The notes under the pieces are model-generated. The model had not been told where the DNA came from, searched no databases, and saw only the letters and a list, made by a program, of their open reading frames with translations. A stretch of DNA of 64,000 nt. Origin: Herbidospora cretacea (GTDB lineage Bacteria > Actinomycetota > Actinomycetes > Streptosporangiales > Streptosporangiaceae). The stretch covers positions 62,001-126,000 of the forward strand of contig NZ_BBXG01000012.1 in assembly GCF_001570605.1 (NCBI RefSeq). Reading direction: 5' to 3'. Of the stretch, positions 1 through 64,000 are shown piece after piece. The translations under genes and the position numbers were made by a program. Numbering within the stretch: position 1 is the stretch's first letter; every line of letters begins with the position of its first letter.

Positions 1-2
1 AC

Positions 3-656
3 CTGCTGCCGGGGGTGGGGGAGTACTTCGTCTTCCCCGCCCTCACCCACACCGGGCCCTGCGAGATCATGGTGTTCGAGGGGGTGCCCGGCGGTCCGAT
101 GGACTGCTGGGGCGACGTACAAAACCCTGCCGACCATCTGGCGCGCAGCCGCCAGATCCTGGAGACCTTCTTCCCGTGGGAGGCCGAGCGCTGCGCCGGC
201 ATCGAGCTCACCGACGCCAACGCGGTGCTCACCGGACGGTTCGCCCCCACGGTCCGCCGTCCCGTCGCGGTGCTGCCCTCCGGGGCGCCGGTGCTGGGCG
301 TGGCCGACGTCGTGGTGCTCAACGACCCGATCACCGGGCAGGGCAGCAACAACGCCGCCAAGTGCGCCGCGACCTACCTGCGGGCCATCGTCGAGCGGGG
401 GGCGCAGCCGTTCGACGCCGCCTGGATGCGGGAGACCTTCGACCGCTTCTGGACGCAGGCCCGCCACGTCACCGACTGGACCAACGCCCTGCTGGCCCCG
501 GCCGAACCCCACCACTTCGCGCTCCTGGGCGCGGCCGGGCAGCACCCCGAGATCGCCCACCGGTTCGTCAACGGCTTCAACGACCCGGCCGACTACGCCG
601 AATGGTTCATGGACGCCGAGCGGGCCGAGGCCTACCTGGGCCGGGTCGCGTCATGA
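3..656 (+). CDS. StyA-like FAD monooxygenase (styrene/indole type), C-terminal part
   Basis: The reading frame is open from the left edge of the window, so the N-terminal FAD-binding half lies outside it. About 217 residues are visible. They resemble the substrate-binding and C-terminal region of two-component styrene/indole monooxygenases, with a GQGSNNAAKCA stretch that matches the flavoprotein motif near the isoalloxazine ring. Such enzymes epoxidise or hydroxylate an aromatic substrate using FADH2 supplied by a partner reductase. The next gene is a flavin reductase and overlaps by four bases (ATGA), which supports a StyA/StyB pair. The substrate cannot be told from this part. Confidence 0.75.
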   Translation: MLPGVGEYFVFPALTHTGPCEIMVFEGVPGGPMDCWGDVQNPADHLARSRQILETFFPWEAERCAGIELTDANAVLTGRFAPTVRRPVAVLPSGAPVLGVADVVVLNDPITGQGSNNAAKCAATYLRAIVERGAQPFDAAWMRETFDRFWTQARHVTDWTNALLAPAEPHHFALLGAAGQHPEIAHRFVNGFNDPADYAEWFMDAERAEAYLGRVAS

Positions 657-1135
657 GACCGCTGCGTGAGGCCTTCGGGCAGTTCGCGACAGGCGTCGCG
701 GTGATCACCACGGCGACCGCCGGCGGGGAGCGGGCCGGGGTCACGGTCAACTCCTTCACCTCGGTCTCGCTCGACCCGCCGCTGGCCCTCTGGTGCCTGT
801 CGAACCGCGCGCCCAGCGCGCCGCTCTTCCTGCGGGCCGGGCGGTTCGCCGTCAACATCCTGGCCGCCGACCAGGACCACCTGTCCCGGCGCTTCGCCAC
901 GCCGTCGGCCGACAAGTTCGCCGGGGTTGACCTGGTGCCCGCGCCGCTGCCGATCCTCGCGGGGACGCTGGCGAGTTTCGTCTGCCGGACGGAGCGCGTC
1001 CACGACGGCGGCGACCACCACATCTTCGTCGGGGCGGTGGAGCGCTACCACCGGACCGAGGGGGAGCCGCTCGTCTTCCACTCCGGCCGCTACCGCGAGT
1101 TCTGGCCGGAGCTGACGGTCGACGGGGCCGCGTGA
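653..1135 (+). CDS. Flavin reductase (StyB/HpaC-like)
   Basis: A 160-residue protein of the flavin reductase-like, FMN-binding split-barrel fold. The opening LREAFGQFATGVAVITT and the following VTVNSFTSVSLDPPL are the typical flavin-binding start of this family. It would use NAD(P)H to make free FADH2 for the upstream monooxygenase. Start ATG at 653 is fixed by the ATGA overlap with the upstream stop, so the two proteins are translationally coupled. A longer frame reaching upstream from 653 is only an antisense-like extension through the StyA gene and was not used. Confidence 0.88.
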   Translation: MRPLREAFGQFATGVAVITTATAGGERAGVTVNSFTSVSLDPPLALWCLSNRAPSAPLFLRAGRFAVNILAADQDHLSRRFATPSADKFAGVDLVPAPLPILAGTLASFVCRTERVHDGGDHHIFVGAVERYHRTEGEPLVFHSGRYREFWPELTVDGAA

Positions 1136-1142
1136 ATGTTGC

Positions 1143-1148
1143 TAGACA
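1143..1148 (+). promoter_or_regulatory. Candidate -10 box TAGACA, leaderless start
   Basis: TAGACA lies six bases before the ATG at 1155, a spacing that places the transcription start at or next to the start codon. No Shine-Dalgarno sequence precedes the ATG. Confidence 0.5.
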
Positions 1149-1154
1149 GGTCGC

Positions 1155-1925
1155 ATGACCGAAACTCGAACAAGTGAGCAGTCCCTGCCGCCCGTGGCCG
1201 ACCGGCAGGCCTGGCAGGCGAGGATCGACGAACTCCGGGTCAAGGAGAAGGCCCACACCAGGGCCGGAGACGCACTGGCCGCCGAACGCCGCCGGCTGCC
1301 GATGGTCGAGGTCGACGCGCAGACCCCGCTCATCGGCGCCGACGGCCCGGTGCCGCTGATCGACGTCTTCGGCGGCCGGTCGCAGCTGATCGCCTACTTC
1401 CAGATGTGGCACACCGGCAAGCCCGCCGCCGAGCAGTGCGAGGGGTGCACCTTCTCCACGTCCCACATCGGCCAGCTCTCCTACCTGCACTCGCGCGACG
1501 TCGCCTACGCGACCTTCTGCCAGGGCCCCTGGGAGGAGAGCTCGCGCTACCGCGACTTCATGGGCTGGACCGTCCCCTGGTTCTCGGTCCCGGAGGAGTC
1601 CGTCGACCGGCTGGTCGCGGGGCGGCACTTCGGCGTCCTGGCCGCCTACCTCCGCGACGGCGGCAAGGTCTACGAGACCTACTGGACGACCGGGCGGGGC
1701 AACGAGGTGATGGCGCCCTCCTACGGCCTGCTCGACCTGACCGTTCACGGGCGGCAGGAGTTCTGGGAGGACTCGCCGGAGGGCTGGCCGCAGCACTGGG
1801 ACGCCCGGGGCAGCCAGTTCAAGCAGAACGGCCGCCCGACGGCCCAGTGGCCCCGGCTCGACGCGGGCCACGACGACGACCTGGGGGCGTCGCCGGGCGG
1901 GAACCACGGCTCGCACTGCCACTGA
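1155..1925 (+). CDS. DUF899 thioredoxin-like family protein
   Basis: A 256-residue protein of the DUF899 (thioredoxin-like) family. Family hallmarks are LPMVEVD near residue 48, the FGGRSQLIAYFQMW strand and the C-E-G-C-T-F-S motif near residues 95-101, where two cysteines sit in a CxxC-like arrangement, followed by a DVAYATFCQGPW segment. The C-terminus is histidine rich. Function in the family is not established; a redox role is plausible from the fold. It stands alone, 19 bases after the reductase stop, and appears to have its own promoter directly before the ATG. Confidence 0.85.
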   Translation: MTETRTSEQSLPPVADRQAWQARIDELRVKEKAHTRAGDALAAERRRLPMVEVDAQTPLIGADGPVPLIDVFGGRSQLIAYFQMWHTGKPAAEQCEGCTFSTSHIGQLSYLHSRDVAYATFCQGPWEESSRYRDFMGWTVPWFSVPEESVDRLVAGRHFGVLAAYLRDGGKVYETYWTTGRGNEVMAPSYGLLDLTVHGRQEFWEDSPEGWPQHWDARGSQFKQNGRPTAQWPRLDAGHDDDLGASPGGNHGSHCH

Positions 1926-2342
1926 CCGGGCGTCCCAGAAATGGCGTTGCAGGCTTCCACAAGGTCGGTGGCATCTCACCAAGCTGCGGAACCTGTTGAG
2001 CTGGGTGTCTGCCGAGTAGATATGCCGCATCTGGACAATGTGGATGACCGGTATGTGATGATACGAAATGAATATATACGTTCGAGAAATCGGGACTGAT
2101 CATCTTTCCTGATTGTGCTCGTGATCACGATCTGGTTACTAATTGGACTTTTAGCTCCAAAAGGTGAACCATTTCTTCTGATAGTGCGTTTCCTCAATAG
2201 TCACCCTTCATGGTGATGTGAGGCGGATTGTCGCTATTTGATGTCTGAGTGGCCTGGATACTGGTCGGTAATGGTGCAGGAGAATGACATGCGTGATTAG
2301 AGTCGCGGGGGTTACGCGAAGCCAACCCCTCAAGGTGACCGC
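1926..2342. other. AT-rich intergenic stretch
   Basis: About 415 bases without a convincing gene. From roughly 2000 to 2290 the sequence is clearly richer in A and T than its surroundings, with runs such as GAATATATACG. It contains a perfect 12-base palindrome at 2119-2130. Short frames on both strands show no family resemblance. Confidence 0.6.
2119..2130. promoter_or_regulatory. Perfect palindrome, possible operator
   Basis: TCGTGATCACGA reads the same on both strands and lies about 210 bases before the coupled gene pair at 2343. It could be a binding site for a dimeric regulator. Nothing in the window identifies the protein. Confidence 0.3.
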
Positions 2343-2741
2343 ATGGACAGCGACGACCTCGGAGACGAGGAGTGGGTCTGCCAGTACGGCACGATCCATA
2401 GTCCGATCGACGGCAAACCGTTCAAGTGTCGTCCTAGTATCGGCGAGGACCCGCAAGAACTTTCGCTGATCAGAGGACGTCTGGACGTGGACAAAGTCGC
2501 ACTCATGATCCAACGTCGGCGGCCTAGGCATGTAGGAGCGATGCCGGGAGAGGGTGCGAGGCATGCGAAGGTGGCTGACCTGCGGGCGGCCGGATTCAGG
2601 GTGTGGGCCACCCCTACCCGCGCCAACCCTTTCCACGTTTCGGTAATGCCCCTGGACTTGCAGGGCACGTGGACTCAGGATGACATGGAGAGGTTCGAGG
2701 GATGCTTCGAGCCTCCCGACTGGAAGGAAGGCCAACTGTGA
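2343..2741 (+). CDS. Unknown protein, first of a coupled pair
   Basis: A 132-residue, soluble, acidic-to-mixed protein that I do not recognise. The centre, ARHAKVADLRAAGFRVWATP followed by NPFHVSV, looks like one compact alpha/beta unit. There is one CxxY-type cysteine near the start and one near the end, and no membrane segment. The ATG at 2343 has a weak AAGGTGA ribosome site six bases upstream. Its stop overlaps the GTG start of the next gene (GTGA), so the two are translationally coupled. The pair sits behind an AT-rich stretch, which could mean it was acquired. Confidence 0.6.
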   Translation: MDSDDLGDEEWVCQYGTIHSPIDGKPFKCRPSIGEDPQELSLIRGRLDVDKVALMIQRRRPRHVGAMPGEGARHAKVADLRAAGFRVWATPTRANPFHVSVMPLDLQGTWTQDDMERFEGCFEPPDWKEGQL

Positions 2742-3181
2742 GCGACCTGATCCAGTTGGGGATCGGCGAGCGACCGTGGCTGCCGACTCCCAGCACAGAA
2801 TCCATAGAGGTCTTCGACCGCTACGACATGCCCACTCTCGGGCTCATCCGGCAGGCCGGAAACCTCTACGTCTTCGAATGCCTCGAAGGCGTGTTGATGG
2901 CCGGCAGCGTCTGGGTGTACGCGAGCGTCTCCGCGCGTGAGGCCGAGCAGCTCCGATCGTCCGAGGGCGACAATTTCCTGGCCCTCATCAGTGAATGTTT
3001 CACCCATCGACCCATAATGGCGTCCCTCGCGATTAACGCCCGAATCCGCTCCGGCGCCCAAGTGGACGCCGCGACGATCGAAGCAGTCGGCCTGTTGGAG
3101 GCGGTCATCAAGGAGCTCGGCCGAGGGATCAAGATCGCTAGTGACACCAAGAACGCGATGACCGAGCTGGCCCACTGTTAA
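2738..3181 (+). CDS. Unknown protein, second of a coupled pair
   Basis: A 147-residue protein starting at the GTG at 2738, which overlaps the previous stop. A longer frame from 2702 is possible but would overlap the first gene by 40 bases. The middle, YDMPTLGLIRQAGNLYVFECLEG, reads as a beta-rich core, followed by helices (SAREAEQLRSSEGDNFLALI) and a helical C-terminus. I recognise no family. Small coupled pairs of this kind are often toxin-antitoxin, effector-immunity or accessory cargo units, but nothing visible decides this. Confidence 0.6.
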   Translation: MSDLIQLGIGERPWLPTPSTESIEVFDRYDMPTLGLIRQAGNLYVFECLEGVLMAGSVWVYASVSAREAEQLRSSEGDNFLALISECFTHRPIMASLAINARIRSGAQVDAATIEAVGLLEAVIKELGRGIKIASDTKNAMTELAHC

Positions 3182-3362
3182 GGGTGAATCGGCTGGTCGG
3201 GCTCTGCACTGATGTGCGGGGCCCTCGCCTTTTCCGGCCGGGTTGGCGACCTCGGGAAGAACGGCTGTCTCATTCCGGGCCGGTCACGTAGCCGGTCCCG
3301 ATGGGCATGCGCCGTCCGATCGCCGCCAGGGTCCTCTTCCTGTACGCCGCCACGATGACGCC

Positions 3363-3839
3363 ATGGACATCACCATCGAGCCGATTCCTCCGGCGACCGT
3401 CACAGCGCTGCTCGGCACCGACGACGCGGGCCACGCTCCCCGGTTCGGCGTCGACGCAGAGGGCGGCAGCCCTCTGCGCTGCTGCCTGACCAAGGCGCGG
3501 CCCGGCGAACGCGTCGCGCTGCTCACCTACGCGCCACTCAGGCGCTGGGCCCGCGACCCCGGGCCCTACGACGAGGAGGGGCCGGTCTTCGTGCACGCCG
3601 AGCCCTGCTCCGGCCCCGGGAGCGGCGGCTGGCCGGCGGCGCACAGAGGGGTGGCGCGGGTGCTGAGGGCCTATGACGAGCGCGGTCACATCCTCGGGGG
3701 GCGGTTGGTTCCGGCTGAAGGGGATCCCGAAAGTGTCGCGCGGGAGCTGCTGAGGGAGGCCGCCGTCGTGCACGTCAGGGCGGTCGAGTTCGGGTGTTTC
3801 CAATTCTCCGTCACCGGGGAAAACGCGTGGTCGGGGTGA
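3363..3839 (+). CDS. DUF1203 family protein
   Basis: A 158-residue protein of the DUF1203 family. The run LRCCLTKARPGERVALLTYAP, the later PFVHAEPC-like FVHAEPC and the C-terminal AVVHVRAVEFGCFQFSV are characteristic. The function of the family is not established. The ATG at 3363 gives the usual length, and the longer upstream frame has no family resemblance. It is followed by the repeated promoter-like element that precedes the MFS gene. Confidence 0.85.
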   Translation: MDITIEPIPPATVTALLGTDDAGHAPRFGVDAEGGSPLRCCLTKARPGERVALLTYAPLRRWARDPGPYDEEGPVFVHAEPCSGPGSGGWPAAHRGVARVLRAYDERGHILGGRLVPAEGDPESVARELLREAAVVHVRAVEFGCFQFSVTGENAWSG

Positions 3840-3847
3840 AAAGGCGA

Positions 3848-3864
3848 AAGGTACGATGCGGGCG
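3848..3864 (+). promoter_or_regulatory. Repeated promoter-like element, copy 1
   Basis: The 17-base string AAGGTACGATGCGGGCG is found here and, identically, at 5145-5161. It contains a TACGAT -10-like hexamer at 3852-3857 and lies 20 bases before the MFS start. The bases just upstream, GAAAAGGCGA, are close to GAAAACGCGA at the second copy. No TTGACA-like -35 box is visible at the usual distance. Confidence 0.55.
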
Positions 3865-3883
3865 CAGCCGCCCAGGGTGACAC

Positions 3884-5116
3884 ATGTCGCCACCTTTCTC
3901 CCATGGGAGCGCCCCCTTCATGACCGACATGTTCACGGCCAAGGCCACCTACGGCCAGGTCTTCGCGGTCGGTCAGTTCCGGGCCCTGTTCGCGGCGCGG
4001 CTGCTCGGGGTCATGTCGGACACGCTGCGGTCGGTCGCGCTGGCCGTGCTCGTGTACGACCAGACCGGCTCCCCGCTGCTGACGGCGCTGGCGTTCACGA
4101 TCGGGTTCCTGCCGCAGGCGGCGGGCGGGCTGTTCCTCGCGGCGATGGCCGACCGGTTCTCGCCGCGGACCCTGATCACCTCCGGCTACGCGCTGCAGTG
4201 TGCGGTCGGGCTGCTGCTGGCGTTCGGGCGTCTGCCGGTCGGGGTGAGTCTGCTCCTCGTCGCGGCCGTCGCCGCTCTGACGCCGGTCATCACCGGGGCG
4301 GCCGGCCGGGTGATGGCGGGGGTCCTCTCGGGTGACGTCTACGTGCTCGGGCGGTCGCTGAACTACATCGTGGCGGTGTCGGCGCAGCTGGTGGGGATGG
4401 CGGCCGGTGGGGCGCTGGTCGCGGGGCTGGGTGTGGAGCGGACCATGCTGGTCACCGCCGGGGCGCACCTGCTCGCGATGGTGATCAGCCGGGTGTTCCT
4501 GGCGCGTACCGAGGTGGCCCGTTCGGGCGGGTCGATCGTGCGCGGGACGCTGCGGGGCAACGCGGCGCTCGTGGCCGCGCCCGGGGTGGTCAAGCTGATC
4601 ATGGTGCAGTGCCTGCCCGCCGCCTACCTGGCGGCGGCGGGGAGTCTGGTCATCCCGTACGCCGCGTACCGGGGCTTCGGGCCGGCGCAGACCGGGTTCC
4701 TGCTGGCGGCGACGTCGGCCGGGATGCTCGTCGGCGACGTGGTGGTCGGGCGGGCGTTCGGGCCGGCTGCCCGGGAGCGGCTCGTCGTGCCGCTGCTGCT
4801 GGTCATGGGCGCGCCGACGATCGCGCTGGTGGTGGACCTGCCCTACGCCGGGGTCGCCGCCGTCTACGTGGTCACCGGGACGGGGTCGGCGTATCTGCTC
4901 GGGCTGCAGCGGCGTTTTCTGGTGGCGGTGCCCGCCGAGTTGCAGGGGCAGGGGTTCGCGCTGCTCACCACGGCCACCATGTCCATCCAGGGGGTCGGGC
5001 CCCTGGTCTTCGGGGTGGCCGCGGAGGTCCTCCCCGTCGGGGGCGCGATCGCGCTGACCGGGGTGTGCAGCGTGGTGACCACCCTGCTGCTGCGCGGTGC
5101 CGCCCGCGGCGGCTGA
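3884..5116 (+). CDS. MFS transporter
   Basis: A 410-residue major facilitator superfamily permease with about twelve hydrophobic segments, probably a proton-driven exporter in the cytoplasmic membrane. The FRALFAARLLGVMSDTLRSVALAVLVY opening is typical of MFS proteins annotated as macrolide-type or general drug exporters. The AAMADRFSPR loop matches the conserved loop after helix 2. ATG 3884 has an AGGGTG ribosome site five bases upstream; ATG 3920 is the alternative. It shares an upstream element with the P450 gene that follows, so the two may be expressed together. Confidence 0.85.
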   Translation: MSPPFSHGSAPFMTDMFTAKATYGQVFAVGQFRALFAARLLGVMSDTLRSVALAVLVYDQTGSPLLTALAFTIGFLPQAAGGLFLAAMADRFSPRTLITSGYALQCAVGLLLAFGRLPVGVSLLLVAAVAALTPVITGAAGRVMAGVLSGDVYVLGRSLNYIVAVSAQLVGMAAGGALVAGLGVERTMLVTAGAHLLAMVISRVFLARTEVARSGGSIVRGTLRGNAALVAAPGVVKLIMVQCLPAAYLAAAGSLVIPYAAYRGFGPAQTGFLLAATSAGMLVGDVVVGRAFGPAARERLVVPLLLVMGAPTIALVVDLPYAGVAAVYVVTGTGSAYLLGLQRRFLVAVPAELQGQGFALLTTATMSIQGVGPLVFGVAAEVLPVGGAIALTGVCSVVTTLLLRGAARGG

Positions 5117-5144
5117 AAAGGCCGCTGTTCGCGCGGAAAACGCG

Positions 5145-5161
5145 AAGGTACGATGCGGGCG
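5145..5161 (+). promoter_or_regulatory. Repeated promoter-like element, copy 2
   Basis: Identical over 17 bases to 3848-3864. Its TACGAT hexamer is at 5149-5154 and the P450 start is at 5190, behind a clear GGAGGA ribosome site (5175-5180). Confidence 0.55.
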
Positions 5162-5189
5162 ATCTCATTCTGCGGGAGGAAATCCGCGC

Positions 5190-6401
5190 ATGGCGAATAC
5201 GGTCGTTCCGTTCGAGTTATTCGGCCCTGACTATTTCCGCGATCCCTATACGGCACTCGACTGGCTGCGGGTGAATTCACCCGTCCACCCCTATGTCTTT
5301 CCGGTGGGGAACGTCCCCATGTGGGTCGTGACCAGGTATGACGACGCGTTGGCGATCCTCGGCGACACCCGGTTCAGCACGGCCGAATGGCGCGGCAGTC
5401 CCGAATTCCAGGCGTCCGGGCTGTCCATCAGCGCGGGCACCGTGCTGGCGCAGACCATTCCCGGGCTCGACCCGCCGCAGCACACGAAAGTGCGCCGCTG
5501 CGCCATGGCCGCGTTCACCCCTCGCAACGTCGACCGATGGCGGGAGGACATCCGCCGCGTCATCGAGATGACCGTCGACGGCTGGGCGCCGGGGCAGGAG
5601 CGCGATCTGGTCGCCGAGTTCGCCGCGCTGATCCCGTCGGAGGTGATCTCGACGCGGCTCGGGTTCACGCTGGAACGGCGGGAGCAGCTCGCCCGCGACG
5701 TCGACCTGCTCATCTCGACCGACCCGGCGGACTTCCCGCGCATCCCCGGCGCGCGGGAGCGCATCATCGCCTACGGGCGCGAACTCGTCGCCCTCAAGCG
5801 GGCCCAGCCCGGCGACGACCTCACCTCGGCCTTCATCCGGGCCGCCGACGAGGAGGGCCGGATCACCCAGGACGAGCTCGACGCGCTGGTCATCATCATG
5901 ATCATCGCGGGGGTCGGGACGACCAAGATGTTCATCACCAACGCGATGCTCGCCCTCCTCGACCATCCCGACCAGCTCAAGACGGTCGCCGACGACCCGG
6001 GCGTGCTGGCCGGACCGGGCATCGAGGAACTGCTCCGCTACGAGTCGCCGGTCGCGTCGGTGCCCTGGCGGTTCCCCACCGAGGACGTGCGGGTGGGCGG
6101 CCAGGAGATCGCGGCCGGGGAGCCGGTCATGGTCATGGTCGCCTCGGCCAACCGCGACCCCGAGGTCTTCCCCGACCCCCACCGGCTCGACCTCGGCCGC
6201 ACCGGAGCGCGCCACCTCGGGCTCGGCCACGGCATCCACAACTGTCTCGGCGCCGCCGCGGCCCGGCTGATCAGTGAGATGGCCCTGGCCACGCTGATCG
6301 GGCGGTTCCCCGGCCTGCGGCTGGCGATCCCCCGGGACGAGATCCGCCGGCACGAGGTCTGGGCGCTCAACGACTACCGCGCCCTGCCGGTCGTCCTGTG
6401 A
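5190..6401 (+). CDS. Cytochrome P450
   Basis: A 403-residue bacterial class I P450. The heme-ligand segment is LGHGIHNCLG with Cys352. The usual phenylalanine at the first position of that motif is leucine. The K-helix ExxR is Glu280-Arg283. The I-helix reads AGVGTT (240-245), so the usual acidic residue before the threonine pair is Gly243. GGAGGA lies nine bases before ATG 5190, which fixes the start; the longer frame from 5097 overlaps the MFS gene. The next gene is a ferredoxin, overlapping by four bases (GTGA). The substrate is unknown. Confidence 0.93.
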   Translation: MANTVVPFELFGPDYFRDPYTALDWLRVNSPVHPYVFPVGNVPMWVVTRYDDALAILGDTRFSTAEWRGSPEFQASGLSISAGTVLAQTIPGLDPPQHTKVRRCAMAAFTPRNVDRWREDIRRVIEMTVDGWAPGQERDLVAEFAALIPSEVISTRLGFTLERREQLARDVDLLISTDPADFPRIPGARERIIAYGRELVALKRAQPGDDLTSAFIRAADEEGRITQDELDALVIIMIIAGVGTTKMFITNAMLALLDHPDQLKTVADDPGVLAGPGIEELLRYESPVASVPWRFPTEDVRVGGQEIAAGEPVMVMVASANRDPEVFPDPHRLDLGRTGARHLGLGHGIHNCLGAAAARLISEMALATLIGRFPGLRLAIPRDEIRRHEVWALNDYRALPVVL

Positions 6402-6604
6402 CGGCCTGGCGGGTGGAGGTCGACCGGGCCCTCTGCTACGGCACGGGGCTCTGTTCGGCGACCGCGCCCGAGCTGTTCACCCTCGGGCCCGACCGGCTCG
6501 CGGTCGCGCGCGCGGGCGAGCTCGCCGAACCGGGCGAGGTCGACCTGGCGCGGGAGGTCGCGGAGTGCTGTCCACGGGAGGCGATCCACGTCAGGCCGGG
6601 CTGA
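6398..6604 (+). CDS. 3Fe-4S ferredoxin, P450 partner
   Basis: A 68-residue ferredoxin with the pattern C-x5-C near residues 13-19 (CYGTGLC) and a C-terminal CCP motif. The absence of the middle cysteine in the first motif is the normal sign of a [3Fe-4S] cluster in the P450-linked ferredoxins of actinomycetes. It would pass electrons from a ferredoxin reductase to the P450 encoded just upstream. The GTG start overlaps the P450 stop (GTGA). No reductase gene is in the neighbourhood, so a housekeeping reductase must serve. Confidence 0.92.
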   Translation: MTAWRVEVDRALCYGTGLCSATAPELFTLGPDRLAVARAGELAEPGEVDLAREVAECCPREAIHVRPG

Positions 6605-6611
6605 CGACTTC

Positions 6612-6617
6612 TAGACT
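6612..6617 (+). promoter_or_regulatory. Candidate -10 box TAGACT, leaderless start
   Basis: TAGACT lies six bases before the GTG at 6624 of the histidine kinase, with no ribosome site between. Confidence 0.5.
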
Positions 6618-6623
6618 CTGGGC

Positions 6624-8036
6624 GTGGGTGGATTAGAGTCGGCCCTGCTCGTCGGGGCCGGATATCTCGTCGCCGGGGTCGTCGGGTGGCGCGTCCAGCC
6701 CCGCTATCGCGCCGGGCCGCTGCTGGCCTGTGCCGGCGTGCTGTGGCTGTTCGCCAAGCTGGGGCCGGCCGTCCCGGTGGCCTCCAGCGCCTGGGCCGCG
6801 GTGCTGGGGCACTGGCTGATCACCTTTCCGACCGGGCGCGCGGAGAGCGCGGCGCAGCGGGTGGGCGTCGGCGTCGTCTACGCGGCGCTGCCCCTCGCGG
6901 TGGCGTCGCCGCTCGCCGGGCTGGCGACGGGCGGGACGGCGGTGATCGCGGCGCAGGTGCTCCGGTGGCGGGGGAGCGCGGCGGCGCGGCGGCGGGTGTT
7001 CAACCCGGTCACGCTGTCGGGGCTGGTCGCGGTCGTGGTGGTGCTGGGGTTGAAGCCGGTCGCGGCCGATCCGCTGGCGGCCGACCTGACGCAGGCCGCC
7101 CTCGGCCTCGTGCCGCTCGGCTATCTGGCCGGGCTGCCCCGCCGCCGGATCACGGACCTCGTGGTCCGGCTGGGGGACGTCCCGGCCGGGGGGATCGAGG
7201 CCGAGCTGGCGGCGCTGCTCCGGGATCCCGGTCTGCGGGTGGGCTACTGGGTGTCCGGCCGCTACGTCGGCCTCGACGGACGGGCGATCGACGTGCCGGA
7301 TACCGGGGCCACGCGGGTCGACCGGGCGGGGGAGCGGCTGGCGGTGCTCGTCCACGACCCCGTCCTGCTGGAGGAGCCCGAGCTGATCGAGGCGGCGTGC
7401 GCCGCGGCGGGGCTGGCGCTGTCGAACGAACGGCTCGCCGCCGAGTTGCGGGACCGCGTCCGGCAGGTCGGCGAGGCGACCGAGGCCGAGCGGCGGCGGA
7501 TCGAGCGGGACCTCCACGACGGGGTGCAGCAGCGGCTGCTGTCGATCCCGATGACGTTGTCGCTGGCGGAGGCCTCGCGGGACCCCGTACCGCTGATCAG
7601 GGAGGCGCGCGGCGCCCTGCTCGCGGTGCTCGGCGACCTGCGGGCGCTGACGCAGGGCATCCATCCGCCGGTGCTCACCGAACGCGGGCTCGACGGCGCG
7701 GTCAGGGAGCTGGCGGCGCTGTCGCCGGTGCCGGTCCGGGTGACCGTGGTCGTCGGGGAGCTGTCGCCGCAGGTCGAGACGGTGGCCTACTACGTCGTCG
7801 CCGAGGCGCTGGCCAACGTGACGAAACACGCGCGGGCCGGGGAGGCGGTCGTCGAGGTGGTGACGGGTGACGGGGTGCTGTCCGTCGAGATCCGCGACGA
7901 CGGGACCGGCGGCGCGGACGCGTCGCGGGGCAGCGGGCTGCGCGGGCTGTCCGACCGCGTCGCCGTCTGCGGCGGGACCCTCAGCGTCACCGGGGAGCGC
8001 GGAACCGTCGTGAAGGCGGTGCTGCCGTGCGGATAG
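6624..8036 (+). CDS. Sensor histidine kinase, NarL/DesK class
   Basis: A 470-residue kinase. The N-terminal 170 residues contain about five to six hydrophobic segments. A linker of about 100 residues follows, then the HisKA_3 helix with the phospho-accepting His298 in ERDLHDGVQQRL, and a C-terminal HATPase domain with IRDDGTGG and GSGLRGLSDRV. Membrane sensors of this type phosphorylate a LuxR-type response regulator, which is the next gene and overlaps by ten bases. The signal is unknown. The GTG at 6624 appears to be translated without a leader. Confidence 0.9.
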   Translation: MGGLESALLVGAGYLVAGVVGWRVQPRYRAGPLLACAGVLWLFAKLGPAVPVASSAWAAVLGHWLITFPTGRAESAAQRVGVGVVYAALPLAVASPLAGLATGGTAVIAAQVLRWRGSAAARRRVFNPVTLSGLVAVVVVLGLKPVAADPLAADLTQAALGLVPLGYLAGLPRRRITDLVVRLGDVPAGGIEAELAALLRDPGLRVGYWVSGRYVGLDGRAIDVPDTGATRVDRAGERLAVLVHDPVLLEEPELIEAACAAAGLALSNERLAAELRDRVRQVGEATEAERRRIERDLHDGVQQRLLSIPMTLSLAEASRDPVPLIREARGALLAVLGDLRALTQGIHPPVLTERGLDGAVRELAALSPVPVRVTVVVGELSPQVETVAYYVVAEALANVTKHARAGEAVVEVVTGDGVLSVEIRDDGTGGADASRGSGLRGLSDRVAVCGGTLSVTGERGTVVKAVLPCG

Positions 8037-8674
8037 TCATCGCCGAGGACAGCGCGCTGCTGCGTGAAGGGCTGGTCCGGCTGCTCGCCGAGGCCGGGTT
8101 CACCGTCGTCGCAGCGGTCGAGGACGCCGCCGCGCTGCTCAGGGCCGTGGACGAGCACCGCCCCGCCGTCGCCGTCGTGGACATCCGGCTCCCGCCGACC
8201 CGGACCGACGAGGGGCTGCGGGCGGCGGGGGAGATCCGCAGGCTCCATCCCGGTACGGGGGTGCTGGTGCTCTCCCAGTACGTCCGCCTCACCTACACGA
8301 TCGAACTGCTCGACGGCGGCGCGCGGGGCGTCGGCTACCTGCTCAAGGACCGGGTGGCCGACCTGGCCGAGCTGGCCGCGGCGGTCCGGCAGGTCGGCGG
8401 CGGCGGGGCGGCGTTCGATCCCGTCGTCATCGACCAGCTCGTCGGCCGCCGCGACCGGCGCGACGACCCCCTCCACGGCCTCAGCGAACGCGAGCGGAGC
8501 GTGCTGTCGCTGATGGCGGAGGGCCGCACCAACCAGGCCATCGCGACCCGCCTCGGCATCGCCGAACGGACCGTCGAGAAGCACTGCTCGGGCATCTTCG
8601 CCAAGCTCACCCTGCCCGCCCATCCCGACGACCACCGTCGGGTCCTGGCGGTGCTCCGCTACCTGAACGGGTGA
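8027..8674 (+). CDS. LuxR-type response regulator
   Basis: A 215-residue NarL/FixJ-family regulator. The receiver domain has the acidic pair ED at 7-8, phospho-acceptor Asp52 in VVDIRLPP and Lys in YLLKD. The C-terminal GerE helix-turn-helix has LSERERSVLSLMAEGRTN and RTVEKHCSGIFAKL. It starts at the GTG at 8027, inside the 3' end of the kinase gene, so both are made from one message. Target genes are not visible here. Confidence 0.92.
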   Translation: MRIVIAEDSALLREGLVRLLAEAGFTVVAAVEDAAALLRAVDEHRPAVAVVDIRLPPTRTDEGLRAAGEIRRLHPGTGVLVLSQYVRLTYTIELLDGGARGVGYLLKDRVADLAELAAAVRQVGGGGAAFDPVVIDQLVGRRDRRDDPLHGLSERERSVLSLMAEGRTNQAIATRLGIAERTVEKHCSGIFAKLTLPAHPDDHRRVLAVLRYLNG

Positions 8675-8743
8675 GGCCAGCCGCACCATGGGTGCGTACA
8701 GCCACGCTTCTGGGATCGTGAGCACGGCCGCAGACTCGGCGGC

Positions 8744-9799
8744 GTGAAACGTCTCAAGAGACCGGCCCTCGCCGTGGCCGCCGTGGCGGCGCTGCTGGTC
8801 GCCGCCTTCCTCGTGCTCCTCCGCCCGCCCGTCGACCCCTTCGCCTGGGACCCGGGCCCGCCTGCCCCCGTGGCCGAGGACGTCCCCGCCGCCGGGGTCA
8901 CCCCGATCGGCGCGCTGCCCGGCCCGGAGGACATGGCCGTCGACGCGTCCGGACGCGTCTACACCGGACTCATCGACGGGCGCGTCGTCCGCCTGGCCCC
9001 CGAGCCCGAGCTGTTCGCCCAGGCGGGCGGGCGGCCACTGGGCCTGGCCTTCGACGCGCACGGCGATCTGCTGATAGCCAACCACGGCGTGGGCCTGCAG
9101 TCCGTCGCCCCCGACGGCACCGTGACCCTGCTCACCGACACCGCCGACGGCGAGAGGATCCGCTTCGCCAACGACCTGGCTGTGGCCGACGACGGGACGG
9201 TCTACTTCACCGACTCCAACAGCCGGCTGAACAACTCGACCCTGGAGGGCTCCGCCTTCTCCGTGTACGACTTCCTGGAGGGCCGCCCCCGAGGAAGGCT
9301 CCTCCGCTACGACCCCACCTCGCGGACGACCACGACCCTGGCCCGGGACCTGTACTTCCCCAACGGCGTCGTGGTGACCGAAGACCAGAGGTCCCTGCTG
9401 GTGGTCGAGTCGACCCGCTACCGGGTGAGGAGGTACTCCCTGACCGACGGGACGCTCACGACCTTCCTCGACCACGTCCCCGGCATCGGCGACGGCCTCA
9501 CCGGGTTGCCCGGCGGGACCCTCCTGCTCCCCGTGTACGACCGCGTCCCCCTCCTCGACGACCGGATCCTGCCGGGAACCTGGACCCGGCGACTGGCGGC
9601 CCGGCTGCCCGCGAGCCTCCTGGCCGACGAGGAGAACCCGCCTTCCGGCTCGATCCTGGTGCTGAGCCCACAGGGCCGCATCGAACGGCGGCTGTCCGGC
9701 ATCGACCCGGCCCCGGCCAACGTGGTGCCGTACGAGAAGGGGTGGCTGCTGGGGTCGCTGCAGGGACGGGAGCTGCGCGCGATGCCCGCCGTGCGGTGA
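8744..9799 (+). CDS. SMP-30/strictosidine-synthase-like propeller, membrane-anchored
   Basis: A 351-residue protein with a short N-terminal membrane segment (about residues 8-26) and a following extracellular part with repeated propeller strands, for example GLAFDAHGDLLIANHGVG, FANDLAVADDGTVYFTDSN and YFPNGVVVTEDQ. These are the landmarks of the SMP-30/gluconolactonase/strictosidine synthase superfamily, whose members are lactonases or hydrolases. The substrate cannot be predicted. A CAGACT box seven bases before the GTG at 8744 suggests leaderless expression. Confidence 0.8.
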   Translation: MKRLKRPALAVAAVAALLVAAFLVLLRPPVDPFAWDPGPPAPVAEDVPAAGVTPIGALPGPEDMAVDASGRVYTGLIDGRVVRLAPEPELFAQAGGRPLGLAFDAHGDLLIANHGVGLQSVAPDGTVTLLTDTADGERIRFANDLAVADDGTVYFTDSNSRLNNSTLEGSAFSVYDFLEGRPRGRLLRYDPTSRTTTTLARDLYFPNGVVVTEDQRSLLVVESTRYRVRRYSLTDGTLTTFLDHVPGIGDGLTGLPGGTLLLPVYDRVPLLDDRILPGTWTRRLAARLPASLLADEENPPSGSILVLSPQGRIERRLSGIDPAPANVVPYEKGWLLGSLQGRELRAMPAVR

Positions 9800-9800
9800 C

Positions 9801-9806
9801 TATCCT
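9801..9806 (+). promoter_or_regulatory. Candidate -10 box TATCCT, leaderless start
   Basis: TATCCT lies six bases before the ATG at 9813. Confidence 0.5.
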
Positions 9807-9812
9807 TCGGGG

Positions 9813-10472
9813 ATGGTCGCCGAGATCCTGGCCGAGCTGGCCGCACTCGAAGATCCGAGAACGCGCGAGGTCAACGAACGCCACGGCGACGACCACGGCG
9901 TGAACCTCGGCAAACTACGCGCCGTCGCCAAGCGGCTGAAGACCCGGCACGACCTCGCCCGCGACCTCTGGGCCACCGGCGACACCGCCGCGAGACTCCT
10001 CGCGACGCTGGTCTGCCGCCCGAAGGCGTTCGGGGTCGGCGAGCTCGACGCCATGGTGCGCCAGACCCGCGCGCCCAAGGTCCACGACTGGTTCGTGAAC
10101 TACGTGGTGAAGAAGAGCCCCCACGCCGACGACCTGCGCCGGGCCTGGACGGCCGACCCCGATCCGGTGGTCGCGAGCGCCGGCTGGGCGCTCACCACCG
10201 AGAAGGTGACGAAGAAGCCCGAGGTCCTCGACCTGCCGGCGCTGCTCGACGTCATCGAGGCCGAGATGAAGGGCGCTCCCGACCGTCTCCAGTGGTCGAT
10301 GAACCACTGCCTGGCGCAGATCGGCATCGACCACGCCGAACACCGGGCCCGCGCCGTCGACATCGGGGAGCGCCTCGAAGTGCTGAAGGACTATCCGACC
10401 CCGCCGGGGTGCACGTCGCCGTTCGCGCCCGTCTGGATCGCGGAGATCGTGCGCCGGCGGAGCGGCGGTTAG
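9813..10472 (+). CDS. DNA alkylation repair protein, AlkD/HEAT-like
   Basis: A 219-residue all-helical protein of the AlkD-like DNA alkylation repair family, built from HEAT-like repeats. Landmarks are the NERHGDDHGVNLGKLRAVAKRL opening, the LLATLVCRPKAF helix and the DWFVNYVVKKSPHADDLRRAW repeat. AlkD-type glycosylases excise alkylated bases; I cannot confirm the catalytic residues in this shorter variant. Its stop codon overlaps the stop of the convergent membrane gene within a shared TTAG. Confidence 0.75.
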   Translation: MVAEILAELAALEDPRTREVNERHGDDHGVNLGKLRAVAKRLKTRHDLARDLWATGDTAARLLATLVCRPKAFGVGELDAMVRQTRAPKVHDWFVNYVVKKSPHADDLRRAWTADPDPVVASAGWALTTEKVTKKPEVLDLPALLDVIEAEMKGAPDRLQWSMNHCLAQIGIDHAEHRARAVDIGERLEVLKDYPTPPGCTSPFAPVWIAEIVRRRSGG

Positions 10473-11203
10473 GCGGTCCGCACCAGCCGGAGGAACGCCT
10501 TCAGACCGGTGATGAGCTCCTGGTTGTCGCTCAGGCCGTCGACCGTCTCGTCGAACTTCCTGGTCATCAGGGTGATCCGGCGGTTCAGGTCGTGGTCGGC
10601 GTCCTCCAGCGCCGACCGGGCCGCCGCCAGTTCGTCGCGGGCCCGCCGGAGGTCCTCGGTCAGCTCCGCGAGCGACTCCTCGATGGCCGTCCTGGCGTCG
10701 GTCAGGTTCTTCACGTCGGTGCGCAGGGTGGCCACGTCCTGTCGCGGGTAGTGCAACTCCTCCATGAGGGTGCCCACACGCTCCTTCAGGTGCGTCAGGT
10801 AGGCCCCCGTCGGCCGGAACAGGGTGGCCAGCAGGTAGAAGCCGGCGAAGTAGTAGCCGACGTACTCACCCGAGAAGTACGTGATCACCGCGATCACCGC
10901 CGCCGAGACCACATGGCCGAGCACCGCCAGGCGCAGCATCCGCTTCGCGATGCCCCGGGCCTCGTCCTCCCGGGCCTGCGGCACCTCGATGCCGCGCTCC
11001 CGCGACAGCTGGGTTTCGTGGACGACCCGGCGGGCCGAGAAGTACAGGTTCCACGGCACGGTCAGCAGGATCAGGAGCCAGATCAGGCTGATCGCGCCGA
11101 TCCCGACGGCCAGGACGGTGCTGGGGGCCACGCCGGTGCGGAAGGTCAGCCAGGCGGCGAATATCGCGAACGTCAGAGAAACCAGGAAAATCCACCATTT
11201 CAT
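10469..11203 (-). CDS. Membrane protein with long C-terminal coiled coil
   Basis: A 244-residue protein I cannot assign to a family. It has four hydrophobic segments (about 3-20, 27-48, 90-108 and 112-130), then a charged, heptad-rich helix from about 140 to 225 (DVATLRTDVKNLTDARTAIEE and beyond) that should form a coiled coil in the cytoplasm. Such proteins often scaffold complexes at the membrane. It lies 71 bases downstream of the membrane sensor gene on the same strand and could be its partner. Confidence 0.65.
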   Translation of the reverse strand: MKWWIFLVSLTFAIFAAWLTFRTGVAPSTVLAVGIGAISLIWLLILLTVPWNLYFSARRVVHETQLSRERGIEVPQAREDEARGIAKRMLRLAVLGHVVSAAVIAVITYFSGEYVGYYFAGFYLLATLFRPTGAYLTHLKERVGTLMEELHYPRQDVATLRTDVKNLTDARTAIEESLAELTEDLRRARDELAAARSALEDADHDLNRRITLMTRKFDETVDGLSDNQELITGLKAFLRLVRTA

Positions 11204-11274
11204 GCCCCAAAGGATCTTCTGTCGGGGCAGGGGAGGGCAGGGCTCCCGTACTCAGACCGCATGGGGAATCAGCA

Positions 11275-12000
11275 CTAGTTCCCGAGCGCCGACTGGCCGG
11301 GCCACGGGGTGCCGTCGGCCCACATGCGTTCGGCCTCGGCGGCGAAGCGGTGGAACCAGACACCGTCGCGCGGCTCCAGCGCGAGGATCGGGCCGCTCTC
11401 GGCCGGTGGGTGGTATTCGAAGCGCTGCGCGCAGATGTACGCGCCGTCCACGATCTGGAGGCCCATCGCGGGGACGAACCCGGTCAGCCGGATCTCCAGG
11501 TTCCCGCCGGTCAGCGAGCGCAGATGGTCGAGTTCGGCCAGGACGCCCCGGATGCGCCCGGCCAGCAGCGCGGGGTCGGAGCCGCTGAAGCTGTACAGGG
11601 CCGCCGCCGCGATGGCCGGTTCGCTCTCGGGGTCGACCATCATCACCCGGATGCGCGCCCCCCTCTCCAGCATCTCGCGGAGTTCGCCGCGCATCGTGTT
11701 GGACGTCCGGGCCATCGACCGCCCGATGAACAGGTAGTCGCGGGCCCGCGCCCGGCGGGCGGCCAGGTCGGGCGGGAAGTCCTCGCGTAGGACGCCGCGC
11801 TCGGCGACCACCCCGGCGACCTGGCGGCGTGACTTGATCTGCGAGAACGCCAGGAACGCCAGGAGCGCCAGCGTGGCCGAGATCAGCGCCGAGGTCTCCG
11901 CCAGGCCGACCACCCCCAGCGCGGTGAACACCAGCGCGACCAGTGCCAGCGCGTAGAGATCCAGGTTGTCGTCGTGGACGAGCTTCGCCAGGCGCTTCAC
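11275..12000 (-). CDS. Membrane protein with PLD-like (DUF5919-type) domain
   Basis: A 241-residue protein with two adjacent N-terminal membrane segments (about 13-50), a basic linker, then a soluble domain with GRSMARTSNTMRGELREMLERG and ARIRVMMVDPES. That pattern resembles the phospholipase-D-like sensor domain known as DUF5919, but the assignment is from memory and unconfirmed. The GTG start overlaps the stop of the SpoIIE phosphatase (GTGA), so the two are translationally coupled and probably act in one pathway. Confidence 0.6.
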   Translation of the reverse strand: MKRLAKLVHDDNLDLYALALVALVFTALGVVGLAETSALISATLALLAFLAFSQIKSRRQVAGVVAERGVLREDFPPDLAARRARARDYLFIGRSMARTSNTMRGELREMLERGARIRVMMVDPESEPAIAAAALYSFSGSDPALLAGRIRGVLAELDHLRSLTGGNLEIRLTGFVPAMGLQIVDGAYICAQRFEYHPPAESGPILALEPRDGVWFHRFAAEAERMWADGTPWPGQSALGN

Positions 12001-13478
12001 GAACCCCCTCTTTCGGCCGCTTTCACCGGCAGGCTGAACCAGACCGTCTTACCTCCCGCCACCCGGCTCGTGCCCCACCTTTCGGCAAGGTGGTTCACCA
12101 GGAACAGGCCGCGCCCGTCCTCGTCGTGGCCGCCGGGCTCGCGCAGGCGCGGCAGGCGGTGGTCGTCGTCGCTGACCTCGCAGAGCAGGCTGTCGGTGCG
12201 CAGCAGCCGTACCGTGATCGGGCGGGGCGTCACCCGCACCGCGTTGGTGACCAGCTCGGAGACGAGCAGCTCGGCCGTGTGGATCATGGTGTGCAGGCCC
12301 CACGCCGCGAGCGTGCGCCGGACCAGCGTCCGCGCCCGGGAGGGGGCCTGGGCGAGCGGCTCCAGCAGCCACTGGGCGACGTTCTCGCTGGGGATGCCGG
12401 TGAAGCGGATCGCCAGCATCGTCACGTCGTCGCGCATGGGCGCGTCCGGGACCACGCCGTCGCAGACCTCCTCGATCGGCCGCACCCCGGACAGGCCGCG
12501 CCGCAGGCGTTCGACGCCGACGCCGATGTCCTCGCCGCGCTCCTCGACCAGGCCGTCGGTGTAGAGGACGAGCATGCTGTCGTCGTCGGCCGCGATCTCG
12601 ACCGTCTCGAAGGCGTTGCGGCCGAGCCCGATCGGGGTGCCCGCGGGCGGCGCCAGCACCTCTGCCTTGCCGTCGGCGCTCACCAGGATCGGGGGCAGGT
12701 GGCCGGCGCTGGCGATCGTGCAGCGGCGCAGGACGGGGTCGTACACACAGTAGACGCAGGTGGTGATCGTCTGGGCGGCCAGCCGCTGAGCCATCTCGTC
12801 GAGCGACTGGAGCACCTGCTCGGCCGGGAGATCCAGAGAAGCCAGTGTCTGTACGGCTATGCGCAACTGACCCATGATCGCTGCCGCGTCCAGGCCGTGG
12901 CCCATGACGTCGCCGACGACCAGCGCCACCCGGGACCCCGGCAGCGGGATCACGTCGAACCAGTCGCCGCCGACCCGCGCGGCGGCGGGCTGGTAGCGGA
13001 ACGCGATCTCCAGACCGGGCAGAGAGGGAGGCTGCCCGGGCCGGATCCCGCGTTGCAGGATCTCCAGCGTCTCCAGTTGCTGGCGATGGAGCCGTCCGTG
13101 GAAGATCGTCAGCGCCGCCGGCACCGCGAGCTGCCCGGCGATCAGGACGTCGTCCTGGTCGAACTCGTCGCGTTCACGGTCCCGGGCGAGCACCGCGCAC
13201 CCCACGGCCTCGCCGTAGGCCCGCAGCGGCACGGTCAGCAGCCGCCCGCCCACCAGCTCGGGGACCGTGGCCGCGAGATCGCCCGACCAGCGCGAGGGCA
13301 GCCGCCCCCGCGGGTCGAGCCGGTGCACGGCCCCGCCGTCGAGGTAGACGGAGGCGGCGTCGGCCAGCCGGGGCACCGCCGCCTCGCAGAGCAGGCGCGC
13401 GACCTGCTCCGGATCGAGGCAGTCGCCGATCGCCCGGGCCGTGTCACCGAGAAAAGCCAGACCCTCGGTGTCGATCAC
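11997..13478 (-). CDS. GAF-SpoIIE phosphatase-HATPase fusion (RsbU/RsbW-like)
   Basis: A 493-residue regulator in three parts: a GAF-like sensor (about 10-150), a PP2C/SpoIIE serine phosphatase (about 165-365; GGDWFDV, VVGDVMGHGLDAA, LVLYTDGLVEER) and a RsbW-like ATPase (about 375-490; ELVTNAVR, GRGLFLVNHLAERWG). Proteins of this build control anti-sigma factor antagonists, the phosphatase removing and the kinase adding phosphate. The GTG start lies two bases from the stop of the methyltransferase gene and its own stop overlaps the next gene, so it sits in the middle of a three-gene operon. Confidence 0.88.
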   Translation of the reverse strand: MIDTEGLAFLGDTARAIGDCLDPEQVARLLCEAAVPRLADAASVYLDGGAVHRLDPRGRLPSRWSGDLAATVPELVGGRLLTVPLRAYGEAVGCAVLARDRERDEFDQDDVLIAGQLAVPAALTIFHGRLHRQQLETLEILQRGIRPGQPPSLPGLEIAFRYQPAAARVGGDWFDVIPLPGSRVALVVGDVMGHGLDAAAIMGQLRIAVQTLASLDLPAEQVLQSLDEMAQRLAAQTITTCVYCVYDPVLRRCTIASAGHLPPILVSADGKAEVLAPPAGTPIGLGRNAFETVEIAADDDSMLVLYTDGLVEERGEDIGVGVERLRRGLSGVRPIEEVCDGVVPDAPMRDDVTMLAIRFTGIPSENVAQWLLEPLAQAPSRARTLVRRTLAAWGLHTMIHTAELLVSELVTNAVRVTPRPITVRLLRTDSLLCEVSDDDHRLPRLREPGGHDEDGRGLFLVNHLAERWGTSRVAGGKTVWFSLPVKAAERGGS

Positions 13479-13479
13479 T

Positions 13480-14148
13480 TCAGAACTGGTTACGCCGGCA
13501 GTTGAGGAACAGCTGGATCTCCGGCGGCGCCTGCGTGGTGGCCGGGGCGTAGGAGATGTCGGTCTCGACGACCACGGTGAACCCGGTCTCCTCGACGAGC
13601 GCCCGCAGGTCCTCGCGGAGATAGCCGGTGACCCGCACGGGCGCGCCGAGGAACTGGAACGGCACGTCGTCGAGGTCGATCTCGACCATGCTGAGCGCCA
13701 GCAGCCCGCCGGGCACGATCACGTCGTGGATCCGCTGGAGCGCCGTGGCGATGTCGGCCCGGGGCAGCATGAGCAGCGAGAAGAAGGCCACCACGGCGTC
13801 GAACCGGCCGAGCGAGGAGTCGATGCCGACGACGTCCCGCTCCAGGAAGGTCCCCTCGGGCACGTTCTTGCGGGCCAGGTCGAGCATGACGGGCGAGATG
13901 TCGATCCCGGTGACCTCGCAGCCCGCGTCGGCGAACTGCTTGGCGGTCGGCTCTCCGGTGCCGCACCCGACGTCGAGGACGCGGGCCCCTGGTTGGAGCT
14001 GCTTGATCAGCCACTCCCCGGCGGCTATCTGCCCCTCCTTGTGGGGGAACGCGTCGTCGTACCGGGATCCGATGCGGTTGAACGCCTCGGCCTGCATGGC
14101 CCGGTATTCGTCGCGACTCTGAGCCGGACCGGATTCAGTTGTCATCAT
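13480..14148 (-). CDS. Class I SAM-dependent methyltransferase
   Basis: A methyltransferase of 222 residues from ATG 14148 (14145 is equally possible). The SAM-binding motif is VLDVGCGTGEPT, followed by VTGIDISPVMLDLARK and the acidic motif FDAVVAFFSLLML. The C-terminal half is typical of small-molecule methyltransferases of the UbiE/Methyltransf_11 type. The substrate is unknown. It is the first gene of the operon with the SpoIIE phosphatase and the membrane sensor. A TTGACT-N17-TATCAC promoter lies just upstream. Confidence 0.85.
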   Translation of the reverse strand: MMTTESGPAQSRDEYRAMQAEAFNRIGSRYDDAFPHKEGQIAAGEWLIKQLQPGARVLDVGCGTGEPTAKQFADAGCEVTGIDISPVMLDLARKNVPEGTFLERDVVGIDSSLGRFDAVVAFFSLLMLPRADIATALQRIHDVIVPGGLLALSMVEIDLDDVPFQFLGAPVRVTGYLREDLRALVEETGFTVVVETDISYAPATTQAPPEIQLFLNCRRNQF

Positions 14149-14185
14149 GCCGCCATAAGGGAGATCGCCGACTTCTGCCCACCAA

Positions 14186-14214
14186 GTGATAGGCCCTCGG
14201 CGCTCACAAGTCAA
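14186..14214 (-). promoter_or_regulatory. Promoter for the methyltransferase operon
   Basis: On the minus strand, TTGACT (14214-14209) and TATCAC (14191-14186) are separated by exactly 17 bases. This matches the housekeeping sigma consensus and lies 38 bases before the ATG at 14148. Confidence 0.55.
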
Positions 14215-14345
14215 GATATATCCGCGTTAAATTGACATTTCATGCGGCCGACCTGCGACAACGGCGTTGACTGGGCGTGTCGGGAAGGTCAATGCTGCAA
14301 GTCAGGTAAATGTCGGTTTATGTTCACCAATGCCCTTCTACCTGA

Positions 14346-14483
14346 AAGGACCCATCGTGCCCCATCTGGCGTGGGAGGGCTGTCACAACACCTGAGACCT
14401 GGGCGGGCGACGCCGAGAAGTACCTCCTGGGGGCGGGCATGGACGCCGAAGACGTGGCCGCGCTGAAGGCCCGGCTGCGCTAG
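14346..14483 (+). pseudogene. Gene fragment, possible tyrosine phosphatase C-terminus
   Basis: This frame has no start codon but ends at a TAG at 14481. Its last 30 codons (AGDAEKYLLGAGMDAEDV then AALKARLR) look like real protein and resemble the C-terminal helix pair of actinobacterial tyrosine-protein phosphatases. The 5' part is missing. It is best read as the remnant of a deleted gene; the family assignment is weak. Confidence 0.35.
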
Positions 14484-14521
14484 TTACCGTTCCGTGCTTC
14501 ACCTGATCACGGCGGTGCTTC

Positions 14522-14527
14522 TAGTCT
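14522..14527 (+). promoter_or_regulatory. Candidate -10 box TAGTCT, leaderless start
   Basis: TAGTCT lies six bases before the GTG at 14534. The sequence around it is repeated before the paralogue at 15516. Confidence 0.5.
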
Positions 14528-14533
14528 CCGGAC

Positions 14534-15460
14534 GTGTTGATCAGCGCGCTGGTGATCGCGATGGCGGCGGTCCCGTTCCCCATCGGGAAGGTCACCGAGA
14601 TCCACCTCCCCGGAACCGAGGTGACCGTCTACGAACGGTCGTCGGACCTCAAGGTCGTGACCTCGTACTACCGGGGCAAGAAGCGCCCGAACGCCTTCCT
14701 CCGCGCCCCCGGGACCGACACGTTCAAGGAGCAGGCCGACAAGTGGCGGGTCGCGGTCTCCCCTGACGGCATGCGCGTGATGGCCGTCAACAACCTGCTG
14801 GACGAGCGGGACTGCGAGACCTTCCAGATCTACGGCCACCAGGTCGGCTCCATCCGCTCACTCGACTTCCCGGGCATCTGCGCGCCGTATCACGGCGGCT
14901 GGTTCGGCTGGTCGTCCGACAGCGAGAAGATCGCCCAGCTCGTTTTCATCGAGGAGGGGCAGCGGTCGGGTTTCCTGACGATCGACGCCGACACCGCCAA
15001 GGCCACTTTCGTGAAGATGCCGAAGTCGTGGAACGACTTCCGCTACATGTGGGCCCCCGACGGGAAACAGCTCCTCGCCTCCGACGGCAAGACCATCCGC
15101 TTCGTCTCCCCGGACGGAAAACTCAAGCGCACCCTCAAGGGCAAGGGCCCCCTCCTGGCTGCGGAACACACGTTCTCACCGAAGGGCGACCGGTTCGTCA
15201 CCGCCTGCCCTGATTTCGACGTCTGCCTCTGGTCGGTCAAGACGGGCAAGGCGGCCGGGGTCGTCCCGGTGCCCAAGGGCGGCATGACCGTGCACGACTG
15301 GTGGGACGACGACCACCTGATCGTGTCGCGGGTGCGCGGCGACAAGGTGAAGGAGTTCGTCGTGATGACCCTGAAGGGAAAGGTGACCCGGGTCCTCGCG
15401 GACGTGCCGAAGAAGAGCTACGACGCCGACGGCCTGGAACTGGAGTTCACCCGGCGGTAG
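14534..15460 (+). CDS. Secreted beta-propeller protein, paralogue 1
   Basis: A 308-residue protein with a short signal-like start (LISALVIAMAAVPF) and repeated WD40/PD40-like strands, such as WRVAVSPDG, WAPDGKQLLASDGKTIRF, HTFSPKGDRFVTACPDF and VCLWSVKTGKAAG. It should fold as a beta-propeller on the outside of the membrane or in the cell wall. No catalytic motif is visible, so a binding role is likelier. The next gene is a close paralogue in the same orientation, duplicated with its promoter. Confidence 0.75.
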   Translation: MLISALVIAMAAVPFPIGKVTEIHLPGTEVTVYERSSDLKVVTSYYRGKKRPNAFLRAPGTDTFKEQADKWRVAVSPDGMRVMAVNNLLDERDCETFQIYGHQVGSIRSLDFPGICAPYHGGWFGWSSDSEKIAQLVFIEEGQRSGFLTIDADTAKATFVKMPKSWNDFRYMWAPDGKQLLASDGKTIRFVSPDGKLKRTLKGKGPLLAAEHTFSPKGDRFVTACPDFDVCLWSVKTGKAAGVVPVPKGGMTVHDWWDDDHLIVSRVRGDKVKEFVVMTLKGKVTRVLADVPKKSYDADGLELEFTRR

Positions 15461-15503
15461 GCCCGTTACCGGCCCGTGCTTCACCCGGAAGAGGCGCGCC
15501 TTC

Positions 15504-15509
15504 TATCCT
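15504..15509 (+). promoter_or_regulatory. Candidate -10 box TATCCT, leaderless start
   Basis: TATCCT lies six bases before the GTG at 15516, and matches in place the TAGTCT box of the upstream paralogue. Confidence 0.5.
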
Positions 15510-15515
15510 CCCGGC

Positions 15516-16409
15516 GTGTTGATCAACTTAGCGCTGGCGCTGACCCTCGTCCTCCCGGACACCGGCGTCACCGTGTACGAGAAGCCGTCCGACCGTCTCG
15601 TGGTCACCTCTTACCACCAGTACAAGAAGACCGCGAAGGCATACCTGCGGGGGAACGGGAGCAACTCGTTCCAGCGGAAACCCCGCCATTGGCGGGTCGC
15701 GGTCTCCCCGGACGGCAGACGCGCGATGGCCGCCAGCGCTTTCGTGGACGGAAAGGGCTGCTCGAGTTTCGACCTGATCAATCGCCGGACCGGAGCCACC
15801 CGCCACATCCCGGTGTCCGGTCTCTGCGGCAAACTCGCCGGCGGCTATTTCAGCTGGTCGCCGGACAGCCGGAAGGTCGTCCAGCTGGCCTTCGTACGGA
15901 AAGGCGAGACGAAAGCCGAAGTGAAGGGCTACCTGACGATCGACGCCGGCAGCGGCGGAACCCGATATGTGGCGATGCCCAAGTCGTATAAGGACGCCCG
16001 TTTCATCTGGACCCCCGACGCGAAACAGATCGTCGCCTACGACAAGAAGAGCATCCGCTTCCTTTCTCCGGACGGGAAACTGCGGCGCACCCTCACCGGC
16101 AAGGGCCCGCTGGCCGGGGAGGAGAACACCTTCTCCCCATCGGGGGATCGCTTCCTCACCGGCTGTCCCGACGGCGGCATCTGCATCTGGTCCGTCAAGA
16201 CGGGCGAGGAGGTCGGCCGCGTTCCCACGAGCTACCACGGCGTGTTCGGCTGGTGGGACTCCAGCCATCTGATCATCGGGCGGACGTCCGGGAAGAAACA
16301 CGAGTTCGTGCAGGTGGACATGGACGGCAAGGTGATCCGCGTCCTGGCGAGCGGGCCGCTGTCCAGCTACACGAAGAATCGCGTGGAACTCCACTACACC
16401 AGGCGCTGA
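15516..16409 (+). CDS. Secreted beta-propeller protein, paralogue 2
   Basis: A 297-residue protein with the same plan as the preceding gene: hydrophobic start (LINLALALTLVLP), TVYEKPSDRLVVTSYH, WRVAVSPDGRRAMAA, FSWSPDSRKVVQLAF, FIWTPDAKQIVAYDKKSIRF and ICIWSVKTGEEVG. The matching strands and the matching upstream sequence show a tandem duplication followed by divergence. The function is unknown. Its 3' end faces the DUF817 gene; only about 16 bases are non-overlapping between gene bodies because the latter ends at 16394, so the two convergent genes overlap slightly. Confidence 0.75.
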   Translation: MLINLALALTLVLPDTGVTVYEKPSDRLVVTSYHQYKKTAKAYLRGNGSNSFQRKPRHWRVAVSPDGRRAMAASAFVDGKGCSSFDLINRRTGATRHIPVSGLCGKLAGGYFSWSPDSRKVVQLAFVRKGETKAEVKGYLTIDAGSGGTRYVAMPKSYKDARFIWTPDAKQIVAYDKKSIRFLSPDGKLRRTLTGKGPLAGEENTFSPSGDRFLTGCPDGGICIWSVKTGEEVGRVPTSYHGVFGWWDSSHLIIGRTSGKKHEFVQVDMDGKVIRVLASGPLSSYTKNRVELHYTRR

Positions 16410-17146
16410 CGCCCCTTCACGGCGGCGACGATGACGAAGGTGACGCTGACCAGCAGCGCCCAGGCCCCGATCTTGTCGGCGTGGACGAGCCGCCACGCCT
16501 CCCGCTGGTGGGGATAGACCCAGGCCCCGAAATAGGTGGCGATGTTCTCCGCCAGCCAGAGAAAGAACCCGGTGAGAAAGAATCCCAGGCTCAACGGCAT
16601 CCGATGGCGGTGCACACCGACGGTGAAGTGGACCGTGGTTCCCCAGGTGACGATCACCAGCAGAATCGCCAGCGGAACCCGGAGATCGACCCACCAATGA
16701 TGGGTGACGAAATTGACGTAGACGGCCACCGCGACGAAGGTCAGCGGCACCGCCCGGTAATTCACCACCCGCAACGCGAGAATCCGCCAGGCGGCGCACA
16801 CATAGCCGCCCACGGCGGCGTAGAGGAACCCGCTGTAGAGGGGGACGCCGAGAACCTTGGTGTAGGCCTCTTCGGGGTAACTCCACGACCCGAGCCGCAC
16901 CTTGACGATCTCGAAGACGAGCCCCACCAGGTGAAACCCGGCGATGGTTCCCGTCTCCGTCTCCCAGCGCAGCACCCGGAAGACGACGGTGAGCGTGACC
17001 GCGTACACGAGCAGCGCGTCATAACGCGGCACCGGCAACGGCGCGACGGCGGAAACGGCGAGCCCCCCGAACAGCGCCCCCGCGAAAGCGCACGCCCTGA
17101 CCTCAGCCCACGCGAACCGGAAGAGCTGCGCGACGAGAAACCTCAC
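16394..17146 (-). CDS. DUF817 family membrane protein
   Basis: A 250-residue integral membrane protein with about eight hydrophobic segments. The family hallmarks are RWETETGTIAGFHLVGLVFEI, VRLGSWSYPEEA, VPLYSGFLYAAVGGYV, NFVTHHWWVD and WLAENIATYFGAW. The role of DUF817 proteins is not known; some members are described as membrane-bound metal-dependent or transport-like proteins without proof. Conserved histidines and glutamates in the membrane could bind metal. Its 3' end overlaps that of the propeller gene by 16 bases. Confidence 0.78.
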   Translation of the reverse strand: MRFLVAQLFRFAWAEVRACAFAGALFGGLAVSAVAPLPVPRYDALLVYAVTLTVVFRVLRWETETGTIAGFHLVGLVFEIVKVRLGSWSYPEEAYTKVLGVPLYSGFLYAAVGGYVCAAWRILALRVVNYRAVPLTFVAVAVYVNFVTHHWWVDLRVPLAILLVIVTWGTTVHFTVGVHRHRMPLSLGFFLTGFFLWLAENIATYFGAWVYPHQREAWRLVHADKIGAWALLVSVTFVIVAAVKGRQRLV

Positions 17147-17229
17147 GCCTTATTCGATTTGTCGCGACGGTCGGCGGTTCCCGGAATGGTGGGGAGGTGC
17201 CGTGCAGAACTGCCGGATAACGTGCGGGA

Positions 17230-18168
17230 ATGGACAGCAGGGAGCGTGTCGCCGGAGCGGTCGTCGGTTCGGCGGTGGGCGACGCCCTCGGAGCGCCGTT
17301 CGAGTTCGGCCCGGCGGGTGCGTTCTCCGCTCGCTTTCCCGTCTCCGGGGTCGAGAACGAGATGCGCGGAGGCGGCGGCTGGGATCCCGGCGAGGCGACC
17401 GACGACACCCAGATGGCCGTCCACGTCGCCGAGTCGCTGCTGGAGCGGGGCGGCCTCGACCCGCAGGACGTCTTCGCCCGCTTCCAGCGCTGGGCGGCCG
17501 ACGACCCGAAGGACATCGGCTTGCAGACCGAAGACGTCCTGACCCGAGGGCTGCCCTGGAACCAGGCCGCCGAGGCCCATTACCGATCGACTCATCATGC
17601 GGCGGGCAACGGTTCCCTCATGCGGGCGACCACGGCGGCGGTCTACTTCGCCCCGCAGGGCCGCCACGCCACGATGGACGCGGCCCGTCGCATCTCGGCC
17701 CTCACCCACGGCGACCCGGCGGCCGGCGAGGGCACCGCGATCTTCCACGACCTGCTGCGCGCCGCCCTGACCGGCGCGGACCCGCTGAAGGAACTCCCGC
17801 ACACTCTCGCCGCCGTCCACGCCGACCATCGCGAGCGATACGCCAGGGTCACCTCTCCCACGTGGCATCCGGCCGAGGCGACGGAGTTCAACGGCGCGGT
17901 CTGGCCCTGTCTCGGCTCGGCGCTGTGGGCGTTGCGCACCACCGGCGGCTACGAGGAGGCCGTCCGCGCCGCGATCGACCTGGGCGGTGACACCGACACC
18001 CTCGCCGCCGTCACCGGCGCCCTGGCCGGAGCCGTCCACGGCCAGTCCGCGATCCCGGCCCGATGGACGGACCCGCTCCACGTCCCCTTGCCGGGAGGCG
18101 ATGGCCGGGTCCTCCGGCTGGCCGACCTGCTGGAACTCAGCCGATCGCTGACGCGGCCGGCCAGCTGA
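17230..18168 (+). CDS. ADP-ribosylglycohydrolase (DraG-like)
   Basis: A 312-residue enzyme of the ADP-ribosylglycohydrolase family. It carries the two binuclear-magnesium motifs: DDTQM near residues 58-62 and GGDTDT near residue 256, plus GSAVGDALGAPFE at the N-terminus and NGSLMRATTAAVYF. It removes ADP-ribose from proteins or small molecules. No ADP-ribosyltransferase gene is nearby, so the substrate is open. A strong hairpin lies between its 3' end and the convergent PKS gene. Confidence 0.92.
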   Translation: MDSRERVAGAVVGSAVGDALGAPFEFGPAGAFSARFPVSGVENEMRGGGGWDPGEATDDTQMAVHVAESLLERGGLDPQDVFARFQRWAADDPKDIGLQTEDVLTRGLPWNQAAEAHYRSTHHAAGNGSLMRATTAAVYFAPQGRHATMDAARRISALTHGDPAAGEGTAIFHDLLRAALTGADPLKELPHTLAAVHADHRERYARVTSPTWHPAEATEFNGAVWPCLGSALWALRTTGGYEEAVRAAIDLGGDTDTLAAVTGALAGAVHGQSAIPARWTDPLHVPLPGGDGRVLRLADLLELSRSLTRPAS

Positions 18169-18187
18169 GGATTCCGGCAGAAAGGAA

Positions 18188-18216
18188 CGGCCCGAGGAGG
18201 TCTGCTCCTCGGGCCG
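18188..18216. terminator. Bidirectional hairpin terminator
   Basis: A perfect 12-base inverted repeat (CGGCCCGAGGAG and its complement) around a five-base loop lies in the 61 bases between the convergent ADP-ribosylglycohydrolase and PKS genes. No U-tract is evident on either side, as is usual in high-GC actinobacteria. Confidence 0.75.
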
Positions 18217-18229
18217 CTCGTGCGAGGGG

Positions 18230-21200
18230 TCAGCCGCCGAAGGCGGGCATGGGGTCGGGGGTGGGTTCCGGTTTGGCGGCCGGGGTCGCTGTGAGGAGGA
18301 GTTCGACCAGGCGGTCGGCGATGGCGGAGATGGTGGGCTGCTGCCACAGCAGGGTCGCCGGGAGGCGGCAGCCGAAGCGTTTCTCCAGGCGTCGGCGGAC
18401 CATGACGGTCATGACCGAGTCGAGGCCCTGTTCGACCAGGGGGCGCCGGATCGACAGGTCGTCCGGGGCCAGTCTCATGACGGCCGCGATCTCCGCGCGG
18501 ATCTCCGGCAGGACGCGTTCGCGCAGGTCCTCGGGGGACAGGCCGGTGAAGGACTCCGCCGGGCCCGCGAGGTCGTCCTCCGCCTGGAGGGGGGCGTCGA
18601 TGACCGGGTAGCGCAGGCCCGTGAGGTGGCCGACGACCCGGCCGTCGACATCGGCCAGGGTGGCCCGGGCGGTGTCGTCGGCGGCGGGGTCCACGGCCGC
18701 GTCGATGATCACTGTGGTGGGCGGGGCGCCGGTCAGGACCATCTCGTCGATGTGGACGACCATGCGCAGCACCGGGTCTCCGGGGAAGACGCACGGGGCG
18801 ACGGACATGACCGCGTCCAGAGCGGGGGCCCAGCTCGACGCGTCGCCGGTGCGGACCGTGGCGCGCAGGGCGCCGTCGCCGGCCAGCAGGGTGCCGATCG
18901 TCCAGTCGAAGCCCGTCGACGGGACGCCGACGGCGGCCAGGCGCTGGTGGACGTAGCCGGGATCGATCTCCACGAGGCCGTCGGCGGCGGGGAGGACGTC
19001 GGGTTTGGCCTGCCCGGGGGCGGCCACGTTCGCGGTGACGTGCACCAGCCAGGCCGGTTCGGGCTCGTCCGGTGCGGCGGGGGTGCGGGCGGCGAGCCGG
19101 ACGACCGGGGGTTCGTGCACGACCTGGATCTGGCGGCGTTCGGCCGTCATCAGGGGGTGCATCATCTCGACGTCGGTGAGGGTGACGTCCTCGTCCTCGG
19201 CGGCGTGCAGGAAGGTGTTGACCAGCACGGCGGCCGGGACGATCTCGATGCCGTTGAGGGTGTGGCTGCCCGGGTAGGGGCGGTTGGCGTCCTCGACGCT
19301 GGTCCGCCAGACCCGCGTCCTGCTGCCCGCGAGGCTGGTGCCGGCGCCGAGCAGGGTGAAGGAGCCGACGTCGTGGCCCCGGTTGTCGTTCTCCAGGTAC
19401 GACTCGCGCCAGTGGCGGCGGTGCTGCCACGCGTACGGCGGCAGGTCGGCCAGGTCGCCGGACGGCTGGAGGCGGCTCCAGTCGACGTCGACGCCGTGAC
19501 AGTGCGCCGTGCCCACTGCGACCAGGAAGGTCGCCAGTTCGGGCTGGTTGCGGCGGAGCGACGTGCCGACGAAGACGTCCTCGAAACCGGCCTCCGACAG
19601 CGTCTCGGTCACCGAGTGGGCGACCACGGGGTGGGAGCCGATCTCCAGGAACACGCGGTGGCCGTCCTGCGCGGCGGCGGTCGTCGCCGCGGCCAGCCGC
19701 ACCGGGTCGCGCAGGTTGGCGGCCCAGTACGCGCCGTCCAGGACGGAGGTCGAGCGGGGGTCGGGCAGCGCGGTCGAGTACATCGGGATCCGCGGCGCGC
19801 CGAAGGTGAGGCCGGCGGTCCGGGCGGCCAGCTCGACCGCCAAGGGTTCCATCTGAGGGCTGTGGAAGGCGACGTCCGAGGCCACCCGGCGGGCCACGAT
19901 GCCCTCGCCCGGCCAGTCGTCGACGACCTCCTCGACGGCGGCGACGTCGCCGGACAGCACCGTGGAGCCGGGCGCCGACGAGATCGCGGCGACCAGGTCG
20001 GTGCGGCCGGCCAGCCGGTCGGCCGCCTCCTCGAAGGACAGGTCGACCATGACCATGGCCCCCTTGCCCTCCGCCTGGCGCAGCAGCACGGAGCGGCGGC
20101 AGATCAGCCGTGCGCCGTCGGCGACGCTCATCGCGCCCGCGGTCACCGCCGCCGCGATCTCGCCGACGGAGTGGCCGATGACGGCCTTCGGCGTGACGCC
20201 GTAGGAGTTCCAGAGCCGCGCGAGGCCGAGCTGCATCACGAAGATCATGGTCTGGACGCGGTCGATGCTGTCGAGATCGCCGTCGGTCAGGACCTGCCGG
20301 GGGGAGAAGCCGATCTCCTCCTGGAAGATCGGCTCGACCTCGTCGACGAGGGAGGCGAACTCCGGCACGGCGAGCAGCTCCCGCCCCATCCCGCGCCATT
20401 GGCAGCCCTGCCCGGAGAACACCCAGACCGGCCCGGGGCCCAGGTCGGGCAGCACGTCACCGGTGAGGATCGCCTCGCCGGGCACGTCGTCGGCGAGCCT
20501 GCGCAGGCCCGCCACCAGCTCGCCCGCGTCCGATCCGATCACGACGGCGCGGCGGGGCAGATGGGTGCGCCGCAGGGCGAGGGTGTGCCCGGCCGAGGCC
20601 GGGTCGAGGCCGTCGCCGAGGGCGTCGGCGAGCTTCCCGGCGTACTGCCGGAGCGCCTGCTCCGAGGCGGCCGACAGCGGGAAGAGCTCCCCGGCCGTCC
20701 CGGGCCGGGACGTCTCGGGGGCCGGCGGGGCCTGCTCCAGCACGATGTGGGCGACCGTGCCGCCGTACCCGAAGCTGGAGACGCCCGCGCGGCGGGGGTG
20801 GTCGCGTTCGGGCCATTCGGTACGTTCGGTCACCACCCGCAGGCCCGAGGTCTCCCATTCGATGGCGGGGTTCAGGCTGGTCAGCACGCTCGGCGGGATC
20901 GCGTCCCGGTGGAGGGCGAGCACGGCCTTGATCACGCCGGAGATGCCGGCGGCGCCTTCGAGGTGACCGATGTTCGACTTGACCGAGCCGATGAGGCACG
21001 GGTCGGCGGGGGAGCGCCCGATCCCGTACACGGAGGAGAGGGCCCCGGCCTCCAGCGGGTCGCCGAGGCGGGTGCCGGTGCCGTGGGCCTCGATGTAGTC
21101 GACGGTCGACGGGTCGACGCCCGCCTGCCGGCACGCCCGGGTCATCACGTGGGCCTGGGCCTCGCCGCACGGCGCCATGATGCCCTGGGTGTGGCCGTCC

Positions 21201-22009
21201 TGGTTGACGGCGCTGCCGATGACGAGCGCGAGGATCCGGTCGCCGTCGCGCTGCGCGTCCGACAGGCGCTTGAGCACGACCACGCCGACGCCCTCGCCGC
21301 GGCCGTAGCCGTCGGCCGACGCGTCGAACGACTTCGACCGGCCGTCGGGGGCCAGCGCCCCGGCGGTGCCGAGCGTGAGGGTCTGGCCGGGGGTGACCAG
21401 CAGGTTCACCCCGCCCGCGAGGGCGACGTCGTTCTCGCCGAGGCGCAGGCTCTGGGCGGCCAGGTGGAGCGCGACCAGCGACGCCGAGCAGGCGGTGTCG
21501 ATCGCCATGCTGGGGCCGCGCAGGTCCAGGGAGTAGGAGATGCGGTTGGCGACGGCGCAGGTCGCGGCGCCGATGCCGGTCCAGGCCTCGATCTGGGGCA
21601 GGTCCTCCAGGAGGCGGGCGCCGTAGTCGCCGGTGCAGATGCCGACGAACACCCCGGCGTCGGTGCCGGCCAGCGAGTGCGGCGGCAGGCCGGCGTGCTC
21701 CAGGGCCTCCCAGGCGGTCTCCATCAGGATCCGCTGCTGGGGGTCCATCAGTTCGGCCTCGCGGGGGGAGACGCCGAAGAACTCCGCGTCGAAGCCCTCG
21801 ATGTCGTCCAGGAAGCTGCCGTGCCGCACGGCGTCGCGCAGCGCGGCGGCGTATTCGGGGCTGCGGTTCTCGTCCCGGCGCCAGCGCTCGGCGGGCAGCG
21901 GCCGGGTGGTGTTCCGGCCGGCGTTCAGCAGGTCCCAGAACTCGTCCGGCGAGTGGACGTCCCCGGGCAGGCGGCATCCGATCCCGATCACGGCGACTGG
22001 TTCGGCCAT
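18230..22009 (-). CDS. Iterative type I PKS, orsellinic acid synthase-like (KS-AT-TH/DH-ACP)
   Basis: A 1259-residue single-module synthase. KS: about 3-425 with Cys174 (DTACSAS), His309 (EAHGTGT), His349 (NIGHLEG). AT: about 525-830 with Ser614 (GHSVGEI) and an AFHS motif at 714-717, the malonyl-type signature. TH/DH: about 885-1135 with His916 (HTLNGIEIVP) and Asp1065. ACP: about 1160-1240 with Ser1198 (GLDSVM). There is no ketoreductase. This order and length match bacterial orsellinate synthases such as AviM and CalO5. The ATG at 22009 has an AAGGGA site; 22039 is an alternative start. Last gene of the four-gene operon. Confidence 0.92.
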   Translation of the reverse strand: MAEPVAVIGIGCRLPGDVHSPDEFWDLLNAGRNTTRPLPAERWRRDENRSPEYAAALRDAVRHGSFLDDIEGFDAEFFGVSPREAELMDPQQRILMETAWEALEHAGLPPHSLAGTDAGVFVGICTGDYGARLLEDLPQIEAWTGIGAATCAVANRISYSLDLRGPSMAIDTACSASLVALHLAAQSLRLGENDVALAGGVNLLVTPGQTLTLGTAGALAPDGRSKSFDASADGYGRGEGVGVVVLKRLSDAQRDGDRILALVIGSAVNQDGHTQGIMAPCGEAQAHVMTRACRQAGVDPSTVDYIEAHGTGTRLGDPLEAGALSSVYGIGRSPADPCLIGSVKSNIGHLEGAAGISGVIKAVLALHRDAIPPSVLTSLNPAIEWETSGLRVVTERTEWPERDHPRRAGVSSFGYGGTVAHIVLEQAPPAPETSRPGTAGELFPLSAASEQALRQYAGKLADALGDGLDPASAGHTLALRRTHLPRRAVVIGSDAGELVAGLRRLADDVPGEAILTGDVLPDLGPGPVWVFSGQGCQWRGMGRELLAVPEFASLVDEVEPIFQEEIGFSPRQVLTDGDLDSIDRVQTMIFVMQLGLARLWNSYGVTPKAVIGHSVGEIAAAVTAGAMSVADGARLICRRSVLLRQAEGKGAMVMVDLSFEEAADRLAGRTDLVAAISSAPGSTVLSGDVAAVEEVVDDWPGEGIVARRVASDVAFHSPQMEPLAVELAARTAGLTFGAPRIPMYSTALPDPRSTSVLDGAYWAANLRDPVRLAAATTAAAQDGHRVFLEIGSHPVVAHSVTETLSEAGFEDVFVGTSLRRNQPELATFLVAVGTAHCHGVDVDWSRLQPSGDLADLPPYAWQHRRHWRESYLENDNRGHDVGSFTLLGAGTSLAGSRTRVWRTSVEDANRPYPGSHTLNGIEIVPAAVLVNTFLHAAEDEDVTLTDVEMMHPLMTAERRQIQVVHEPPVVRLAARTPAAPDEPEPAWLVHVTANVAAPGQAKPDVLPAADGLVEIDPGYVHQRLAAVGVPSTGFDWTIGTLLAGDGALRATVRTGDASSWAPALDAVMSVAPCVFPGDPVLRMVVHIDEMVLTGAPPTTVIIDAAVDPAADDTARATLADVDGRVVGHLTGLRYPVIDAPLQAEDDLAGPAESFTGLSPEDLRERVLPEIRAEIAAVMRLAPDDLSIRRPLVEQGLDSVMTVMVRRRLEKRFGCRLPATLLWQQPTISAIADRLVELLLTATPAAKPEPTPDPMPAFGG

Positions 22010-22029
22010 CTGCGTTCGTTCCCTTCGGT

Positions 22030-23073
22030 TCAGACCCATTGAGGCCTGTCGATCATTTGGATCACGGCGCAGGAGACGGTCACTCCCGGCCCGGTGCCCA
22101 GCATCAGCATGTGGTCGCCGGGGCCCAGCTCCCCGGTGGTGAGCAGGTGGTCGAGCGAGAGCACCTGGTCGCTGGCCCCGCAGTGGCCGATGGTGCGGCC
22201 GTAGTCCCAGGTGGAACGGGACATGGGCAGGTCGAGCATGGCCATGCAGCGCTGCTCGACGATCTCCTCGGAGTAGTTCATGAACGCCACCCGGGTGAGG
22301 TCGGCGGCGTCGATCCCGCTCTCGTCGAGCGCGCGCTCGACGACCTCCATCAGCGCCCGCTGGATCTTGAACAGCGCCGCGGTGGCCTCGCCCTTGGACG
22401 TGACCTGCTGCCGGAACTGCTCGTTCCTGGCCGCGAAGCTCATCTTGCGCCCGACCGTGACACCCGGCGGGAACAGCGGCTCGCTGCCCCGGTGGAGCTC
22501 CTCCGCCTCGGTCACCGTCGTCGTGCAGACCGACGTCAGGCGCGCGAAGCCGGTCTCCTTGGAGAGCACGAGCGCGCTGGCGGCGTCGCCGCCGATGTAG
22601 CCGGGGCCCATCCGCCACCGGTCCATCAGCGGGGTGCCGTAGTTGTCGGCGGCGACCAGCAGGGCGGCCCGGCGGCCGGGCGCGGCGTCCAGGTGGCCGG
22701 CCGCGAGCTCCAGGCCGATGAAGACGCCGTTGCAGCCCTGCCGGATCTCGGTGGCCAGCACGTCCCCGCCCACCAGGTGACGCTGCAGGTAGGAGTGCGG
22801 GGGCCAGCCGTCGGGTCCCTGGTGCCAGGTGGAGGCGTACAGGAGGAGGTCGAGGTCCCCGGGGGCTTGGCCGCTGCGCTTGAGCGCGCTGCGCGCGGCG
22901 TGCAGGGCCATCTCGGGAGCCGGCAGGTCACCGGCCACCACCGCCCCGGCGAGGTTGTGCAGGTCGGCCTCCTCGGCCGGGTACCAGCCCTTGGCCACGG
23001 CCTTCTCGACGCTGACGACCGTCCGGGGGACGAAGGCCCCCACGCCGCTGATGTACGTGTCCGCGTAGCGCAT
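22030..23073 (-). CDS. KAS III-like acyltransferase B (ChlB6/AviN-type)
   Basis: A 347-residue thiolase-fold protein of the KAS III group found beside iterative aromatic PKSs. The active cysteine is Cys114 (EIRQGCNGV). The usual catalytic histidine region reads RVAFMNYSEE, with Asn266 where the sister protein has His265. The third position is GHCGASDQ with Asp302 in place of the asparagine of true KAS III. In CerJ, ChlB3 and ChlB6, such proteins transfer acyl groups to an ACP or a sugar hydroxyl and do not elongate chains. The start overlaps the ACP stop, and the stop is 20 bases before the PKS start. Confidence 0.85.
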   Translation of the reverse strand: MRYADTYISGVGAFVPRTVVSVEKAVAKGWYPAEEADLHNLAGAVVAGDLPAPEMALHAARSALKRSGQAPGDLDLLLYASTWHQGPDGWPPHSYLQRHLVGGDVLATEIRQGCNGVFIGLELAAGHLDAAPGRRAALLVAADNYGTPLMDRWRMGPGYIGGDAASALVLSKETGFARLTSVCTTTVTEAEELHRGSEPLFPPGVTVGRKMSFAARNEQFRQQVTSKGEATAALFKIQRALMEVVERALDESGIDAADLTRVAFMNYSEEIVEQRCMAMLDLPMSRSTWDYGRTIGHCGASDQVLSLDHLLTTGELGPGDHMLMLGTGPGVTVSCAVIQMIDRPQWV

Positions 23074-23324
23074 CAGACGGATTCGAGTTCTCTGACCAGC
23101 GCCACGATGGTCGTGACGTCCTGGAAGTTCTCGGATTCGAGCTTGGCGGCCGGGACCGGGACGCCGACGTCCTTGCGGAGGAAGTTCAGCAGCCGGGCCG
23201 TCCGCAGCGAGTCGAGCAGACCCGACGTGAGCAGCGGGGTCGTCTCGTCGACGGTGATGTCGTCGCCGTCCTGGACGAGGTTCTCCTGGATGAAGTCGAC
23301 CAGCTTCTGGGTGAGCTCGGTCAT
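23073..23324 (-). CDS. Discrete acyl carrier protein
   Basis: An 83-residue ACP. The phosphopantetheine serine is in GLLDSLRTARLL, about residue 38, within the typical helix II start, and helices I and III are recognisable (LVDFIQENLVQ; FQDVTTIVALVREL). The start ATG overlaps the upstream KAS III stop (ATGA) and its stop overlaps the next start, so the three proteins are made in fixed proportion. By analogy with ChlB2 in the chlorothricin pathway it would hold the aromatic acyl group between two transfers. Confidence 0.9.
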   Translation of the reverse strand: MTELTQKLVDFIQENLVQDGDDITVDETTPLLTSGLLDSLRTARLLNFLRKDVGVPVPAAKLESENFQDVTTIVALVRELESV

Positions 23325-24373
23325 GCGCGTGCCCCAGTCGTGACGGGAGAGGTGGACAGGACCCGGAAGACCGCCGCGGCGCAGGACGTGCCGGAGCCGA
23401 AGCCGACCATGAGCAGGTGGTCGCCCTCCACCAGGCCGCCGGTGGCGAGCAGGTGCTCGAAGGCGATGAACTGGTCGACCGCGCCGCAGTGGCCCACGCG
23501 CCTGCCGTAGTCCCAGGTCGTCTGGTCCTCGTCGATGCCGAGCCAGGACATCTGGCCGTCGAGGTCCTCGCGGCGGCCGTGCGGCAGCGCCACCTTCGTG
23601 ATGTCGGACAGGGCGATGCCGGCCTCGTCGAGGGTCTTCTCGACCTGCTGCATCATCGTCTTCTGGATCGTCAGGTGGATCCCGGTGCCCTGCTTCTTGA
23701 GCAGCTTCTGGCGGAACTCCTCGTGCCGGTCGCCGAAGCTCAGCCCCACGCCGACGGTGGCGTCCGGGGGGAACAGCGGGTAGCCGCCGTCGTTGACGGC
23801 GTCGGCCTCGGGGATCACCGTCGCGTTCACCGACAGGAGTTCGGCCATGCCGAAGTCCTTGCCGAGCAGGAGCGCGGCGGCGGCGTCGCCGATCAGCGCG
23901 CCGGGGGTCATCCGCCAGCGGTCCACCAGCGGGGTGCCGTGGTTGTCGGAGGAGACGACCATCGCCGTCTGCCGCTCGGGAACGGCCTGCAAGTAGCTCG
24001 CCGCCAGCTCCAGCGAGCTGATCATCCCGACGCAGCCGCTCCGGATCTCGAACGCCGGCACGGCGCCGCCCATGAGGTGCTGCTGCAGGTAGTGCTGCGG
24101 CTGCCAGCCGTTCGGGCCCTGGTGCCACACCGACGGGTAGAGCAGCAGGTCGAGGTCGCGCGGGGACGACTCCTTCCAGCGGTCGTAGGCGTCCAGGACC
24201 GCGAGCCGCGCCATCTCGGGCGCGGGCATGTCGCCCGCGACCGCCGCGCCGATCTGCCGGAATTTCTCGGCCTCCTCGGCCGGGTACCAGCCCTCTCGGA
24301 CCGCGTGCTCGACGCTCACACTTTCCGGAACGTAAACACCGAGACTCCTGACGAACATGTTGGATGTACGCAC
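23321..24373 (-). CDS. KAS III-like acyltransferase A (ChlB3/CerJ-type)
   Basis: A 350-residue thiolase-fold protein and first gene of the operon. Cys114 (EIRSGCVGM), His265 (VALPHGRRED) and Asp300 (GHCGAVDQ) form a Cys-His-Asp set, as known for acyl-transferring KAS III homologues, where the standard KAS III has Cys-His-Asn. It is about 40 percent similar by eye to the second KAS III protein. A role in moving the PKS product onto the discrete ACP is inferred. The start is uncertain: GTG at 24373 or ATG at 24358. Confidence 0.88.
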   Translation of the reverse strand: MRTSNMFVRSLGVYVPESVSVEHAVREGWYPAEEAEKFRQIGAAVAGDMPAPEMARLAVLDAYDRWKESSPRDLDLLLYPSVWHQGPNGWQPQHYLQQHLMGGAVPAFEIRSGCVGMISSLELAASYLQAVPERQTAMVVSSDNHGTPLVDRWRMTPGALIGDAAAALLLGKDFGMAELLSVNATVIPEADAVNDGGYPLFPPDATVGVGLSFGDRHEEFRQKLLKKQGTGIHLTIQKTMMQQVEKTLDEAGIALSDITKVALPHGRREDLDGQMSWLGIDEDQTTWDYGRRVGHCGAVDQFIAFEHLLATGGLVEGDHLLMVGFGSGTSCAAAVFRVLSTSPVTTGARA

Positions 24374-24636
24374 ACGTCCCCTAACTCAACAGGCTTCAGG
24401 ACAGTGAAAAAGCGGCTCATCCGATAAATTTCGGACCCCGGGATATCGAGGGATACCGGCGGGTCAACGAAACAACGGTAAATAGGCTGGCGAGCCGCCC
24501 GGGGCAAACAATAGGGGCGTACTGTCCGGTAAGCAATAAGTTCGGTACGCGACATTCCGTGATCGACATTCAACGGAACGTGTCGAGTTAAGGGAAACGC
24601 TTCCTTGCTCTCGGCTTTTTTCGAAAGTAAAAGGAT
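24374..24636. promoter_or_regulatory. Upstream region of the PKS operon
   Basis: About 260 bases without a gene, relatively AT-rich. They must hold the promoter of the leftward operon. Partial inverted repeats are seen near 24420-24475, for example CCGATAAATTTCGG at 24420 and a GATATC-containing stretch, which could bind a regulator. No cluster-situated regulator gene is present in the window. Confidence 0.4.
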
Positions 24637-24668
24637 GCCGGGCCCACGCCATTCGGCGCGGGCCCGGC
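24637..24668 (-). terminator. Rho-independent terminator of the esterase gene
   Basis: GCCGGGCCC pairs with GGGCCCGGC, with a further four pairs inside and a short ATTC loop. On the minus strand the stem is followed by ATCCTTTTACTTT, a T-rich tail. It lies just downstream of the esterase stop at 24676. Confidence 0.75.
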
Positions 24669-24675
24669 GGGCGCC

Positions 24676-25992
24676 CTACGGCACTCGCGTGCAGACGATG
24701 TTGTTCAGCTTGAACTGGGCCGGAATGGCGTTCGACCCGGTGGCGGTCGCCGAGAAGCCGAAGCTCTGGCTGGACCCCGGGCCGATGTAGGAGTTGTGGC
24801 CGGCGTCACGGGCGGTCACCGCGGCGCCGGTCTGGGTCACCGTGGCGTTCCAGGCGCTGGTGATCTGCTGGTTGCCGCCCCACGTCCACTGGAGGGTCCA
24901 GTTCTGGATCGGGGTCGTGCCGGTGTTCCTGATGGTCGCGGTGCCGTTGAAGGCGCCGGTCCAGGTGCCGGTGGCGTAGGTGACCTCGCAGGCGTTGCCG
25001 AGCTTGAGCCCGCTGCGGATCCAGGTCGTGAAGTTGGCCCAGCTGGGGTGCAGCGTGCCGGTGCTGACGGTCTCGCCGCAGTTGGCGGTGGTCTTCACGG
25101 TCTCGTTGCCGTACTGGGCGGGGTCCATGATCTGGACCATCATGTGGTCGGCCGCCGGGACCGAGACGAACGTGGCGTTGCCGCACTGCGCCTTGATCCG
25201 GTTGTAGAGCAGGACGCTCTGGCCGTGCGGCACCAGGAAGTCGGCCTGGCCGTGCAGGAACAGCAGCGGCGGGTCGCCGGAGTCGACGTAGGTCATCGGG
25301 TTGGCCGCGGCCACCGCCGTCGGGCAGGTCTGGATCGGGCAGCCGACCAGCAGGGACTCCGGGGAGGCGGGCGAGTTGTGGTCGAGCCCCCCGGTGGGCA
25401 GGTTCTGCGAGTTCATCTGCAGGAAGTCGGTCGGCGAGTAGAAGGCGAGCCCGGTGTGGACGGCGCTGGAGACGCCGGTCGTGCCGACGGTGCCCTCCAG
25501 GGCCGCGACGCCGCCGGAGAAGACGGCCATCTGGGTCAGCCAGGCGCCCGACGAGTCGCCCGCCATCGCGAAGCGGTTCGGGTCGAGCTGGTAGGTGGCG
25601 GCGTTGGCGCGCAGCCAGCGGATGGCCGCCTTGATGTCGTGCACCTGGGCCGGGAAGATCGCCTGGGAGCTGTTGCGGACGTTGACCCCGGCCACCGCGA
25701 AGCCCAGCGGGTTGAAGACGGCCGCGATCTCGGCGGCGCCGGCCTTGCTGTCGTCGCTGGTCCAGGCCGAGCCGCTGTGCCAGATGATCAGCGGCCGGGG
25801 CGTCATGCCGGTGGACGGCAGATGGAGGTCCAGCAGGTGCCCCCTGCTGCCGGCCGGTTGTGCGGACGCGTAGGCGATGTCACTGATCACCGCGGCGTGA
25901 GCCGGTGGCGCGACGGCCATGGACACGCCGACGGCGGCCAGCACGGTCATCACCGTGCCGACAACCGTGGCCATACGGATTCGAGCTTGCAT
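24676..25992 (-). CDS. Secreted alpha/beta-hydrolase esterase with C-terminal CBM2
   Basis: A 438-residue exported enzyme. Residues 1-33 are a signal peptide ending PAHA before AVIS. The catalytic domain has an oxyanion-type IIWHSGSAW, the nucleophile elbow GDSSGAW, Asp in HGQADFLVP and His in AADHMM, as in carbohydrate and feruloyl esterases. From about residue 335 a family 2 cellulose-binding module follows (CEVTYATGTWTGAFNG, IQNWTLQWTW, SFGFSATATG). It would act on ester-decorated plant polysaccharide outside the cell. ATG 25992 directly precedes the signal peptide; the longer frame to 26145 has no support. Confidence 0.88.
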   Translation of the reverse strand: MQARIRMATVVGTVMTVLAAVGVSMAVAPPAHAAVISDIAYASAQPAGSRGHLLDLHLPSTGMTPRPLIIWHSGSAWTSDDSKAGAAEIAAVFNPLGFAVAGVNVRNSSQAIFPAQVHDIKAAIRWLRANAATYQLDPNRFAMAGDSSGAWLTQMAVFSGGVAALEGTVGTTGVSSAVHTGLAFYSPTDFLQMNSQNLPTGGLDHNSPASPESLLVGCPIQTCPTAVAAANPMTYVDSGDPPLLFLHGQADFLVPHGQSVLLYNRIKAQCGNATFVSVPAADHMMVQIMDPAQYGNETVKTTANCGETVSTGTLHPSWANFTTWIRSGLKLGNACEVTYATGTWTGAFNGTATIRNTGTTPIQNWTLQWTWGGNQQITSAWNATVTQTGAAVTARDAGHNSYIGPGSSQSFGFSATATGSNAIPAQFKLNNIVCTRVP

Positions 25993-26457
25993 TGTGCGAC
26001 TCCGGTCGGTCGGATGATCGCCGCTTCCCCGGCCGGTCGCCCTGCGAGAACAACGTTCTGCGCCAGTGTCGCGGCTCACATCGGTATGGGCGGGGCGACG
26101 ATATGACACGTAAGTCGCGAAGGTCAAAGGGTTGTTTACATCCATTTAACCGAACAGGAAAAGGGGTCCGAATCGGGCTTTCGGCACCACACAGGGCGCG
26201 AAGGAGCACAGAGCATGCATGGCCCGCACAGGCGGCCGGATACGCGCCTGGGAGGCCTTTCGGGGGCCGCCGTGGCGAGAATTGGACAGCCGCCGGAAAG
26301 TGATGCCGGTTTTACTGACGGTGAATTACGGCGAACACCTGCATCCGGCTGCGTCCGAGAATGAAACTTTCAACCACCTGACCACGTGACAATTTTCCTT
26401 GCCCGCAGTTGGTGATAATGTCCGCCAGTCATGATCTCCACAGGCACAGGAGGACGA
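25993..26457. promoter_or_regulatory. Divergent upstream region, esterase and small peptide genes
   Basis: About 465 bases between divergent genes, without a convincing ORF. For the rightward peptide gene a TGGTGATAAT extended -10 element ends at 26419. For the leftward esterase a GGAGTC ribosome site lies about nine bases before 25992. Confidence 0.45.
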
Positions 26458-26676
26458 ATGCGAAAGGCACGCGCTGTTCTCGTCTCGGCCGCCGTGGTTC
26501 TCGGAACGACGCTCACGATCGGCGCCGCCCCGGCGCACGCCGACCGGCTGGCCGGCGTCTTCAGGGAACACTCGGACTGCGAGCGCGTCGGAACCCAGGG
26601 CGTCAACCAGGACTGGTGGAACGACTACTCGTGCGAGTGGGAGGGCCGCTACCGCTACTACTTCCTGTACGCGTGA
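26458..26676 (+). CDS. Small secreted Trp/Tyr-rich peptide
   Basis: A 72-residue precursor. Residues 1-28 form a signal peptide (MRKAR, hydrophobic core, APAHA cleavage site). The mature peptide is about 44 residues with two cysteines and a C-terminal half dense in aromatic residues (QDWWNDYSCEWEGRYRYYFLYA contains two Trp pairs or singles and five Tyr). An AGGAGG ribosome site is placed well before ATG 26458. I recognise no family. An extracellular signal, inhibitor or antimicrobial role is possible but not shown. Confidence 0.7.
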   Translation: MRKARAVLVSAAVVLGTTLTIGAAPAHADRLAGVFREHSDCERVGTQGVNQDWWNDYSCEWEGRYRYYFLYA

Positions 26677-26687
26677 CCTCAGCGCAA

Positions 26688-26740
26688 CGCTCCCGCCCCC
26701 GGGTCTGACGGGGGAGCGCGAGGGGGCGAAAGCCCTCTCG
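26688..26740 (+). repeat. Hairpin pair including one arm of the structured repeat (copy A, partial)
   Basis: Directly after the small peptide gene, a seven-pair CGCTCCC/GGGAGCG hairpin (26688-26718) is followed by a nine-pair stem closed by a GAAA loop (26719-26740). The second hairpin is the same as the first hairpin of the longer repeats at 38.3, 39.6 and 41.3 kb. The rest of the repeat is missing here. It probably terminates transcription of the peptide gene. Confidence 0.6.
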
Positions 26741-26751
26741 CACCAGGGGCG

Positions 26752-26994
26752 TCAACCGGCCCCCCGGGTGCGCCGGTAGTACGACCACCCGGCGACCGGC
26801 AGCGCGACCATCCACGCGAGGAAGATCGGCAGGCGGCTGGTCAGACCGAGTGACAGGATCCCGCCGAGGACGGCGAGCAGCGCCGGCACCCCGAGATACA
26901 TGGCGCCCGCCGGGATGCCGAGGACACCCTCCTGCGGATAGCCCTCCGTGCCGTGACCGCTGTGATCACGCTGAGGGACGCTCAGTGCGCTCAC
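26752..26994 (-). CDS. Small membrane protein after the ABC-F genes
   Basis: An 80-residue protein with two hydrophobic segments (about 31-48 and 53-68) and a short basic tail (YYRRTRGAG). It starts at a GTG that overlaps the stop of the preceding ABC-F gene (GTGA), so it belongs to that operon. No family is recognised. It could be unrelated cargo or help the resistance phenotype. Confidence 0.55.
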   Translation of the reverse strand: MSALSVPQRDHSGHGTEGYPQEGVLGIPAGAMYLGVPALLAVLGGILSLGLTSRLPIFLAWMVALPVAGWSYYRRTRGAG

Positions 26995-28598
26995 AGCCGG
27001 ACCTCGCGGCCCGTCCACCGGGAGCGGAGCCACCGGTCGTGGCTGGCGACCACGATCGCGCCGGGGCCGGCGCCCAAGGCCTCCTCCAACTCGTCGCAGA
27101 GCCGGGGCGACAGGTGGTTGGTGGGTTCGTCGAGCAGCAGCACCTCGGGCGGGTCGGCCACCAGCAGCGCCAGGGCCAGCCGCCTGCGCTGCCCGACCGA
27201 CAGCTCCCCGACCCGTCTGCCCAGGTCCGGCGGGCCGAGCAGGCCGAGGGAACCCAACGGGACGGCCGCCGCGCGCTCCGGTCCGAGCGCCCCTTCGTAG
27301 ACCTGCCGCGCGGTGCGGTCCGGCCGGTCGAACACGGTGTCCTGGGCCAGCAGCCCGACCGTCAGCCCCGGACGCCGCCGGATGTCGCCGGAGGCGTCCA
27401 GCCGCCCGGCCAGCACGGCCAGGAGGGTCGACTTCCCCGCGCCGTTCGGGCCGGTGACCAGCAGCCGGTCGGCGGCCCGCACGTCGAGGCGGTCGAGCGT
27501 GAGCCTGCCGGGCACGCGGACGTCCCGCAGCGACAGCGCGATCCCGCCGGTGGACGCGGAGGCGAGCGCGGCGGCCCGGAACCGCAGCGGTTCCGGCGGT
27601 TCGGGCACCTGGTCGCGCTCCAGTTCCGCCAGCCGCCGGGCGGCGTCGCGCGCCCGCCGCGAGATCTGGTTCTGCACCCGGCCGCTGGTGTGGCCGTAGC
27701 CCATCTTCTCGTTGTCGCTCCTGAGGCGGCCCGGCGCGACCTGGTGGGCGGTCACCGAGGCCGAGCGGCGCAGATCGGCGAGTTCCTGCTGCTCCTCGGC
27801 GAAGCGCCGCTCCCAGCGCCGCCGCTCCGCCCGCTTCCCCGCCTGGTAGGCGGTGTAGTTCCCGCCGTACCGGACGGGGCCGTCCACCGCCGGGTCGAGG
27901 TCGATCAGGTCGGTGCAGACGGCGTCGAGGAACGCCCGGTCGTGGCTGGCCACCACGACGACCCCGGGCAGGCCGCGCAGCTGCTCCTCGACGAAGGCCG
28001 CCGCCGTGTCGTCGAGGTGATTGGTGGGCTCGTCGAGCAGCAGCGCCGCGGGCCGCCTCACCAGCAGCGCGGCCAGGGCGAGGCGGCTGCGCTGGCCGCC
28101 GGACAGCGTCCCGAGCGCGCGGTCGTGCCGCACCGTCCCGAGGCCGAGCCCGGCCAGGACGATCCCGGCCCGCCGGTCGGCGTCCCAGGCCGCGTGCTCC
28201 TGGGCGTGGTCGAGCCGCTCGCCGTACTCGGCGAGCAGGTCGGCATGCCCGGGGGAGTCCTCCGGGGTGTCGGCGAGCGCCCGGGTGAGCCGGTCGAGTT
28301 CGGCGAGGTCCGCGCGGGCCTCGCGCAGGGCGTCGTCGAGCACGTCGGCGACGGTCGACGCGGCGTCGAAGGGCATCTCCTGGCGCAGGAAACCGAGGTC
28401 CGGGGGCCGGACGACGGTCCCGGCGTCGGGTTCGTCCACCCCGGCGAGCAGCCGGAGCAGGGTGGACTTCCCGGCGCCGTTCTCGCCGATCAGGCCGATC
28501 CGGTGCCCGGGGGCGGCGGTGAGGGAGACGCCGTCGAGGACCCGTCGACCGCCGAATGCGCGGATGAGATCGTTCGCGAGCAGAGCTGAGAGGGACAT
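26991..28598 (-). CDS. ABC-F protein 1 (ribosome-protection type)
   Basis: A 535-residue soluble protein with two ABC ATPase domains and no membrane segment. Walker A motifs are GENGAGKST (about 38-46) and GPNGAGKST (about 385-393). The signatures are LSGGQ and LSVGQ, with Walker B LLLDEPTNHL twice. The linker between domains is charged and helical. ABC-F proteins of this actinomycete group include TlrC and VarM-like antibiotic resistance factors that act on the ribosome; others are translation factors. It begins 12 bases after the second ABC-F gene stops, without a clear ribosome site. Confidence 0.9.
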   Translation of the reverse strand: MSLSALLANDLIRAFGGRRVLDGVSLTAAPGHRIGLIGENGAGKSTLLRLLAGVDEPDAGTVVRPPDLGFLRQEMPFDAASTVADVLDDALREARADLAELDRLTRALADTPEDSPGHADLLAEYGERLDHAQEHAAWDADRRAGIVLAGLGLGTVRHDRALGTLSGGQRSRLALAALLVRRPAALLLDEPTNHLDDTAAAFVEEQLRGLPGVVVVASHDRAFLDAVCTDLIDLDPAVDGPVRYGGNYTAYQAGKRAERRRWERRFAEEQQELADLRRSASVTAHQVAPGRLRSDNEKMGYGHTSGRVQNQISRRARDAARRLAELERDQVPEPPEPLRFRAAALASASTGGIALSLRDVRVPGRLTLDRLDVRAADRLLVTGPNGAGKSTLLAVLAGRLDASGDIRRRPGLTVGLLAQDTVFDRPDRTARQVYEGALGPERAAAVPLGSLGLLGPPDLGRRVGELSVGQRRRLALALLVADPPEVLLLDEPTNHLSPRLCDELEEALGAGPGAIVVASHDRWLRSRWTGREVRL

Positions 28599-28610
28599 GT
28601 GACGTGCGCG

Positions 28611-30236
28611 CTACGACGCGGACTCGTGCAGCACGCCGTCGGAGAGCCGCAGCCTGCGGTCCACCCCGATCTCGGTGAGGAACCGTTCGTCGTGGCTGAC
28701 CACCACGAACGCGCCTTCATAGGCGCTGAGCGCGCTCTCCAATTGGGCGACGCTGACCAGGTCGAGGTTGTTGGTGGGTTCGTCCAGCAGCAGGAGCTGG
28801 GGCGCGGGTTCGGCGTACAGGACGCAGGCCAGGGTGGCGCGCAGGCGCTCGCCGCCCGACAGCGCGCCGACCGGGAGATGGATGCGGGAGCCGCGGAACA
28901 GGAAGCGGGCGAGCAGGTTCATCCGCTGCGCCTGGGGCATCCCGGGCGCGTACGCGGCCAGGTTGTCGGCCACGGTCTGGTCCAGGTCCAGCAGGTCGAG
29001 CCGTTGCGACAGGTAGGCGACCCGGCCGTCGGCCCTTCTGATCTCGCCGCCGTCCGGTTCCAGCTCGCCGCCGATCACCCGCAGCAGGGTGGACTTGCCG
29101 GCGCCGTTGGGGCCGGTGAGGGCGATCCGCTCGGGGCCCCGGATCGTCAGGTCGGCGCCCTCCCCGGCGAAGAGCGCGCGGTCGCCGTAGCTGACCCGCA
29201 TCCCCGTGCCGAGGAACACCGTGCGCCCGGCCGGGACGTGGGTGCCGGGCAGCTCCAGGGTGATCCTCTGCTCGTCGCGCAGGGCGCGGCCCGCCTCGTC
29301 CAGCCGGGCCTTGGCCTGACCGACCCGGGCGGTGTGGGTCTCGTGGGCCCTCCCCGCCGACTCCTGGGCGTTGCGCTTCATCGTCCCGGCGAAGATCTTC
29401 GGCAGGCCGGCGCTCTTGAGGTTGCGGGCGGCGTTGCCGGCCCGGCGCTCGGCCCGCTCGCGGGCCTGCTGCAGCTCGCGCTTCTCCCGCTTGACCTCCT
29501 GTTCGGCGTTGCGGACGTTCTTCTCGGCGACCTCCCGCGCGGCGCGCACGGCCTCCTCGTACGCGGTGAAGTTCCCGCCGTGGAACCGGACCTCGCCCCG
29601 GTCGAGTTCGGCGATCCGGTCCATGCGGTCGAGCAGCGCCCGGTCGTGGCTGACCAGCAGCAGGCAGCCGGTCCAGTCGTCGAGCGCCTCGTAGAGCCGG
29701 TGGCGGGCGTCGAGGTCGAGGTTGTTGGTCGGTTCGTCGAGCAGCAGGACGTCGGGCCGTTTCAGCAGCTCGGCGGCCAGGCCGAGCGAGACGACCTGAC
29801 CGCCGCTGAGGGTGCGCAGCGGCCGGTCGAGGGTGACCTCGCCCAGGCCCAGCCGGTCGAGCTGGGCGCGGGTGCGCTCCTCGATGTCCCAGTCGGTTCC
29901 GATCGTGGTGAAGTGCTCCTCGCTCGCGTCACCGGACTCGATGGCGTCCAGCGCCCTGACGACCTCGGCGATCCCGAGGACCTCCGCCACGGTCAGGTCG
30001 CGGGCGAGGGGCAGCGTCTGGGGCAGGTAGCCGAGCACCCCCTCCACCGTGACGGAGCCGGTGGAGGGTCGGAGCGCGCCGGCGATCAGCCTGAGCAGGG
30101 TGCTCTTGCCCGCGCCGTTGGGGGCCACCAGGCCGGTCCGGCCGGCCGGGACGGTGAACGAGAGCTCCTGGAACACCGGGGTGTCGTCGGGCCAGGAGAA
30201 GGACAGGTTGGAGCAGACGACGAACGCGTCGGACAT
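28611..30236 (-). CDS. ABC-F protein 2 (ribosome-protection type)
   Basis: A 541-residue twin-ATPase protein: Walker A GLVAPNGAGKST and TGPNGAGKST, signatures LSGGQVVSLG and LSGGERLRAT, Walker B LLLDEPTNNLDL twice. The inter-domain linker is long and helical (AAREVAEKNVRNAEQEVKREKRE), the part that reaches the ribosomal peptidyl-transferase centre in resistance ABC-F proteins. It is the first gene of a three-gene leftward operon. A leader with a short upstream ORF and hairpins precedes it. ATG 30236 is chosen over 30251 because a GAGG site lies nine bases ahead of it. Confidence 0.9.
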   Translation of the reverse strand: MSDAFVVCSNLSFSWPDDTPVFQELSFTVPAGRTGLVAPNGAGKSTLLRLIAGALRPSTGSVTVEGVLGYLPQTLPLARDLTVAEVLGIAEVVRALDAIESGDASEEHFTTIGTDWDIEERTRAQLDRLGLGEVTLDRPLRTLSGGQVVSLGLAAELLKRPDVLLLDEPTNNLDLDARHRLYEALDDWTGCLLLVSHDRALLDRMDRIAELDRGEVRFHGGNFTAYEEAVRAAREVAEKNVRNAEQEVKREKRELQQARERAERRAGNAARNLKSAGLPKIFAGTMKRNAQESAGRAHETHTARVGQAKARLDEAGRALRDEQRITLELPGTHVPAGRTVFLGTGMRVSYGDRALFAGEGADLTIRGPERIALTGPNGAGKSTLLRVIGGELEPDGGEIRRADGRVAYLSQRLDLLDLDQTVADNLAAYAPGMPQAQRMNLLARFLFRGSRIHLPVGALSGGERLRATLACVLYAEPAPQLLLLDEPTNNLDLVSVAQLESALSAYEGAFVVVSHDERFLTEIGVDRRLRLSDGVLHESAS

Positions 30237-30480
30237 GGCGAGAGACCTCATGGGTGAGGAGGGCGTGCGGAAGACGCCCGGCGGAGACGGGGAAAGGGTG
30301 GAACGACGACATGGCCACGGCGGCGTACGCCTGCCTGCGGCTCATGGCTTTCCGGTCTCAGCCGGAGATGTCGTCGTCAGCCACCATGTCTGGTCTCCTG
30401 GTCTCCGAGATGCCGACGTAGTCGGCGGCCATCATGGTGCCAAAGGCGTCAAACCTCGTCAACATGAATAGGGCCGCAGG
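30237..30480 (-). promoter_or_regulatory. Leader of the ABC-F operon, candidate attenuator
   Basis: About 240 bases between the ABC-F start and the NmrA-like gene. Read leftward it has two overlapping TTGACG boxes (30462-30447), a nine-codon ORF with its own AGGAG site, an inverted repeat TCCGG/CCGGA at the ORF stop, a perfect GGGCGT/ACGCCC hairpin and a small CCTCA/TGAGG hairpin (30259-30246) whose 3' arm is the GAGG ribosome site of the ABC-F gene. This resembles translation-attenuation leaders of other ABC-F and Erm resistance genes. Confidence 0.5.
30358..30387 (-). CDS. Leader peptide ORF (nine residues)
   Basis: ATG at 30387 is seven bases behind AGGAG (30399-30395) and encodes MVADDDISG before a TGA. 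It is too short to be a gene by itself but is well placed for a regulatory leader peptide. A second, out-of-frame ATG frame from 30345 runs across the ABC-F start. Confidence 0.45.
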   Translation of the reverse strand: MVADDDISG

Positions 30481-31341
30481 TCAGGGCAGGTGCTCCCGCA
30501 GAACCGTCTCCATGGAGACGGGTGGGCGGCCGAGAAGGGCGGTCAGGGCGGGGTCGACGGCGGCGAACTCGCCGGCCCTGCTCGCGGCGAAGACGCCCAG
30601 CAACTGGGCCGCCGTCTCGGCGGGGACGCCATGGCCGACCAGCCCCGCCCGGAACTCCTCGTCGGAGGCGGCGGTCCTGGTGACGGCGCGGCCGGCGACC
30701 CGGGTGGCGAGCTCGGCGACGTCGCCGAGGGTGAGCGCCTCGGTCGCGGTGAGCGGCGGGGTGGGCCCCTCGAAGCGGCCCTCGTCGGCCAGGATCGCGG
30801 CGGCCGCCTCGGCGAGGTCGTCGTGGGCGGTCCAGCTCACCGGCCCGTCGGCGGGCAGGGCGATCTCCCCGCCGGTGGCCAGGACCGGATCGAGGAACCG
30901 CACCGCGCTACTGGCGTAGAACCCGTTGCGCAGTGAGGTGAACGGCACCCCGCAGGCGCGCAGCGCGTCTTCGGTCGCGGCGTGGTCGCGGCAGGCCTGG
31001 AAGCGGGACGACGCGCCGGCCCCCATGTGGCTGGTGTAGAGGACCCGGCGGGCCCCCGCCGCCACGGCCCCGTCGATGGCGGCCCGGTGCTGCCGCACGG
31101 CCGGTTCGCCCATCGCGTCGACGGAGACGACGAGCACCTGGGTGGCGCCCTCGAAGGCGTGGGCGAGCCCGCCGGGGTCGGTGAAGTCGCCCTGCCGCAC
31201 CCGGACCCCCTGGTCGGCGAGGTCCCGCGCCTTCTTGGGGTCGCGGACGCTGACCCCGAGGTGGCTCGCCGGGACGCGGGTCAGCAGCCGCTCGACGATC
31301 CGGCGTCCGAGCAGACCGGTCGCTCCGGTGACGATGATCAT
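30481..31341 (-). CDS. NmrA/NAD(P)-binding family oxidoreductase (SDR-like)
   Basis: A 286-residue protein with an N-terminal dinucleotide-binding motif TGATGLLGRRIVERLL and an atypical SDR fold of the NmrA/QOR2 type (VLYTSHMGAG, GVPFTSLRNGFYASS). Members reduce quinones or act as redox sensors. ATG 31341 has a GGAGGA site. The gene is divergent from a TetR regulator, which is a common pairing for this family, and an inverted repeat lies between them. It ends just before the ABC-F leader. Confidence 0.87.
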   Translation of the reverse strand: MIIVTGATGLLGRRIVERLLTRVPASHLGVSVRDPKKARDLADQGVRVRQGDFTDPGGLAHAFEGATQVLVVSVDAMGEPAVRQHRAAIDGAVAAGARRVLYTSHMGAGASSRFQACRDHAATEDALRACGVPFTSLRNGFYASSAVRFLDPVLATGGEIALPADGPVSWTAHDDLAEAAAAILADEGRFEGPTPPLTATEALTLGDVAELATRVAGRAVTRTAASDEEFRAGLVGHGVPAETAAQLLGVFAASRAGEFAAVDPALTALLGRPPVSMETVLREHLP

Positions 31342-31356
31342 GGTTCCTCCATGTGA

Positions 31357-31390
31357 TTCCAGTGGAAACAGATTGATGTTAACACTGGAA
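31357..31390. promoter_or_regulatory. Inverted-repeat operator between nmrA-like and tetR genes
   Basis: TTCCAGTG (31357-31364) and CACTGGAA (31383-31390) form a perfect eight-base inverted repeat with 18 bases between. It sits in the 86-base divergent promoter region. The TetR product at 31428 is the likely binder, repressing itself and the oxidoreductase. Confidence 0.65.
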
Positions 31391-31415
31391 ATTATCGGTG
31401 GAACCAGAGGACTGG

Positions 31416-31421
31416 TAACGT
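31416..31421 (+). promoter_or_regulatory. Candidate -10 box TAACGT, leaderless start
   Basis: TAACGT lies six bases before the ATG of the TetR gene at 31428. Confidence 0.5.
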
Positions 31422-31427
31422 CGATAC

Positions 31428-32120
31428 ATGTCACCTCGCGACCAGGAGCAGACCCGCCGGCGCGTCATCGAGGCCACGATCGAGCTGCTGACGCGCGAGG
31501 GCCGCGACGCGGTCACCACGCGCGCCGTCGCCGTGGCGGCCGGTCTCCAGCCGCCGGCCATCTACCGCCTCTTCGGCGACAAGGAAGGCCTGCTCGAGGC
31601 GGTCGCCGAGCACGGCTTCGCCACCTTCCTGGCGGGCAAGAACCTCGACCCCGGCCCGCACGGCCCCGTCGACGACCTGGAAGCGGGCTGGGACCTGGCC
31701 GTCGAGTTCGGCCTGGCCAACCCCGCGCTGTACGTGCTGATGTACGCCGACCCCGCCAGGCCGGCCTCCCCGGCGTTCACGGCGGGCATGGAGGTCCTGA
31801 TGGGCCGCATCCGCCGCCTGGCCGCCGCCGGCTGGCTCCGCGTGGACGAGCACCTCGCCGCCGCGATCATCCACGCCACCGCGCGCGGGGCCGTGCTGAC
31901 CTGGCTGTCCCTGCCCGAGGACCGGCGCGATCCGGCCCTGCTGACCACCCTCCGCGAGGCGATGCTCACCGCCGTCACCACCCGCGAACCGGCGACCCAG
32001 GAGGCCGGACCGGCCGGCGCCGCCCGCGCCCTGCGCGCCGCGCTGCCCGAGCAGACCGCCCTGAGCGAGGGCGAGCGGGGTCTGCTGGAGGAGTGGCTCG
32101 ACCGCCTCACACATGAGTAG
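31428..32120 (+). CDS. TetR family transcriptional regulator
   Basis: A 230-residue regulator. The N-terminal helix-turn-helix is clear (RRRVIEATIELLTREGRDAVTTRAV, AAGLQPPAIYRLFGDKEGLLEAV). The C-terminal ligand domain is helical and unassigned. It faces the NmrA-like gene across a perfect inverted repeat and probably controls it in response to an electrophile or quinone-like ligand, though the ligand is inference. Start ATG 31428 lies directly behind a -10 box. Confidence 0.9.
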   Translation: MSPRDQEQTRRRVIEATIELLTREGRDAVTTRAVAVAAGLQPPAIYRLFGDKEGLLEAVAEHGFATFLAGKNLDPGPHGPVDDLEAGWDLAVEFGLANPALYVLMYADPARPASPAFTAGMEVLMGRIRRLAAAGWLRVDEHLAAAIIHATARGAVLTWLSLPEDRRDPALLTTLREAMLTAVTTREPATQEAGPAGAARALRAALPEQTALSEGERGLLEEWLDRLTHE

Positions 32121-32191
32121 GGGCCTGCTCATGTGAAGAAGGCGGGTTCCCGCGAGTCTTGGTGCCACAGCGCCGACGGAGGGAACAGACC

Positions 32192-32530
32192 ATGCCGCAG
32201 CACGTCCGCAAGTACTGGGGGCCGCTCAAGGGACGGGTCCCGCTCAACTTCAACTGGGGGGCGATCAACGCCAACTCGATCGTGCACGTCGCCGCCAGCG
32301 AGTACATCCCCGAGTCCGACCCCGACGCCCACGGCGGCTTCGCCGACGCCAACCATCAGCGGTTCATCGGCTCCGCCAACGTGACGGTCTCCAACATCGC
32401 CCCCCACGGCCCGCCCTGGGACGCCAACCTGGGCGTGACCTTCGTGGTCAACGTCGACTGGCCCCACCCCATCCCGATCGTCACCGACATCACCGTCTTC
32501 GACGAGGGCCCCCTGGAGATCCAGAACTAG
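32192..32530 (+). CDS. Unknown small soluble protein
   Basis: A 112-residue protein preceded by a GGAGGGAACAG ribosome site. It reads as mostly beta strand: [45 protein letters not shown] and VTDITVFD. No signal peptide, cysteine or membrane segment is seen, and I recognise no family. Its TAG stop shares the palindrome CTAG with the stop of the convergent epoxide hydrolase gene. Confidence 0.6.
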
Positions 32531-33633
32531 CGGAGCCCCCGGAAGAAACCCCGGAGATCCTGGACGAGCAGGTCCGGCGCCAGGTGCGCCGCGTAGTGAC
32601 CGGCGGGCTCCTCGTAGGAGTGCCACGACCGGATGTCCTTGTGGTCGCGCTCGGCGAAGGTGCGCATCGACACGAAGTCGCCCTTGAACATCGCCACCCC
32701 GATCGGCGCCGTGGTCGGCCCGGCCGGGGCCTCGGCTCGGGCGTCCTCGTAGTAGAAGCGGGTGGCCGAGGTGGCGGTGCCGGTCAGCCAGTAGAGCATG
32801 ACGTTGGTGAGGACGAAGTCGGGGTCGAGATCCTCTCCCATGAGCTGGGCGTGCCAGCCGAGCAGACCGGCGGGGGAGTCGGTGATGGCGTAGGAGAGGG
32901 TCTGCGGCTGCTGCGAGTGCAGGATGTTGAACGACATCTTGTTGTCGCGGAACCACGAGAGGACCTTGAGCGCCTCCTGGTCCTCCGGGGTGATCCGCTC
33001 GAACTCCGCCGGGTCGCCCGACGGGAACGAGTAGATCTGCGTGACGTGCACGCCGACCACGTGGCCGGGGTCGATCCGGCCCTGCTCCGGCGCGACCATC
33101 GACCCGGCGTCGTTGCCGCCCGTGCCGTAGCGGTCGTAGCCCAGCCGCCGCATCAGCTCGGCCCACGCCCTCGCCGTGCGGAACCGGTTCCAGCCCCGCT
33201 CCCGGGTCGGGCCGGAGAACCCGAACCCCGGCAGCGACGGGATCACCAGGTGGAAGGCCTGCTCACCGGCCGGGGGGTCGGTGAGCGGCCCGATCACGTC
33301 CAGGAACTCCACGACGGAACCCGGCCAGCCGTGGGTCAGCAGCAGCGGCAGCGCGTCCTCATGCGGGGAGCGGACGTGGAAGAAGTGGATGTTCTGCCCG
33401 TCGATCTCGGTGGTGAACTGCGGGTGGGCGTTCAGCCTCGCCTCCCACGCGCGCCAGTCGTAGCCGTGCCGCCAGTGGCCGGCCAGCTTCTTCGTGTACG
33501 CCACCGGCACCCCGTAGTCCCAGCCGGTGCCGGGGATCTGGTCCGGCCAGCGGGTGGCGTCCAGCCGGCGGTGGAGATCGTCGAGCTCGGCCTGAGGGAC
33601 GTCGATCAGGAAGGGGGTGATCTCTTCGCTCAT
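32527..33633 (-). CDS. Epoxide hydrolase (EHN domain, alpha/beta-hydrolase)
   Basis: A 368-residue enzyme with the N-terminal epoxide hydrolase domain ([24 protein letters not shown]) and an alpha/beta-hydrolase core: oxyanion HGWPGS, nucleophile Asp in GGNDAGSMV and a C-terminal histidine in AGHYAAH. It converts epoxides to diols in the cytoplasm. ATG 33633 is preferred to the GTG at 33642. The gene is divergent from a WYL-type regulator gene that has lost its DNA-binding part. Confidence 0.9.
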
Positions 33634-33696
33634 GACCCCCACGCTACGGGGGCTTCCGGTCAGCCTCTGTCCGGAAGTGGTGGCAATGTGGCGTCC

Positions 33697-34600
33697 ATGC
33701 TGGAAACCTCGGCGCCTGCGTGACCTCGGCTATCCCGTCCACGCGAGCCGGGGCACCGACGGCGGCTACCGCCTCGGCGCGGGCACCGCCATGCCTCCCC
33801 TGCTCCTCGACGACGAGGAGGCCGTCGCCGTCGCAGTCGGGCTGCGCACCGCCGTCGGCGGCTCGATCGCCGGCATCGAGGAGACCTCCGCCCGCGCCCT
33901 CACCAAACTGGAACAGGTGCTCCCGTCCCGCCTGCGGCACCGCGTCGACGCGCTGCGTTCCTCCACCGAACCCGTGCCCGCCGACCGCCCCGGCCCGACC
34001 GTCGACGCCGCCGTGCTGTCCACCCTCGCCACCGCCTGCCGCAACCGCGAGCGGCTGAGGTTCGACTACCGCGCCCACGACGGATCGAGCGCGCCGCGCG
34101 CCGTCGAACCCTGTCGAATCGTGTCGTGGGGCCGCCGCTGGTACCTCGTCGCCTGGGACGTCGACCGCGACGACTGGCGCACCTTCCGGGCCGACCGCAT
34201 CACCCCGCGCACCCCCACCGGCCCCCGCTTCCCGCCCCGCGACCCACCCGAGGGCGGCGCCGCCGCCTACGTGGCCCGAGGCGTCTCCGCCGCGGCGTGG
34301 CGCCACCGCGCCCGCGTGGTCGTCCACGCCCCCGCTGACGTGGTGACCGAACGGATCAACCCGGCCGTCGGGGTCGTCGAGGCGATCGACGAGCACACGT
34401 GCGTGCTGGACACGGGCGCGGACACCGTTCACACGCTGGCGGTCCACCTGGGCCTGCTCGATGTCGACTTCGACGTGTCCGAACCCCCGGAACTGGTCGA
34501 CCACCTGCGCGCTCTGGCCGCCCGCTTCACCCGCGCGACGCCGCCGCTCCGAGGGGCCGCCGAGACCGGCGCCAGAGCGAGCGGCACAAGCCGTCCCTAA
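33697..34600 (+). pseudogene. WYL/YafY regulator with helix-turn-helix deleted
   Basis: The 3' 860 bases encode an intact WYL domain (RLRFDYRAHDGSSAPRAVEPCR, WYLVAWDVDRDDWRTFRADRI) preceded by [22 protein letters not shown], the wing end of the usual N-terminal HTH. Ahead of it, ATG 33697 begins MLETSA, the usual family start, then meets TGA at 33721. About 40 codons of HTH are missing at the join near 33714, with a frameshift. The remaining frame could only start at a weak upstream codon. It probably cannot bind DNA. Confidence 0.75.
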
Positions 34601-34607
34601 CCCGTGC

Positions 34608-35363
34608 TCAGCGTTCGCAGACGACACCGTCGTTGTCGCGGTCCTGGTACCACGCGTACTCGGGGTCGGTGCCCTTGTAGTAGGGGCCGTACCCGGCGGC
34701 GTTGGCCTTGGCGCACGTGTCGAACCGCGGGTCGGTGCCGCCGCCGCCCGAAGGCGTCGGCGAGGGGGTCGACGAGGACGTCGGGTCGGGCTTGGGCGTG
34801 CTGCCGCGCGTGGGCGTGGGCGAGGGGGTCGGCGACGGCTTGGGGGCGGTGGTCCCGGAGTCGCACGTGCCCGACCAGACACGCAGCCGCTCGGCCTTCG
34901 CCTTGGCCTGATCGGCGCGCATGGCCTTGATGTACTTGTCGTTGGGCTTGACCAGCACCGCCTTGGCGTATCCGCCCCGCACCAGGCTCCGGTTGACGAA
35001 CGTCCCCGCCGCGTTCCACACGTAGAACAGATGGCGGCCCTGGGCGTCCTTGGCGGCCTTGTCCCGCAGGACATAAGCGCCCTTGCCGACGACCAGCAGC
35101 GCCGCCGTCCGAGCGGCCGCCGCCTTGGACCAGCAGGCGGGACGCTCGGGAGCGTCGATCTCCAGCAGTTCCACCCGCAGCGTCCGGCCCTTGTGGATGA
35201 TGTCGACGGTGTCACCGTCGACGACCTTCTTGATCTTCACGGTGATCGCGGCCGCCGGGACCGGCTTGGGCCGCGCGGCGGCCGTGGCCGGAGCGACGGC
35301 GGCCAGGGGAGCGAGCAGGGCGGCACAGGCCAAGACGGCCATGGGGCGGGACAGGTGGGACAC
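34608..35363 (-). CDS. Secreted thermonuclease with Excalibur domain
   Basis: A 251-residue exported nuclease. The GTG at 35363, behind a CTGGAG site, gives a signal peptide (MAVLACAALLAPLAAVAPATA). The SNase fold spans about 35-150, with VVDGDTVDI, LLEIDAPERP and GRHLFYVW carrying the expected Asp, Glu and Arg residues. A Pro/Thr/Ser linker of about 45 residues follows, then the calcium-binding Excalibur motif DRDNDGVVCE at the C-terminus. It would cut extracellular DNA or RNA with calcium. Confidence 0.9.
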   Translation of the reverse strand: MSHLSRPMAVLACAALLAPLAAVAPATAAARPKPVPAAAITVKIKKVVDGDTVDIIHKGRTLRVELLEIDAPERPACWSKAAAARTAALLVVGKGAYVLRDKAAKDAQGRHLFYVWNAAGTFVNRSLVRGGYAKAVLVKPNDKYIKAMRADQAKAKAERLRVWSGTCDSGTTAPKPSPTPSPTPTRGSTPKPDPTSSSTPSPTPSGGGGTDPRFDTCAKANAAGYGPYYKGTDPEYAWYQDRDNDGVVCER

Positions 35364-35634
35364 GGTGTTGCTCCAGAGGTAGAGGATGCGACCTCTCCAT
35401 GGACGGCCGGTGTCCTTTGGCGGGTTACGCGACAACTGACGGCCAAACGGCCGACACCGCTTTTCCAGTGGCCGCCTCACCTCGATCGGGAGCGGCAACA
35501 GGCCGTTGTCGCGTCATCATCGGTCCGGCTTCCCATCAGCCTTCTCGGTTGATGGACGTCAGCGGCTTGTGGGATTCCAGCGACAAATCGGCCCGCAAGT
35601 CCTGGGTCCTCCGCCCTACTGATCTCCAGGATCG

Positions 35635-36234
35635 TTGAGCGGATTGGAGTCGGCTCGTCTGACGTTCGTGGCCAAGGACAACCGTGGAGCCGCAAGGCGA
35701 GGTCTTGACGGCCTGATCGCTCGCGTCGATGGCAGGGAGGCGCTTTGCACCGAATACGAGCAAAGGTGGCGTATCCCCTGCACAGAGGTCTGCTTCGATG
35801 GCTCCGTGACGGAGCGGAGAGCGCCACAGGCACTCCACCACTGGACATTCGGATGCGGAATCTCCGCGATCATCGCCATTGCGTGCGCGACGTTCGGGAC
35901 CTTGCTTGACATCTACCTGGTCGGGCGGGCGGAGTATTACTGCCGGGGAGACCTGAACGCCGGTCAGAGCTTCGCCGACGCCGTTTGGTCCCTGAGCCGA
36001 TTCGTGATCTTTCCGATCGTCTCGGTGGCGTCGGCGCTTGCCGCGCAGTCGTTCCACGTGCCCACCCGACTGCCAAAACTGGCCGGACGTTTATGGCCGA
36101 CCGCCATTCTCCTCGCTCTCACCGTTCACAGCTCTTTCGCCGGCCCTGTGGCCATGATCGTTTACGACATGGCCACCAAGGGCACTCCGGGTGATTGCGT
36201 ACTGCCATGGTGGCCATCATGGCTTCCCTCATAA
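35635..36234 (+). CDS. Unknown membrane protein
   Basis: Up to 199 residues, with three to four hydrophobic segments in the C-terminal two thirds (FGCGISAIIAIACATFGTLL, RFVIFPIVSVASALAA, ILLALTVHSSFAGPVAM). The start is uncertain: TTG 35635 or GTG 35806 (143 residues), neither with a clear ribosome site. I recognise no family. It marks the left end of a stretch with lower GC and weaker codon bias that reaches to the tRNA. Confidence 0.5.
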   Translation: MSGLESARLTFVAKDNRGAARRGLDGLIARVDGREALCTEYEQRWRIPCTEVCFDGSVTERRAPQALHHWTFGCGISAIIAIACATFGTLLDIYLVGRAEYYCRGDLNAGQSFADAVWSLSRFVIFPIVSVASALAAQSFHVPTRLPKLAGRLWPTAILLALTVHSSFAGPVAMIVYDMATKGTPGDCVLPWWPSWLPS

Positions 36235-36355
36235 GCCAGGGGCGCAGCGCCATCGTGGAACGTCACCGCGAACACGTTCAGCGTCCCCCGACCTGTGTGC
36301 GTCTGGCACTCACGCCCCGCCGTTTGTGACAGGCCAGTTTGGGCCTGACCGGATT

Positions 36356-38074
36356 TCAGGCCGTGGCGACGATTTCAGCCGCGTCTGAAGAATCCTCGCC
36401 GTTTCCCGCATCGGTGAGAGCGTGTCCCCGTCGTAGCAGCTCATGACGTTCGACATCCGGGATCGCCATCGACTCGGCGAGCACGGCGGCGAACGCGTCG
36501 ATTCGAGCGCTGTCGATGTCAGTAGAGAAGAGCCATTGGATGTTCTCGTCGCGGGTGATGAGGTCGATCGCCGCGCGGGTGCTGCTGTCCGGTGAGGTCG
36601 CGACCCGGACGTATCGCACCCGGTCGATCGGGATGACCTGACTGATCTCGCCCTGCTCGAGAAAGGCGTTCGTCTGGCCCGTTATGATGCGGCGATCTGT
36701 GACGGCGACCAATGTCTTGGCCGCCGTCGCCCATATCCCTTTCACTCCGCCGAAGATCGCCGAAATGGTGTCGGGAGCATCGGGCTCATCGGGGAAACCC
36801 AGGACACGCAGGGTCTCACCGTCCTCGAGAAACCACTGCAGAATGCGCAGGTACGGTTCCAGAGCCAGCGAGTCGGATGCGCAGACGACGTCCGGAGCCT
36901 CGAGCGGAGGGGCCGGTGGATTGAGCGCGTCGGCAAGGGGCTCGATCGCCGCGAGGACGAGCGCAGAGGTCTGCCGAGCCGAATTCGCGTCCTTCCGCTT
37001 TCCCGGCAGTGGCAAAGTGGCGCGGCCGGGAAGCTCGACGATGATGCGTAACTCGCGCGTCAGCGAGTCGACGAGGCTCGCCGTCTCGGCTCGAATGGAT
37101 TCGAGCTCCTTGCCGGTGCGGCGCGCGATGTCCTCGACGAGCCGAGCCTCCCCGGCGTCCTCGGTTCCGGCTGCCCTCGCCCGCGCGGCGTGGAGCGCCT
37201 GATAACCGATCCAGGCCTTGATGGACAACAGAAGCGCGTTGCTGTCGAAGACGATCGCCTCGGCGTTCGTCTCAAGATACTCACGGCGCCCACGCGAGCC
37301 GAGCCCGTGGATCTGCCGGATGTGTCCCCCGACGTTCAGGCGGTAGAGGTCGATCTGCTTGCGCAGGTCCGCCTTCTTGCCCGCGACGGTATCCCATAGG
37401 GACGTCGGGACCGACTCGACAGCTCCCGCCTGGTCGACCACATCGTCAACGGTGGCGACCAGCGCCGTCAGCTCGGCCCACTGCCCGTGGCGGATATCCG
37501 TGAGCACCTGGGTCGTCAGCGCGATATTGGTCCGGACGAGGCCTGTGATCTCATTCAACTGCATCTGAAGGGCGACCATGGCCAGCGCCGGTCCGATCGC
37601 GGACAGGGTCTGCACCGCGCTCATAGAAGCGATGGGAATGAGGCGGGCCTGACCGACGATGCGCCCCGAGGCCATCACCGCTCCGAGGTTCGCGCCGTCC
37701 TTGACGGCGAGCGTTCCGCCCGCCTTCAGCAGGGCCATCGTCGTGTCACTGAGCTTGTAAATTCCCTGCGCGCCGGCAATCGCGGTGCCGAAGTGACCGA
37801 CCACGGTCGCCGCGTTGCCGATCGAGGCGAGAAGTGCGGAGATCTGTTCACGGTCGGCGACCGGCACGAGCCCGAAGTCGATCAGGCCGGGTTTGAGTTC
37901 CACGGGGACATCACCGAAGAGCACGGCAATCCCCGGGAGGACCTCCGCCAAGACCGTCGATGAATCGATGTCCGAATCGGATGTCGGACCGTGCGAAACA
38001 GGTAATCCGGTCGCATCGCTCTGACCGTTTTTCTCGGACTCAGCGAGTTCGGTCGTGTCCGAAGGGTCCTGCAT
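36356..38074 (-). CDS. Large unknown protein with C-terminal PH-like domain
   Basis: A 572-residue protein starting at ATG 38074 behind AGGAG. The N-terminal 35 residues are acidic and disordered. Residues about 40-230 are small-residue-rich helices, with possible amphipathic or membrane-touching stretches (VGHFGTAIAGAQGIY, LIPIASMSAVQTLSAIGPALAMV). A long charged helical part follows. Residues about 430-530 look like a bacterial PH-like domain (LVAVTDRRIITGQTN, VIPIDRVRYVRVA, IQWLFSTDID). No catalytic motif is seen. Bias differs from neighbours, which suggests acquisition. Confidence 0.6.
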   Translation of the reverse strand: MQDPSDTTELAESEKNGQSDATGLPVSHGPTSDSDIDSSTVLAEVLPGIAVLFGDVPVELKPGLIDFGLVPVADREQISALLASIGNAATVVGHFGTAIAGAQGIYKLSDTTMALLKAGGTLAVKDGANLGAVMASGRIVGQARLIPIASMSAVQTLSAIGPALAMVALQMQLNEITGLVRTNIALTTQVLTDIRHGQWAELTALVATVDDVVDQAGAVESVPTSLWDTVAGKKADLRKQIDLYRLNVGGHIRQIHGLGSRGRREYLETNAEAIVFDSNALLLSIKAWIGYQALHAARARAAGTEDAGEARLVEDIARRTGKELESIRAETASLVDSLTRELRIIVELPGRATLPLPGKRKDANSARQTSALVLAAIEPLADALNPPAPPLEAPDVVCASDSLALEPYLRILQWFLEDGETLRVLGFPDEPDAPDTISAIFGGVKGIWATAAKTLVAVTDRRIITGQTNAFLEQGEISQVIPIDRVRYVRVATSPDSSTRAAIDLITRDENIQWLFSTDIDSARIDAFAAVLAESMAIPDVERHELLRRGHALTDAGNGEDSSDAAEIVATA

Positions 38075-38345
38075 GCGCTCTCCTACCGGCAAGGACGCAC
38101 AACGGCCAGACGTCGTCGGCGTTCACCGCCGGAGTCTACGGCACTACACCTTGCGCTCCGAGACAAACAACGCCCCATCGCATGCCGCATTCCTCAGGGA
38201 TTTACAGGAGGATGAAGTCCACGAACGAATGACCCAGCAACAGCTCGATGCTCTATCTCAAAATCCAAGCCGCCATCCAGGTATTGATCTCAGTGCATCA
38301 CCAAGAAACCGCTCCCCACTCAACCCCGTCAGCTGGGTCGGGCGA
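38075..38345. other. Intergenic, no gene seen
   Basis: Short frames on both strands have no family resemblance. The string AGCTCGATGCT near 38250 recurs near 39526, also upstream of a copy of the structured repeat, so the duplicated unit may reach further left than its hairpins. Confidence 0.4.
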
Positions 38346-38520
38346 GAAGCGGCCCTTCAGGGAGCGCGAGGGGGCGAAAGTCTCTTGTACCGGGGTTCGA
38401 GGGTGGTCCCTCCCGTGTCGGCAAACGGGAAATGGCCCGTGGAAGGTGCTCCGAAGGAGCCCAACCACGGGCCTCCCATTACCCGTGGAGCTGACGCTCA
38501 GCTATTCGAACTCGATCAGC
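38346..38520. repeat. Structured three-hairpin repeat, copy B, with tRNA 3' remnant
   Basis: Hairpin 1 (38367-38388) is degenerate. Hairpin 2 is GAGGG-TGGT-CCCTC (38399-38412). Hairpin 3 (38431-38480) is a long stem with inner GCTCC-GAA-GGAGC. Compared with copies C and D, paired positions have changed together. To the right, 38486-38520 resembles the 3' end of tRNA-Ala on the minus strand (TTCGAA T-loop and AGCTCCA), but the stems are broken. Confidence 0.7.
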
Positions 38521-38644
38521 CGGATCGAGATGCCTCATGAATGACGGCGTCTGACCCGGGCCGAAACACGTCCCGCTGCAGGTCGGGTCGCGCGGACACC
38601 GGGGCTGCGACGAGATCGGCCTGCAGCCTGGGGAACCTTCGGTG

Positions 38645-39196
38645 TTACGCGTCGCCCTCGCAGGTGGTCTCCTGCTCGGCCGTGCACAAATCGGTCCCCG
38701 GACCGCCGAAGACCTGGTCGAATCCGCCCTCGTCACCCATCAGGACGTCGTTGCCCCCGTTGCCGTCCATGAGGTCGTTGCCGCCCTCACCCGAGACGAG
38801 GTCCCGGGCCGAGCCGCCGTAGTAGAGATCGCCGTCCGGCCCGAGGAAGGCCTGGGTCGGGAGAGCGGTGTTGTTCCGCACCGTGTCGGCCCCCGGGTTG
38901 GTGCGCACCAGCATCTTGGTGATGCCCGCGCCGGCGCACCGGACCGTGCGGGGGTCGACGTTCGTACAGGTGACGCTGCCCGCGAAAATGGCGTCGTTAA
39001 AGTTCCTGACGACGAGGAAACCGTCTTCGACGTTGATGGAGATGTCGTCGCCGGCGAACCCCGCGCTGACGAACAACTGCCCGCCGGACGCCACCACATT
39101 GGTTGCGGCCATCGCGGGCGTGGCGCTGACGGCCGCGAGGGGGAGGGCGAGCAGAGCTCCCATGGCCAGCGCCCGGAGACCGTTCTTGATTGTCAC
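38645..39196 (-). CDS. Secreted RTX-like calcium-binding protein
   Basis: A 183-residue exported protein. GTG 39196 has an AGGAAGGG ribosome site and opens a signal peptide ending ATPAMA before ATNVV. A beta-rich region with two cysteines (VTCTNVDPRTVRCAGAG) is followed by a short block of nonapeptide-like repeats, SGEGGNDLMDGNGGNDVLMG and FGGPGTDLC, the calcium-binding turns of RTX proteins. Only about four repeats are present, so it is a small member. The role is unknown. It lies between two copies of the structured repeat. Confidence 0.82.
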   Translation of the reverse strand: MTIKNGLRALAMGALLALPLAAVSATPAMAATNVVASGGQLFVSAGFAGDDISINVEDGFLVVRNFNDAIFAGSVTCTNVDPRTVRCAGAGITKMLVRTNPGADTVRNNTALPTQAFLGPDGDLYYGGSARDLVSGEGGNDLMDGNGGNDVLMGDEGGFDQVFGGPGTDLCTAEQETTCEGDA

Positions 39197-39599
39197 GATT
39201 TTCCCTTCCTGGTGAGTGCGACGGTTGTCACGCCAGGAGTACAGCGGTGCCGTAACCGACGGAGTACGTCGAATTACCCAATGTGGAAAGGGGGAGCTCA
39301 CCCGAAGATTCACACGACAGAGATCGTGCCTCCGATCACATCTTTTGCTAACAGTTCGTCTCGATCATGAGTGGACGCGATCCCGTCGCCCGCGTCCCGA
39401 CTCAAGCCCGTGATCACCGCGGGAGCCGAAACGATGAACATGGTTCTCAGCAAGAAGTCCTGGTCCACGTGAGGTGGCTCCCTGTTCGGCTCCGCGCGCC
39501 CCAGTGGACCGGCCTCGGAAAAGAAGAGCTCGATGCTGTACGCCGCCACAGGCGATCAGAAGCGCCTGCCATCTCCAAGAAAGCCGGTCCTGCCAGACG
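39197..39599. other. Intergenic, no gene seen
   Basis: The first 30 bases carry the ribosome site of the RTX-like gene. The remainder has overlapping frames on both strands but none with a recognisable protein. Confidence 0.4.
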
Positions 39600-39780
39600 C
39601 GAAGCGGCCAGGAGGAGCGCGAGGGGGCGAATCCCTCTCGTATCGGGGGTTCGGGGGGTTGTCCCCCCGTGTGGCAGAAATGGTGAATGGCCCGTGGCAG
39701 GCGCCCCAAAGGGGCGACAACCACGGGCCATTCATTCACCAGTGGAGCTAGCGCTCGTTTACTCGAACCCGGCAGCCCTC
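39600..39780. repeat. Structured three-hairpin repeat, copy C, with tRNA 3' remnant
   Basis: Hairpin 1: 39620-39640. Hairpin 2: six G, TTGT loop, six C (39653-39668). Hairpin 3: 39681-39741, arms TGGTGAATGGCCCGTGG and its near-complement, with an inner CGCCCC-AAA-GGGGCG stem. The right end (39742-39780) keeps a minus-strand GTTCGAGT T-loop and TAGCTCCA acceptor end as in tRNA-Ala, but the T-stem no longer pairs. Confidence 0.75.
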
Positions 39781-40115
39781 TTCGATCGACATCACCCCGC
39801 CACAACCGGGGCTGGAACGTCAGGACAGCAACTCGCGCTTGTCCCGCGACACCTACACAGCCGACACACTTCACCGGACTGACACAGCATGCACCAAGGG
39901 TCATTTGCCGGGGCGCTCTCGAAGGGAGAGCAGGGCCTGCACCCACCTGGTGAAATCGGCAGCAGGCATCACCTGACGACCAACGCCGCGACGCCACCGA
40001 GATCGAAGAGCCTCGAACGCTTACGATCGCTCCTTGCCGGTCGCATGCGCACGACCAGTTCACGTTCGGCGGTAACCGCCGCCGACCTTGATCGGAAGCA
40101 TTACGGTTCACCATC
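39781..40115. other. Intergenic, no gene seen
   Basis: About 330 bases with no supported gene. A TACGGT box at 40102-40107 lies eight bases before the ATG at 40116. Confidence 0.4.
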
Positions 40116-40541
40116 ATGAAACGAAGGTGGGGGTGCCTGACGGCCGCCCTGGTGCCACTGGCCGGCTTATTCTTCTTGATCATGATCCCTGTCTGGCACG
40201 ACGACGCCCGTCTCGACGCCTTGTACCAACGGGCGATCAGCTACCCGAATCCACCGGATACACGCGAGTTACACCGCAGGCATGACGTGACTTCCGGCCC
40301 CCAAATGTGGGGGGGAAGCGGGGACTATTGTGAATATCGGGTGAGGATCACGCTGGTGACATCTTTGCCGCCGCAGGAAATCCGCGACTACTACGGCAAG
40401 GCCAAAATCGCAGGGGCCCAGCACGACGTGATGATCTCCCTTTACTTCGGGGATCCCGACGCCGGCCAGAGCCCGTTCATTGTCGAGTTCATCGATTCCT
40501 ACCGCAATCCCTGGTCGTGGCTCTGCGGCGGCCTCGGCTAG
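40116..40541 (+). CDS. Unknown membrane-anchored protein
   Basis: A 141-residue protein with one N-terminal membrane segment (about residues 7-26, CLTAALVPLAGLFFLIMIPV) and an outside domain of about 110 residues (CEYRVRITLVTSLPPQEIRDYYG, VMISLYFGDPDAG, FIVEFIDSYRNPWSW). It has no second hydrophobic stretch and no lipobox. The domain has the look of a small alpha/beta fold, but I do not recognise it. It lies between repeat copies C and D. Confidence 0.6.
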   Translation: MKRRWGCLTAALVPLAGLFFLIMIPVWHDDARLDALYQRAISYPNPPDTRELHRRHDVTSGPQMWGGSGDYCEYRVRITLVTSLPPQEIRDYYGKAKIAGAQHDVMISLYFGDPDAGQSPFIVEFIDSYRNPWSWLCGGLG

Positions 40542-40684
40542 CCCGCACCGACCCCTGCACCATCCACCACAGCGAAAGTCTCGTCGATGACGACCGTGAC
40601 CGGCTCGCGACACCCGCGCTCTTATCATGTCCCTCGTGCCGCCCAACGCTGAGGCCTCAAGGGCCCGGCGGCGATACTTATCCG

Positions 40685-41166
40685 GTGGATGACGAATCTC
40701 TGGGGTGGGTCGTCTTCGACGGCGACACGGCGGGGCTCCGCGCCATGCTTCTCAGCGGCGCTGATCCCAATGTCGTGGACGACGGGACACCTCTCGTGGA
40801 ACTCGCCGTCCGCTTCGGTCGGATTGGCGTTCTTCGAATCCTGGCCGAATTTGGGGCCACCCTCGATGTCCCGTCGCTGCTTCACAACGTCGTAGCAGGC
40901 CGAGAGCTACCAGACATGCTTCTCGTGCTCCTTGAACTGGGCGCAGACGTCACGCCCGTGACTCCGCTGGCTGGACGCCGCTTCATTTCGCCTCGGCTTA
41001 TGGATACGAGGGCTCGGCCGGTGCGCTCCTCGATGCCGGTGCGGACATCACCGCGATCACACGTGAAGGACTCACCGCAGTTGAGATAGCCCAGCGGAAC
41101 GGCCATGGCACACTCGCGTCCCTGCTCGTTCACAGAGCCTCGTATCCCGTCGTCCCACCCACATGA
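40685..41166 (+). pseudogene. Ankyrin-repeat protein gene, frameshifted
   Basis: From GTG 40685 the frame encodes ankyrin-like repeats (DGDTAGLRAMLLSGADPN, LVELAVRFGRIGVLRILAEFG, LLVLLELGADVT). After about 40953 the pattern continues in the frame one base back: DSAGWTPLHFASAYGYEG, ALLDAGADITAI, LTAVEIAQRNGHG, ending at TGA 41164. Loss of a single base in ACGCCC near 40953 explains it. Restored, the protein would have about 160 residues and four repeats. A sequencing error cannot be excluded. Confidence 0.7.
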
Positions 41167-41274
41167 AGAGTCGAGCGAAGCGAGAGCATCCCGAGCGATA
41201 GCGAGGCCTTACCAGGGTGCGCGAGGGGCGGAGCCCTTCGCCAGGACCGGAGCGACAGCGACGCAGGGCCGCAG

Positions 41275-41415
41275 AGCGGCCAGGGGGAGCGCGAGGGGGC
41301 GAAAGCCCTCTCGTATCGGGGGGTTCGGGGGGTCGTCCCCCCGTGTGGCAGAAATGGTGAATGGCCCGTGGCAGGCGCCCCAAAGGGGCGACAACCACGG
41401 GCCATCCATTCACCA
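41275..41415. repeat. Structured three-hairpin repeat, copy D, next to the intact tRNA
   Basis: Hairpin 1: 41292-41313, nine pairs closed by GAAA. Hairpin 2: six G, TCGT loop, six C (41327-41342). Hairpin 3: 41355-41415, the same arms as copy C. Hairpin 3 ends one base from the 3' end of tRNA-Ala (minus strand), so it is the natural tRNA terminator, and hairpins 2 and 1 follow it. This copy is probably the parent of B and C. Confidence 0.75.
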
Positions 41416-41416
41416 G

Positions 41417-41489
41417 TGGAGCTATGGGGACTCGAACCCCAGACCCCCTCCATGCCATGGAGGTGCGCTACCAGCTGCGCTATAGCCCC
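41417..41489 (-). tRNA. tRNA-Ala, anticodon GGC
   Basis: 73 bases on the minus strand. The acceptor GGGGCTA pairs with TAGCTCC (one G-U), discriminator A. The D-arm is GCGCAGCTGGTAGCGC. The anticodon stem CCTCC/GGAGG holds the loop ATGGCAT with anticodon GGC, reading GCC. The T-arm is GGGGTTCGAGTCCCC. The CCA end is not encoded. Its 3' side carries the structured repeat, and the region downstream looks like an old integration hot spot. Confidence 0.95.
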
Positions 41490-41503
41490 GAAGGTGTGAG
41501 AGA

Positions 41504-41509
41504 AGTCTA
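41504..41509 (-). promoter_or_regulatory. Candidate -10 box of tRNA-Ala
   Basis: On the minus strand TAGACT lies 14 bases before the first base of the tRNA. The -35 region is not clear. Confidence 0.4.
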
Positions 41510-41912
41510 TCGGACGAAGAGGGGTGCCCGTGACGGGGAAACCTCGCCACCGGGACTCCCGGTCGCCCTCAAGCCGGGCCCATCCCAAGTCCCGACCCGC
41601 ATGCTCCACCCGTGCCCAGCGGACGCCGGCCCGGCAAACCCGCGAGGGGCACCGCCGCTGGGCCCCCACCCCGCAGACCGGAAGGCCCGAAGAGCCCCGC
41701 GGGGCCGGTGCCGCACTCCCGCGGGTCCCACCGGCCACCACCCCGAGCGAGAGCCCGTGGAAAGCCTCCAAGACCGACATCGCAGCACTGCTCCGCGAGC
41801 GCCAACCGCAGGACCCCGACGATGGTCACCATCAGACCTGGCCAAGAGCCGCCGGAGACGCCACGACCCCCATGCGCCCCTCACCGAACCCTGGGCAACG
41901 CTGACGAGCAGG
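41510..41912. other. Intergenic, no gene seen
   Basis: About 400 bases of GC-rich sequence between the tRNA promoter and the rhodanese gene. The translated frames are Pro/Arg-rich low-complexity and resemble no protein. Confidence 0.4.
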
Positions 41913-42362
41913 TCAGGCCCCAGGAACCAGACACGTAGGCCCGGTCAACGCGTCCACCTCCCGCCGCGCCAGCGTCCCGTCGCCGAGTTCGACAGGCAGC
42001 CCCTCCCGGGCCCAGTACTCGAACCCGCCGATCATCTCCTTGACCCGGTACCCGAGCCGGGCGAAAGCCGCCCCTCCCTGGTGGGCCCCGTTGCACCCGG
42101 GCCCCCAGCAGTACACGACCACGACGACGTCGAACGGCAGCGTCGTGCCGTCGATCTCGCTGACGGGGATGTGGACGGCGCCGGGCACGTGCCCCTGGTC
42201 CCAGCTCTCCCGGCTCCGCACGTCGACGACGACGACCCCGGGGACGCCGGCGGCGAGGTCGCGGGCGACGTCGGACACGTCGGTCTCGACGGCCAGACGG
42301 GCCGTGAAGTGGGCGAGGGCGGTGGCGGGGGTGGCGGCGGGGTGCCGCAGGATCGCTGACAT
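41913..42362 (-). CDS. Rhodanese-like protein
   Basis: A 149-residue single-domain rhodanese. VVVDVRSRESWDQGHVPGAVHIP is the conserved CH2A-type start, and the active loop reads YCWGPGCNGAH, with two cysteines six apart; the first is the usual catalytic one. This loop is of the kind seen in rhodaneses next to GlxA regulators. It moves sulfane sulfur or handles thiols. It is divergent from the GlxA gene at 42433, which probably controls it. ATG 42362 is preferred to 42380. Confidence 0.88.
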   Translation of the reverse strand: MSAILRHPAATPATALAHFTARLAVETDVSDVARDLAAGVPGVVVVDVRSRESWDQGHVPGAVHIPVSEIDGTTLPFDVVVVVYCWGPGCNGAHQGGAAFARLGYRVKEMIGGFEYWAREGLPVELGDGTLARREVDALTGPTCLVPGA

Positions 42363-42420
42363 GCCCCCAGCCTGGCCCAAGGCGAAAGGCAGCAGGAGTG
42401 GCGGAAACGACCTGTTCCGC

Positions 42421-42426
42421 TAAGAT
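42421..42426 (+). promoter_or_regulatory. Candidate -10 box TAAGAT, leaderless start
   Basis: TAAGAT lies six bases before the ATG at 42433 of the GlxA-type regulator. Confidence 0.5.
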
Positions 42427-42432
42427 TCCGCC

Positions 42433-43590
42433 ATGCCGCACCGTGTCGCCGCCCTGGCCTTCGAGGGCATGGCCCCGTTCGAGCTCGGCTGTGTCGTCGA
42501 GATCTTCCGGGTCGCGCGGCCCGACGGCGTCGAGTGGTACGACCTGACCGTCTGCGCCGAGGCCGCCGGGCCGCTCGACGTGGTCGGCGGGTTCACCATG
42601 ACCCCGTCCCGCGGTCTCGACGCCTTCGCCGAGGCGGACACGATCGTCATCCCGGGCGTCCGCGACGTCCGGAGCCCGGTCTCGCCGGCTGTGGTCGAGG
42701 CCATGAGAAGCGCGCACGCCAACGGCGCGCGGATCGTCTCGATCTGCTCGGGGGCCTTCGCGGTGGCCGCCACCGGGCTGCTCGACGGCCGGACCGCGAC
42801 CACCCACTGGCGGTACGCCCCTCTGCTCGCCGCCCGCTTCCCGGAGGTGACCGTCACCCCCGACGTCCTGTACGTCGACCACGGCGACGTCCTGACCAGC
42901 GCGGGCAGCGCGGCGGGGCTCGACCTGCTGCTCCACGTGGTCAGGAGCGACCACGGGCCCACGGTCGCCAACACCGTCGCCCGCCGCCTCGTGATCGCGC
43001 CCCACCGGGCGGGCGGTCAGGCCCAGTTCATCGAGACGCCGGTCACCCCCACCGAGGAGGACGCCGTCGGCCGGGCGATGGAATGGGCGTTGACGCGGCT
43101 GGCCACACCGATCACGGTGCGTGAGATGGCCCGCCGGGCGGCCATGTCGGAACGGTCGTTCCTCCGCCACTTCGCCCGGAAGTCGGGTATGAGTCCGCTC
43201 AAATGGGTCATCGCGCAGCGGATCGCCGCCAGTCTCCCGCTCCTGGAGGGGACCGCGACCCCGGTCGAGGAGGTCGCCACGGTCTGCGGCTTCGACAGCC
43301 CGGTGACCTTCCGCCACCACTTCGCCCGCGCGATGAAGACCTCGCCCTCGGCGTATCGGCGGGCCTTCCAGGCGGCAGGTCTACCTGCGGTTATCCAGGG
43401 CAGAGACATCCGGCATGAAGCGAATCGTGCAACTCATCTTCACGCGATGGCTGGCCAGGACCCCGCTGGGGCTGGCCGTGCTGGGGGCCGGCTGGCTGGT
43501 CGGCAGGCGCCGGCGGAAGGCCCGCGAGGCCGAGCAGAACGCCAGGATCAGGCCGGGCCGCCGGCGACAGCCTCAGCGGGCGAGTCGTAG
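42433..43590 (+). CDS. GlxA family regulator (DJ-1/PfpI + AraC)
   Basis: A 385-residue regulator. Residues 1-175 form a DJ-1/PfpI-like domain (VSICSGAFAVAATGLLDGRTATTHW). About 215-315 is the AraC double helix-turn-helix (TVREMARRAAMSERSFLRHFARKSG, VEEVATVCGFDSPVTFRHHFA). The normal family end is near YRRAFQAA. Here another 65 or so residues follow that look like an out-of-frame reading of a small overlapping gene. The native stop was probably lost. The divergent rhodanese is the likely target. Confidence 0.88.
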   Translation: MPHRVAALAFEGMAPFELGCVVEIFRVARPDGVEWYDLTVCAEAAGPLDVVGGFTMTPSRGLDAFAEADTIVIPGVRDVRSPVSPAVVEAMRSAHANGARIVSICSGAFAVAATGLLDGRTATTHWRYAPLLAARFPEVTVTPDVLYVDHGDVLTSAGSAAGLDLLLHVVRSDHGPTVANTVARRLVIAPHRAGGQAQFIETPVTPTEEDAVGRAMEWALTRLATPITVREMARRAAMSERSFLRHFARKSGMSPLKWVIAQRIAASLPLLEGTATPVEEVATVCGFDSPVTFRHHFARAMKTSPSAYRRAFQAAGLPAVIQGRDIRHEANRATHLHAMAGQDPAGAGRAGGRLAGRQAPAEGPRGRAERQDQAGPPATASAGES

Positions 43591-43594
43591 ATAG
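43415..43594 (+). CDS. Small membrane-associated basic protein (DUF6203-like)
   Basis: A 59-residue ORF starting at ATG 43415: one hydrophobic segment (LGLAVLGAGWLVG, about residues 18-30) between basic stretches, with a very basic tail (RRRRKAREAEQNARIRPG). Short proteins of this shape in Streptosporangiales are, as I recall, annotated DUF6203. It lies wholly inside the GlxA 3' extension in another frame and its codons look more natural than those of the extension. Its end overlaps the convergent STAS gene. Confidence 0.5.
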   Translation: MKRIVQLIFTRWLARTPLGLAVLGAGWLVGRRRRKAREAEQNARIRPGRRRQPQRASRR

Positions 43595-43892
43595 GAATGT
43601 GGTCGGCGAGGCCGACCAGTTCCATCACCTTCCGTGGCGACGGCCGGGGCCCGCTCAGTGCGATGCTGCCACCTTCGGTCTGCGTATGGTGGAAGGCGTC
43701 GAGAAGCACCCGGATGCCGGCGCTGTCCATGAAAGTCATCTCGGCCAGGTCGAACACCAGGTGGGCCGAGATCTCCCTGGCCCGGACGACCGCCTCGTGC
43801 AGCTGCCCGGTGGTGGTGGCGTCGACGTCCCCGGCCACGGTGATCACGGCGTAGGCCCCGGACGAGGCCACGTGAACCCGGAGGTTGTCCAT
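43548..43892 (-). CDS. STAS anti-sigma factor antagonist
   Basis: A 114-residue STAS-domain protein of the RsbV/BldG/SpoIIAA type. The phosphorylatable serine is Ser57 in MTFMDSAGIRVLL. Dephosphorylated, such proteins bind a RsbW-like kinase and free a sigma factor. It is divergent from the stressosome operon at 44025, whose phosphatase could act on it. Its 3' end overlaps the GlxA gene by 43 bases. Confidence 0.92.
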   Translation of the reverse strand: MDNLRVHVASSGAYAVITVAGDVDATTTGQLHEAVVRAREISAHLVFDLAEMTFMDSAGIRVLLDAFHHTQTEGGSIALSGPRPSPRKVMELVGLADHIPIYDSPAEAVAGGPA

Positions 43893-43975
43893 GATCTCCC
43901 TCTGTTCGTAACCGCATAAGACCTACCACAGGAGAGCCTCTATTCAGAAACATGTCGCAGTCCCGGCGACTTCTC

Positions 43976-43981
43976 TAGGGT
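43976..43981 (+). promoter_or_regulatory. Candidate -10 box TAGGGT of the stressosome operon
   Basis: TAGGGT lies 43 bases before ATG 44025, which has its own GGAGG site at 44016-44020. A -35 box is not obvious. Confidence 0.35.
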
Positions 43982-44024
43982 GGGGGTCGCGAATAATGCG
44001 AATCCAGTACGACTTGGAGGGCAT

Positions 44025-44864
44025 ATGACCTCGGAACCCTTCGGTGACCTGATCGAGAGGTGCCGTGCGGCGGAGGACGACCTCGTCCGCCGTTGGCGTG
44101 CCGACGTGGCGGCGTCCCTGCGTGGGCGGATCTCGGAGGTCGAGCTCGACAAGGAGCTCCGTGACCTCCTCGACGCCGTGCTGTCGGCCGTTGGCTCCTC
44201 CCAGGGGGGCGACACCAAGTCGCCGGCCTACGGCGAGGTGCGGGCGCTGCTGGTCGACCTGTCCCGGGCCCGGGCCCTGCAGGGGTTCAGCCCGAGTGAG
44301 ACGGCGATCAACGTCTTCACGCTGAAGCGGGCGGTGCGGGAGGTCGTGGGCGCGGGGGCGGAGTTCCAGCCGTTCTCCGACGTGATCGACGACCTCGGCC
44401 TGTTCACCTTCGAGACCTACGCGCGGGCGCGCGAGGAGGTGATCGCCCAGCAGGCCGAGCAGCTCCTGGAACTGGCCACGCCGGTGGTCAAGCTCTGGCC
44501 GGGCGTCGTCGCCCTGCCGCTGGTCGGCACGCTCGACTCGGCCCGCGCCCAGGTCGTCATGGAGAAGCTGCTGCAGACGCTGGTCGACACCGGCAGCGAG
44601 TACGCGATCATCGACATCACCGGCGTGCCGGCGGTCGACACCCAGGTCGCGCAGCACCTGCTGAAGACGATCGTGGCGGCCCGGCTGATGGGCGCCGAGT
44701 GCATCATCTCCGGCATCCGCCCGCAGATCGCGCAGACGATCGTCGCCCTCGGCATCGAGTTCGGCGACATCGCGACCAAGGCCACGCTCGCCGACGCCCT
44801 GATGCTGGCCCTGGGCCGCATCGGGGTCGACGTCGCCGCCGAGATGTCCAAGCGCGGCCTCTGA
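44025..44864 (+). CDS. rsbR: RsbR-like stressosome co-antagonist
   Basis: A 279-residue protein: an N-terminal helical sensor (RsbRD-type, about 5-135) and a C-terminal STAS domain. The two threonines phosphorylated in Bacillus RsbR are conserved in place: Thr169 (LVGTLDSARA) and Thr206 (VPAVDTQVA). It would form the stressosome core with the next gene product and sense stress. ATG 44025 is behind GGAGG. It leads a six-gene run in which every junction overlaps. Confidence 0.9.
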   Translation: MTSEPFGDLIERCRAAEDDLVRRWRADVAASLRGRISEVELDKELRDLLDAVLSAVGSSQGGDTKSPAYGEVRALLVDLSRARALQGFSPSETAINVFTLKRAVREVVGAGAEFQPFSDVIDDLGLFTFETYARAREEVIAQQAEQLLELATPVVKLWPGVVALPLVGTLDSARAQVVMEKLLQTLVDTGSEYAIIDITGVPAVDTQVAQHLLKTIVAARLMGAECIISGIRPQIAQTIVALGIEFGDIATKATLADALMLALGRIGVDVAAEMSKRGL

Positions 44865-45226
44865 TGGAGCGCCTGCCCATCCTGAAGATCGGCTCGATGC
44901 TGCTGGTCTCCATCCAGGTCGACCTCCGCGACGACATGGTCATCGCCCTTCAGGAGGACCTGGCCGACCGGATCGTCGAGACCGGCGCGCGCGGCGTGGT
45001 GATCGACATCACCGCGCTCGACATCGTCGACTCGTTCACCGGCCGGATGCTGGCGACCGTCGCGGCGCTGTCGCGGATCCTCGACGCCGAGACGGTGGTC
45101 GTGGGCATGCGCCCGGCGGTCGCGATCACCCTCGTCGAGCTGGGCCTGTCGCTCGACGGGATCAAGACGGCCCTCAACGTGGAGCGCGGGATGCGCCTGC
45201 TGAGCCTCGGCGGCGCGGCGACATGA
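44864..45226 (+). CDS. rsbS: RsbS-like antagonist
   Basis: A 120-residue single STAS domain protein. Ser57 in IDITALDIVDSFTGRM matches the serine phosphorylated by RsbT. In the Bacillus system RsbS holds RsbT in the stressosome until it is phosphorylated. It starts at ATG 44864, sharing a base with the rsbR-like stop (TGATG), and ends in an ATGA overlap with the next gene. Confidence 0.92.
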   Translation: MERLPILKIGSMLLVSIQVDLRDDMVIALQEDLADRIVETGARGVVIDITALDIVDSFTGRMLATVAALSRILDAETVVVGMRPAVAITLVELGLSLDGIKTALNVERGMRLLSLGGAAT

Positions 45227-45621
45227 GCGCCCAGGAACTCGCGATCGCGGGCGACGCCGACGTGGTGCGGGTGCGCCAGGCGGTGCGCGCGGCGGCCGTG
45301 TCGGCGAAGCTGTCGCTGGTCGACCAGACCAAGCTCGTCACCGCGGCCAGCGAACTGGCCCGCAACACCCTCACCTACGGCGGGGGCGGCGGCGCGGTCG
45401 TCGAAGAGGTGTTCAACGGGCTGCGCAAGGGCGTGAAGGCGATCTTCCACGACAAGGGGCCGGGCATCGCCGACCTCCAGCTCGCGCTGACCGACGGATA
45501 CACCAGCGGCTCCGGCATGGGCCTCGGGCTCGGCGGGGCCCGGCGGCTGGTCGACGAGTTCACGATCGACACCGCCCCCGGCGACGGAACCACCGTGACG
45601 GTGGTCAAGTGGGCCCGCTGA
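45223..45621 (+). CDS. rsbT: RsbT-like switch kinase
   Basis: A 132-residue GHKL ATPase. The N-box is ELARNTLTYG, and the G-boxes are HDKGPGI and GLGLGGARRLVDEF. RsbT phosphorylates RsbR and RsbS and, when released, activates a phosphatase partner. Here the likely partner is the receiver-SpoIIE protein at the operon end. Overlaps of four bases with rsbS and 13 with the next gene show tight coupling. Confidence 0.92.
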   Translation: MSAQELAIAGDADVVRVRQAVRAAAVSAKLSLVDQTKLVTAASELARNTLTYGGGGGAVVEEVFNGLRKGVKAIFHDKGPGIADLQLALTDGYTSGSGMGLGLGGARRLVDEFTIDTAPGDGTTVTVVKWAR

Positions 45622-46571
45622 CCGAGAGCTGGTTCGACGTCACCGAGGAGAGCGCGGTGGGGGCGGTCCGCCGTGCGGCGGTCGACCGGGGCCGGGCGGC
45701 CGGGCTGCCCGAGGCCCGGCTCGCGGAGGTCGCCATCGTCGCGGCCGAGCTGGCCGCCAACGTGCAGCGTCACGCGGGCAGCGGCCGGGTCGCGGTCCGC
45801 CGGGGCGAGGGGCACGTCGAGATCGTGGCCATCGACTCGGGGCCGGGCTTCGAGCCGCCGCCCGTCGAGGGGCTGTCGAGCCGGGGCGGCCTGGGCATCG
45901 GCCTGGGGGCGATCCGCCGCCTCTCCGACTGGTCCGACGTCTACTCGCGGCCGGGGCTCGGCACGGTCTTCGCCGTCCGGATCGGGCCCTCCGACGCCCT
46001 CGACATCGCCGGGCTCACCCGGCCGATGCCGGGGGAGAGCGTGGGCGGTGACGGCTACGCCTGCCGTACCGACGGAGGGAAGATCACGCTGATGGTCTGC
46101 GACGGGCTCGGGCACGGCCCGCTGGCCGCATCGGCGGCGCAGGCGGCGATCCGGGCCTTCGAGGACGCCCCCGCCGGGCCGCCCGCGCAGCTGGTCAAGC
46201 AGGTCCACAGCGAGATCTCCCACACCCGGGGCGTGGCCCTGGCCGTCGCCCAGGCCGACGGGACCACGCTCACCTTCGCCGGGCTCGGCAACATCGCGGC
46301 GACCGTCGTCGATCGGGGCGACCACCGGGGGCTGGTCTCGCTCCCGGGCATCGCCGGGCACCGGGCGGCGTCCATCCGGCAGTACGACTATCCCCTCGCC
46401 CCCGGGGCACTGATCGTCATGCACTCCGACGGCCTGCGTCAGCGATGGACGTTCGGCGACTACCCGGGCCTGTACATGCGCAGGTCGCTGGTGATCGCCG
46501 GCGCCCTGCTGCGCGACCTCGGGGTCCGTCGTGACGACGCCGGGGTGCTGGTCGCCAGGATGCCGTCATGA
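45609..46571 (+). CDS. HATPase-SpoIIE phosphatase (RsbX-like)
   Basis: A 320-residue fusion. Residues about 15-130 form a second RsbT/RsbW-like ATPase (ELAANVQRHAG, SGPGFEPP, GGLGIGLGAIRRLSDW). About 140-318 is a PP2C/SpoIIE-type phosphatase (GDGYACRTDGGKITLMVCDGLGHGPLAA, VMHSDGLRQRW). In Bacillus, RsbX dephosphorylates RsbR and RsbS to reset the stressosome, and the operon position fits that role. The added ATPase is a known actinobacterial variant. Confidence 0.88.
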   Translation: MGPLTESWFDVTEESAVGAVRRAAVDRGRAAGLPEARLAEVAIVAAELAANVQRHAGSGRVAVRRGEGHVEIVAIDSGPGFEPPPVEGLSSRGGLGIGLGAIRRLSDWSDVYSRPGLGTVFAVRIGPSDALDIAGLTRPMPGESVGGDGYACRTDGGKITLMVCDGLGHGPLAASAAQAAIRAFEDAPAGPPAQLVKQVHSEISHTRGVALAVAQADGTTLTFAGLGNIAATVVDRGDHRGLVSLPGIAGHRAASIRQYDYPLAPGALIVMHSDGLRQRWTFGDYPGLYMRRSLVIAGALLRDLGVRRDDAGVLVARMPS

Positions 46572-48208
46572 CCTCGGATGAGCTCCTGTCGATGGAGGTC
46601 CTGGGTGAGGGCGACGTGTTCACGCTGCGGCAGCACACCCGCGCGGTGGCCGGCGCGGTGGGGCTGGAGCAGCAGGACCAGGTGCGCCTGGCGACCGCGC
46701 TCAGCGAGGTCGGCCGGGAGGTGCTCACCCAGGCGGGCGGGGCGCGGATCGCCTTCACGATCGACGGCTCACTACGGGTGCGGGTGCGCGGCTACGGGCC
46801 GATCAACCCCGCCGCCCCGGGCTTCGCGGCGGCCGCCCGGCTGGTCGACGCGCTCACACGCGAGGGGGAGGACGTCATCCTGAGCAAAGGGCTGCCCCCT
46901 GGGCGCTACACCGGCCAGTGGCTCCGCGACCTGCGCGCCCACCTGGCCGGTCTGGCCAGGACGAGCCCGCTCGACGAGCTGCGCGCCCAGAACCAGGACC
47001 TGATGGCCGCGCTGGAGGACGTCCAGGCCCAGCGCGACGAGCTGGAGGAGACCAACCGGGGCGTGATGGCCCTCTACACCCAGCTCTCCGAGGAGCTCGA
47101 ACGGACCAACCAGGGGGTCGTGGCCCTCTACGCAGAGCTGGAGGACAAGTCGGCCCGGCTGCGTGAGGCCAGCGAGGCCAAGACCCGGTTCCTGGCCAAC
47201 GTCAGCCACGAGCTGCGCGCCCCGGCCAGCTCGATCCTGGGCCTGGCCCGCATGCTGCTGGACCTCGGCGAGCCGCTCGACGACGACAAGCGCCACCAGG
47301 CCGAACTGATCCGCGAGTCGGGCCGCGACCTGCTCAACCTCGTCAACGAGCTGCTCGACCTGGCCAAGGCCGAGTCGGGCCGCCTCGAACCCGAGGTCGT
47401 CGACGTCTCGCTGCGGAGCCTGCTGCGCAGACTCAGGGAGACGCTGCGGCCGATGGCCCGCGAGGGCGTCGCGCTCGTCGTCGAGGACCCCGACGACGTG
47501 GAGATCCTGCAGACCGACGAGGTGATGCTCACCCACGTGCTGCGCAACCTGCTCACCAACGGCCTGAAGTTCACCGAGCGCGGCGAGGTGAGGGTCAGCG
47601 CCCACGCCGACGGCGACCACGTGGTGCTGCGGGTCGCCGACACCGGCATCGGCATCCCCGCCGACGAACTGGAACGGATCTTCGAGGAGTTCCACCAGGT
47701 CAGAGGCCCCATGCAGACGTCGGTGGCGGGAACCGGGCTGGGCCTGCCCTACGCCCGGAGCCTGGTCGCCATCCTCGGCGGCGAGATGTCGGTGCGGAGC
47801 GTGGTGGGGGAGGGCACGGTCTTCGAGGTGCGCCTCCCGCGCCTCGACCGCATCCACCTGGGCCGGGTGGTCATCGCCGACGACGACCCCGCGTTCCGGA
47901 CCATGATGCGGGGTCTCCTGCACGGCGTCGCCGACGAGATCGAGGACGCCGCCGACGGCTACGCCGCCCTCGACGCCGTCCGGCGGGTCCACCCCGACCT
48001 GCTCCTGCTCGACCTGCGCATGCCGGGCGTGACCGGCGAGGAGGTCATCGGGGAACTGCGCGCCGACCCCGAGACCGCCGCCATCCCCGTCATCGTGGTC
48101 AGTTCGGCCGACACGGGCGGGATCGACGGCGTGGCGCTGGACAAGTCCCGCCTGACCCGCGGGGAGCTGCTCCGGGCGGTCGGCGAGATCGGAAAACGTG
48201 ATGCCTGA
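46568..48208 (+). CDS. Hybrid histidine kinase-receiver
   Basis: A 546-residue soluble protein. N-terminal about 120 residues again resemble a worn GHKL/RsbT-like ATPase (QDQVRLATALSEVGREVL, PGRYTGQW). A coiled coil follows (about 135-200, with a repeated TNRGVMALYTQL / TNQGVVALYAEL unit). Then HisKA with His214 (FLANVSHELRAP), HATPase (DTGIGIPADELERIFEEF, GTGLGLPYARSLV) and a C-terminal receiver with Asp482 (LLLLDLRMPG). It has no membrane segment, so the input is cytoplasmic. It joins phosphorelay chemistry to the Rsb partner switch. Confidence 0.92.
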   Translation: MTSDELLSMEVLGEGDVFTLRQHTRAVAGAVGLEQQDQVRLATALSEVGREVLTQAGGARIAFTIDGSLRVRVRGYGPINPAAPGFAAAARLVDALTREGEDVILSKGLPPGRYTGQWLRDLRAHLAGLARTSPLDELRAQNQDLMAALEDVQAQRDELEETNRGVMALYTQLSEELERTNQGVVALYAELEDKSARLREASEAKTRFLANVSHELRAPASSILGLARMLLDLGEPLDDDKRHQAELIRESGRDLLNLVNELLDLAKAESGRLEPEVVDVSLRSLLRRLRETLRPMAREGVALVVEDPDDVEILQTDEVMLTHVLRNLLTNGLKFTERGEVRVSAHADGDHVVLRVADTGIGIPADELERIFEEFHQVRGPMQTSVAGTGLGLPYARSLVAILGGEMSVRSVVGEGTVFEVRLPRLDRIHLGRVVIADDDPAFRTMMRGLLHGVADEIEDAADGYAALDAVRRVHPDLLLLDLRMPGVTGEEVIGELRADPETAAIPVIVVSSADTGGIDGVALDKSRLTRGELLRAVGEIGKRDA

Positions 48209-49742
48209 ACGAATCCTCGTCGTCGACGACATCAGCGCCAACCGCTACGTCATCTCCAGCTGGCTCCAGCACTCGGGCTACGCGGTCGTCGAGGCGGCCA
48301 CGGGCGCCGAGGCGCTGATCCGGGTCAAGGAGGAGCTGCCCGACCTGGTGCTGCTCGACGTGCGCATGCCCGACATGGACGGCTTCGAGGTCTGTGAGCG
48401 GATCAAGGCCGACCCGGTCAGCGCGTCCTTGCCGGTGATCCACCTGACCGCGTCGGCGGTCGGGGTGGGCGACCGGACCCAGGGCCTGGAGCGGGGCGCC
48501 GACGCCTACCTCATCGAGCCGGTCGAGCCCGAGGTGCTGCTGGCGACGGTCCACGCGACCCTGCGGTACGCCCGCGCCCGGCGCCGGGCCGAGCGGCTCG
48601 CCGGGCGGCTGGCCGGGCTGTCGGACACCACGCTGGCCATCAACATGGCCGGTGACCTCGACGGGCTGCTGCGGGCGGCGGCCGACGGCGCGTCCCGCAT
48701 GTTCGGCGGGCCGGCGACCGTGTTCGCGCCGACCGAGTCGGGGAGCCGCTACGCCCTCTGCGATCCCGACGGGATGGTCACGGGGGACGTGCCGCTGCTG
48801 GATCCCGGCGCGGTGCCGCGCGGGCCGACGATCCGCACCACACCCGGGGCCGACTGGATCAGGGTGGTGGCGCCGTCGGTGGCCGGGAAGGAGCTGACGG
48901 TCGCGCTGGCCCGGGTGCAGGGACGCCCGCCGGTCGGGGTGCTGGTGGAGGCGGCGCTGGCGTTCGGCGACGACGACGCCAACGTGCTGCGCCAGCTCTC
49001 GATGGGGGTGGCGCTGGCCGTCGAGGCGCTGCGGCTGATCGACGAGGAGCGGCGGATCGCGCTGACCCTCCAGCGCGCGCTGCTGCCCCGGTCGCTGCCC
49101 CTGGTCGAGGGCGTGGAGCTGGCCGCCCGGTACGTCCCGGCCAGCGCGAAGGCCGAGATCGGCGGCGACTTCTACGAGGTCATCGAGCTCGGCGACAGGC
49201 TGCTGGTGGCCATCGGCGACGTGATGGGCCACTCGCTGCACGCCGCCACCGTGATGGCCGAGATCCGGCACGCCGTGCGCGCCTACGCCAGCGAGGGCCA
49301 TCCGCTCGACGAGATCCTGCGGCAGGTCAACATCCTGATGCTGCGGTTCCTGCCGCGCGAGCTGGCCACGGTGGCGCTGCTGCTGCTCGACCCGGCCACC
49401 GGCGAGATCGTGATGTGCAACGCGGGGCACCTGCCGCCGCTGCTGATATCGAGGGGACGTACCGAATATCTGAGCATGCCCGGACCACTGCTCGGCGCCC
49501 GCCTCCACCGGCCCGGCGAGGCGCGGTTCACGCTCGGCCCGGGCGACACGCTGGTGCTGGTCACCGACGGCCTGGTGGAGCGGCGCGACCTGACCCTCCA
49601 GGAGGGCATGGCCCGGCTCCAGGAACTGTCGAGGGCCGTCGACGGCACGCTTGAGGACTACTGCGACCGGGTGATCGACGCGATGATGCGCCCCGATCAC
49701 GAGGACGACGTCGCGCTGGTGGTGCTCCGCAGGGCGGCCTGA
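48201..49742 (+). CDS. Receiver-GAF-SpoIIE phosphatase (RsbU-like output)
   Basis: A 513-residue protein from ATG 48201. The receiver domain (1-125) has Asp53 (LLDVRMPDMDGFE). A GAF-like linker (about 150-270) follows, then a PP2C/SpoIIE domain (about 290-512; GGDFYEVIELGD, AIGDVMGHSLHAA, LVTDGLVERRD, DHEDDVALVVLR). The preceding hybrid kinase should phosphorylate Asp53, and RsbT could also act here. The phosphatase would dephosphorylate a STAS antagonist such as the product of 43548-43892. It overlaps the kinase gene by eight bases and the convergent GlxA gene by 46. Confidence 0.92.
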   Translation: MPERILVVDDISANRYVISSWLQHSGYAVVEAATGAEALIRVKEELPDLVLLDVRMPDMDGFEVCERIKADPVSASLPVIHLTASAVGVGDRTQGLERGADAYLIEPVEPEVLLATVHATLRYARARRRAERLAGRLAGLSDTTLAINMAGDLDGLLRAAADGASRMFGGPATVFAPTESGSRYALCDPDGMVTGDVPLLDPGAVPRGPTIRTTPGADWIRVVAPSVAGKELTVALARVQGRPPVGVLVEAALAFGDDDANVLRQLSMGVALAVEALRLIDEERRIALTLQRALLPRSLPLVEGVELAARYVPASAKAEIGGDFYEVIELGDRLLVAIGDVMGHSLHAATVMAEIRHAVRAYASEGHPLDEILRQVNILMLRFLPRELATVALLLLDPATGEIVMCNAGHLPPLLISRGRTEYLSMPGPLLGARLHRPGEARFTLGPGDTLVLVTDGLVERRDLTLQEGMARLQELSRAVDGTLEDYCDRVIDAMMRPDHEDDVALVVLRRAA

Positions 49743-50686
49743 GGCCGGAAGGTCTGCCGGTAGGCGATGGGGGAGACGCCGACCGCGGCGTGCAGGTGCT
49801 GGCGCAGGGACACGGCGGTGCCGAACCCGGCCTGCCGGGCCACCTGGTCGACCGGCAGGCCGGTCGTCTCCAGGAGCTGGCGGGCGTGCTCGACGCGCTG
49901 GCGGTTCAGCCAGCGGGCGGGGGACAGGCCGGTCTCCTCGCGGAAGCGCCGGGTGAAGGTCCGCACGCTCATCCGGGCGTGCGCGGCCAGCGCGTTGAGG
50001 TCGAGCGGCTCGGCCAGCCGCGACAGCATCCACGCGCGGGTCGACTCGGTCGAGGCGCCCTGGGCGGGCGGCAGCGGCCGTTCGATGAACTGGGCCTGGC
50101 CGCCCTCCCGGAACGGCGCGGTCACGCAGCGGCGGGCCACCTTGTTGGCGACCTCGGTGCCGAAGTCCGACCGGATGATGTGGAGCGCCAGGTCGGTGCC
50201 GGCCGCGACGCCCGCCGAGGTGAGGATGTCGCCGTCGTCGACGAACAGCACGTCGGGGTTGAGCAGCACGCGGGGGTGGAGCCGCCGGAACCTGGCGGCG
50301 TTGCGCCAGTGGGTGGTCGCCGGGCGGCCGTCGAGGAGCCCGGCGGCGGCCAGCACGAACGCGCCCGTGCAGATCGACACGATCCGGCCCCGGAAGGCCC
50401 GCAGGGCCGCCGCGACGTCCGGATCGAGGGACCCCTCGAACGGCGCACCGCCGTGCACGCCCGGGACGACCACCGTGTCGGCCCACTCCAGCAGGGACAG
50501 GTCGTGGTCGGGCACGATCGAATATCCGGCCGCGCAGCGGACCGGGAGCCCGCCGGGCGTGCAGGTCCGCACGTCGTAGAGCGCGCGCCGGTCGGCGTCC
50601 TCGGCGATGTGGAAGAACTGGCCGGGGATGCCGACGTCCATGGTCGCGAAGTCGTCGAGCACCAGCATGGCCATCCGATGGGGCAT
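49697..50686 (-). CDS. GlxA family regulator, second copy
   Basis: A 329-residue regulator with a DJ-1/PfpI-like N-terminal domain (VSICTGAFVLAAAGLLDGRPATTHW) and a C-terminal AraC HTH (DLNALAAHARMSVRTFTRRFREETG, VDQVARQAGFGTAVSLRQHLH). It is related to the regulator at 42433 but clearly diverged. It is divergent from an MFS transporter gene at 50759, the probable target. Its last 15 codons overlap the 3' end of the phosphatase gene. Confidence 0.92.
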   Translation of the reverse strand: MPHRMAMLVLDDFATMDVGIPGQFFHIAEDADRRALYDVRTCTPGGLPVRCAAGYSIVPDHDLSLLEWADTVVVPGVHGGAPFEGSLDPDVAAALRAFRGRIVSICTGAFVLAAAGLLDGRPATTHWRNAARFRRLHPRVLLNPDVLFVDDGDILTSAGVAAGTDLALHIIRSDFGTEVANKVARRCVTAPFREGGQAQFIERPLPPAQGASTESTRAWMLSRLAEPLDLNALAAHARMSVRTFTRRFREETGLSPARWLNRQRVEHARQLLETTGLPVDQVARQAGFGTAVSLRQHLHAAVGVSPIAYRQTFRPQAALRSTTSATSSS

Positions 50687-50758
50687 GGCCCGATTCTTTC
50701 ACATATTGGCTTACCGGCCACTGGTGGGGTATCAGGGCTGGTCGGCAGGATGTCCGGC

Positions 50759-52033
50759 ATGACCATCACTCGGGGGGTGACCCGGCCCGCACGCGTGCAC
50801 CGGGCCTGGATCGTGGGCGGCGTCGCCCTGATCGCCATCATCGGCGCGGCCGGGTTCCGGGCCACGCCCGGCGTCCTGATCACGCCTTTGCAGGAGGAGT
50901 TCGGCTGGTCGCGCGGCACCATCGGCTTCGCCGTCTCGGTCAACCTCATGTTCTACGGACTGACCGCGCCCTTCGCCGCCGCCCTGATGGACCGCTTCGG
51001 CATGCGCCGGGTCGTCACCCTCGCGCTCGCGCTGGTCGCGATCGGCAGCGGCGTGACCGTCTTCATGGACGCGAGCTGGCAGCTCGTCCTGTGCTGGGGC
51101 GTGCTCGTCGGGCTGGGCACCGGGTCGATGGCGCTGGTCTTCGCCGCCACGCTCACCCAGCGGTGGTTCGTGCGCAGCCGGGGCCTGGTGACCGGGATCC
51201 TGACCGCCGGAGGCGCGACCGGGCAGCTCATCTTCCTGCCGGTGCTGGCGCTGCTCGTCGAGTCGACCGGCTGGCGGGCCGCCTCGCTGGTCGTGGCGGC
51301 CTGCGCGCTGGCGGTCGTGCCGCTGGTCTGGTTCCTGATCCGCGACCACCCGGCCGACGTCGGCCTCCTCCCGTACGGCGCCACCGAACCCCTGCCGCCC
51401 GCCGCCCCCGCCACGGTCGGACCGGCCACCCGCGCGGTGCGGGCGCTGCGCGACGCCGCCCGCACCCGCTCGTTCTGGTACCTGGCCGGCGGGTTCGCCA
51501 TCTGCGGCGCGTCCACCAACGGCCTGGTCGGCACCCACTTCATCCCGGCCGCCCACGACCACGGCATGGCCGAACCGGTCGCGGCGTCGCTGCTGGCCGT
51601 CATCGGCGTCTTCGACATCGCCGGGACGATCTTCTCCGGCTGGCTGAGCGACCGCATCGACGCGCGGGTGCTGCTGGGCGTCTACTACGCCCTGCGGGGC
51701 GCGTCGCTGCTGATCCTGCCGCAGCTGTTCAGCGACTCCGCCCACCCGAGCATGATCGTGTTCATCGTCTTCTACGGCCTCGACTGGGTGGCCACGGTCC
51801 CGCCGACGGTGGCGCTCTGCCGCAAGATCTACGGCGACGACGGCCCGATCGTGTTCGGCTGGGTCTTCGCCTCCCACCAGATCGGCGCGGCCTTCGCGGC
51901 CACCCTGGCCGGGGTGACCCGCGACCATCTCGGCACCTACGACCTGGCCTGGTACGTGTCGGGCGGTCTCTGCGCACTCGCCGCCGTCATGTCGCTCCGG
52001 ATCGCCCGCGGGGCTGGCAGTATTGGCAGGTGA
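50759..52033 (+). CDS. MFS transporter (monocarboxylate/oxalate-formate type)
   Basis: A 424-residue permease with about twelve hydrophobic segments. GFRATPGVLITPLQEEFGWSRGTIGFAVSVN is characteristic of the monocarboxylate/oxalate:formate-like MFS branch. ATG 50759 has an AGGA site eight bases ahead; ATG 50750 is the alternative. The divergent GlxA gene probably regulates it. Its stop overlaps the GTG start of the next gene (GTGA). Confidence 0.9.
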   Translation: MTITRGVTRPARVHRAWIVGGVALIAIIGAAGFRATPGVLITPLQEEFGWSRGTIGFAVSVNLMFYGLTAPFAAALMDRFGMRRVVTLALALVAIGSGVTVFMDASWQLVLCWGVLVGLGTGSMALVFAATLTQRWFVRSRGLVTGILTAGGATGQLIFLPVLALLVESTGWRAASLVVAACALAVVPLVWFLIRDHPADVGLLPYGATEPLPPAAPATVGPATRAVRALRDAARTRSFWYLAGGFAICGASTNGLVGTHFIPAAHDHGMAEPVAASLLAVIGVFDIAGTIFSGWLSDRIDARVLLGVYYALRGASLLILPQLFSDSAHPSMIVFIVFYGLDWVATVPPTVALCRKIYGDDGPIVFGWVFASHQIGAAFAATLAGVTRDHLGTYDLAWYVSGGLCALAAVMSLRIARGAGSIGR

Positions 52034-52722
52034 GCCAATACGTGCTGCCGCTGGTGGTCCGCATCGAGCGGGCGACCCCGCCACGGCGTACCGACGCGCT
52101 GGAAGCCGCCGCCCTAGCGGTCCTGCGCATGGTTGACGACCACCGCTCGGGCGGCGAGGGCGAATGGGCCGAGGCGGTCCGCGGCTGGGAACGCCACGGC
52201 ATCCGCAAGGTCGTCCGCCGGGCGCGCGGCGCCGAGTGGACCCGCGTGCTCGCCCTGCCGGGTGAGACGGTGACGGCCGGGAGCGCTCTGGTCCGCGTCC
52301 ACCCGCCCGTCCCGCTCGACGCCTGGCCCAAGGACCTGTCGCGCCTCCAGGTCTCCGGCACCGACCTGGACGACCCCGAGCCGCCGGGCCCGGCGGGCGC
52401 GGCGTGCGTGCTCTGGATCAACCCCCACCTGGAGATGACGGCGGGCAAGGCGATGGCCCAGGCGGGCCACGCGGCCCAGCTGGCCTGGTGGGCGACCTCG
52501 CCCCGCGACCGGGCGGCGTGGGTGGACACGGGCCTGGCCGTGTCGGTCCGGACGGCGAGCCCCTACGACTGGGCCAAGCTGATCGAGGCCGACCTCCCGT
52601 CGGTCCGCGACGCGGGCTTCACCGAGATCGAACCGGGCTCGGTGACCGTGATCGCCACTGCCCCGTGGCTGGCCGAGGGCGGCTACCGCCCGCCCGGCGG
52701 CGGGCCGCTGCGCAACCCCTAG
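52030..52722 (+). CDS. Peptidyl-tRNA hydrolase 2-like protein
   Basis: A 230-residue protein. The C-terminal 110 residues have the PTH2 fold: CVLWINPHLEMTAGKAMAQAGHAAQLAWW, with the Lys and His at the family positions, and VSVRTASPYDWAKLIE. The N-terminal 110 residues are extra and unassigned. PTH2 enzymes recycle peptidyl-tRNA in archaea and eukaryotes; the actinobacterial members are less studied. GTG 52030 overlaps the MFS stop. Its own stop shares CTAG with the convergent DUF3616 gene. Confidence 0.8.
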   Translation: MSQYVLPLVVRIERATPPRRTDALEAAALAVLRMVDDHRSGGEGEWAEAVRGWERHGIRKVVRRARGAEWTRVLALPGETVTAGSALVRVHPPVPLDAWPKDLSRLQVSGTDLDDPEPPGPAGAACVLWINPHLEMTAGKAMAQAGHAAQLAWWATSPRDRAAWVDTGLAVSVRTASPYDWAKLIEADLPSVRDAGFTEIEPGSVTVIATAPWLAEGGYRPPGGGPLRNP

Positions 52723-53705
52723 ACGGTCAGCACGTCGGCCCAGACCCCTTCGGGCGTGAGCCGCTGGGGTGACGGGCTGTCGTGGACGATCATGAGCCGC
52801 CCGTCGCTCAGCAGGGCCAGGCCCTCGGGACGGTCGTCGCGGACGCCCGTCTGGAGGTCGGCGACGTGGATGGGCGGGTCGCTGAAGCCGTGGCCCGGGG
52901 TCCAGCGGACGATCTTCACCGGCCCGTCGTGGGTCATGGTCGGGCCGGCCAGGATCAGGATCTCCTCGCCCACCGGGCACAGGTCGCGGATGCCCAGGCC
53001 CTCCAGGTCGACGAAGTGGGTGCGGTAGCGGGCGTCGCCGACCGGGGCGAAGCGCAGGCGGCCCTCGTCGTGGGGGTCGGGCTCGGGGCGGATCTCCAGG
53101 ATGACCGCCCAGCCGCGCAGGACCGGGCCGCGCAGGCCGACGAAGACCCGCTCGCCGACGACGGCGATGCCCTCGATGTCGAAGCCGTTGTCCTTGCCGG
53201 GCAGGCGCAGGAACGGGGCCAGATGGGGGTCGTGCTCCAGCATGTCGGACAGGTTCCGGCCGGGGCCGCACAGGATCGCGGCGTGGCGGCGGCCGTCGTC
53301 CCGCACGGGGACGGGCAGGCCGTCGCGCTCGACCAGCGGGAGGCGGACGAGGACGAAGCGGTTCTCCTCGCGGACGACGGTGGCCAGGCGCTTGCGGGCC
53401 TTCTCGCCGTTCTGGCCGGGTTTGACGCGTTTGCGCTTGAGGCTGTGGGAGCCGACGGCCCAGAGCCAGCCGCCCGTCCGGGCGAGGCCCTCGATGTCGG
53501 CCTCCTCGTCGGGGCCGGCCGGGAGGCCGACGAAATCGGCCAGCCGGAAGGTCCGGTGATCCTGGTAGGCGCCGTCGCGCCACGTGAGGCGTTCGACCCC
53601 CGCCCACTCGTCCCCGGCGACCCAGAGACACCGGCCGTCCTGGCGGACAGCGGAAAGATCGTGATGGATCGCCGATCCCGGGGCGAACCGGAGCTCTACC
53701 TGCAC
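52719..53705 (-). CDS. DUF3616 family protein
   Basis: A 328-residue protein of the DUF3616 type, a propeller-like fold without signal peptide. Markers are HHDLSAVRQDGRCLWVAGDE, EEADIEGLARTGGWLWAVGSHS, NGFDIEGIAVVGERVFVGLRGPVL and FVDLEGLGIRDLCP. The function is unknown. The GTG start at 53705 has no ribosome site, but CATAAT lies six bases upstream, so the message is probably leaderless. Confidence 0.85.
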   Translation of the reverse strand: MQVELRFAPGSAIHHDLSAVRQDGRCLWVAGDEWAGVERLTWRDGAYQDHRTFRLADFVGLPAGPDEEADIEGLARTGGWLWAVGSHSLKRKRVKPGQNGEKARKRLATVVREENRFVLVRLPLVERDGLPVPVRDDGRRHAAILCGPGRNLSDMLEHDPHLAPFLRLPGKDNGFDIEGIAVVGERVFVGLRGPVLRGWAVILEIRPEPDPHDEGRLRFAPVGDARYRTHFVDLEGLGIRDLCPVGEEILILAGPTMTHDGPVKIVRWTPGHGFSDPPIHVADLQTGVRDDRPEGLALLSDGRLMIVHDSPSPQRLTPEGVWADVLTV

Positions 53706-53711
53706 CCGGTC

Positions 53712-53717
53712 ATTATG
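53712..53717 (-). promoter_or_regulatory. Candidate -10 box CATAAT, leaderless start
   Basis: Minus strand; six bases before the GTG at 53705. Confidence 0.45.
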
Positions 53718-53778
53718 CGCCGCAAACCTCGTTCTCGAAGTGTGATGGCTATCGCACCCGAATTGCCGTGATTTGCCG

Positions 53779-53784
53779 TACGCT
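53779..53784 (+). promoter_or_regulatory. Candidate -10 box TACGCT, leaderless start
   Basis: Seven bases before the GTG at 53792. Confidence 0.45.
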
Positions 53785-53791
53785 CACCGAC

Positions 53792-54700
53792 GTGTCACCA
53801 GGGGACTATGGGACGAAGGCCGTTCCTTCGTACGTCGCGGCGGAAGCGGAGACCAGTCCGTTACCGAAGATCACGATCCAGGAGCCTCCGCCGCCTCCGT
53901 CGACGAAGGGCCTGAGCGATCTGCCCATGCGGCTGGTCTACCGGACCGCCGCGGTCGTCACCGTGATCGCCGCCGTGGGAGTGGTGACCGCCGCCGTCGT
54001 GGTCACCCGGAACGACCCCGGCCAGGCCGCCGCGGCGCCCGCCCCCAAGGCCGTCCCCGTGACGGCGGCCTCCACGCCCGCCCCGGCCGCGACGAGCGCC
54101 GCGCCCTCCCCGTCGCCCTCGGTCAGTCCCCTCTCGACCGCGATGACCGACGCGCTCGACGACCCCCGGGTCCCCGAACTCCCCGGCGACCAGGCCAAGC
54201 TGCGGAAGTTCGCGGGCAAGAGCACGAAGACGCGCGGCCTGATCAAGGACGAGCGGTCGGGCGTCTCGTTCCCCCGCTTCGCCGGTGACTGGGACCTCGC
54301 CTCGCCCTCGCCGTTCGCCTCCCGCCAGCAACTGCCCAAGGTCAAGGGCTCGGCCTACCGGGGCATGCTGGTCTCCTGCCCGGTGCCGATCGAGGTGCAG
54401 GACGACCTGAAGGACACCGCCTTCCTGGCCGCCCGGTGGACGCTCAACCACCACCCGGCCGGCGCCACGATCAAGTGGACCTCCGCCGACTACACCGACA
54501 TCGACGACCGTCCGGCCTGGGTGCTCGGCTACGAGGTCAGCTACACGATCAAGGGCGACAAGCGGAAGTCGACGGCGGCGGTGGCGCTGGTGGACGTCCC
54601 CGCGTCCAAGCCCGCGCTGGTGTTCGTCACCATCCCGGACACTCAGAAGAAGAGCTACCGCGACATCAACACCGTGATGGACCAGATCAAGGTGCTTTAG
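53792..54700 (+). CDS. Membrane-anchored protein with Ala/Pro-rich linker
   Basis: A 302-residue protein. A cytoplasmic start of about 45 residues contains a run of prolines, followed by one membrane segment (about 49-71, VVTVIAAVGVVTAAVVV), an Ala/Pro/Ser linker (about 77-115) and an extracellular domain of about 180 residues (SGVSFPRFAGDWDLASPSPF, SADYTDIDDRPAWVLGYEVSY). No catalytic motif is visible. Similar proteins of unknown function are common in Streptosporangiales. GTG 53792 is chosen because a -10 box lies seven bases ahead of it. Confidence 0.7.
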   Translation: MSPGDYGTKAVPSYVAAEAETSPLPKITIQEPPPPPSTKGLSDLPMRLVYRTAAVVTVIAAVGVVTAAVVVTRNDPGQAAAAPAPKAVPVTAASTPAPAATSAAPSPSPSVSPLSTAMTDALDDPRVPELPGDQAKLRKFAGKSTKTRGLIKDERSGVSFPRFAGDWDLASPSPFASRQQLPKVKGSAYRGMLVSCPVPIEVQDDLKDTAFLAARWTLNHHPAGATIKWTSADYTDIDDRPAWVLGYEVSYTIKGDKRKSTAAVALVDVPASKPALVFVTIPDTQKKSYRDINTVMDQIKVL

Positions 54701-54756
54701 ACCTAGTCTCATCTGGGGAAATATCCTCCTATCTGGACTTCGGGGGGAGCTCCATC

Positions 54757-55251
54757 ATGGCTACGTTGATCGCTGTCGCCTACGACGACCTCGGCACCGC
54801 CGTACAGGTCAGGGACAAGCTGTTCGAGCTGCAGAACGAGCACCTGATCACACTCACCGACGCCGCGATCGTGGAACACACGGCCGAAGGCAAGATCAAG
54901 ATGAAGCCGGCCGTGAACCTCGCGGCGACCGGAGCGGCGGGCGGCGCCCTGTGGGGCGGCCTGATCGGGCTGATCTTCTTCATGCCGCTCGTCGGCGCGG
55001 CCGTCGGCGCCGCGACCGGCGCCCTGGTCGGCTCCAAGACCGACATCGGCGTCGACGACAAGTTCATGAAGGACGTCGCCGAGGGCCTCAAGCCGGGCGG
55101 CGCCGCGCTGTTCCTGCTGGTCGAGGACAGCACCCGGGACAAGGTCCTGCCGCGGATCGCGCCCATGGGCGGGCGCGTCATCCACACGTCCCTGTCGCAG
55201 GAGGCGGAGAACCAGCTCAAGGAGGCCATCGAGGCGGCCCGGCACCACTGA
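54757..55251 (+). CDS. DUF1269 family protein
   Basis: A 164-residue protein of the DUF1269 family. It starts TLIAVAYDDLGTAVQVRDKL, has a glycine/alanine-rich central hairpin (ATGAAGGALWGGLIGLIFFMPLVGAAVGAATGALVG) like a glycine-zipper membrane segment, and ends with LKPGGAALFLLVEDSTRDKVL. The role is unknown; stress association has been suggested for the family. A GGGGGGAG ribosome site precedes ATG 54757. It lies 27 bases before ftsH and may share its message. Confidence 0.85.
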   Translation: MATLIAVAYDDLGTAVQVRDKLFELQNEHLITLTDAAIVEHTAEGKIKMKPAVNLAATGAAGGALWGGLIGLIFFMPLVGAAVGAATGALVGSKTDIGVDDKFMKDVAEGLKPGGAALFLLVEDSTRDKVLPRIAPMGGRVIHTSLSQEAENQLKEAIEAARHH

Positions 55252-55278
55252 CGCCTGCCACCGAGCCGAGGAGCCGAC

Positions 55279-57225
55279 GTGGGTGAGCCGCCGAACGATT
55301 TCCGGGAGGGGGACCGAGACCGCCCGGACAGCCGTCCCGAGAAGAACGGGGACGAGCCGAAGCCCTGGCGGTCCGAAGGACTGCCCCCGCCTCAGCCGAA
55401 CCGCCCCAGGATCAACTGGTGGCGGTTCGCGCTGACCATGGCGCTCACCTACGCGGCCTTCTTCATCATCAGCTCGTTCTTCGACGGCGAGCCGCGGCAG
55501 ACCATCTCCTACACCGAGTTCACCCGTCAGGTGAACGGCGGGAACGTGAAGGACATCTACGCGACCGGCATGTCCATCCAGGGCGACCTGAAGAAGGGGC
55601 AGCCGATCCCCGGCGACAAGGAGAAGGACACCTTCACCAAGTTCTCCACGGTGATCCCGGTCTTCGCCGACGAGCAGCAGATCTACCAGCAGCTCAGCCG
55701 GCAGAACGTGACCATCCAGGCCGAGCCCGTCGGCGACCAGCGCGGCACCTTCTGGAACCTGGTGCTCTCGCTGCTGCCCATCCTGCTGCTCGCGGCCGTG
55801 TGGATCTGGCTGATGCGCAGGGCCGGCGGCATGATGGGCGGCGGCGGTGGCGGCATCGGCGGCATCGGCCGCAACCGCGCGGCCAAGCCGGTGGAGAGCG
55901 GCAAGGTCCGGGTCGACTTCTCCGACGTGGCCGGCATCGACGAGGTCGAGAACGAGCTCATCGAGATCGTCGACTACCTGAAGGAGCCCGGGAAGTACCG
56001 CCGCCTGGGGGCCAAGCTCCCCAAGGGCGTGCTGCTGACCGGACCGCCCGGCACCGGCAAGACGCTGCTGGCGCGGGCGGTCGCGGGTGAGGCGAGCGTG
56101 CCGTTCTTCTCGGCCAGCGCCTCGGAGTTCATCGAGATGATCGTCGGCGTCGGCGCGTCCCGGGTCAGGGAGCTGTTCGACGAGGCCAGGAAGGTCGCCC
56201 CGTCGATCGTCTTCATCGACGAGATCGACGCGATCGGCCGCACCCGGGGAGCCTCGACCATAGGGGGTCACGACGAACGCGAGCAGACTCTCAACCAGGT
56301 CCTGACCGAGATGGACGGCTTCACCGGCAACGAGGGCGTCATCGTCATCGCCGCCACCAACCGTCCCGAGGTCCTCGACGCCGCGCTGCTGCGGCCGGGC
56401 CGCTTCGACCGCAACATCGTCGTAGCGCCGCCCGACCAGCAGGGCCGGGTGGCGATCCTGCGCGTGCACACCCGGGGCGTGCCGCTGTCCCCGGCGGTGC
56501 AGATTCCGGCCATCGCGAAGAGCACGCCGGGCATGACCGGCGCCGACCTCGCCAACCTCGTCAACGAGGCGGCCCTGCTGGCCGCCCGCCGTGGCCACAC
56601 CTCGGTCAGCCCGGCCGACTTCGCCGACGCCCTGGAGAAACTCCAGCTCGGCACGGCCCGCGCCATCGTGATGCCGGAGGAGGAGCGCACCCGTACCGCC
56701 TACCACGAGGCGGGCCACGCCCTCCTGGGGATGCTGCTGCCCGGCGCCGACCCGGTCAGGAAGATCTCCATCATCCCCCGGGGGCGCGCCCTCGGCGTGA
56801 CCCTGTCGACCCCCGACGACGACAGGTACGCCTACGACGAGCGCTACCTGCGCGGCCGGATCACCGGCGCGCTGGGGGGCATGGCCGCCGAGCAGGTGGT
56901 GTTCGGCATCGTCACCACAGGCGCGGAGAACGACCTGGAGCAGGTCACCTCGATCGCCCGCGGCATGGTCGGCCGCTGGGGCATGTCCCCGCTGATCGGC
57001 CCGCTGACCATCCTGCCGACGGAGGGCCCGCCGCAGGCCGCGTCCGCGACGCTGGCCTCGGTCGACGACGAGGCCAGGCGCATCGTCGACGAGTGCTACG
57101 CGGAGGCGCAGCGCCTCATCACCGACAACCGCCACCGCCTGGAGGGCATCGTCTCCGCGCTGCTCGACCAGGAGACCCTCGACGAGGCCGACGCCTACGC
57201 CGCGGCCGGGCTGACCCGCGACTGA
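55279..57225 (+). CDS. ftsH: ATP-dependent zinc metalloprotease FtsH
   Basis: A 648-residue membrane protease. Two membrane segments (about 50-67 and 168-187) flank an outer domain. The AAA domain has Walker A GPPGTGKT, Walker [11 protein letters not shown] and the second region of homology [20 protein letters not shown]. The peptidase has the zinc motif HEAGH and the third ligand region [18 protein letters not shown]. It is shorter at the C-terminus than many actinobacterial FtsH. GTG 55279 is behind GAGGAG. This may be a second FtsH, since the main copy usually lies elsewhere with folE. Confidence 0.95.
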
Positions 57226-58028
57226 CGCCACCACCGGGCGGTCAGCGCGACCGCGACGGCCAGCCCGGCGGTGGTCAGCACGCCGCCCTCGCCCAGCAGC
57301 CAGGGGGCCTGCGGCCGCGTCATGGCCTGCCCGACGAAGTAGATCCCGGCGTTGAGCGTGGCGTGCACGACGAGAACCGGCCAGATCGACCCCGTCCGCA
57401 GCCGGAACCACACCAGCGGGAAGGCCAGCACGACCGACTGGATCGCGAACCACAGCAGCGCGTAGGCCGTCGGCACGCCGGGATCGACCGCCCCCGGCAC
57501 GAACAGCATCAGCGGCACGTGGAACAGCGCCCACGCCAGGCCGACGACGAGCGCGACGACGTCGGCCGAGTGCCGCTCCCCGAGCCGGGTCGCCAGGAAC
57601 GAACTCCACCCGAGCTGCTCGCCGAGCGCGAGGACGAGATACGGCGCCAGCCCCGGGACGAGCCCCACGGCGACCATGAGCGGCGGCGGCATCGGCAGCC
57701 CGTCGGGGCTGAAGGAGGCCAGCCCGGTGAGCCATCCGACGCCGTAGGCGAGCGCGAGCCCCGCGACGGGGATCGCCCACGCGTGCAGCAGCGTCGCGAG
57801 GGGGACCTTCCGGAACCCCCACGGAAAGCCGCGCGCCCGGAAGGCCACGGCGGCGGCGACGGCCGGCGCGAGGGCCTGACCGTAGAGGGCGAGCTGCGCG
57901 GGAACGGGCGCGTCCCCGACGCGGTCGAGGTCGACCCCCCGGGAGACGGCGTAGGCGACGGCGGGGAGCACGAGAACGGGCAGCACGACGGCGAACGTGG
58001 TGAGCTGCCGGGAGGTGTCGGTCTTCAC
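57195..58028 (-). CDS. CPBP-family membrane protein with altered active site
   Basis: A 277-residue membrane protein with about eight hydrophobic segments and the CPBP/CAAX-protease layout. Motif 1, normally EExxxR, reads GEQLGWSSF, so the second glutamate is Gln and the arginine is Ser. Motif 2 is intact in form (ALFHVPLM), as is motif 3 (VVHATLNAG). It may be a non-proteolytic relative or have changed specificity. The GTG at 58028 is one of two possible starts (58064 the other). Its 3' end overlaps ftsH by 31 bases. Confidence 0.75.
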   Translation of the reverse strand: MKTDTSRQLTTFAVVLPVLVLPAVAYAVSRGVDLDRVGDAPVPAQLALYGQALAPAVAAAVAFRARGFPWGFRKVPLATLLHAWAIPVAGLALAYGVGWLTGLASFSPDGLPMPPPLMVAVGLVPGLAPYLVLALGEQLGWSSFLATRLGERHSADVVALVVGLAWALFHVPLMLFVPGAVDPGVPTAYALLWFAIQSVVLAFPLVWFRLRTGSIWPVLVVHATLNAGIYFVGQAMTRPQAPWLLGEGGVLTTAGLAVAVALTARWWRQSRVSPAAA

Positions 58029-58152
58029 GGGACCAGTCGACGGGGCGGGCGGTCCCGCCCGCATGAACGAGGAGTCCCGTCGGCGTCCCGGCCCGCCGGG
58101 GTCCCGGTCGCGCCGGGACTCCGGTCCCATTCCCTCGCCTGCGGACAGCCCC

Positions 58153-58158
58153 GACAAT
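58153..58158 (+). promoter_or_regulatory. Candidate -10 box GACAAT, leaderless start
   Basis: Six bases before ATG 58165 of the histidine kinase. Confidence 0.35.
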
Positions 58159-58164
58159 GGGCCC

Positions 58165-60069
58165 ATGCCGACCGTCCGATGGCCCTGGGTGGTGCCGGTG
58201 CTCTGCGCGGCCGCCGTCGTCGTCGGCGTCGTCCTGACCGCCGGGGTCGAGCACGCCGACACCGACTATCTCGTGCTGGACGCCATCGTCGGCCTGACCT
58301 ACCCGGTGACCGGCGCCCTCATCGTCACCGCCCGGCCCCGCCATCCGGTCGGCTGGCTGTTCTGCCTCGGCGGCGCGGGGCTGGCCCTCCAGGCGCTCGC
58401 CGGTGGCTACGCCGCTTTCGGCGAGGCCCACGGCTGGCCCGGCACCCTGGCGGCCGGCTGGGTCACCAACTGGGTGTTCCTGGCCGGGTTCGGGCCGCTC
58501 CTGCTGCTCCCGCTCTACCTCCCCGACGGCCGGCTCCCGTCGAGGCGCTGGCGCGTGCCCGCCGCCGTCATGATCGCCGCGCTGGCCGGCCTGCACGTCC
58601 TGCTCATGCTGCGGGACCGCATCTGGGTGTGGGGGGACGAGCGCCCGAACCCGATCGGGTTCGTCCCGACCGAGCCGCACGCCGCCACCGCGTTCGCGGT
58701 CGTCGCGACCGTCGTCGGCGTGACAGGCGCGGTCGCCCTGGCCACCCGGTTGCGGCACGACCGCAGGCGGCTGCTGCCCGTCTTCGCCGCCGTGGTGGCG
58801 CTCGCGGTGGCCGTGGCCGTCGACGCGCAGTTCCCGTCGGAGTCGACGCTCGGCGTGCCGCTGCTGGCGGTCACGCTGCCGCTGGTCCCGGTCGCGACGG
58901 CGGTCTCCATCTTCCGCTACCGGCTGTTCGACATCGAGGTGCTGCTCCGCCGGACCGTCGTCTACACGCTGCTCACCGGCCTGCTGCTGGCCGTCTACCT
59001 CGGCGTCGTGGCCACCGCCCACGCGCTGATGGCCTCGACCGAGACGCTGGTCGCCACCGCTGTGGTCGCGGTCGCGTTCGCGCCGCTGCGGGCCGCGCTG
59101 CAGAAGGCGGTGGGCCGGTGGCTGTTCGGCCATCGCGGCGACCCCGCCACGGCGCTCAACCAGCTGGGGGTACGGCTTGAGGCCGCCGCCGACCCCACCC
59201 GGCTGCTCGACGGGGCGGCCGAGACGGTCGCCTCCACCCTGCGGCTGCCCGCTGTCGCGGTGGTGTCGGCGGACGGTGTGACCGTCTCCGAGATCGGCCG
59301 GACGGGGGGCGAAGCCGTACGGCTCCCGCTGACGGCGAGCGGGCGGCACGAAGGCGAGCTGAGAGCGGCCCCGCGCTCGCCGGGGGAGCCGCTGTCCCGC
59401 GCCGACCTGGCCATCCTCACCGACCTGGCGCGGCACCTGGCGGTCGCGCTGGCGGCGGCGCGGCTGGCCCGGGAGGTCCAGGAGTCGCGCGAACACCTGG
59501 TCAAGGCCCGCGAGGAGGAACGCCGCCGCCTGCGCCGCGACCTGCACGACGGCCTCGGACCGGGCCTGGCCGCCATCGGGCTGGGCCTGGACCTCATCGA
59601 GGCGACGTCGCCGACCGAGACGGTCCGCAACGTGCGCGAGCTGACCCAGACGCTGGTGGCCGACGTGCGCAGGATCGTGCACGACCTGCGCCCCCCGGCC
59701 CTCGACGAACTCGGCCTCGCCGGAGCGCTCGAAGACCTCGCCCTCGACGCGACCGGCCCGCGGGTGACCGTCTCCCTGACCGCCCTGCCCGACCTGCCCG
59801 CCGCCGTGGAGGTGGCGGCCTACCGGATCGCGCAGGAGGCGCTGTCGAACGCCCTGAAGCACGCCGAGGCGACCCGCGTCGAGATCGCCGCCACCGCCGG
59901 GAACGGCCGCCTGACCGTCACCGTCACCGACGACGGCCGGGGCCTGCCCGACCCGCTCGTCGAGGGCGTCGGCAGCGGCAGCATGCGCGACCGCGCCGCC
60001 GAACTCGGCGGCACCCTCACCCGAACATCCGAGAACGGCACGATCGTGAAGGCGGTGCTTCCGCTGTGA
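58165..60069 (+). CDS. Sensor histidine kinase with GAF, NarL class
   Basis: A 634-residue kinase. Residues 8-300 hold about eight to nine hydrophobic segments. A GAF-like domain (about 330-435) follows, then HisKA_3 with His461 (RRDLHDGLGPGLA) and a HATPase domain (EALSNALKHAEATRV, VTDDGRGLPDP, GSGSMRDRAAELGG). It phosphorylates the response regulator encoded next, which overlaps by four bases (GTGA). The build, membrane sensor of the 7TM-like type plus GAF, is common in actinomycetes; the signal is unknown. Confidence 0.9.
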   Translation: MPTVRWPWVVPVLCAAAVVVGVVLTAGVEHADTDYLVLDAIVGLTYPVTGALIVTARPRHPVGWLFCLGGAGLALQALAGGYAAFGEAHGWPGTLAAGWVTNWVFLAGFGPLLLLPLYLPDGRLPSRRWRVPAAVMIAALAGLHVLLMLRDRIWVWGDERPNPIGFVPTEPHAATAFAVVATVVGVTGAVALATRLRHDRRRLLPVFAAVVALAVAVAVDAQFPSESTLGVPLLAVTLPLVPVATAVSIFRYRLFDIEVLLRRTVVYTLLTGLLLAVYLGVVATAHALMASTETLVATAVVAVAFAPLRAALQKAVGRWLFGHRGDPATALNQLGVRLEAAADPTRLLDGAAETVASTLRLPAVAVVSADGVTVSEIGRTGGEAVRLPLTASGRHEGELRAAPRSPGEPLSRADLAILTDLARHLAVALAAARLAREVQESREHLVKAREEERRRLRRDLHDGLGPGLAAIGLGLDLIEATSPTETVRNVRELTQTLVADVRRIVHDLRPPALDELGLAGALEDLALDATGPRVTVSLTALPDLPAAVEVAAYRIAQEALSNALKHAEATRVEIAATAGNGRLTVTVTDDGRGLPDPLVEGVGSGSMRDRAAELGGTLTRTSENGTIVKAVLPL

Positions 60070-60695
60070 AGGTACTCCTCGCCGACGACCACCCCCTGCT
60101 GAGGCACGGGCTGCGGGCCCTGCTCGAACAGGTCGGCGGCGCCGAGGTCGTCGGCGAGGCGGGCGACGGCGAGGAGGCCGTCGCGATGGCCCTCTCCCTG
60201 AACCCCGACGTCGTCGTCATGGACCTGGTGATGCCGGGAGTCGGCGGCCTGGAGGCGACCCGCCGCCTCATCGACCAGCGCCCCGACCTGGGCATCCTGG
60301 TCCTCACCATGTCCGAGGACGACGCGTCGGTCTTCGCCGCCCTGCGCGCGGGCGCGCGCGGCTACGTCCTCAAGGGAACCGGCGGCGGCGACTTCCTCGC
60401 CGCCGTCACCGCCGTCTCCAAGGGCGAGGCCGTGTACGGCCCCGCGGTCGCCCGCCGCATCCGCCGGTTCCTCACCAGCGGCCCCGGCACCGGCCCGTTC
60501 CCCGAGCTGACGCAGCGCGAGCGCGAGATCCTCGACCTGCTCGCCAACGGCAGGACCAACGCCGAGATAGCCCGCACGCTGTACCTCAGCCTGAAGACCG
60601 TGAAGAACCACCTGACCAGCGTCTTCGCCAAACTCCAGGTGGCCGACCGCGCCCAGGCGGTGGTCCGCGCCCGCCAGGCGGGCCTGGGCGAGTGA
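60066..60695 (+). CDS. LuxR-type response regulator
   Basis: A 209-residue NarL-family regulator: receiver with DD at 7-8, Asp53 (VVMDLVMPG) and Lys in YVLKG; C-terminal HTH (LTQREREILDLLANGRTNAEIA, LKTVKNHLTSVFAKL). The GTG start overlaps the kinase stop. Targets unknown. Confidence 0.93.
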   Translation: MKVLLADDHPLLRHGLRALLEQVGGAEVVGEAGDGEEAVAMALSLNPDVVVMDLVMPGVGGLEATRRLIDQRPDLGILVLTMSEDDASVFAALRAGARGYVLKGTGGGDFLAAVTAVSKGEAVYGPAVARRIRRFLTSGPGTGPFPELTQREREILDLLANGRTNAEIARTLYLSLKTVKNHLTSVFAKLQVADRAQAVVRARQAGLGE

Positions 60696-60787
60696 CCGAG
60701 CGGTGATTTGGTGCAAAGCAGGCATTACCCCTAAATCGGGCGGGGCAGATTGATCGCGGAACACTTCTGAAACGGGGGAGACCGACC

Positions 60788-61378
60788 GTGAGTCAGTCGA
60801 GTCAGTCGATGCACGAAGAGATCATCAGCAAGCTGGGCCCGCAGGGGATCCAGCAGATGGCGTCCCTGCTGGGAACGGACGCCGAGTCGGCCAAGCCGGC
60901 CATCCAGGCCTGTCTGGCCACCGTCATCTGCGGCATGGCCCGCAACTGCGGCGAGCCCAAGGGGGCCCAGTCGCTGCGGTCCGCCATGGACGACCACTCG
61001 GCCGCCGACCCCTTCCGGGACATCGCCGCCCTGGCGAACGACCAGGAGGGGCAGCGCATCCTGGCCCACGTCCTCGGGGTCCCGGGCAGCCGTCAGGCCG
61101 CCGAGGGCATCGCCCAGTTCATGGGCATGAACTCGGGCGCCGTCATGAAGATGATGGCGATGGTCGCGCCGATGGCGATGGCCATGATGGCCCACCGGAT
61201 CGACCAGAACCACATGGACGCGACCGCCATGGCGCGTGAGCTGCGCCGCCAGGAGTCGGCGATGAGCACGACGAGCTTCGGCGACATGCTCAGCGGCGTC
61301 CTCGGCGGGATCTTCGGTGGCGCGCAGCAGGGCGGCGCCAAGCCGAAGTCGAAGCCGCAGCGGGGCCAGCGCGTCTAA
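60788..61378 (+). CDS. DUF937 family protein
   Basis: A 196-residue protein of the DUF937 (YidB-like) family: HEEIISKLGPQGIQQMASLLG, HVLGVPGSRQAAEGIAQFMGM, then a methionine-rich helix (VMKMMAMVAPMAMAMMAHR) and a Gly-rich tail FGDMLSGVLGGIFGG. The family role is unknown. GTG 60788 has a GGGGGAG ribosome site. Its stop shares CTAA with the convergent channel gene. Confidence 0.85.
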   Translation: MSQSSQSMHEEIISKLGPQGIQQMASLLGTDAESAKPAIQACLATVICGMARNCGEPKGAQSLRSAMDDHSAADPFRDIAALANDQEGQRILAHVLGVPGSRQAAEGIAQFMGMNSGAVMKMMAMVAPMAMAMMAHRIDQNHMDATAMARELRRQESAMSTTSFGDMLSGVLGGIFGGAQQGGAKPKSKPQRGQRV

Positions 61379-63228
61379 CGCTCCGCCAGCACTATCACCT
61401 TGTCACCGGCTTCGAAGACGAGCTCGGCTGATTTGGCCGGATTGAGCACGACGCCGAAGTGGGGCGGTTCGCTGACGCGGGCCGCCCGCCGGTAGCCGAT
61501 GGCCGTCTCGCCCCTGCGGCGGGCCGATTCGATGACCGTCGCGAACGTGACGGGGCGGCCCTCGGTGACGTAGTCGCTCGCCGGTCTCGGATAGATCTCC
61601 GAGCCGCGCGAGTCGAAGAGATAGCCGAAGACGTCGGACAGGTGACGGTTCTCGGCGAGCTGCGCGAGCAGCAGGCCGATGACGGTGTCGCTGATGACGA
61701 TGTCGTCGGCCTCGGTGACCTCGGCGAGTTCCCTGTTGTTCTCGTCGTGCATCTCACTGACGATCGAGTAACGCTCGTGCATGACCGTCTGCATGTCGCG
61801 CAGCTGCAGCAGCGACATCAGCGTGCGCGTGTCGGCGTGGTGCGGCTCGTAGCGGTCGTCCGACAGGACGATGACGTGCTGGTAGAGGCCCACGCCGAGG
61901 GACTCCAGGGCATAGCGGTCGGTGGTCTCGCAGTCCTTCACGTTCAGCGTGAGGTTGCGCAGCCCGCCCAGGTTCCCGCCCGCGTCCGGGTGTCCCGCCG
62001 CCACGTCGAGCACCGAGCCCGGCGCCACGTATCCGTCGAGATACCGCACGATCGTGCCCGCGCGGCCGTTCCACCCGAGCACCAGCGTGCGTTCGGGTTC
62101 CAGCCTGGCGCGGTCCGCGCGCACGATCGCGTCCTCGTCGATGCCCGCGCTCTGCGAGGCGAGCCGGATCGTGGTGTCGTCCTGGGCGATGACGATGACC
62201 TCGTCGCCCTCCGCGATCGGCGTGTCCATCGGCGGGTTCAGCTCCACGCCGCCGGCCCGCCGCAGGCCGATGACGGTGGCCGTCTCGAAAGCGGTCAGAG
62301 CCTGGCTGTACGTCTTGCCGCTCAGCGACGGCACCCTGCGGAGATAGATCTCACCGTCGTCGAAGTTCAGCAGGTCCATGCAGACGACCGACATGCCCGA
62401 CTGCCGCGACGACTGCACGATGAGCCGCGCCGACGTGTCGTCGGAGTCGACCAGGTGCACGCCCGGCCCGCCCGCGAGCCGCGCGGCGGCCATGTTGCCC
62501 GAATCGGCGATGGCGGCCACGACCGGCGGGTGGTCGCCCCGGCGCTTGGCCAGGGCGAGCAGGGTCTTGATGACGTGGGCGTCGGGGTCGTCGCCGGACG
62601 GCGACAGCACCACGATCGACCGGGCCGCGCTGAGGTTCATCAGGTCGAGGGCGGCCCACTCGGTGGGGCGGCCGGTCCGGCAGACGATGCGGGTGTGCCG
62701 GGTGTCGGGGATGCGGTCGCGCAGGTCGTCCTCCATGGCGACCTTGTCCCTGTCGGCCAGGATCGCGATGACCGACTTGTGGTCCCTGGCCTTCACGAGC
62801 TCCGCGACGATCGTGAACACCTGGTCGGACCAGCCGAGGATGACGGTGTGCTGCGTCTCGATGATGCGCGACCGGCCCTTGCGCAGGTCCTCGACCTTGG
62901 TCTTGAGCCCGGCCGACAGCAGGCCGACGAACAGCGACACGAAGAACAGCCCGCCGAGCGAGGCGATCAGCATGATCGCCAGATAGGGCGCGGTGCCGTC
63001 GTCGGACGCGATCTTCCCCGGGCTGAGCGTGCGCATCAGCGACGCCCACAGCGCCCCGGAGAACCCGTTCTCGATCTCGCCGGGTGTGAGCAGGACCGCG
63101 AGCGCGCCGACCCCGACGATCAGGGTCGCGCAGAACGCCGCCAGCCACCCGATGAGCGCGCCGGTCCCCCTCGACATGGTGTTGTCGAACCAGTACCGCA
63201 CTCTCTCGCGCATTTTCGCCTGTGCCAC
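61375..63228 (-). CDS. CASTOR/POLLUX-like channel protein with RCK domains
   Basis: A 617-residue protein. Two N-terminal membrane segments (about 25-47 and 80-105) flank a pore-like loop (SGALWASLMRTLSPG). Two large cytoplasmic nucleotide-binding halves follow (TVILGWSDQVFTIVAELV; TLVLGWNGRAGTIVRYLD), with RCK/TrkA-C-like ends. This matches bacterial relatives of the plant CASTOR/POLLUX ion channels. GTG 63228 behind GGGGAGG gives the usual family start (AQAKMRERVRYWFDNTMSRG); longer frames reach ATG 63288. Confidence 0.85.
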   Translation of the reverse strand: MAQAKMRERVRYWFDNTMSRGTGALIGWLAAFCATLIVGVGALAVLLTPGEIENGFSGALWASLMRTLSPGKIASDDGTAPYLAIMLIASLGGLFFVSLFVGLLSAGLKTKVEDLRKGRSRIIETQHTVILGWSDQVFTIVAELVKARDHKSVIAILADRDKVAMEDDLRDRIPDTRHTRIVCRTGRPTEWAALDLMNLSAARSIVVLSPSGDDPDAHVIKTLLALAKRRGDHPPVVAAIADSGNMAAARLAGGPGVHLVDSDDTSARLIVQSSRQSGMSVVCMDLLNFDDGEIYLRRVPSLSGKTYSQALTAFETATVIGLRRAGGVELNPPMDTPIAEGDEVIVIAQDDTTIRLASQSAGIDEDAIVRADRARLEPERTLVLGWNGRAGTIVRYLDGYVAPGSVLDVAAGHPDAGGNLGGLRNLTLNVKDCETTDRYALESLGVGLYQHVIVLSDDRYEPHHADTRTLMSLLQLRDMQTVMHERYSIVSEMHDENNRELAEVTEADDIVISDTVIGLLLAQLAENRHLSDVFGYLFDSRGSEIYPRPASDYVTEGRPVTFATVIESARRRGETAIGYRRAARVSEPPHFGVVLNPAKSAELVFEAGDKVIVLAER

Positions 63229-63336
63229 AGGGCCTCCCCGCCGCCGCTCAACCCGGACAAGGTACTCCTCATGACCATCAGCCCGCATATCGGTTGACAA
63301 ACGATGAAAACGACTTCGGGACTAAGGTGGGCTGAC

Positions 63337-63933
63337 GTGACCGAGCTCATTCTCGCCTCCGCGTCCCCCGCTCGCCTGGGCGTTCTCCGCGCCGCCGGGC
63401 TGGAGCCCAAAGTCATCGTCAGCGGTGTCGACGAGTCCGCCGTCACCGCGCCGACCCCCGCCGACCTCGCCCTCGTCCTGGCGAAAGCCAAGGCCAGAGC
63501 GGTCGCCGACACACTTTCCGGCGACGTGCTGGTGATCGGCTGCGACTCGGTGCTGGAGTTCGGCGGGGTGGCCTACGGGAAACCCGCGTCGGCCGAGGAG
63601 GCCACGGAACGGTGGCTGTCGCTGCGCGGACATACCGGACGACTGCTGACCGGTCACAGTGTCATCGACGTGGCCTCGGGGCGTGAGGTGGGCGAGACGT
63701 GCGCGACGACGGTCCATTTCGGGACCCCGTCCGACGCGGAGATCGCGGCCTACGTGGCGAGCGGCGAACCGCTGGCCGTGGCCGGGGCCTTCACCCTCGA
63801 CGGCCTCGGCGGCTGGTTCGTCGACGGCATCGAGGGGGACCACGGCAACGTGCTGGGCATCTCGCTCCCGCTGGTCCGCCGTCTGCTGGGTGAGCTGGGG
63901 GTCGAAGTCACCTCGCTGTGGAGCCGGGCGTAA
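63337..63933 (+). CDS. maf: Maf nucleotide pyrophosphatase
   Basis: A 198-residue Maf/HAM1-fold protein. It opens [21 protein letters not shown], has the catalytic-site segments [10 protein letters not shown] and [20 protein letters not shown], and ends [14 protein letters not shown]. Maf proteins hydrolyse non-canonical or canonical nucleotides and influence septum formation. GTG 63337 follows a TAAGGT box by eight bases and probably has no leader. Confidence 0.93.
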
Positions 63934-63973
63934 CGGTGCAAGCCCGTGGATCGCGGGTGAGGCGTTGATTCGC

Positions 63974-63979
63974 TAGCCT
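63974..63979 (+). promoter_or_regulatory. Candidate -10 box TAGCCT, leaderless start
   Basis: Seven bases before the ATG at 63987. Confidence 0.45.
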
Positions 63980-63986
63980 CGCCCTC

Positions 63987-64000
63987 ATGGTCGGTGGTGG
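63987..64000 (+). CDS. Start of a gene cut by the window edge
   Basis: ATG 63987 opens MVGG and runs off the window. Only the close -10 box supports it as a start. The product cannot be named. Confidence 0.35.

Follow-up and report, generated by a model that had tools for sequence, protein, structure and literature searches.

Genes and features at the locus

The window analyzed here (the whole stretch of 64,000 nt from Herbidospora cretacea, contig NZ_BBXG01000012.1, positions 62,001 to 126,000) carries four leftward genes encoding two KAS III-like acyltransferases (A and B), a free ACP and an iterative type I PKS. The overlaps and 20-base gap given for these genes in the first-pass annotation, which was made from the sequence of the window alone, were all confirmed, as were by Pfam the identities of the two flanks, an ADP-ribosylglycohydrolase and an esterase. 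The features of the region are as follows.

17230..18168: ADP-ribosylglycohydrolase flank (Pfam)
18230..22009, minus strand: iterative type I PKS, KS-AT-PT-ACP, 1259 aa, no KR and no TE (Pfam)
18572..19384, minus strand: PT (product template, aldol cyclase) region of the PKS, with a match to the AviM PT
22030..23073, minus strand: KAS III-like acyltransferase B, 347 aa, best PDB match ChlB3 7eqi (481 bits)
23073..23324, minus strand: free ACP, 83 aa, PP-binding (Pfam), ChlB2-like by position
23321..24373, minus strand: KAS III-like acyltransferase A, GTG start, 350 aa, best PDB match ChlB3 7eqi (339 bits)
24637..24668, minus strand: terminator-like hairpin 3' of the esterase gene, 14-pair stem and T-rich tail
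24676..25992, minus strand: secreted BD-FAE esterase with a C-terminal CBM2, 438 aa, fifth gene of the unit
26458..26676, plus strand: small secreted two-cysteine peptide, 72 aa, divergent, sixth gene of the unit

The ACP gene shares 4 bases with A and 1 base with B, and the PKS starts 20 bases past B; an alternative in-frame ATG at 22039 would make PKS and B overlap. The start of the esterase was revised from 26145 to 25992, which is the start common to most loci in the alignment. The hairpin is the only one found in the region, against a mean of 2.0 in shuffled sequences, and taken alone is a weak feature. In an alignment of the intergenic sequences, conservation was largely confined to a stretch at the start of A.

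The PKS is of the short, KR-less type

Pfam identified KS, AT, a weak PKS_DH_N and a PP-binding domain in the PKS. No KR was found in this search, which gave a KR of 193 bits for L072, a relative of the long class. The residues previously assigned as His916, Asp1065 and Ser1198 are correct and correspond to 920, 1069 and 1202 in the P0001 reading, which starts four codons upstream. For the PT region, the single PDB match at E values up to 1 was the PT of AviM (7VWK, 258 bits). The stretches matching AviM His949 and Asp1104 align and are conserved among the window and 24 near Streptosporangiaceae loci, with the His in 24 and the Asp in 23 of the 25 rows and alignment gaps in the remainder.

In a tree of 56 PKS rows, 28 short rows without KR, including the window, were split from 28 long, 6-MSA-like rows with KR, the sole exception being the long row L039, which sits on a long branch. 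The KR was assigned by length in these rows, with Pfam spot checks showing a KR in L072 and none in L028 and L029, and the tree was built without L022 (broken frame), L006 (contig end) and PKS matches below 50% identity. Placement of the PKS with the short KR-less PKSs, and not in the 6-MSA/long class, agrees with its first-pass description as orsellinate type.

AviM, the avilamycin orsellinic acid synthase of Streptomyces viridochromogenes, has the same KS-AT-PT-ACP build, with no KR, SAT or TE, and its catalytic PT His and Asp are also in place in the window PKS. By its build, the window PKS is proposed to be an AviM-type orsellinate synthase, and its product is probably orsellinate rather than a homologue. 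AviM supplies avilamycin, whereas the unit of six genes around the window PKS has no sugar or scaffold gene. The acceptors served by AviM and CalO5 are quite different, and the type of PKS is therefore uninformative as to the acceptor.

KAS III-like proteins and the putative acyl relay

Cys-His-Asp triads, as named for acyltransferases of the ChlB3/CerJ type (PMC9573744), are intact in all 25 loci both in A (Cys114/His295/Asp300) and in B (Cys114/His297/Asp302), and the Ser of the free ACP is likewise present in 25/25 loci. The two transferases and the free ACP adjoin a PKS without TE, as in the ChlB3-ChlB2-ChlB6 relay. The ChlB1-ChlB3-ChlB2-ChlB6 system of chlorothricin likewise has two KAS III-like acyltransferases and a free ACP together with a TE-less PKS, and B is nearest to ChlB3 in the PDB; however, the product of ChlB1 is 6-MSA and the acceptor is the chlorothricin scaffold (PMC9573744), whereas the window PKS is of the orsellinate type. 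Together, the PKS tree, domains and triads support, at the level of sequence, the initial proposal that an orsellinate-type PKS is served by a chlorothricin-type relay of two enzymes and one ACP. In this relay, B would load the ACP and A would unload it to the acceptor; the higher score of B than of A against ChlB3 (481 vs 339 bits) hints at B as the ACP loader.

A conserved six-gene unit

The same six genes were found in identical order in the window and in 24/24 near loci, which represent six genus names and [Actinomadura] parvosata. The block that had been described as an orphan is thus part of one conserved unit of approximately 8.4 kb, referred to here as the island. The esterase, initially regarded as a mere flank, adjoins the block in 25/25 loci, and the small peptide gene is at the same place in all 25; a fifth gene and a sixth therefore travel with the block. 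The gene caller gave the peptide gene in 18 of the 25 loci, and tblastn recovered it in 24/24 near loci.

Among 297 genomes of the family, with up to 7 candidates scored per genome, a B orthologue (at least 86%) was found in 27, and an esterase orthologue (at least 71%) was found in the same 27 genomes and as a decayed copy in G294, where a 19-kb stretch retains no more of the island than the esterase, the peptide and the beginning of A. The genomes with the 28 best copies of the peptide, all of them located at the island, are the 28 that have the esterase. Within Nonomuraea the distribution is patchy, with B in 17 of 54 genomes.

Within the flanks covered (approximately 6 kb per side, shorter on one side in L006, L008, L016 and L017), any gene other than the six recurred in at most 3 of the 18 non-Herbidospora loci. 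A common larger cluster around the block, an outcome that would have refuted the first-pass reading, was thus absent within approximately 6 kb on either side. This bears on the idea that the acceptor is a complex scaffold encoded elsewhere, e.g., the product of a very large modular PKS on contig C1, which we consider highly improbable. In the genome of the window, 35 KS matches do lie along approximately 161 kb of modular PKS, and decoration of a scaffold is the role of ChlB6 (PMC9573744), but no scaffold gene is common to the near loci within these flanks, and the KS matches at E 1e-40 number 13 in G277, 12 in G206, 20 in G149 and 21 in G031, compared to 57 in the genome of the window. The low counts in these four other island genomes speak against so large a PKS as a common partner, and the giant modular PKS was rejected as such.

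A tree of A and B was kept small by omitting 12 of the 24 near loci. In it, both proteins of Acrocarpospora phusangensis (L006) cluster with those of Herbidospora instead of the Acrocarpospora row L021, a placement suggestive of transfer between genera. Taking into consideration this placement and the differing flanks beyond the six genes, plain synteny was rejected as the cause of the esterase linkage. For A, B and PKS, dS between the window and N. harbinensis is 0.26-0.35, about the level within Herbidospora (0.20-0.33), where a neighboring ABC-F gene shows 0.35-0.52; with regard to transfer between genera, this comparison is suggestive only.

The esterase has a BD-FAE domain (Pfam, 176 bits) and a CBM2, a Ser/Asp/His triad in 25/25 loci, with the catalytic Ser at position 147 of the 438-aa protein, and an N-terminal signal, as judged by eye from the alignment; acetyl xylan and carbohydrate esterases are among its relatives in the PDB. 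It shares domain, triad and CBM2 with the BD-FAE family but differs in being tied to a biosynthetic unit; in L115-L117, esterase paralogues of approximately 52-60% identity occur in stretches of 16-19 kb that gave no match to A, B, ACP or PKS. The esterase may act on the island's own product. The contrary view, in which the pathway ends with the free acid, either orsellinic acid or a depside, with A and B serving only for release and the esterase linkage being incidental, is very doubtful; ChlB3 does hydrolyze 6-MSA-SNAC, but two acyltransferases and an ACP would be excessive for release, and the esterase is linked in 25/25 loci despite unlike flanks. The esterase could also be an outside acyltransferase similar to antigen 85, converting mono-orsellinoyl trehalose to the diester or moving the aryl group to a surface glycan, with A making the mono-ester only. 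The intact triad, the putative secretion signal and the constant linkage are compatible with this, as is the known product, a symmetrical diester. Yet BD-FAE is a hydrolase family with carbohydrate esterases as PDB neighbors, and A itself could acylate both ends, which makes an acyltransferase role improbable.

A sister A-B-PKS cluster

A second type of A-B-PKS locus was found in L028, L118-L121 and L123-L125. The A of the island forms its own clade together with the A of these clusters, and the island and sister versions of A and B are sister clades (support 100/99 and 99/91), where the sister rows in the tree are L028, L107 and L108 and the other loci were joined by identity and common neighbors. 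The PKS of L028 also lacks a KR (Pfam) and, of the rows outside the island PKSs, lies closest to them, with a support of 91, although this placement is not starred and the branch is long. No ACP or esterase match was found in the 21 kb of L028 or in the 4-kb stretches of L107 and L108. What sets the sister cluster apart from the island is an aromatic-ring hydroxylase gene together with PhyH and P450 genes; GT20, transketolase, cupin and SIS genes are further members in some of the genomes. Four of the 10 genomes with the sister B have next to it a cluster-own GT20 of the trehalose-phosphate-synthase type; the six without it all belong to the Nonomuraea group, including G280, where a sister PKS or A was not in view.

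Trehalose as a candidate acceptor

Brartemicin, 6,6'-bis(2,4-dihydroxy-6-methylbenzoyl) trehalose (6,6'-diorsellinoyl trehalose), is a product of Nonomuraea, the only source named in the reports consulted, with an [M-H]- of 641.172 (C28H34O17). The 16S of one producer, strain C10, is closest to that of N. harbinensis, with 99% identity. N. harbinensis carries the island (L009/G277), and its whole genome gave a single PT match at E 1e-12 when all 35 candidates were scored. Brartemicin requires an orsellinate synthase and acyl transfer onto trehalose, matching the proposed make-up of the island. No gene cluster for brartemicin was found in the mostly non-subscription literature covered on brartemicin and orsellinate in these organisms. 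The B found in 17 of 54 Nonomuraea genomes and the GT20 beside the sister B in 4 of 10 genomes also speak for trehalose. Trehalose may well be the acceptor; as this would make a linked glycosyltransferase, deoxysugar or scaffold gene unnecessary, the first-pass view of a missing acceptor pathway is probably wrong.

Several observations weaken this reading. A 16S identity of 99% does not make C10 N. harbinensis, and the island occurs in 27/297 genomes from several genera, compared to Nonomuraea as the only source named in the reports consulted. The two GT20 genes in each of the 27/27 island genomes indicate that trehalose can be made in all of them, but this is a weak test, as 6 of 14 control genomes match as well. 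With the L123 protein as query against the window and all fetched loci, only L120, L121 and L123 matched; no GT20 was linked to the island itself. The lack of a cluster GT20 in 6 of the 10 sister-B genomes, the lack of an exporter gene in the unit, and the CBM2, which fits a polysaccharide surface as easily as a soluble disaccharide, also weigh against trehalose.

Some of these points could instead favor another widespread acceptor, such as a cell-envelope glycan, a glycolipid or an extracellular polysaccharide, with the CBM2 esterase trimming or moving aryl esters on the polymer. This alternative, although rather unlikely, fits the BD-FAE family of the esterase and its acetyl xylan and carbohydrate esterase relatives, the six genes encoding no exporter, and the spread of the island over six genus names and [Actinomadura] parvosata. 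However, the patchy occurrence in Nonomuraea is unlike an envelope trait, GT20 is found in part of the sister clusters, and a trehalose diester is a known compound of the same family. We know of no orsellinoylated envelope glycan, glycolipid or polysaccharide product.

In N. gerenzanensis, which has an island copy, antiSMASH cluster 17, described as being of the 6-MSA/OSA type and lower at alkaline pH (PMC5431353), is an unproven match for that copy.

Proposed pathway

On balance, we favor a self-contained six-gene island, present in several soil actinomycetes, in which orsellinate is relayed to trehalose to give brartemicin-type esters and the esterase acts outside the cell, a reading we hold to be somewhat probable. 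From one acetyl and three malonyl units, the PKS would assemble a chain whose C2-C7 ring closure by the PT domain gives orsellinoyl-S-PKS, with no thioesterase for release. B would use its Cys to shift the orsellinoyl group from the PKS to the free ACP, and A would shift it from the ACP to a sugar hydroxyl, most likely of trehalose from primary metabolism, acylated once or twice. The predicted product is brartemicin or a near relative. The exported esterase would encounter the same aryl-sugar ester outside the cell, most simply for hydrolysis, and the small secreted peptide may be part of this extracellular phase. In a more elaborate and rather improbable version, the brartemicin pathway would be followed by an extracellular second stage, in which the CBM2 esterase and the peptide disproportionate the aryl-trehalose to the diester or deposit the aryl group on a surface polysaccharide; this would parallel the mycobacterial trehalose-mycolate/antigen 85 system, but with aromatic groups supplied by a PKS.

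With the favored pathway, a PKS that seemed to lack an acceptor becomes the basis of a specific and testable proposal for the biosynthesis of brartemicin, which binds the macrophage receptor Mincle and has lipidated derivatives that are adjuvant candidates. If true, a KAS III relay would acylate a free primary metabolite and not a dedicated scaffold. The secreted esterase and the secreted peptide, which from one genome would be taken for unrelated flanks, are constant partners of the block, and the compact size of the unit, with four biosynthetic genes in approximately 8.4 kb, eases heterologous testing.

Extent and conservation of the island

The four biosynthetic genes, encoding the KAS III-like acyltransferases A and B, a free ACP and a PKS, lie as the first-pass annotation placed them, with correct coordinates, successive overlaps of 4 bases and 1 base and then a gap of 20 bases, in a genome of 8.28 Mb in 36 contigs. 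Using B as the query, 78 loci were retrieved, of which 24 showed 86-94% B identity and the remainder 65% or less. All 24 near loci are from Streptosporangiaceae (Herbidospora, Nonomuraea, Acrocarpospora, Streptosporangium, Sphaerisporangium, Microbispora and one entry titled [Actinomadura] parvosata). All of these and the window share the same gene order, i.e., a divergent gene for a small secreted peptide, an esterase gene, A, ACP, B and PKS; the PKS runs into a contig end in L006, has a broken frame in L022 and matches in two pieces in L020. With L006 set apart, the island measures about 8.3-9.0 kb. Beyond it, 251 neighbouring genes were called (about 6 kb per side), each present in at most 3 of the 18 non-Herbidospora loci.

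B at 86% identity or above was found in 27 of the 297 family genomes sampled, and the catalytic part of the esterase at 71% or above is shared by those 27 genomes and G294, the next esterase reaching 60%. The 28 best copies of the peptide are located at the island in these same 28 genomes; including weaker ones, peptide relatives occur in 62 of the 297 genomes at E 0.001. The sole genome with the esterase and without the island B, G294, looks like it carries a decayed copy (L114, G294:C82). It retains the genes for the esterase and the peptide along with roughly 98 N-terminal residues of A, and the 19 kb fetched gave no match to the ACP, the PKS or the whole of B. Given the constant order and the shared genome distribution, the esterase is the fifth gene of the island and the peptide the sixth; the esterase, which had been taken for a mere flank, adjoins the block in all 24 near loci and the window and co-occurs with it across the 297 genomes. 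Nonomuraea gerenzanensis (NZ_LT559118.1) has the island at 86% DNA identity over 92%, with all six genes. The island is probably transferable.

Pairwise dN/dS was calculated against five loci for A, B and PKS (0.09-0.23), the esterase (0.33-0.44), ACP (0.18-0.55) and the peptide (0.42-0.805); the island enzymes are conserved by selection, with more drift in the secreted components. At the start of A, GAGTTAGGGGACGTGTG (window 24369-24388) is nearly invariant in 25 loci, with the remaining gap variable. The window genome has two further peptide relatives (G000:C4:545099 and G000:C2:412882) in addition to the island copy (window 26458-26676), and G294 also has the A and B of the sister cluster, a related A-B-PKS gene group.

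An orsellinate-type PKS and its proposed acyl relay

A Pfam search of the PKS identified KS, AT and ACP domains and, weakly, a dehydratase-like N part; it detected no KR. Downstream of the AT, the single PDB match at E up to 1 was 7VWK (258 bits), the product-template (PT) domain of AviM, described as closing the C2-C7 ring of orsellinic acid; orsellinate was reported lost in an AviM His949 mutant (PMC9135731). The His and Asp stretches of this domain align with those of the window PKS. PKS genes near B relatives fall into two size classes, about 1240-1280 aa and about 1620-1810 aa, with L020 (1381 aa) and L023 (1365 aa) as near-group exceptions to the short size and the L006 and L022 PKSs incomplete in this comparison. 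The Pfam search found a KR in the long PKS of L072 (193 bits) and none in the short PKSs of L028 and L029. In a tree of 56 rows, 28 short rows including the window grouped together, plus one long-branch long row (L039). The predicted orsellinate-type activity, an acetyl starter being assumed, is thus well supported by the lack of a KR, the AviM match and the grouping with the short class, and the earlier claim to this effect holds. The PT region matches in pieces, with the frame still open, in some Nonomuraea copies (near residue 1000 of the L020 PKS, and in G280 and G169); such copies may make another product or none.

ChlB3 is the nearest PDB entry to both B (481 bits) and A (339 bits). ChlB3 is described as moving 6-MSA from a PKS to the free ACP ChlB2, from which ChlB6 attaches it to the scaffold, and a Cys-His-Asp triad is named for enzymes of this type (PMC9573744). 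Both A and B have this triad in each of the 25 loci, and the ACP serine is likewise found in all 25. In a tree of 93 rows, the A proteins of the island and the sister cluster paired with each other (100/99), as did the B proteins (99/91), which indicates that A and B were distinct before the island and the sister cluster split.

The secreted esterase

The esterase consists of a BD-FAE domain and CBM2 and carries an apparent signal peptide. Its closest PDB relatives include acetyl xylan esterases and carbohydrate esterases; all three catalytic residues are found in 25 of 25 loci. Since feruloyl esters likewise join an aromatic acid to a sugar, an orsellinoyl sugar would, by analogy, be a reasonable substrate. 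The enzyme may hydrolyze the product, finish it by transfer or act on a polymer. A terminator-like hairpin 3' of the gene (24637-24668), of a kind no more frequent by count than expected by chance, suggests that the esterase may be transcribed separately from the four biosynthetic genes.

Trehalose as the candidate acceptor

The locus had been read as an orphan without an acceptor pathway, which proved mostly wrong: it is a six-gene unit, and trehalose as the acceptor would require no linked gene. Since the cell makes trehalose itself, the island would not have to supply an additional gene, consistent with the absence of other shared neighbours. Brartemicin, from Nonomuraea, is described as 6,6'-bis(2,4-dihydroxy-6-methylbenzoyl) trehalose (PMC4393326), which amounts to trehalose bearing two orsellinoyl groups. 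One producer, strain C10, shares 99% 16S identity with N. harbinensis; its genome was sequenced to find the brartemicin cluster and the announcement names none (PMC6838623). The island is present in N. harbinensis (L009, G277). The whole genome of this species contains one PT match at E 1e-12 (35 of 35 candidates scored), and A and B alone reached E 1e-80 among the best 7 of 22 candidates in a B search. No gene cluster for brartemicin was found in the literature searched, which left out most subscription journals, where an assignment may exist.

The sister cluster also bears on the acceptor. In four of the ten sister-B genomes (G090, G091, G152 and G175), a GT20 gene (84-88% alike) lies on the contig and strand of B, about 6-7 kb away; Pfam (247 bits) identifies its product as a trehalose-phosphate-synthase-type enzyme, with a trehalose-phosphate synthase as the best PDB match and VldE also listed. 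The absence of this GT20 from the other six, all of the Nonomuraea group, counts against trehalose. GT20 matches number two per genome in 27 of 27 island genomes and also occur in 6 of 14 control genomes; that none is linked to the window island likewise counts against trehalose. Four pointers, namely the brartemicin structure, the N. harbinensis island, the lack of need for an extra gene and the sister-cluster GT20, make a circumstantial case that tilts towards trehalose as the acceptor.

Overall, the locus is best interpreted as a compact unit for aryl-sugar esters with an extracellular partner enzyme, the sugar probably being trehalose. While the system is of a known kind, the gene combination and the proposed brartemicin link are new as far as checked. 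An antiSMASH cluster of N. gerenzanensis (cluster 17), called 6-MSA/OSA-type and reported as down at alkaline pH (PMC5431353), is a candidate, unproven match to the island copy of that species.

Further observations

Sister A is listed in nine of the ten sister-B genomes, the exception being G280, with no sister PKS in view. In L120, L121 and L123 (and G091:C17), the sister cluster runs on into the GT20 trehalose-phosphate-synthase/VldE-like enzyme, preceded in the three loci by a transketolase N part and followed in L120 by a cupin-like and a SIS protein; judged by gene content, such clusters look set to build and acylate an unusual trehalose-like sugar. No ACP or esterase match was found in the 21-kb sister-cluster locus L028 or in the 4-kb stretches L107 and L108.

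Outside the window but in the same genome, a very large modular PKS stretch of about 161 kb (G000:C1:154860-315530) contains 35 KS matches and open frames of up to 7678 aa. Within the window, the tandem related genes at 14534-15460 and 15516-16409, which form one similarity cluster, are apparently a local duplication. Two adjoining related ATPase genes (26991-30251), ABC-F-like by eye, are island neighbours in Herbidospora loci only.
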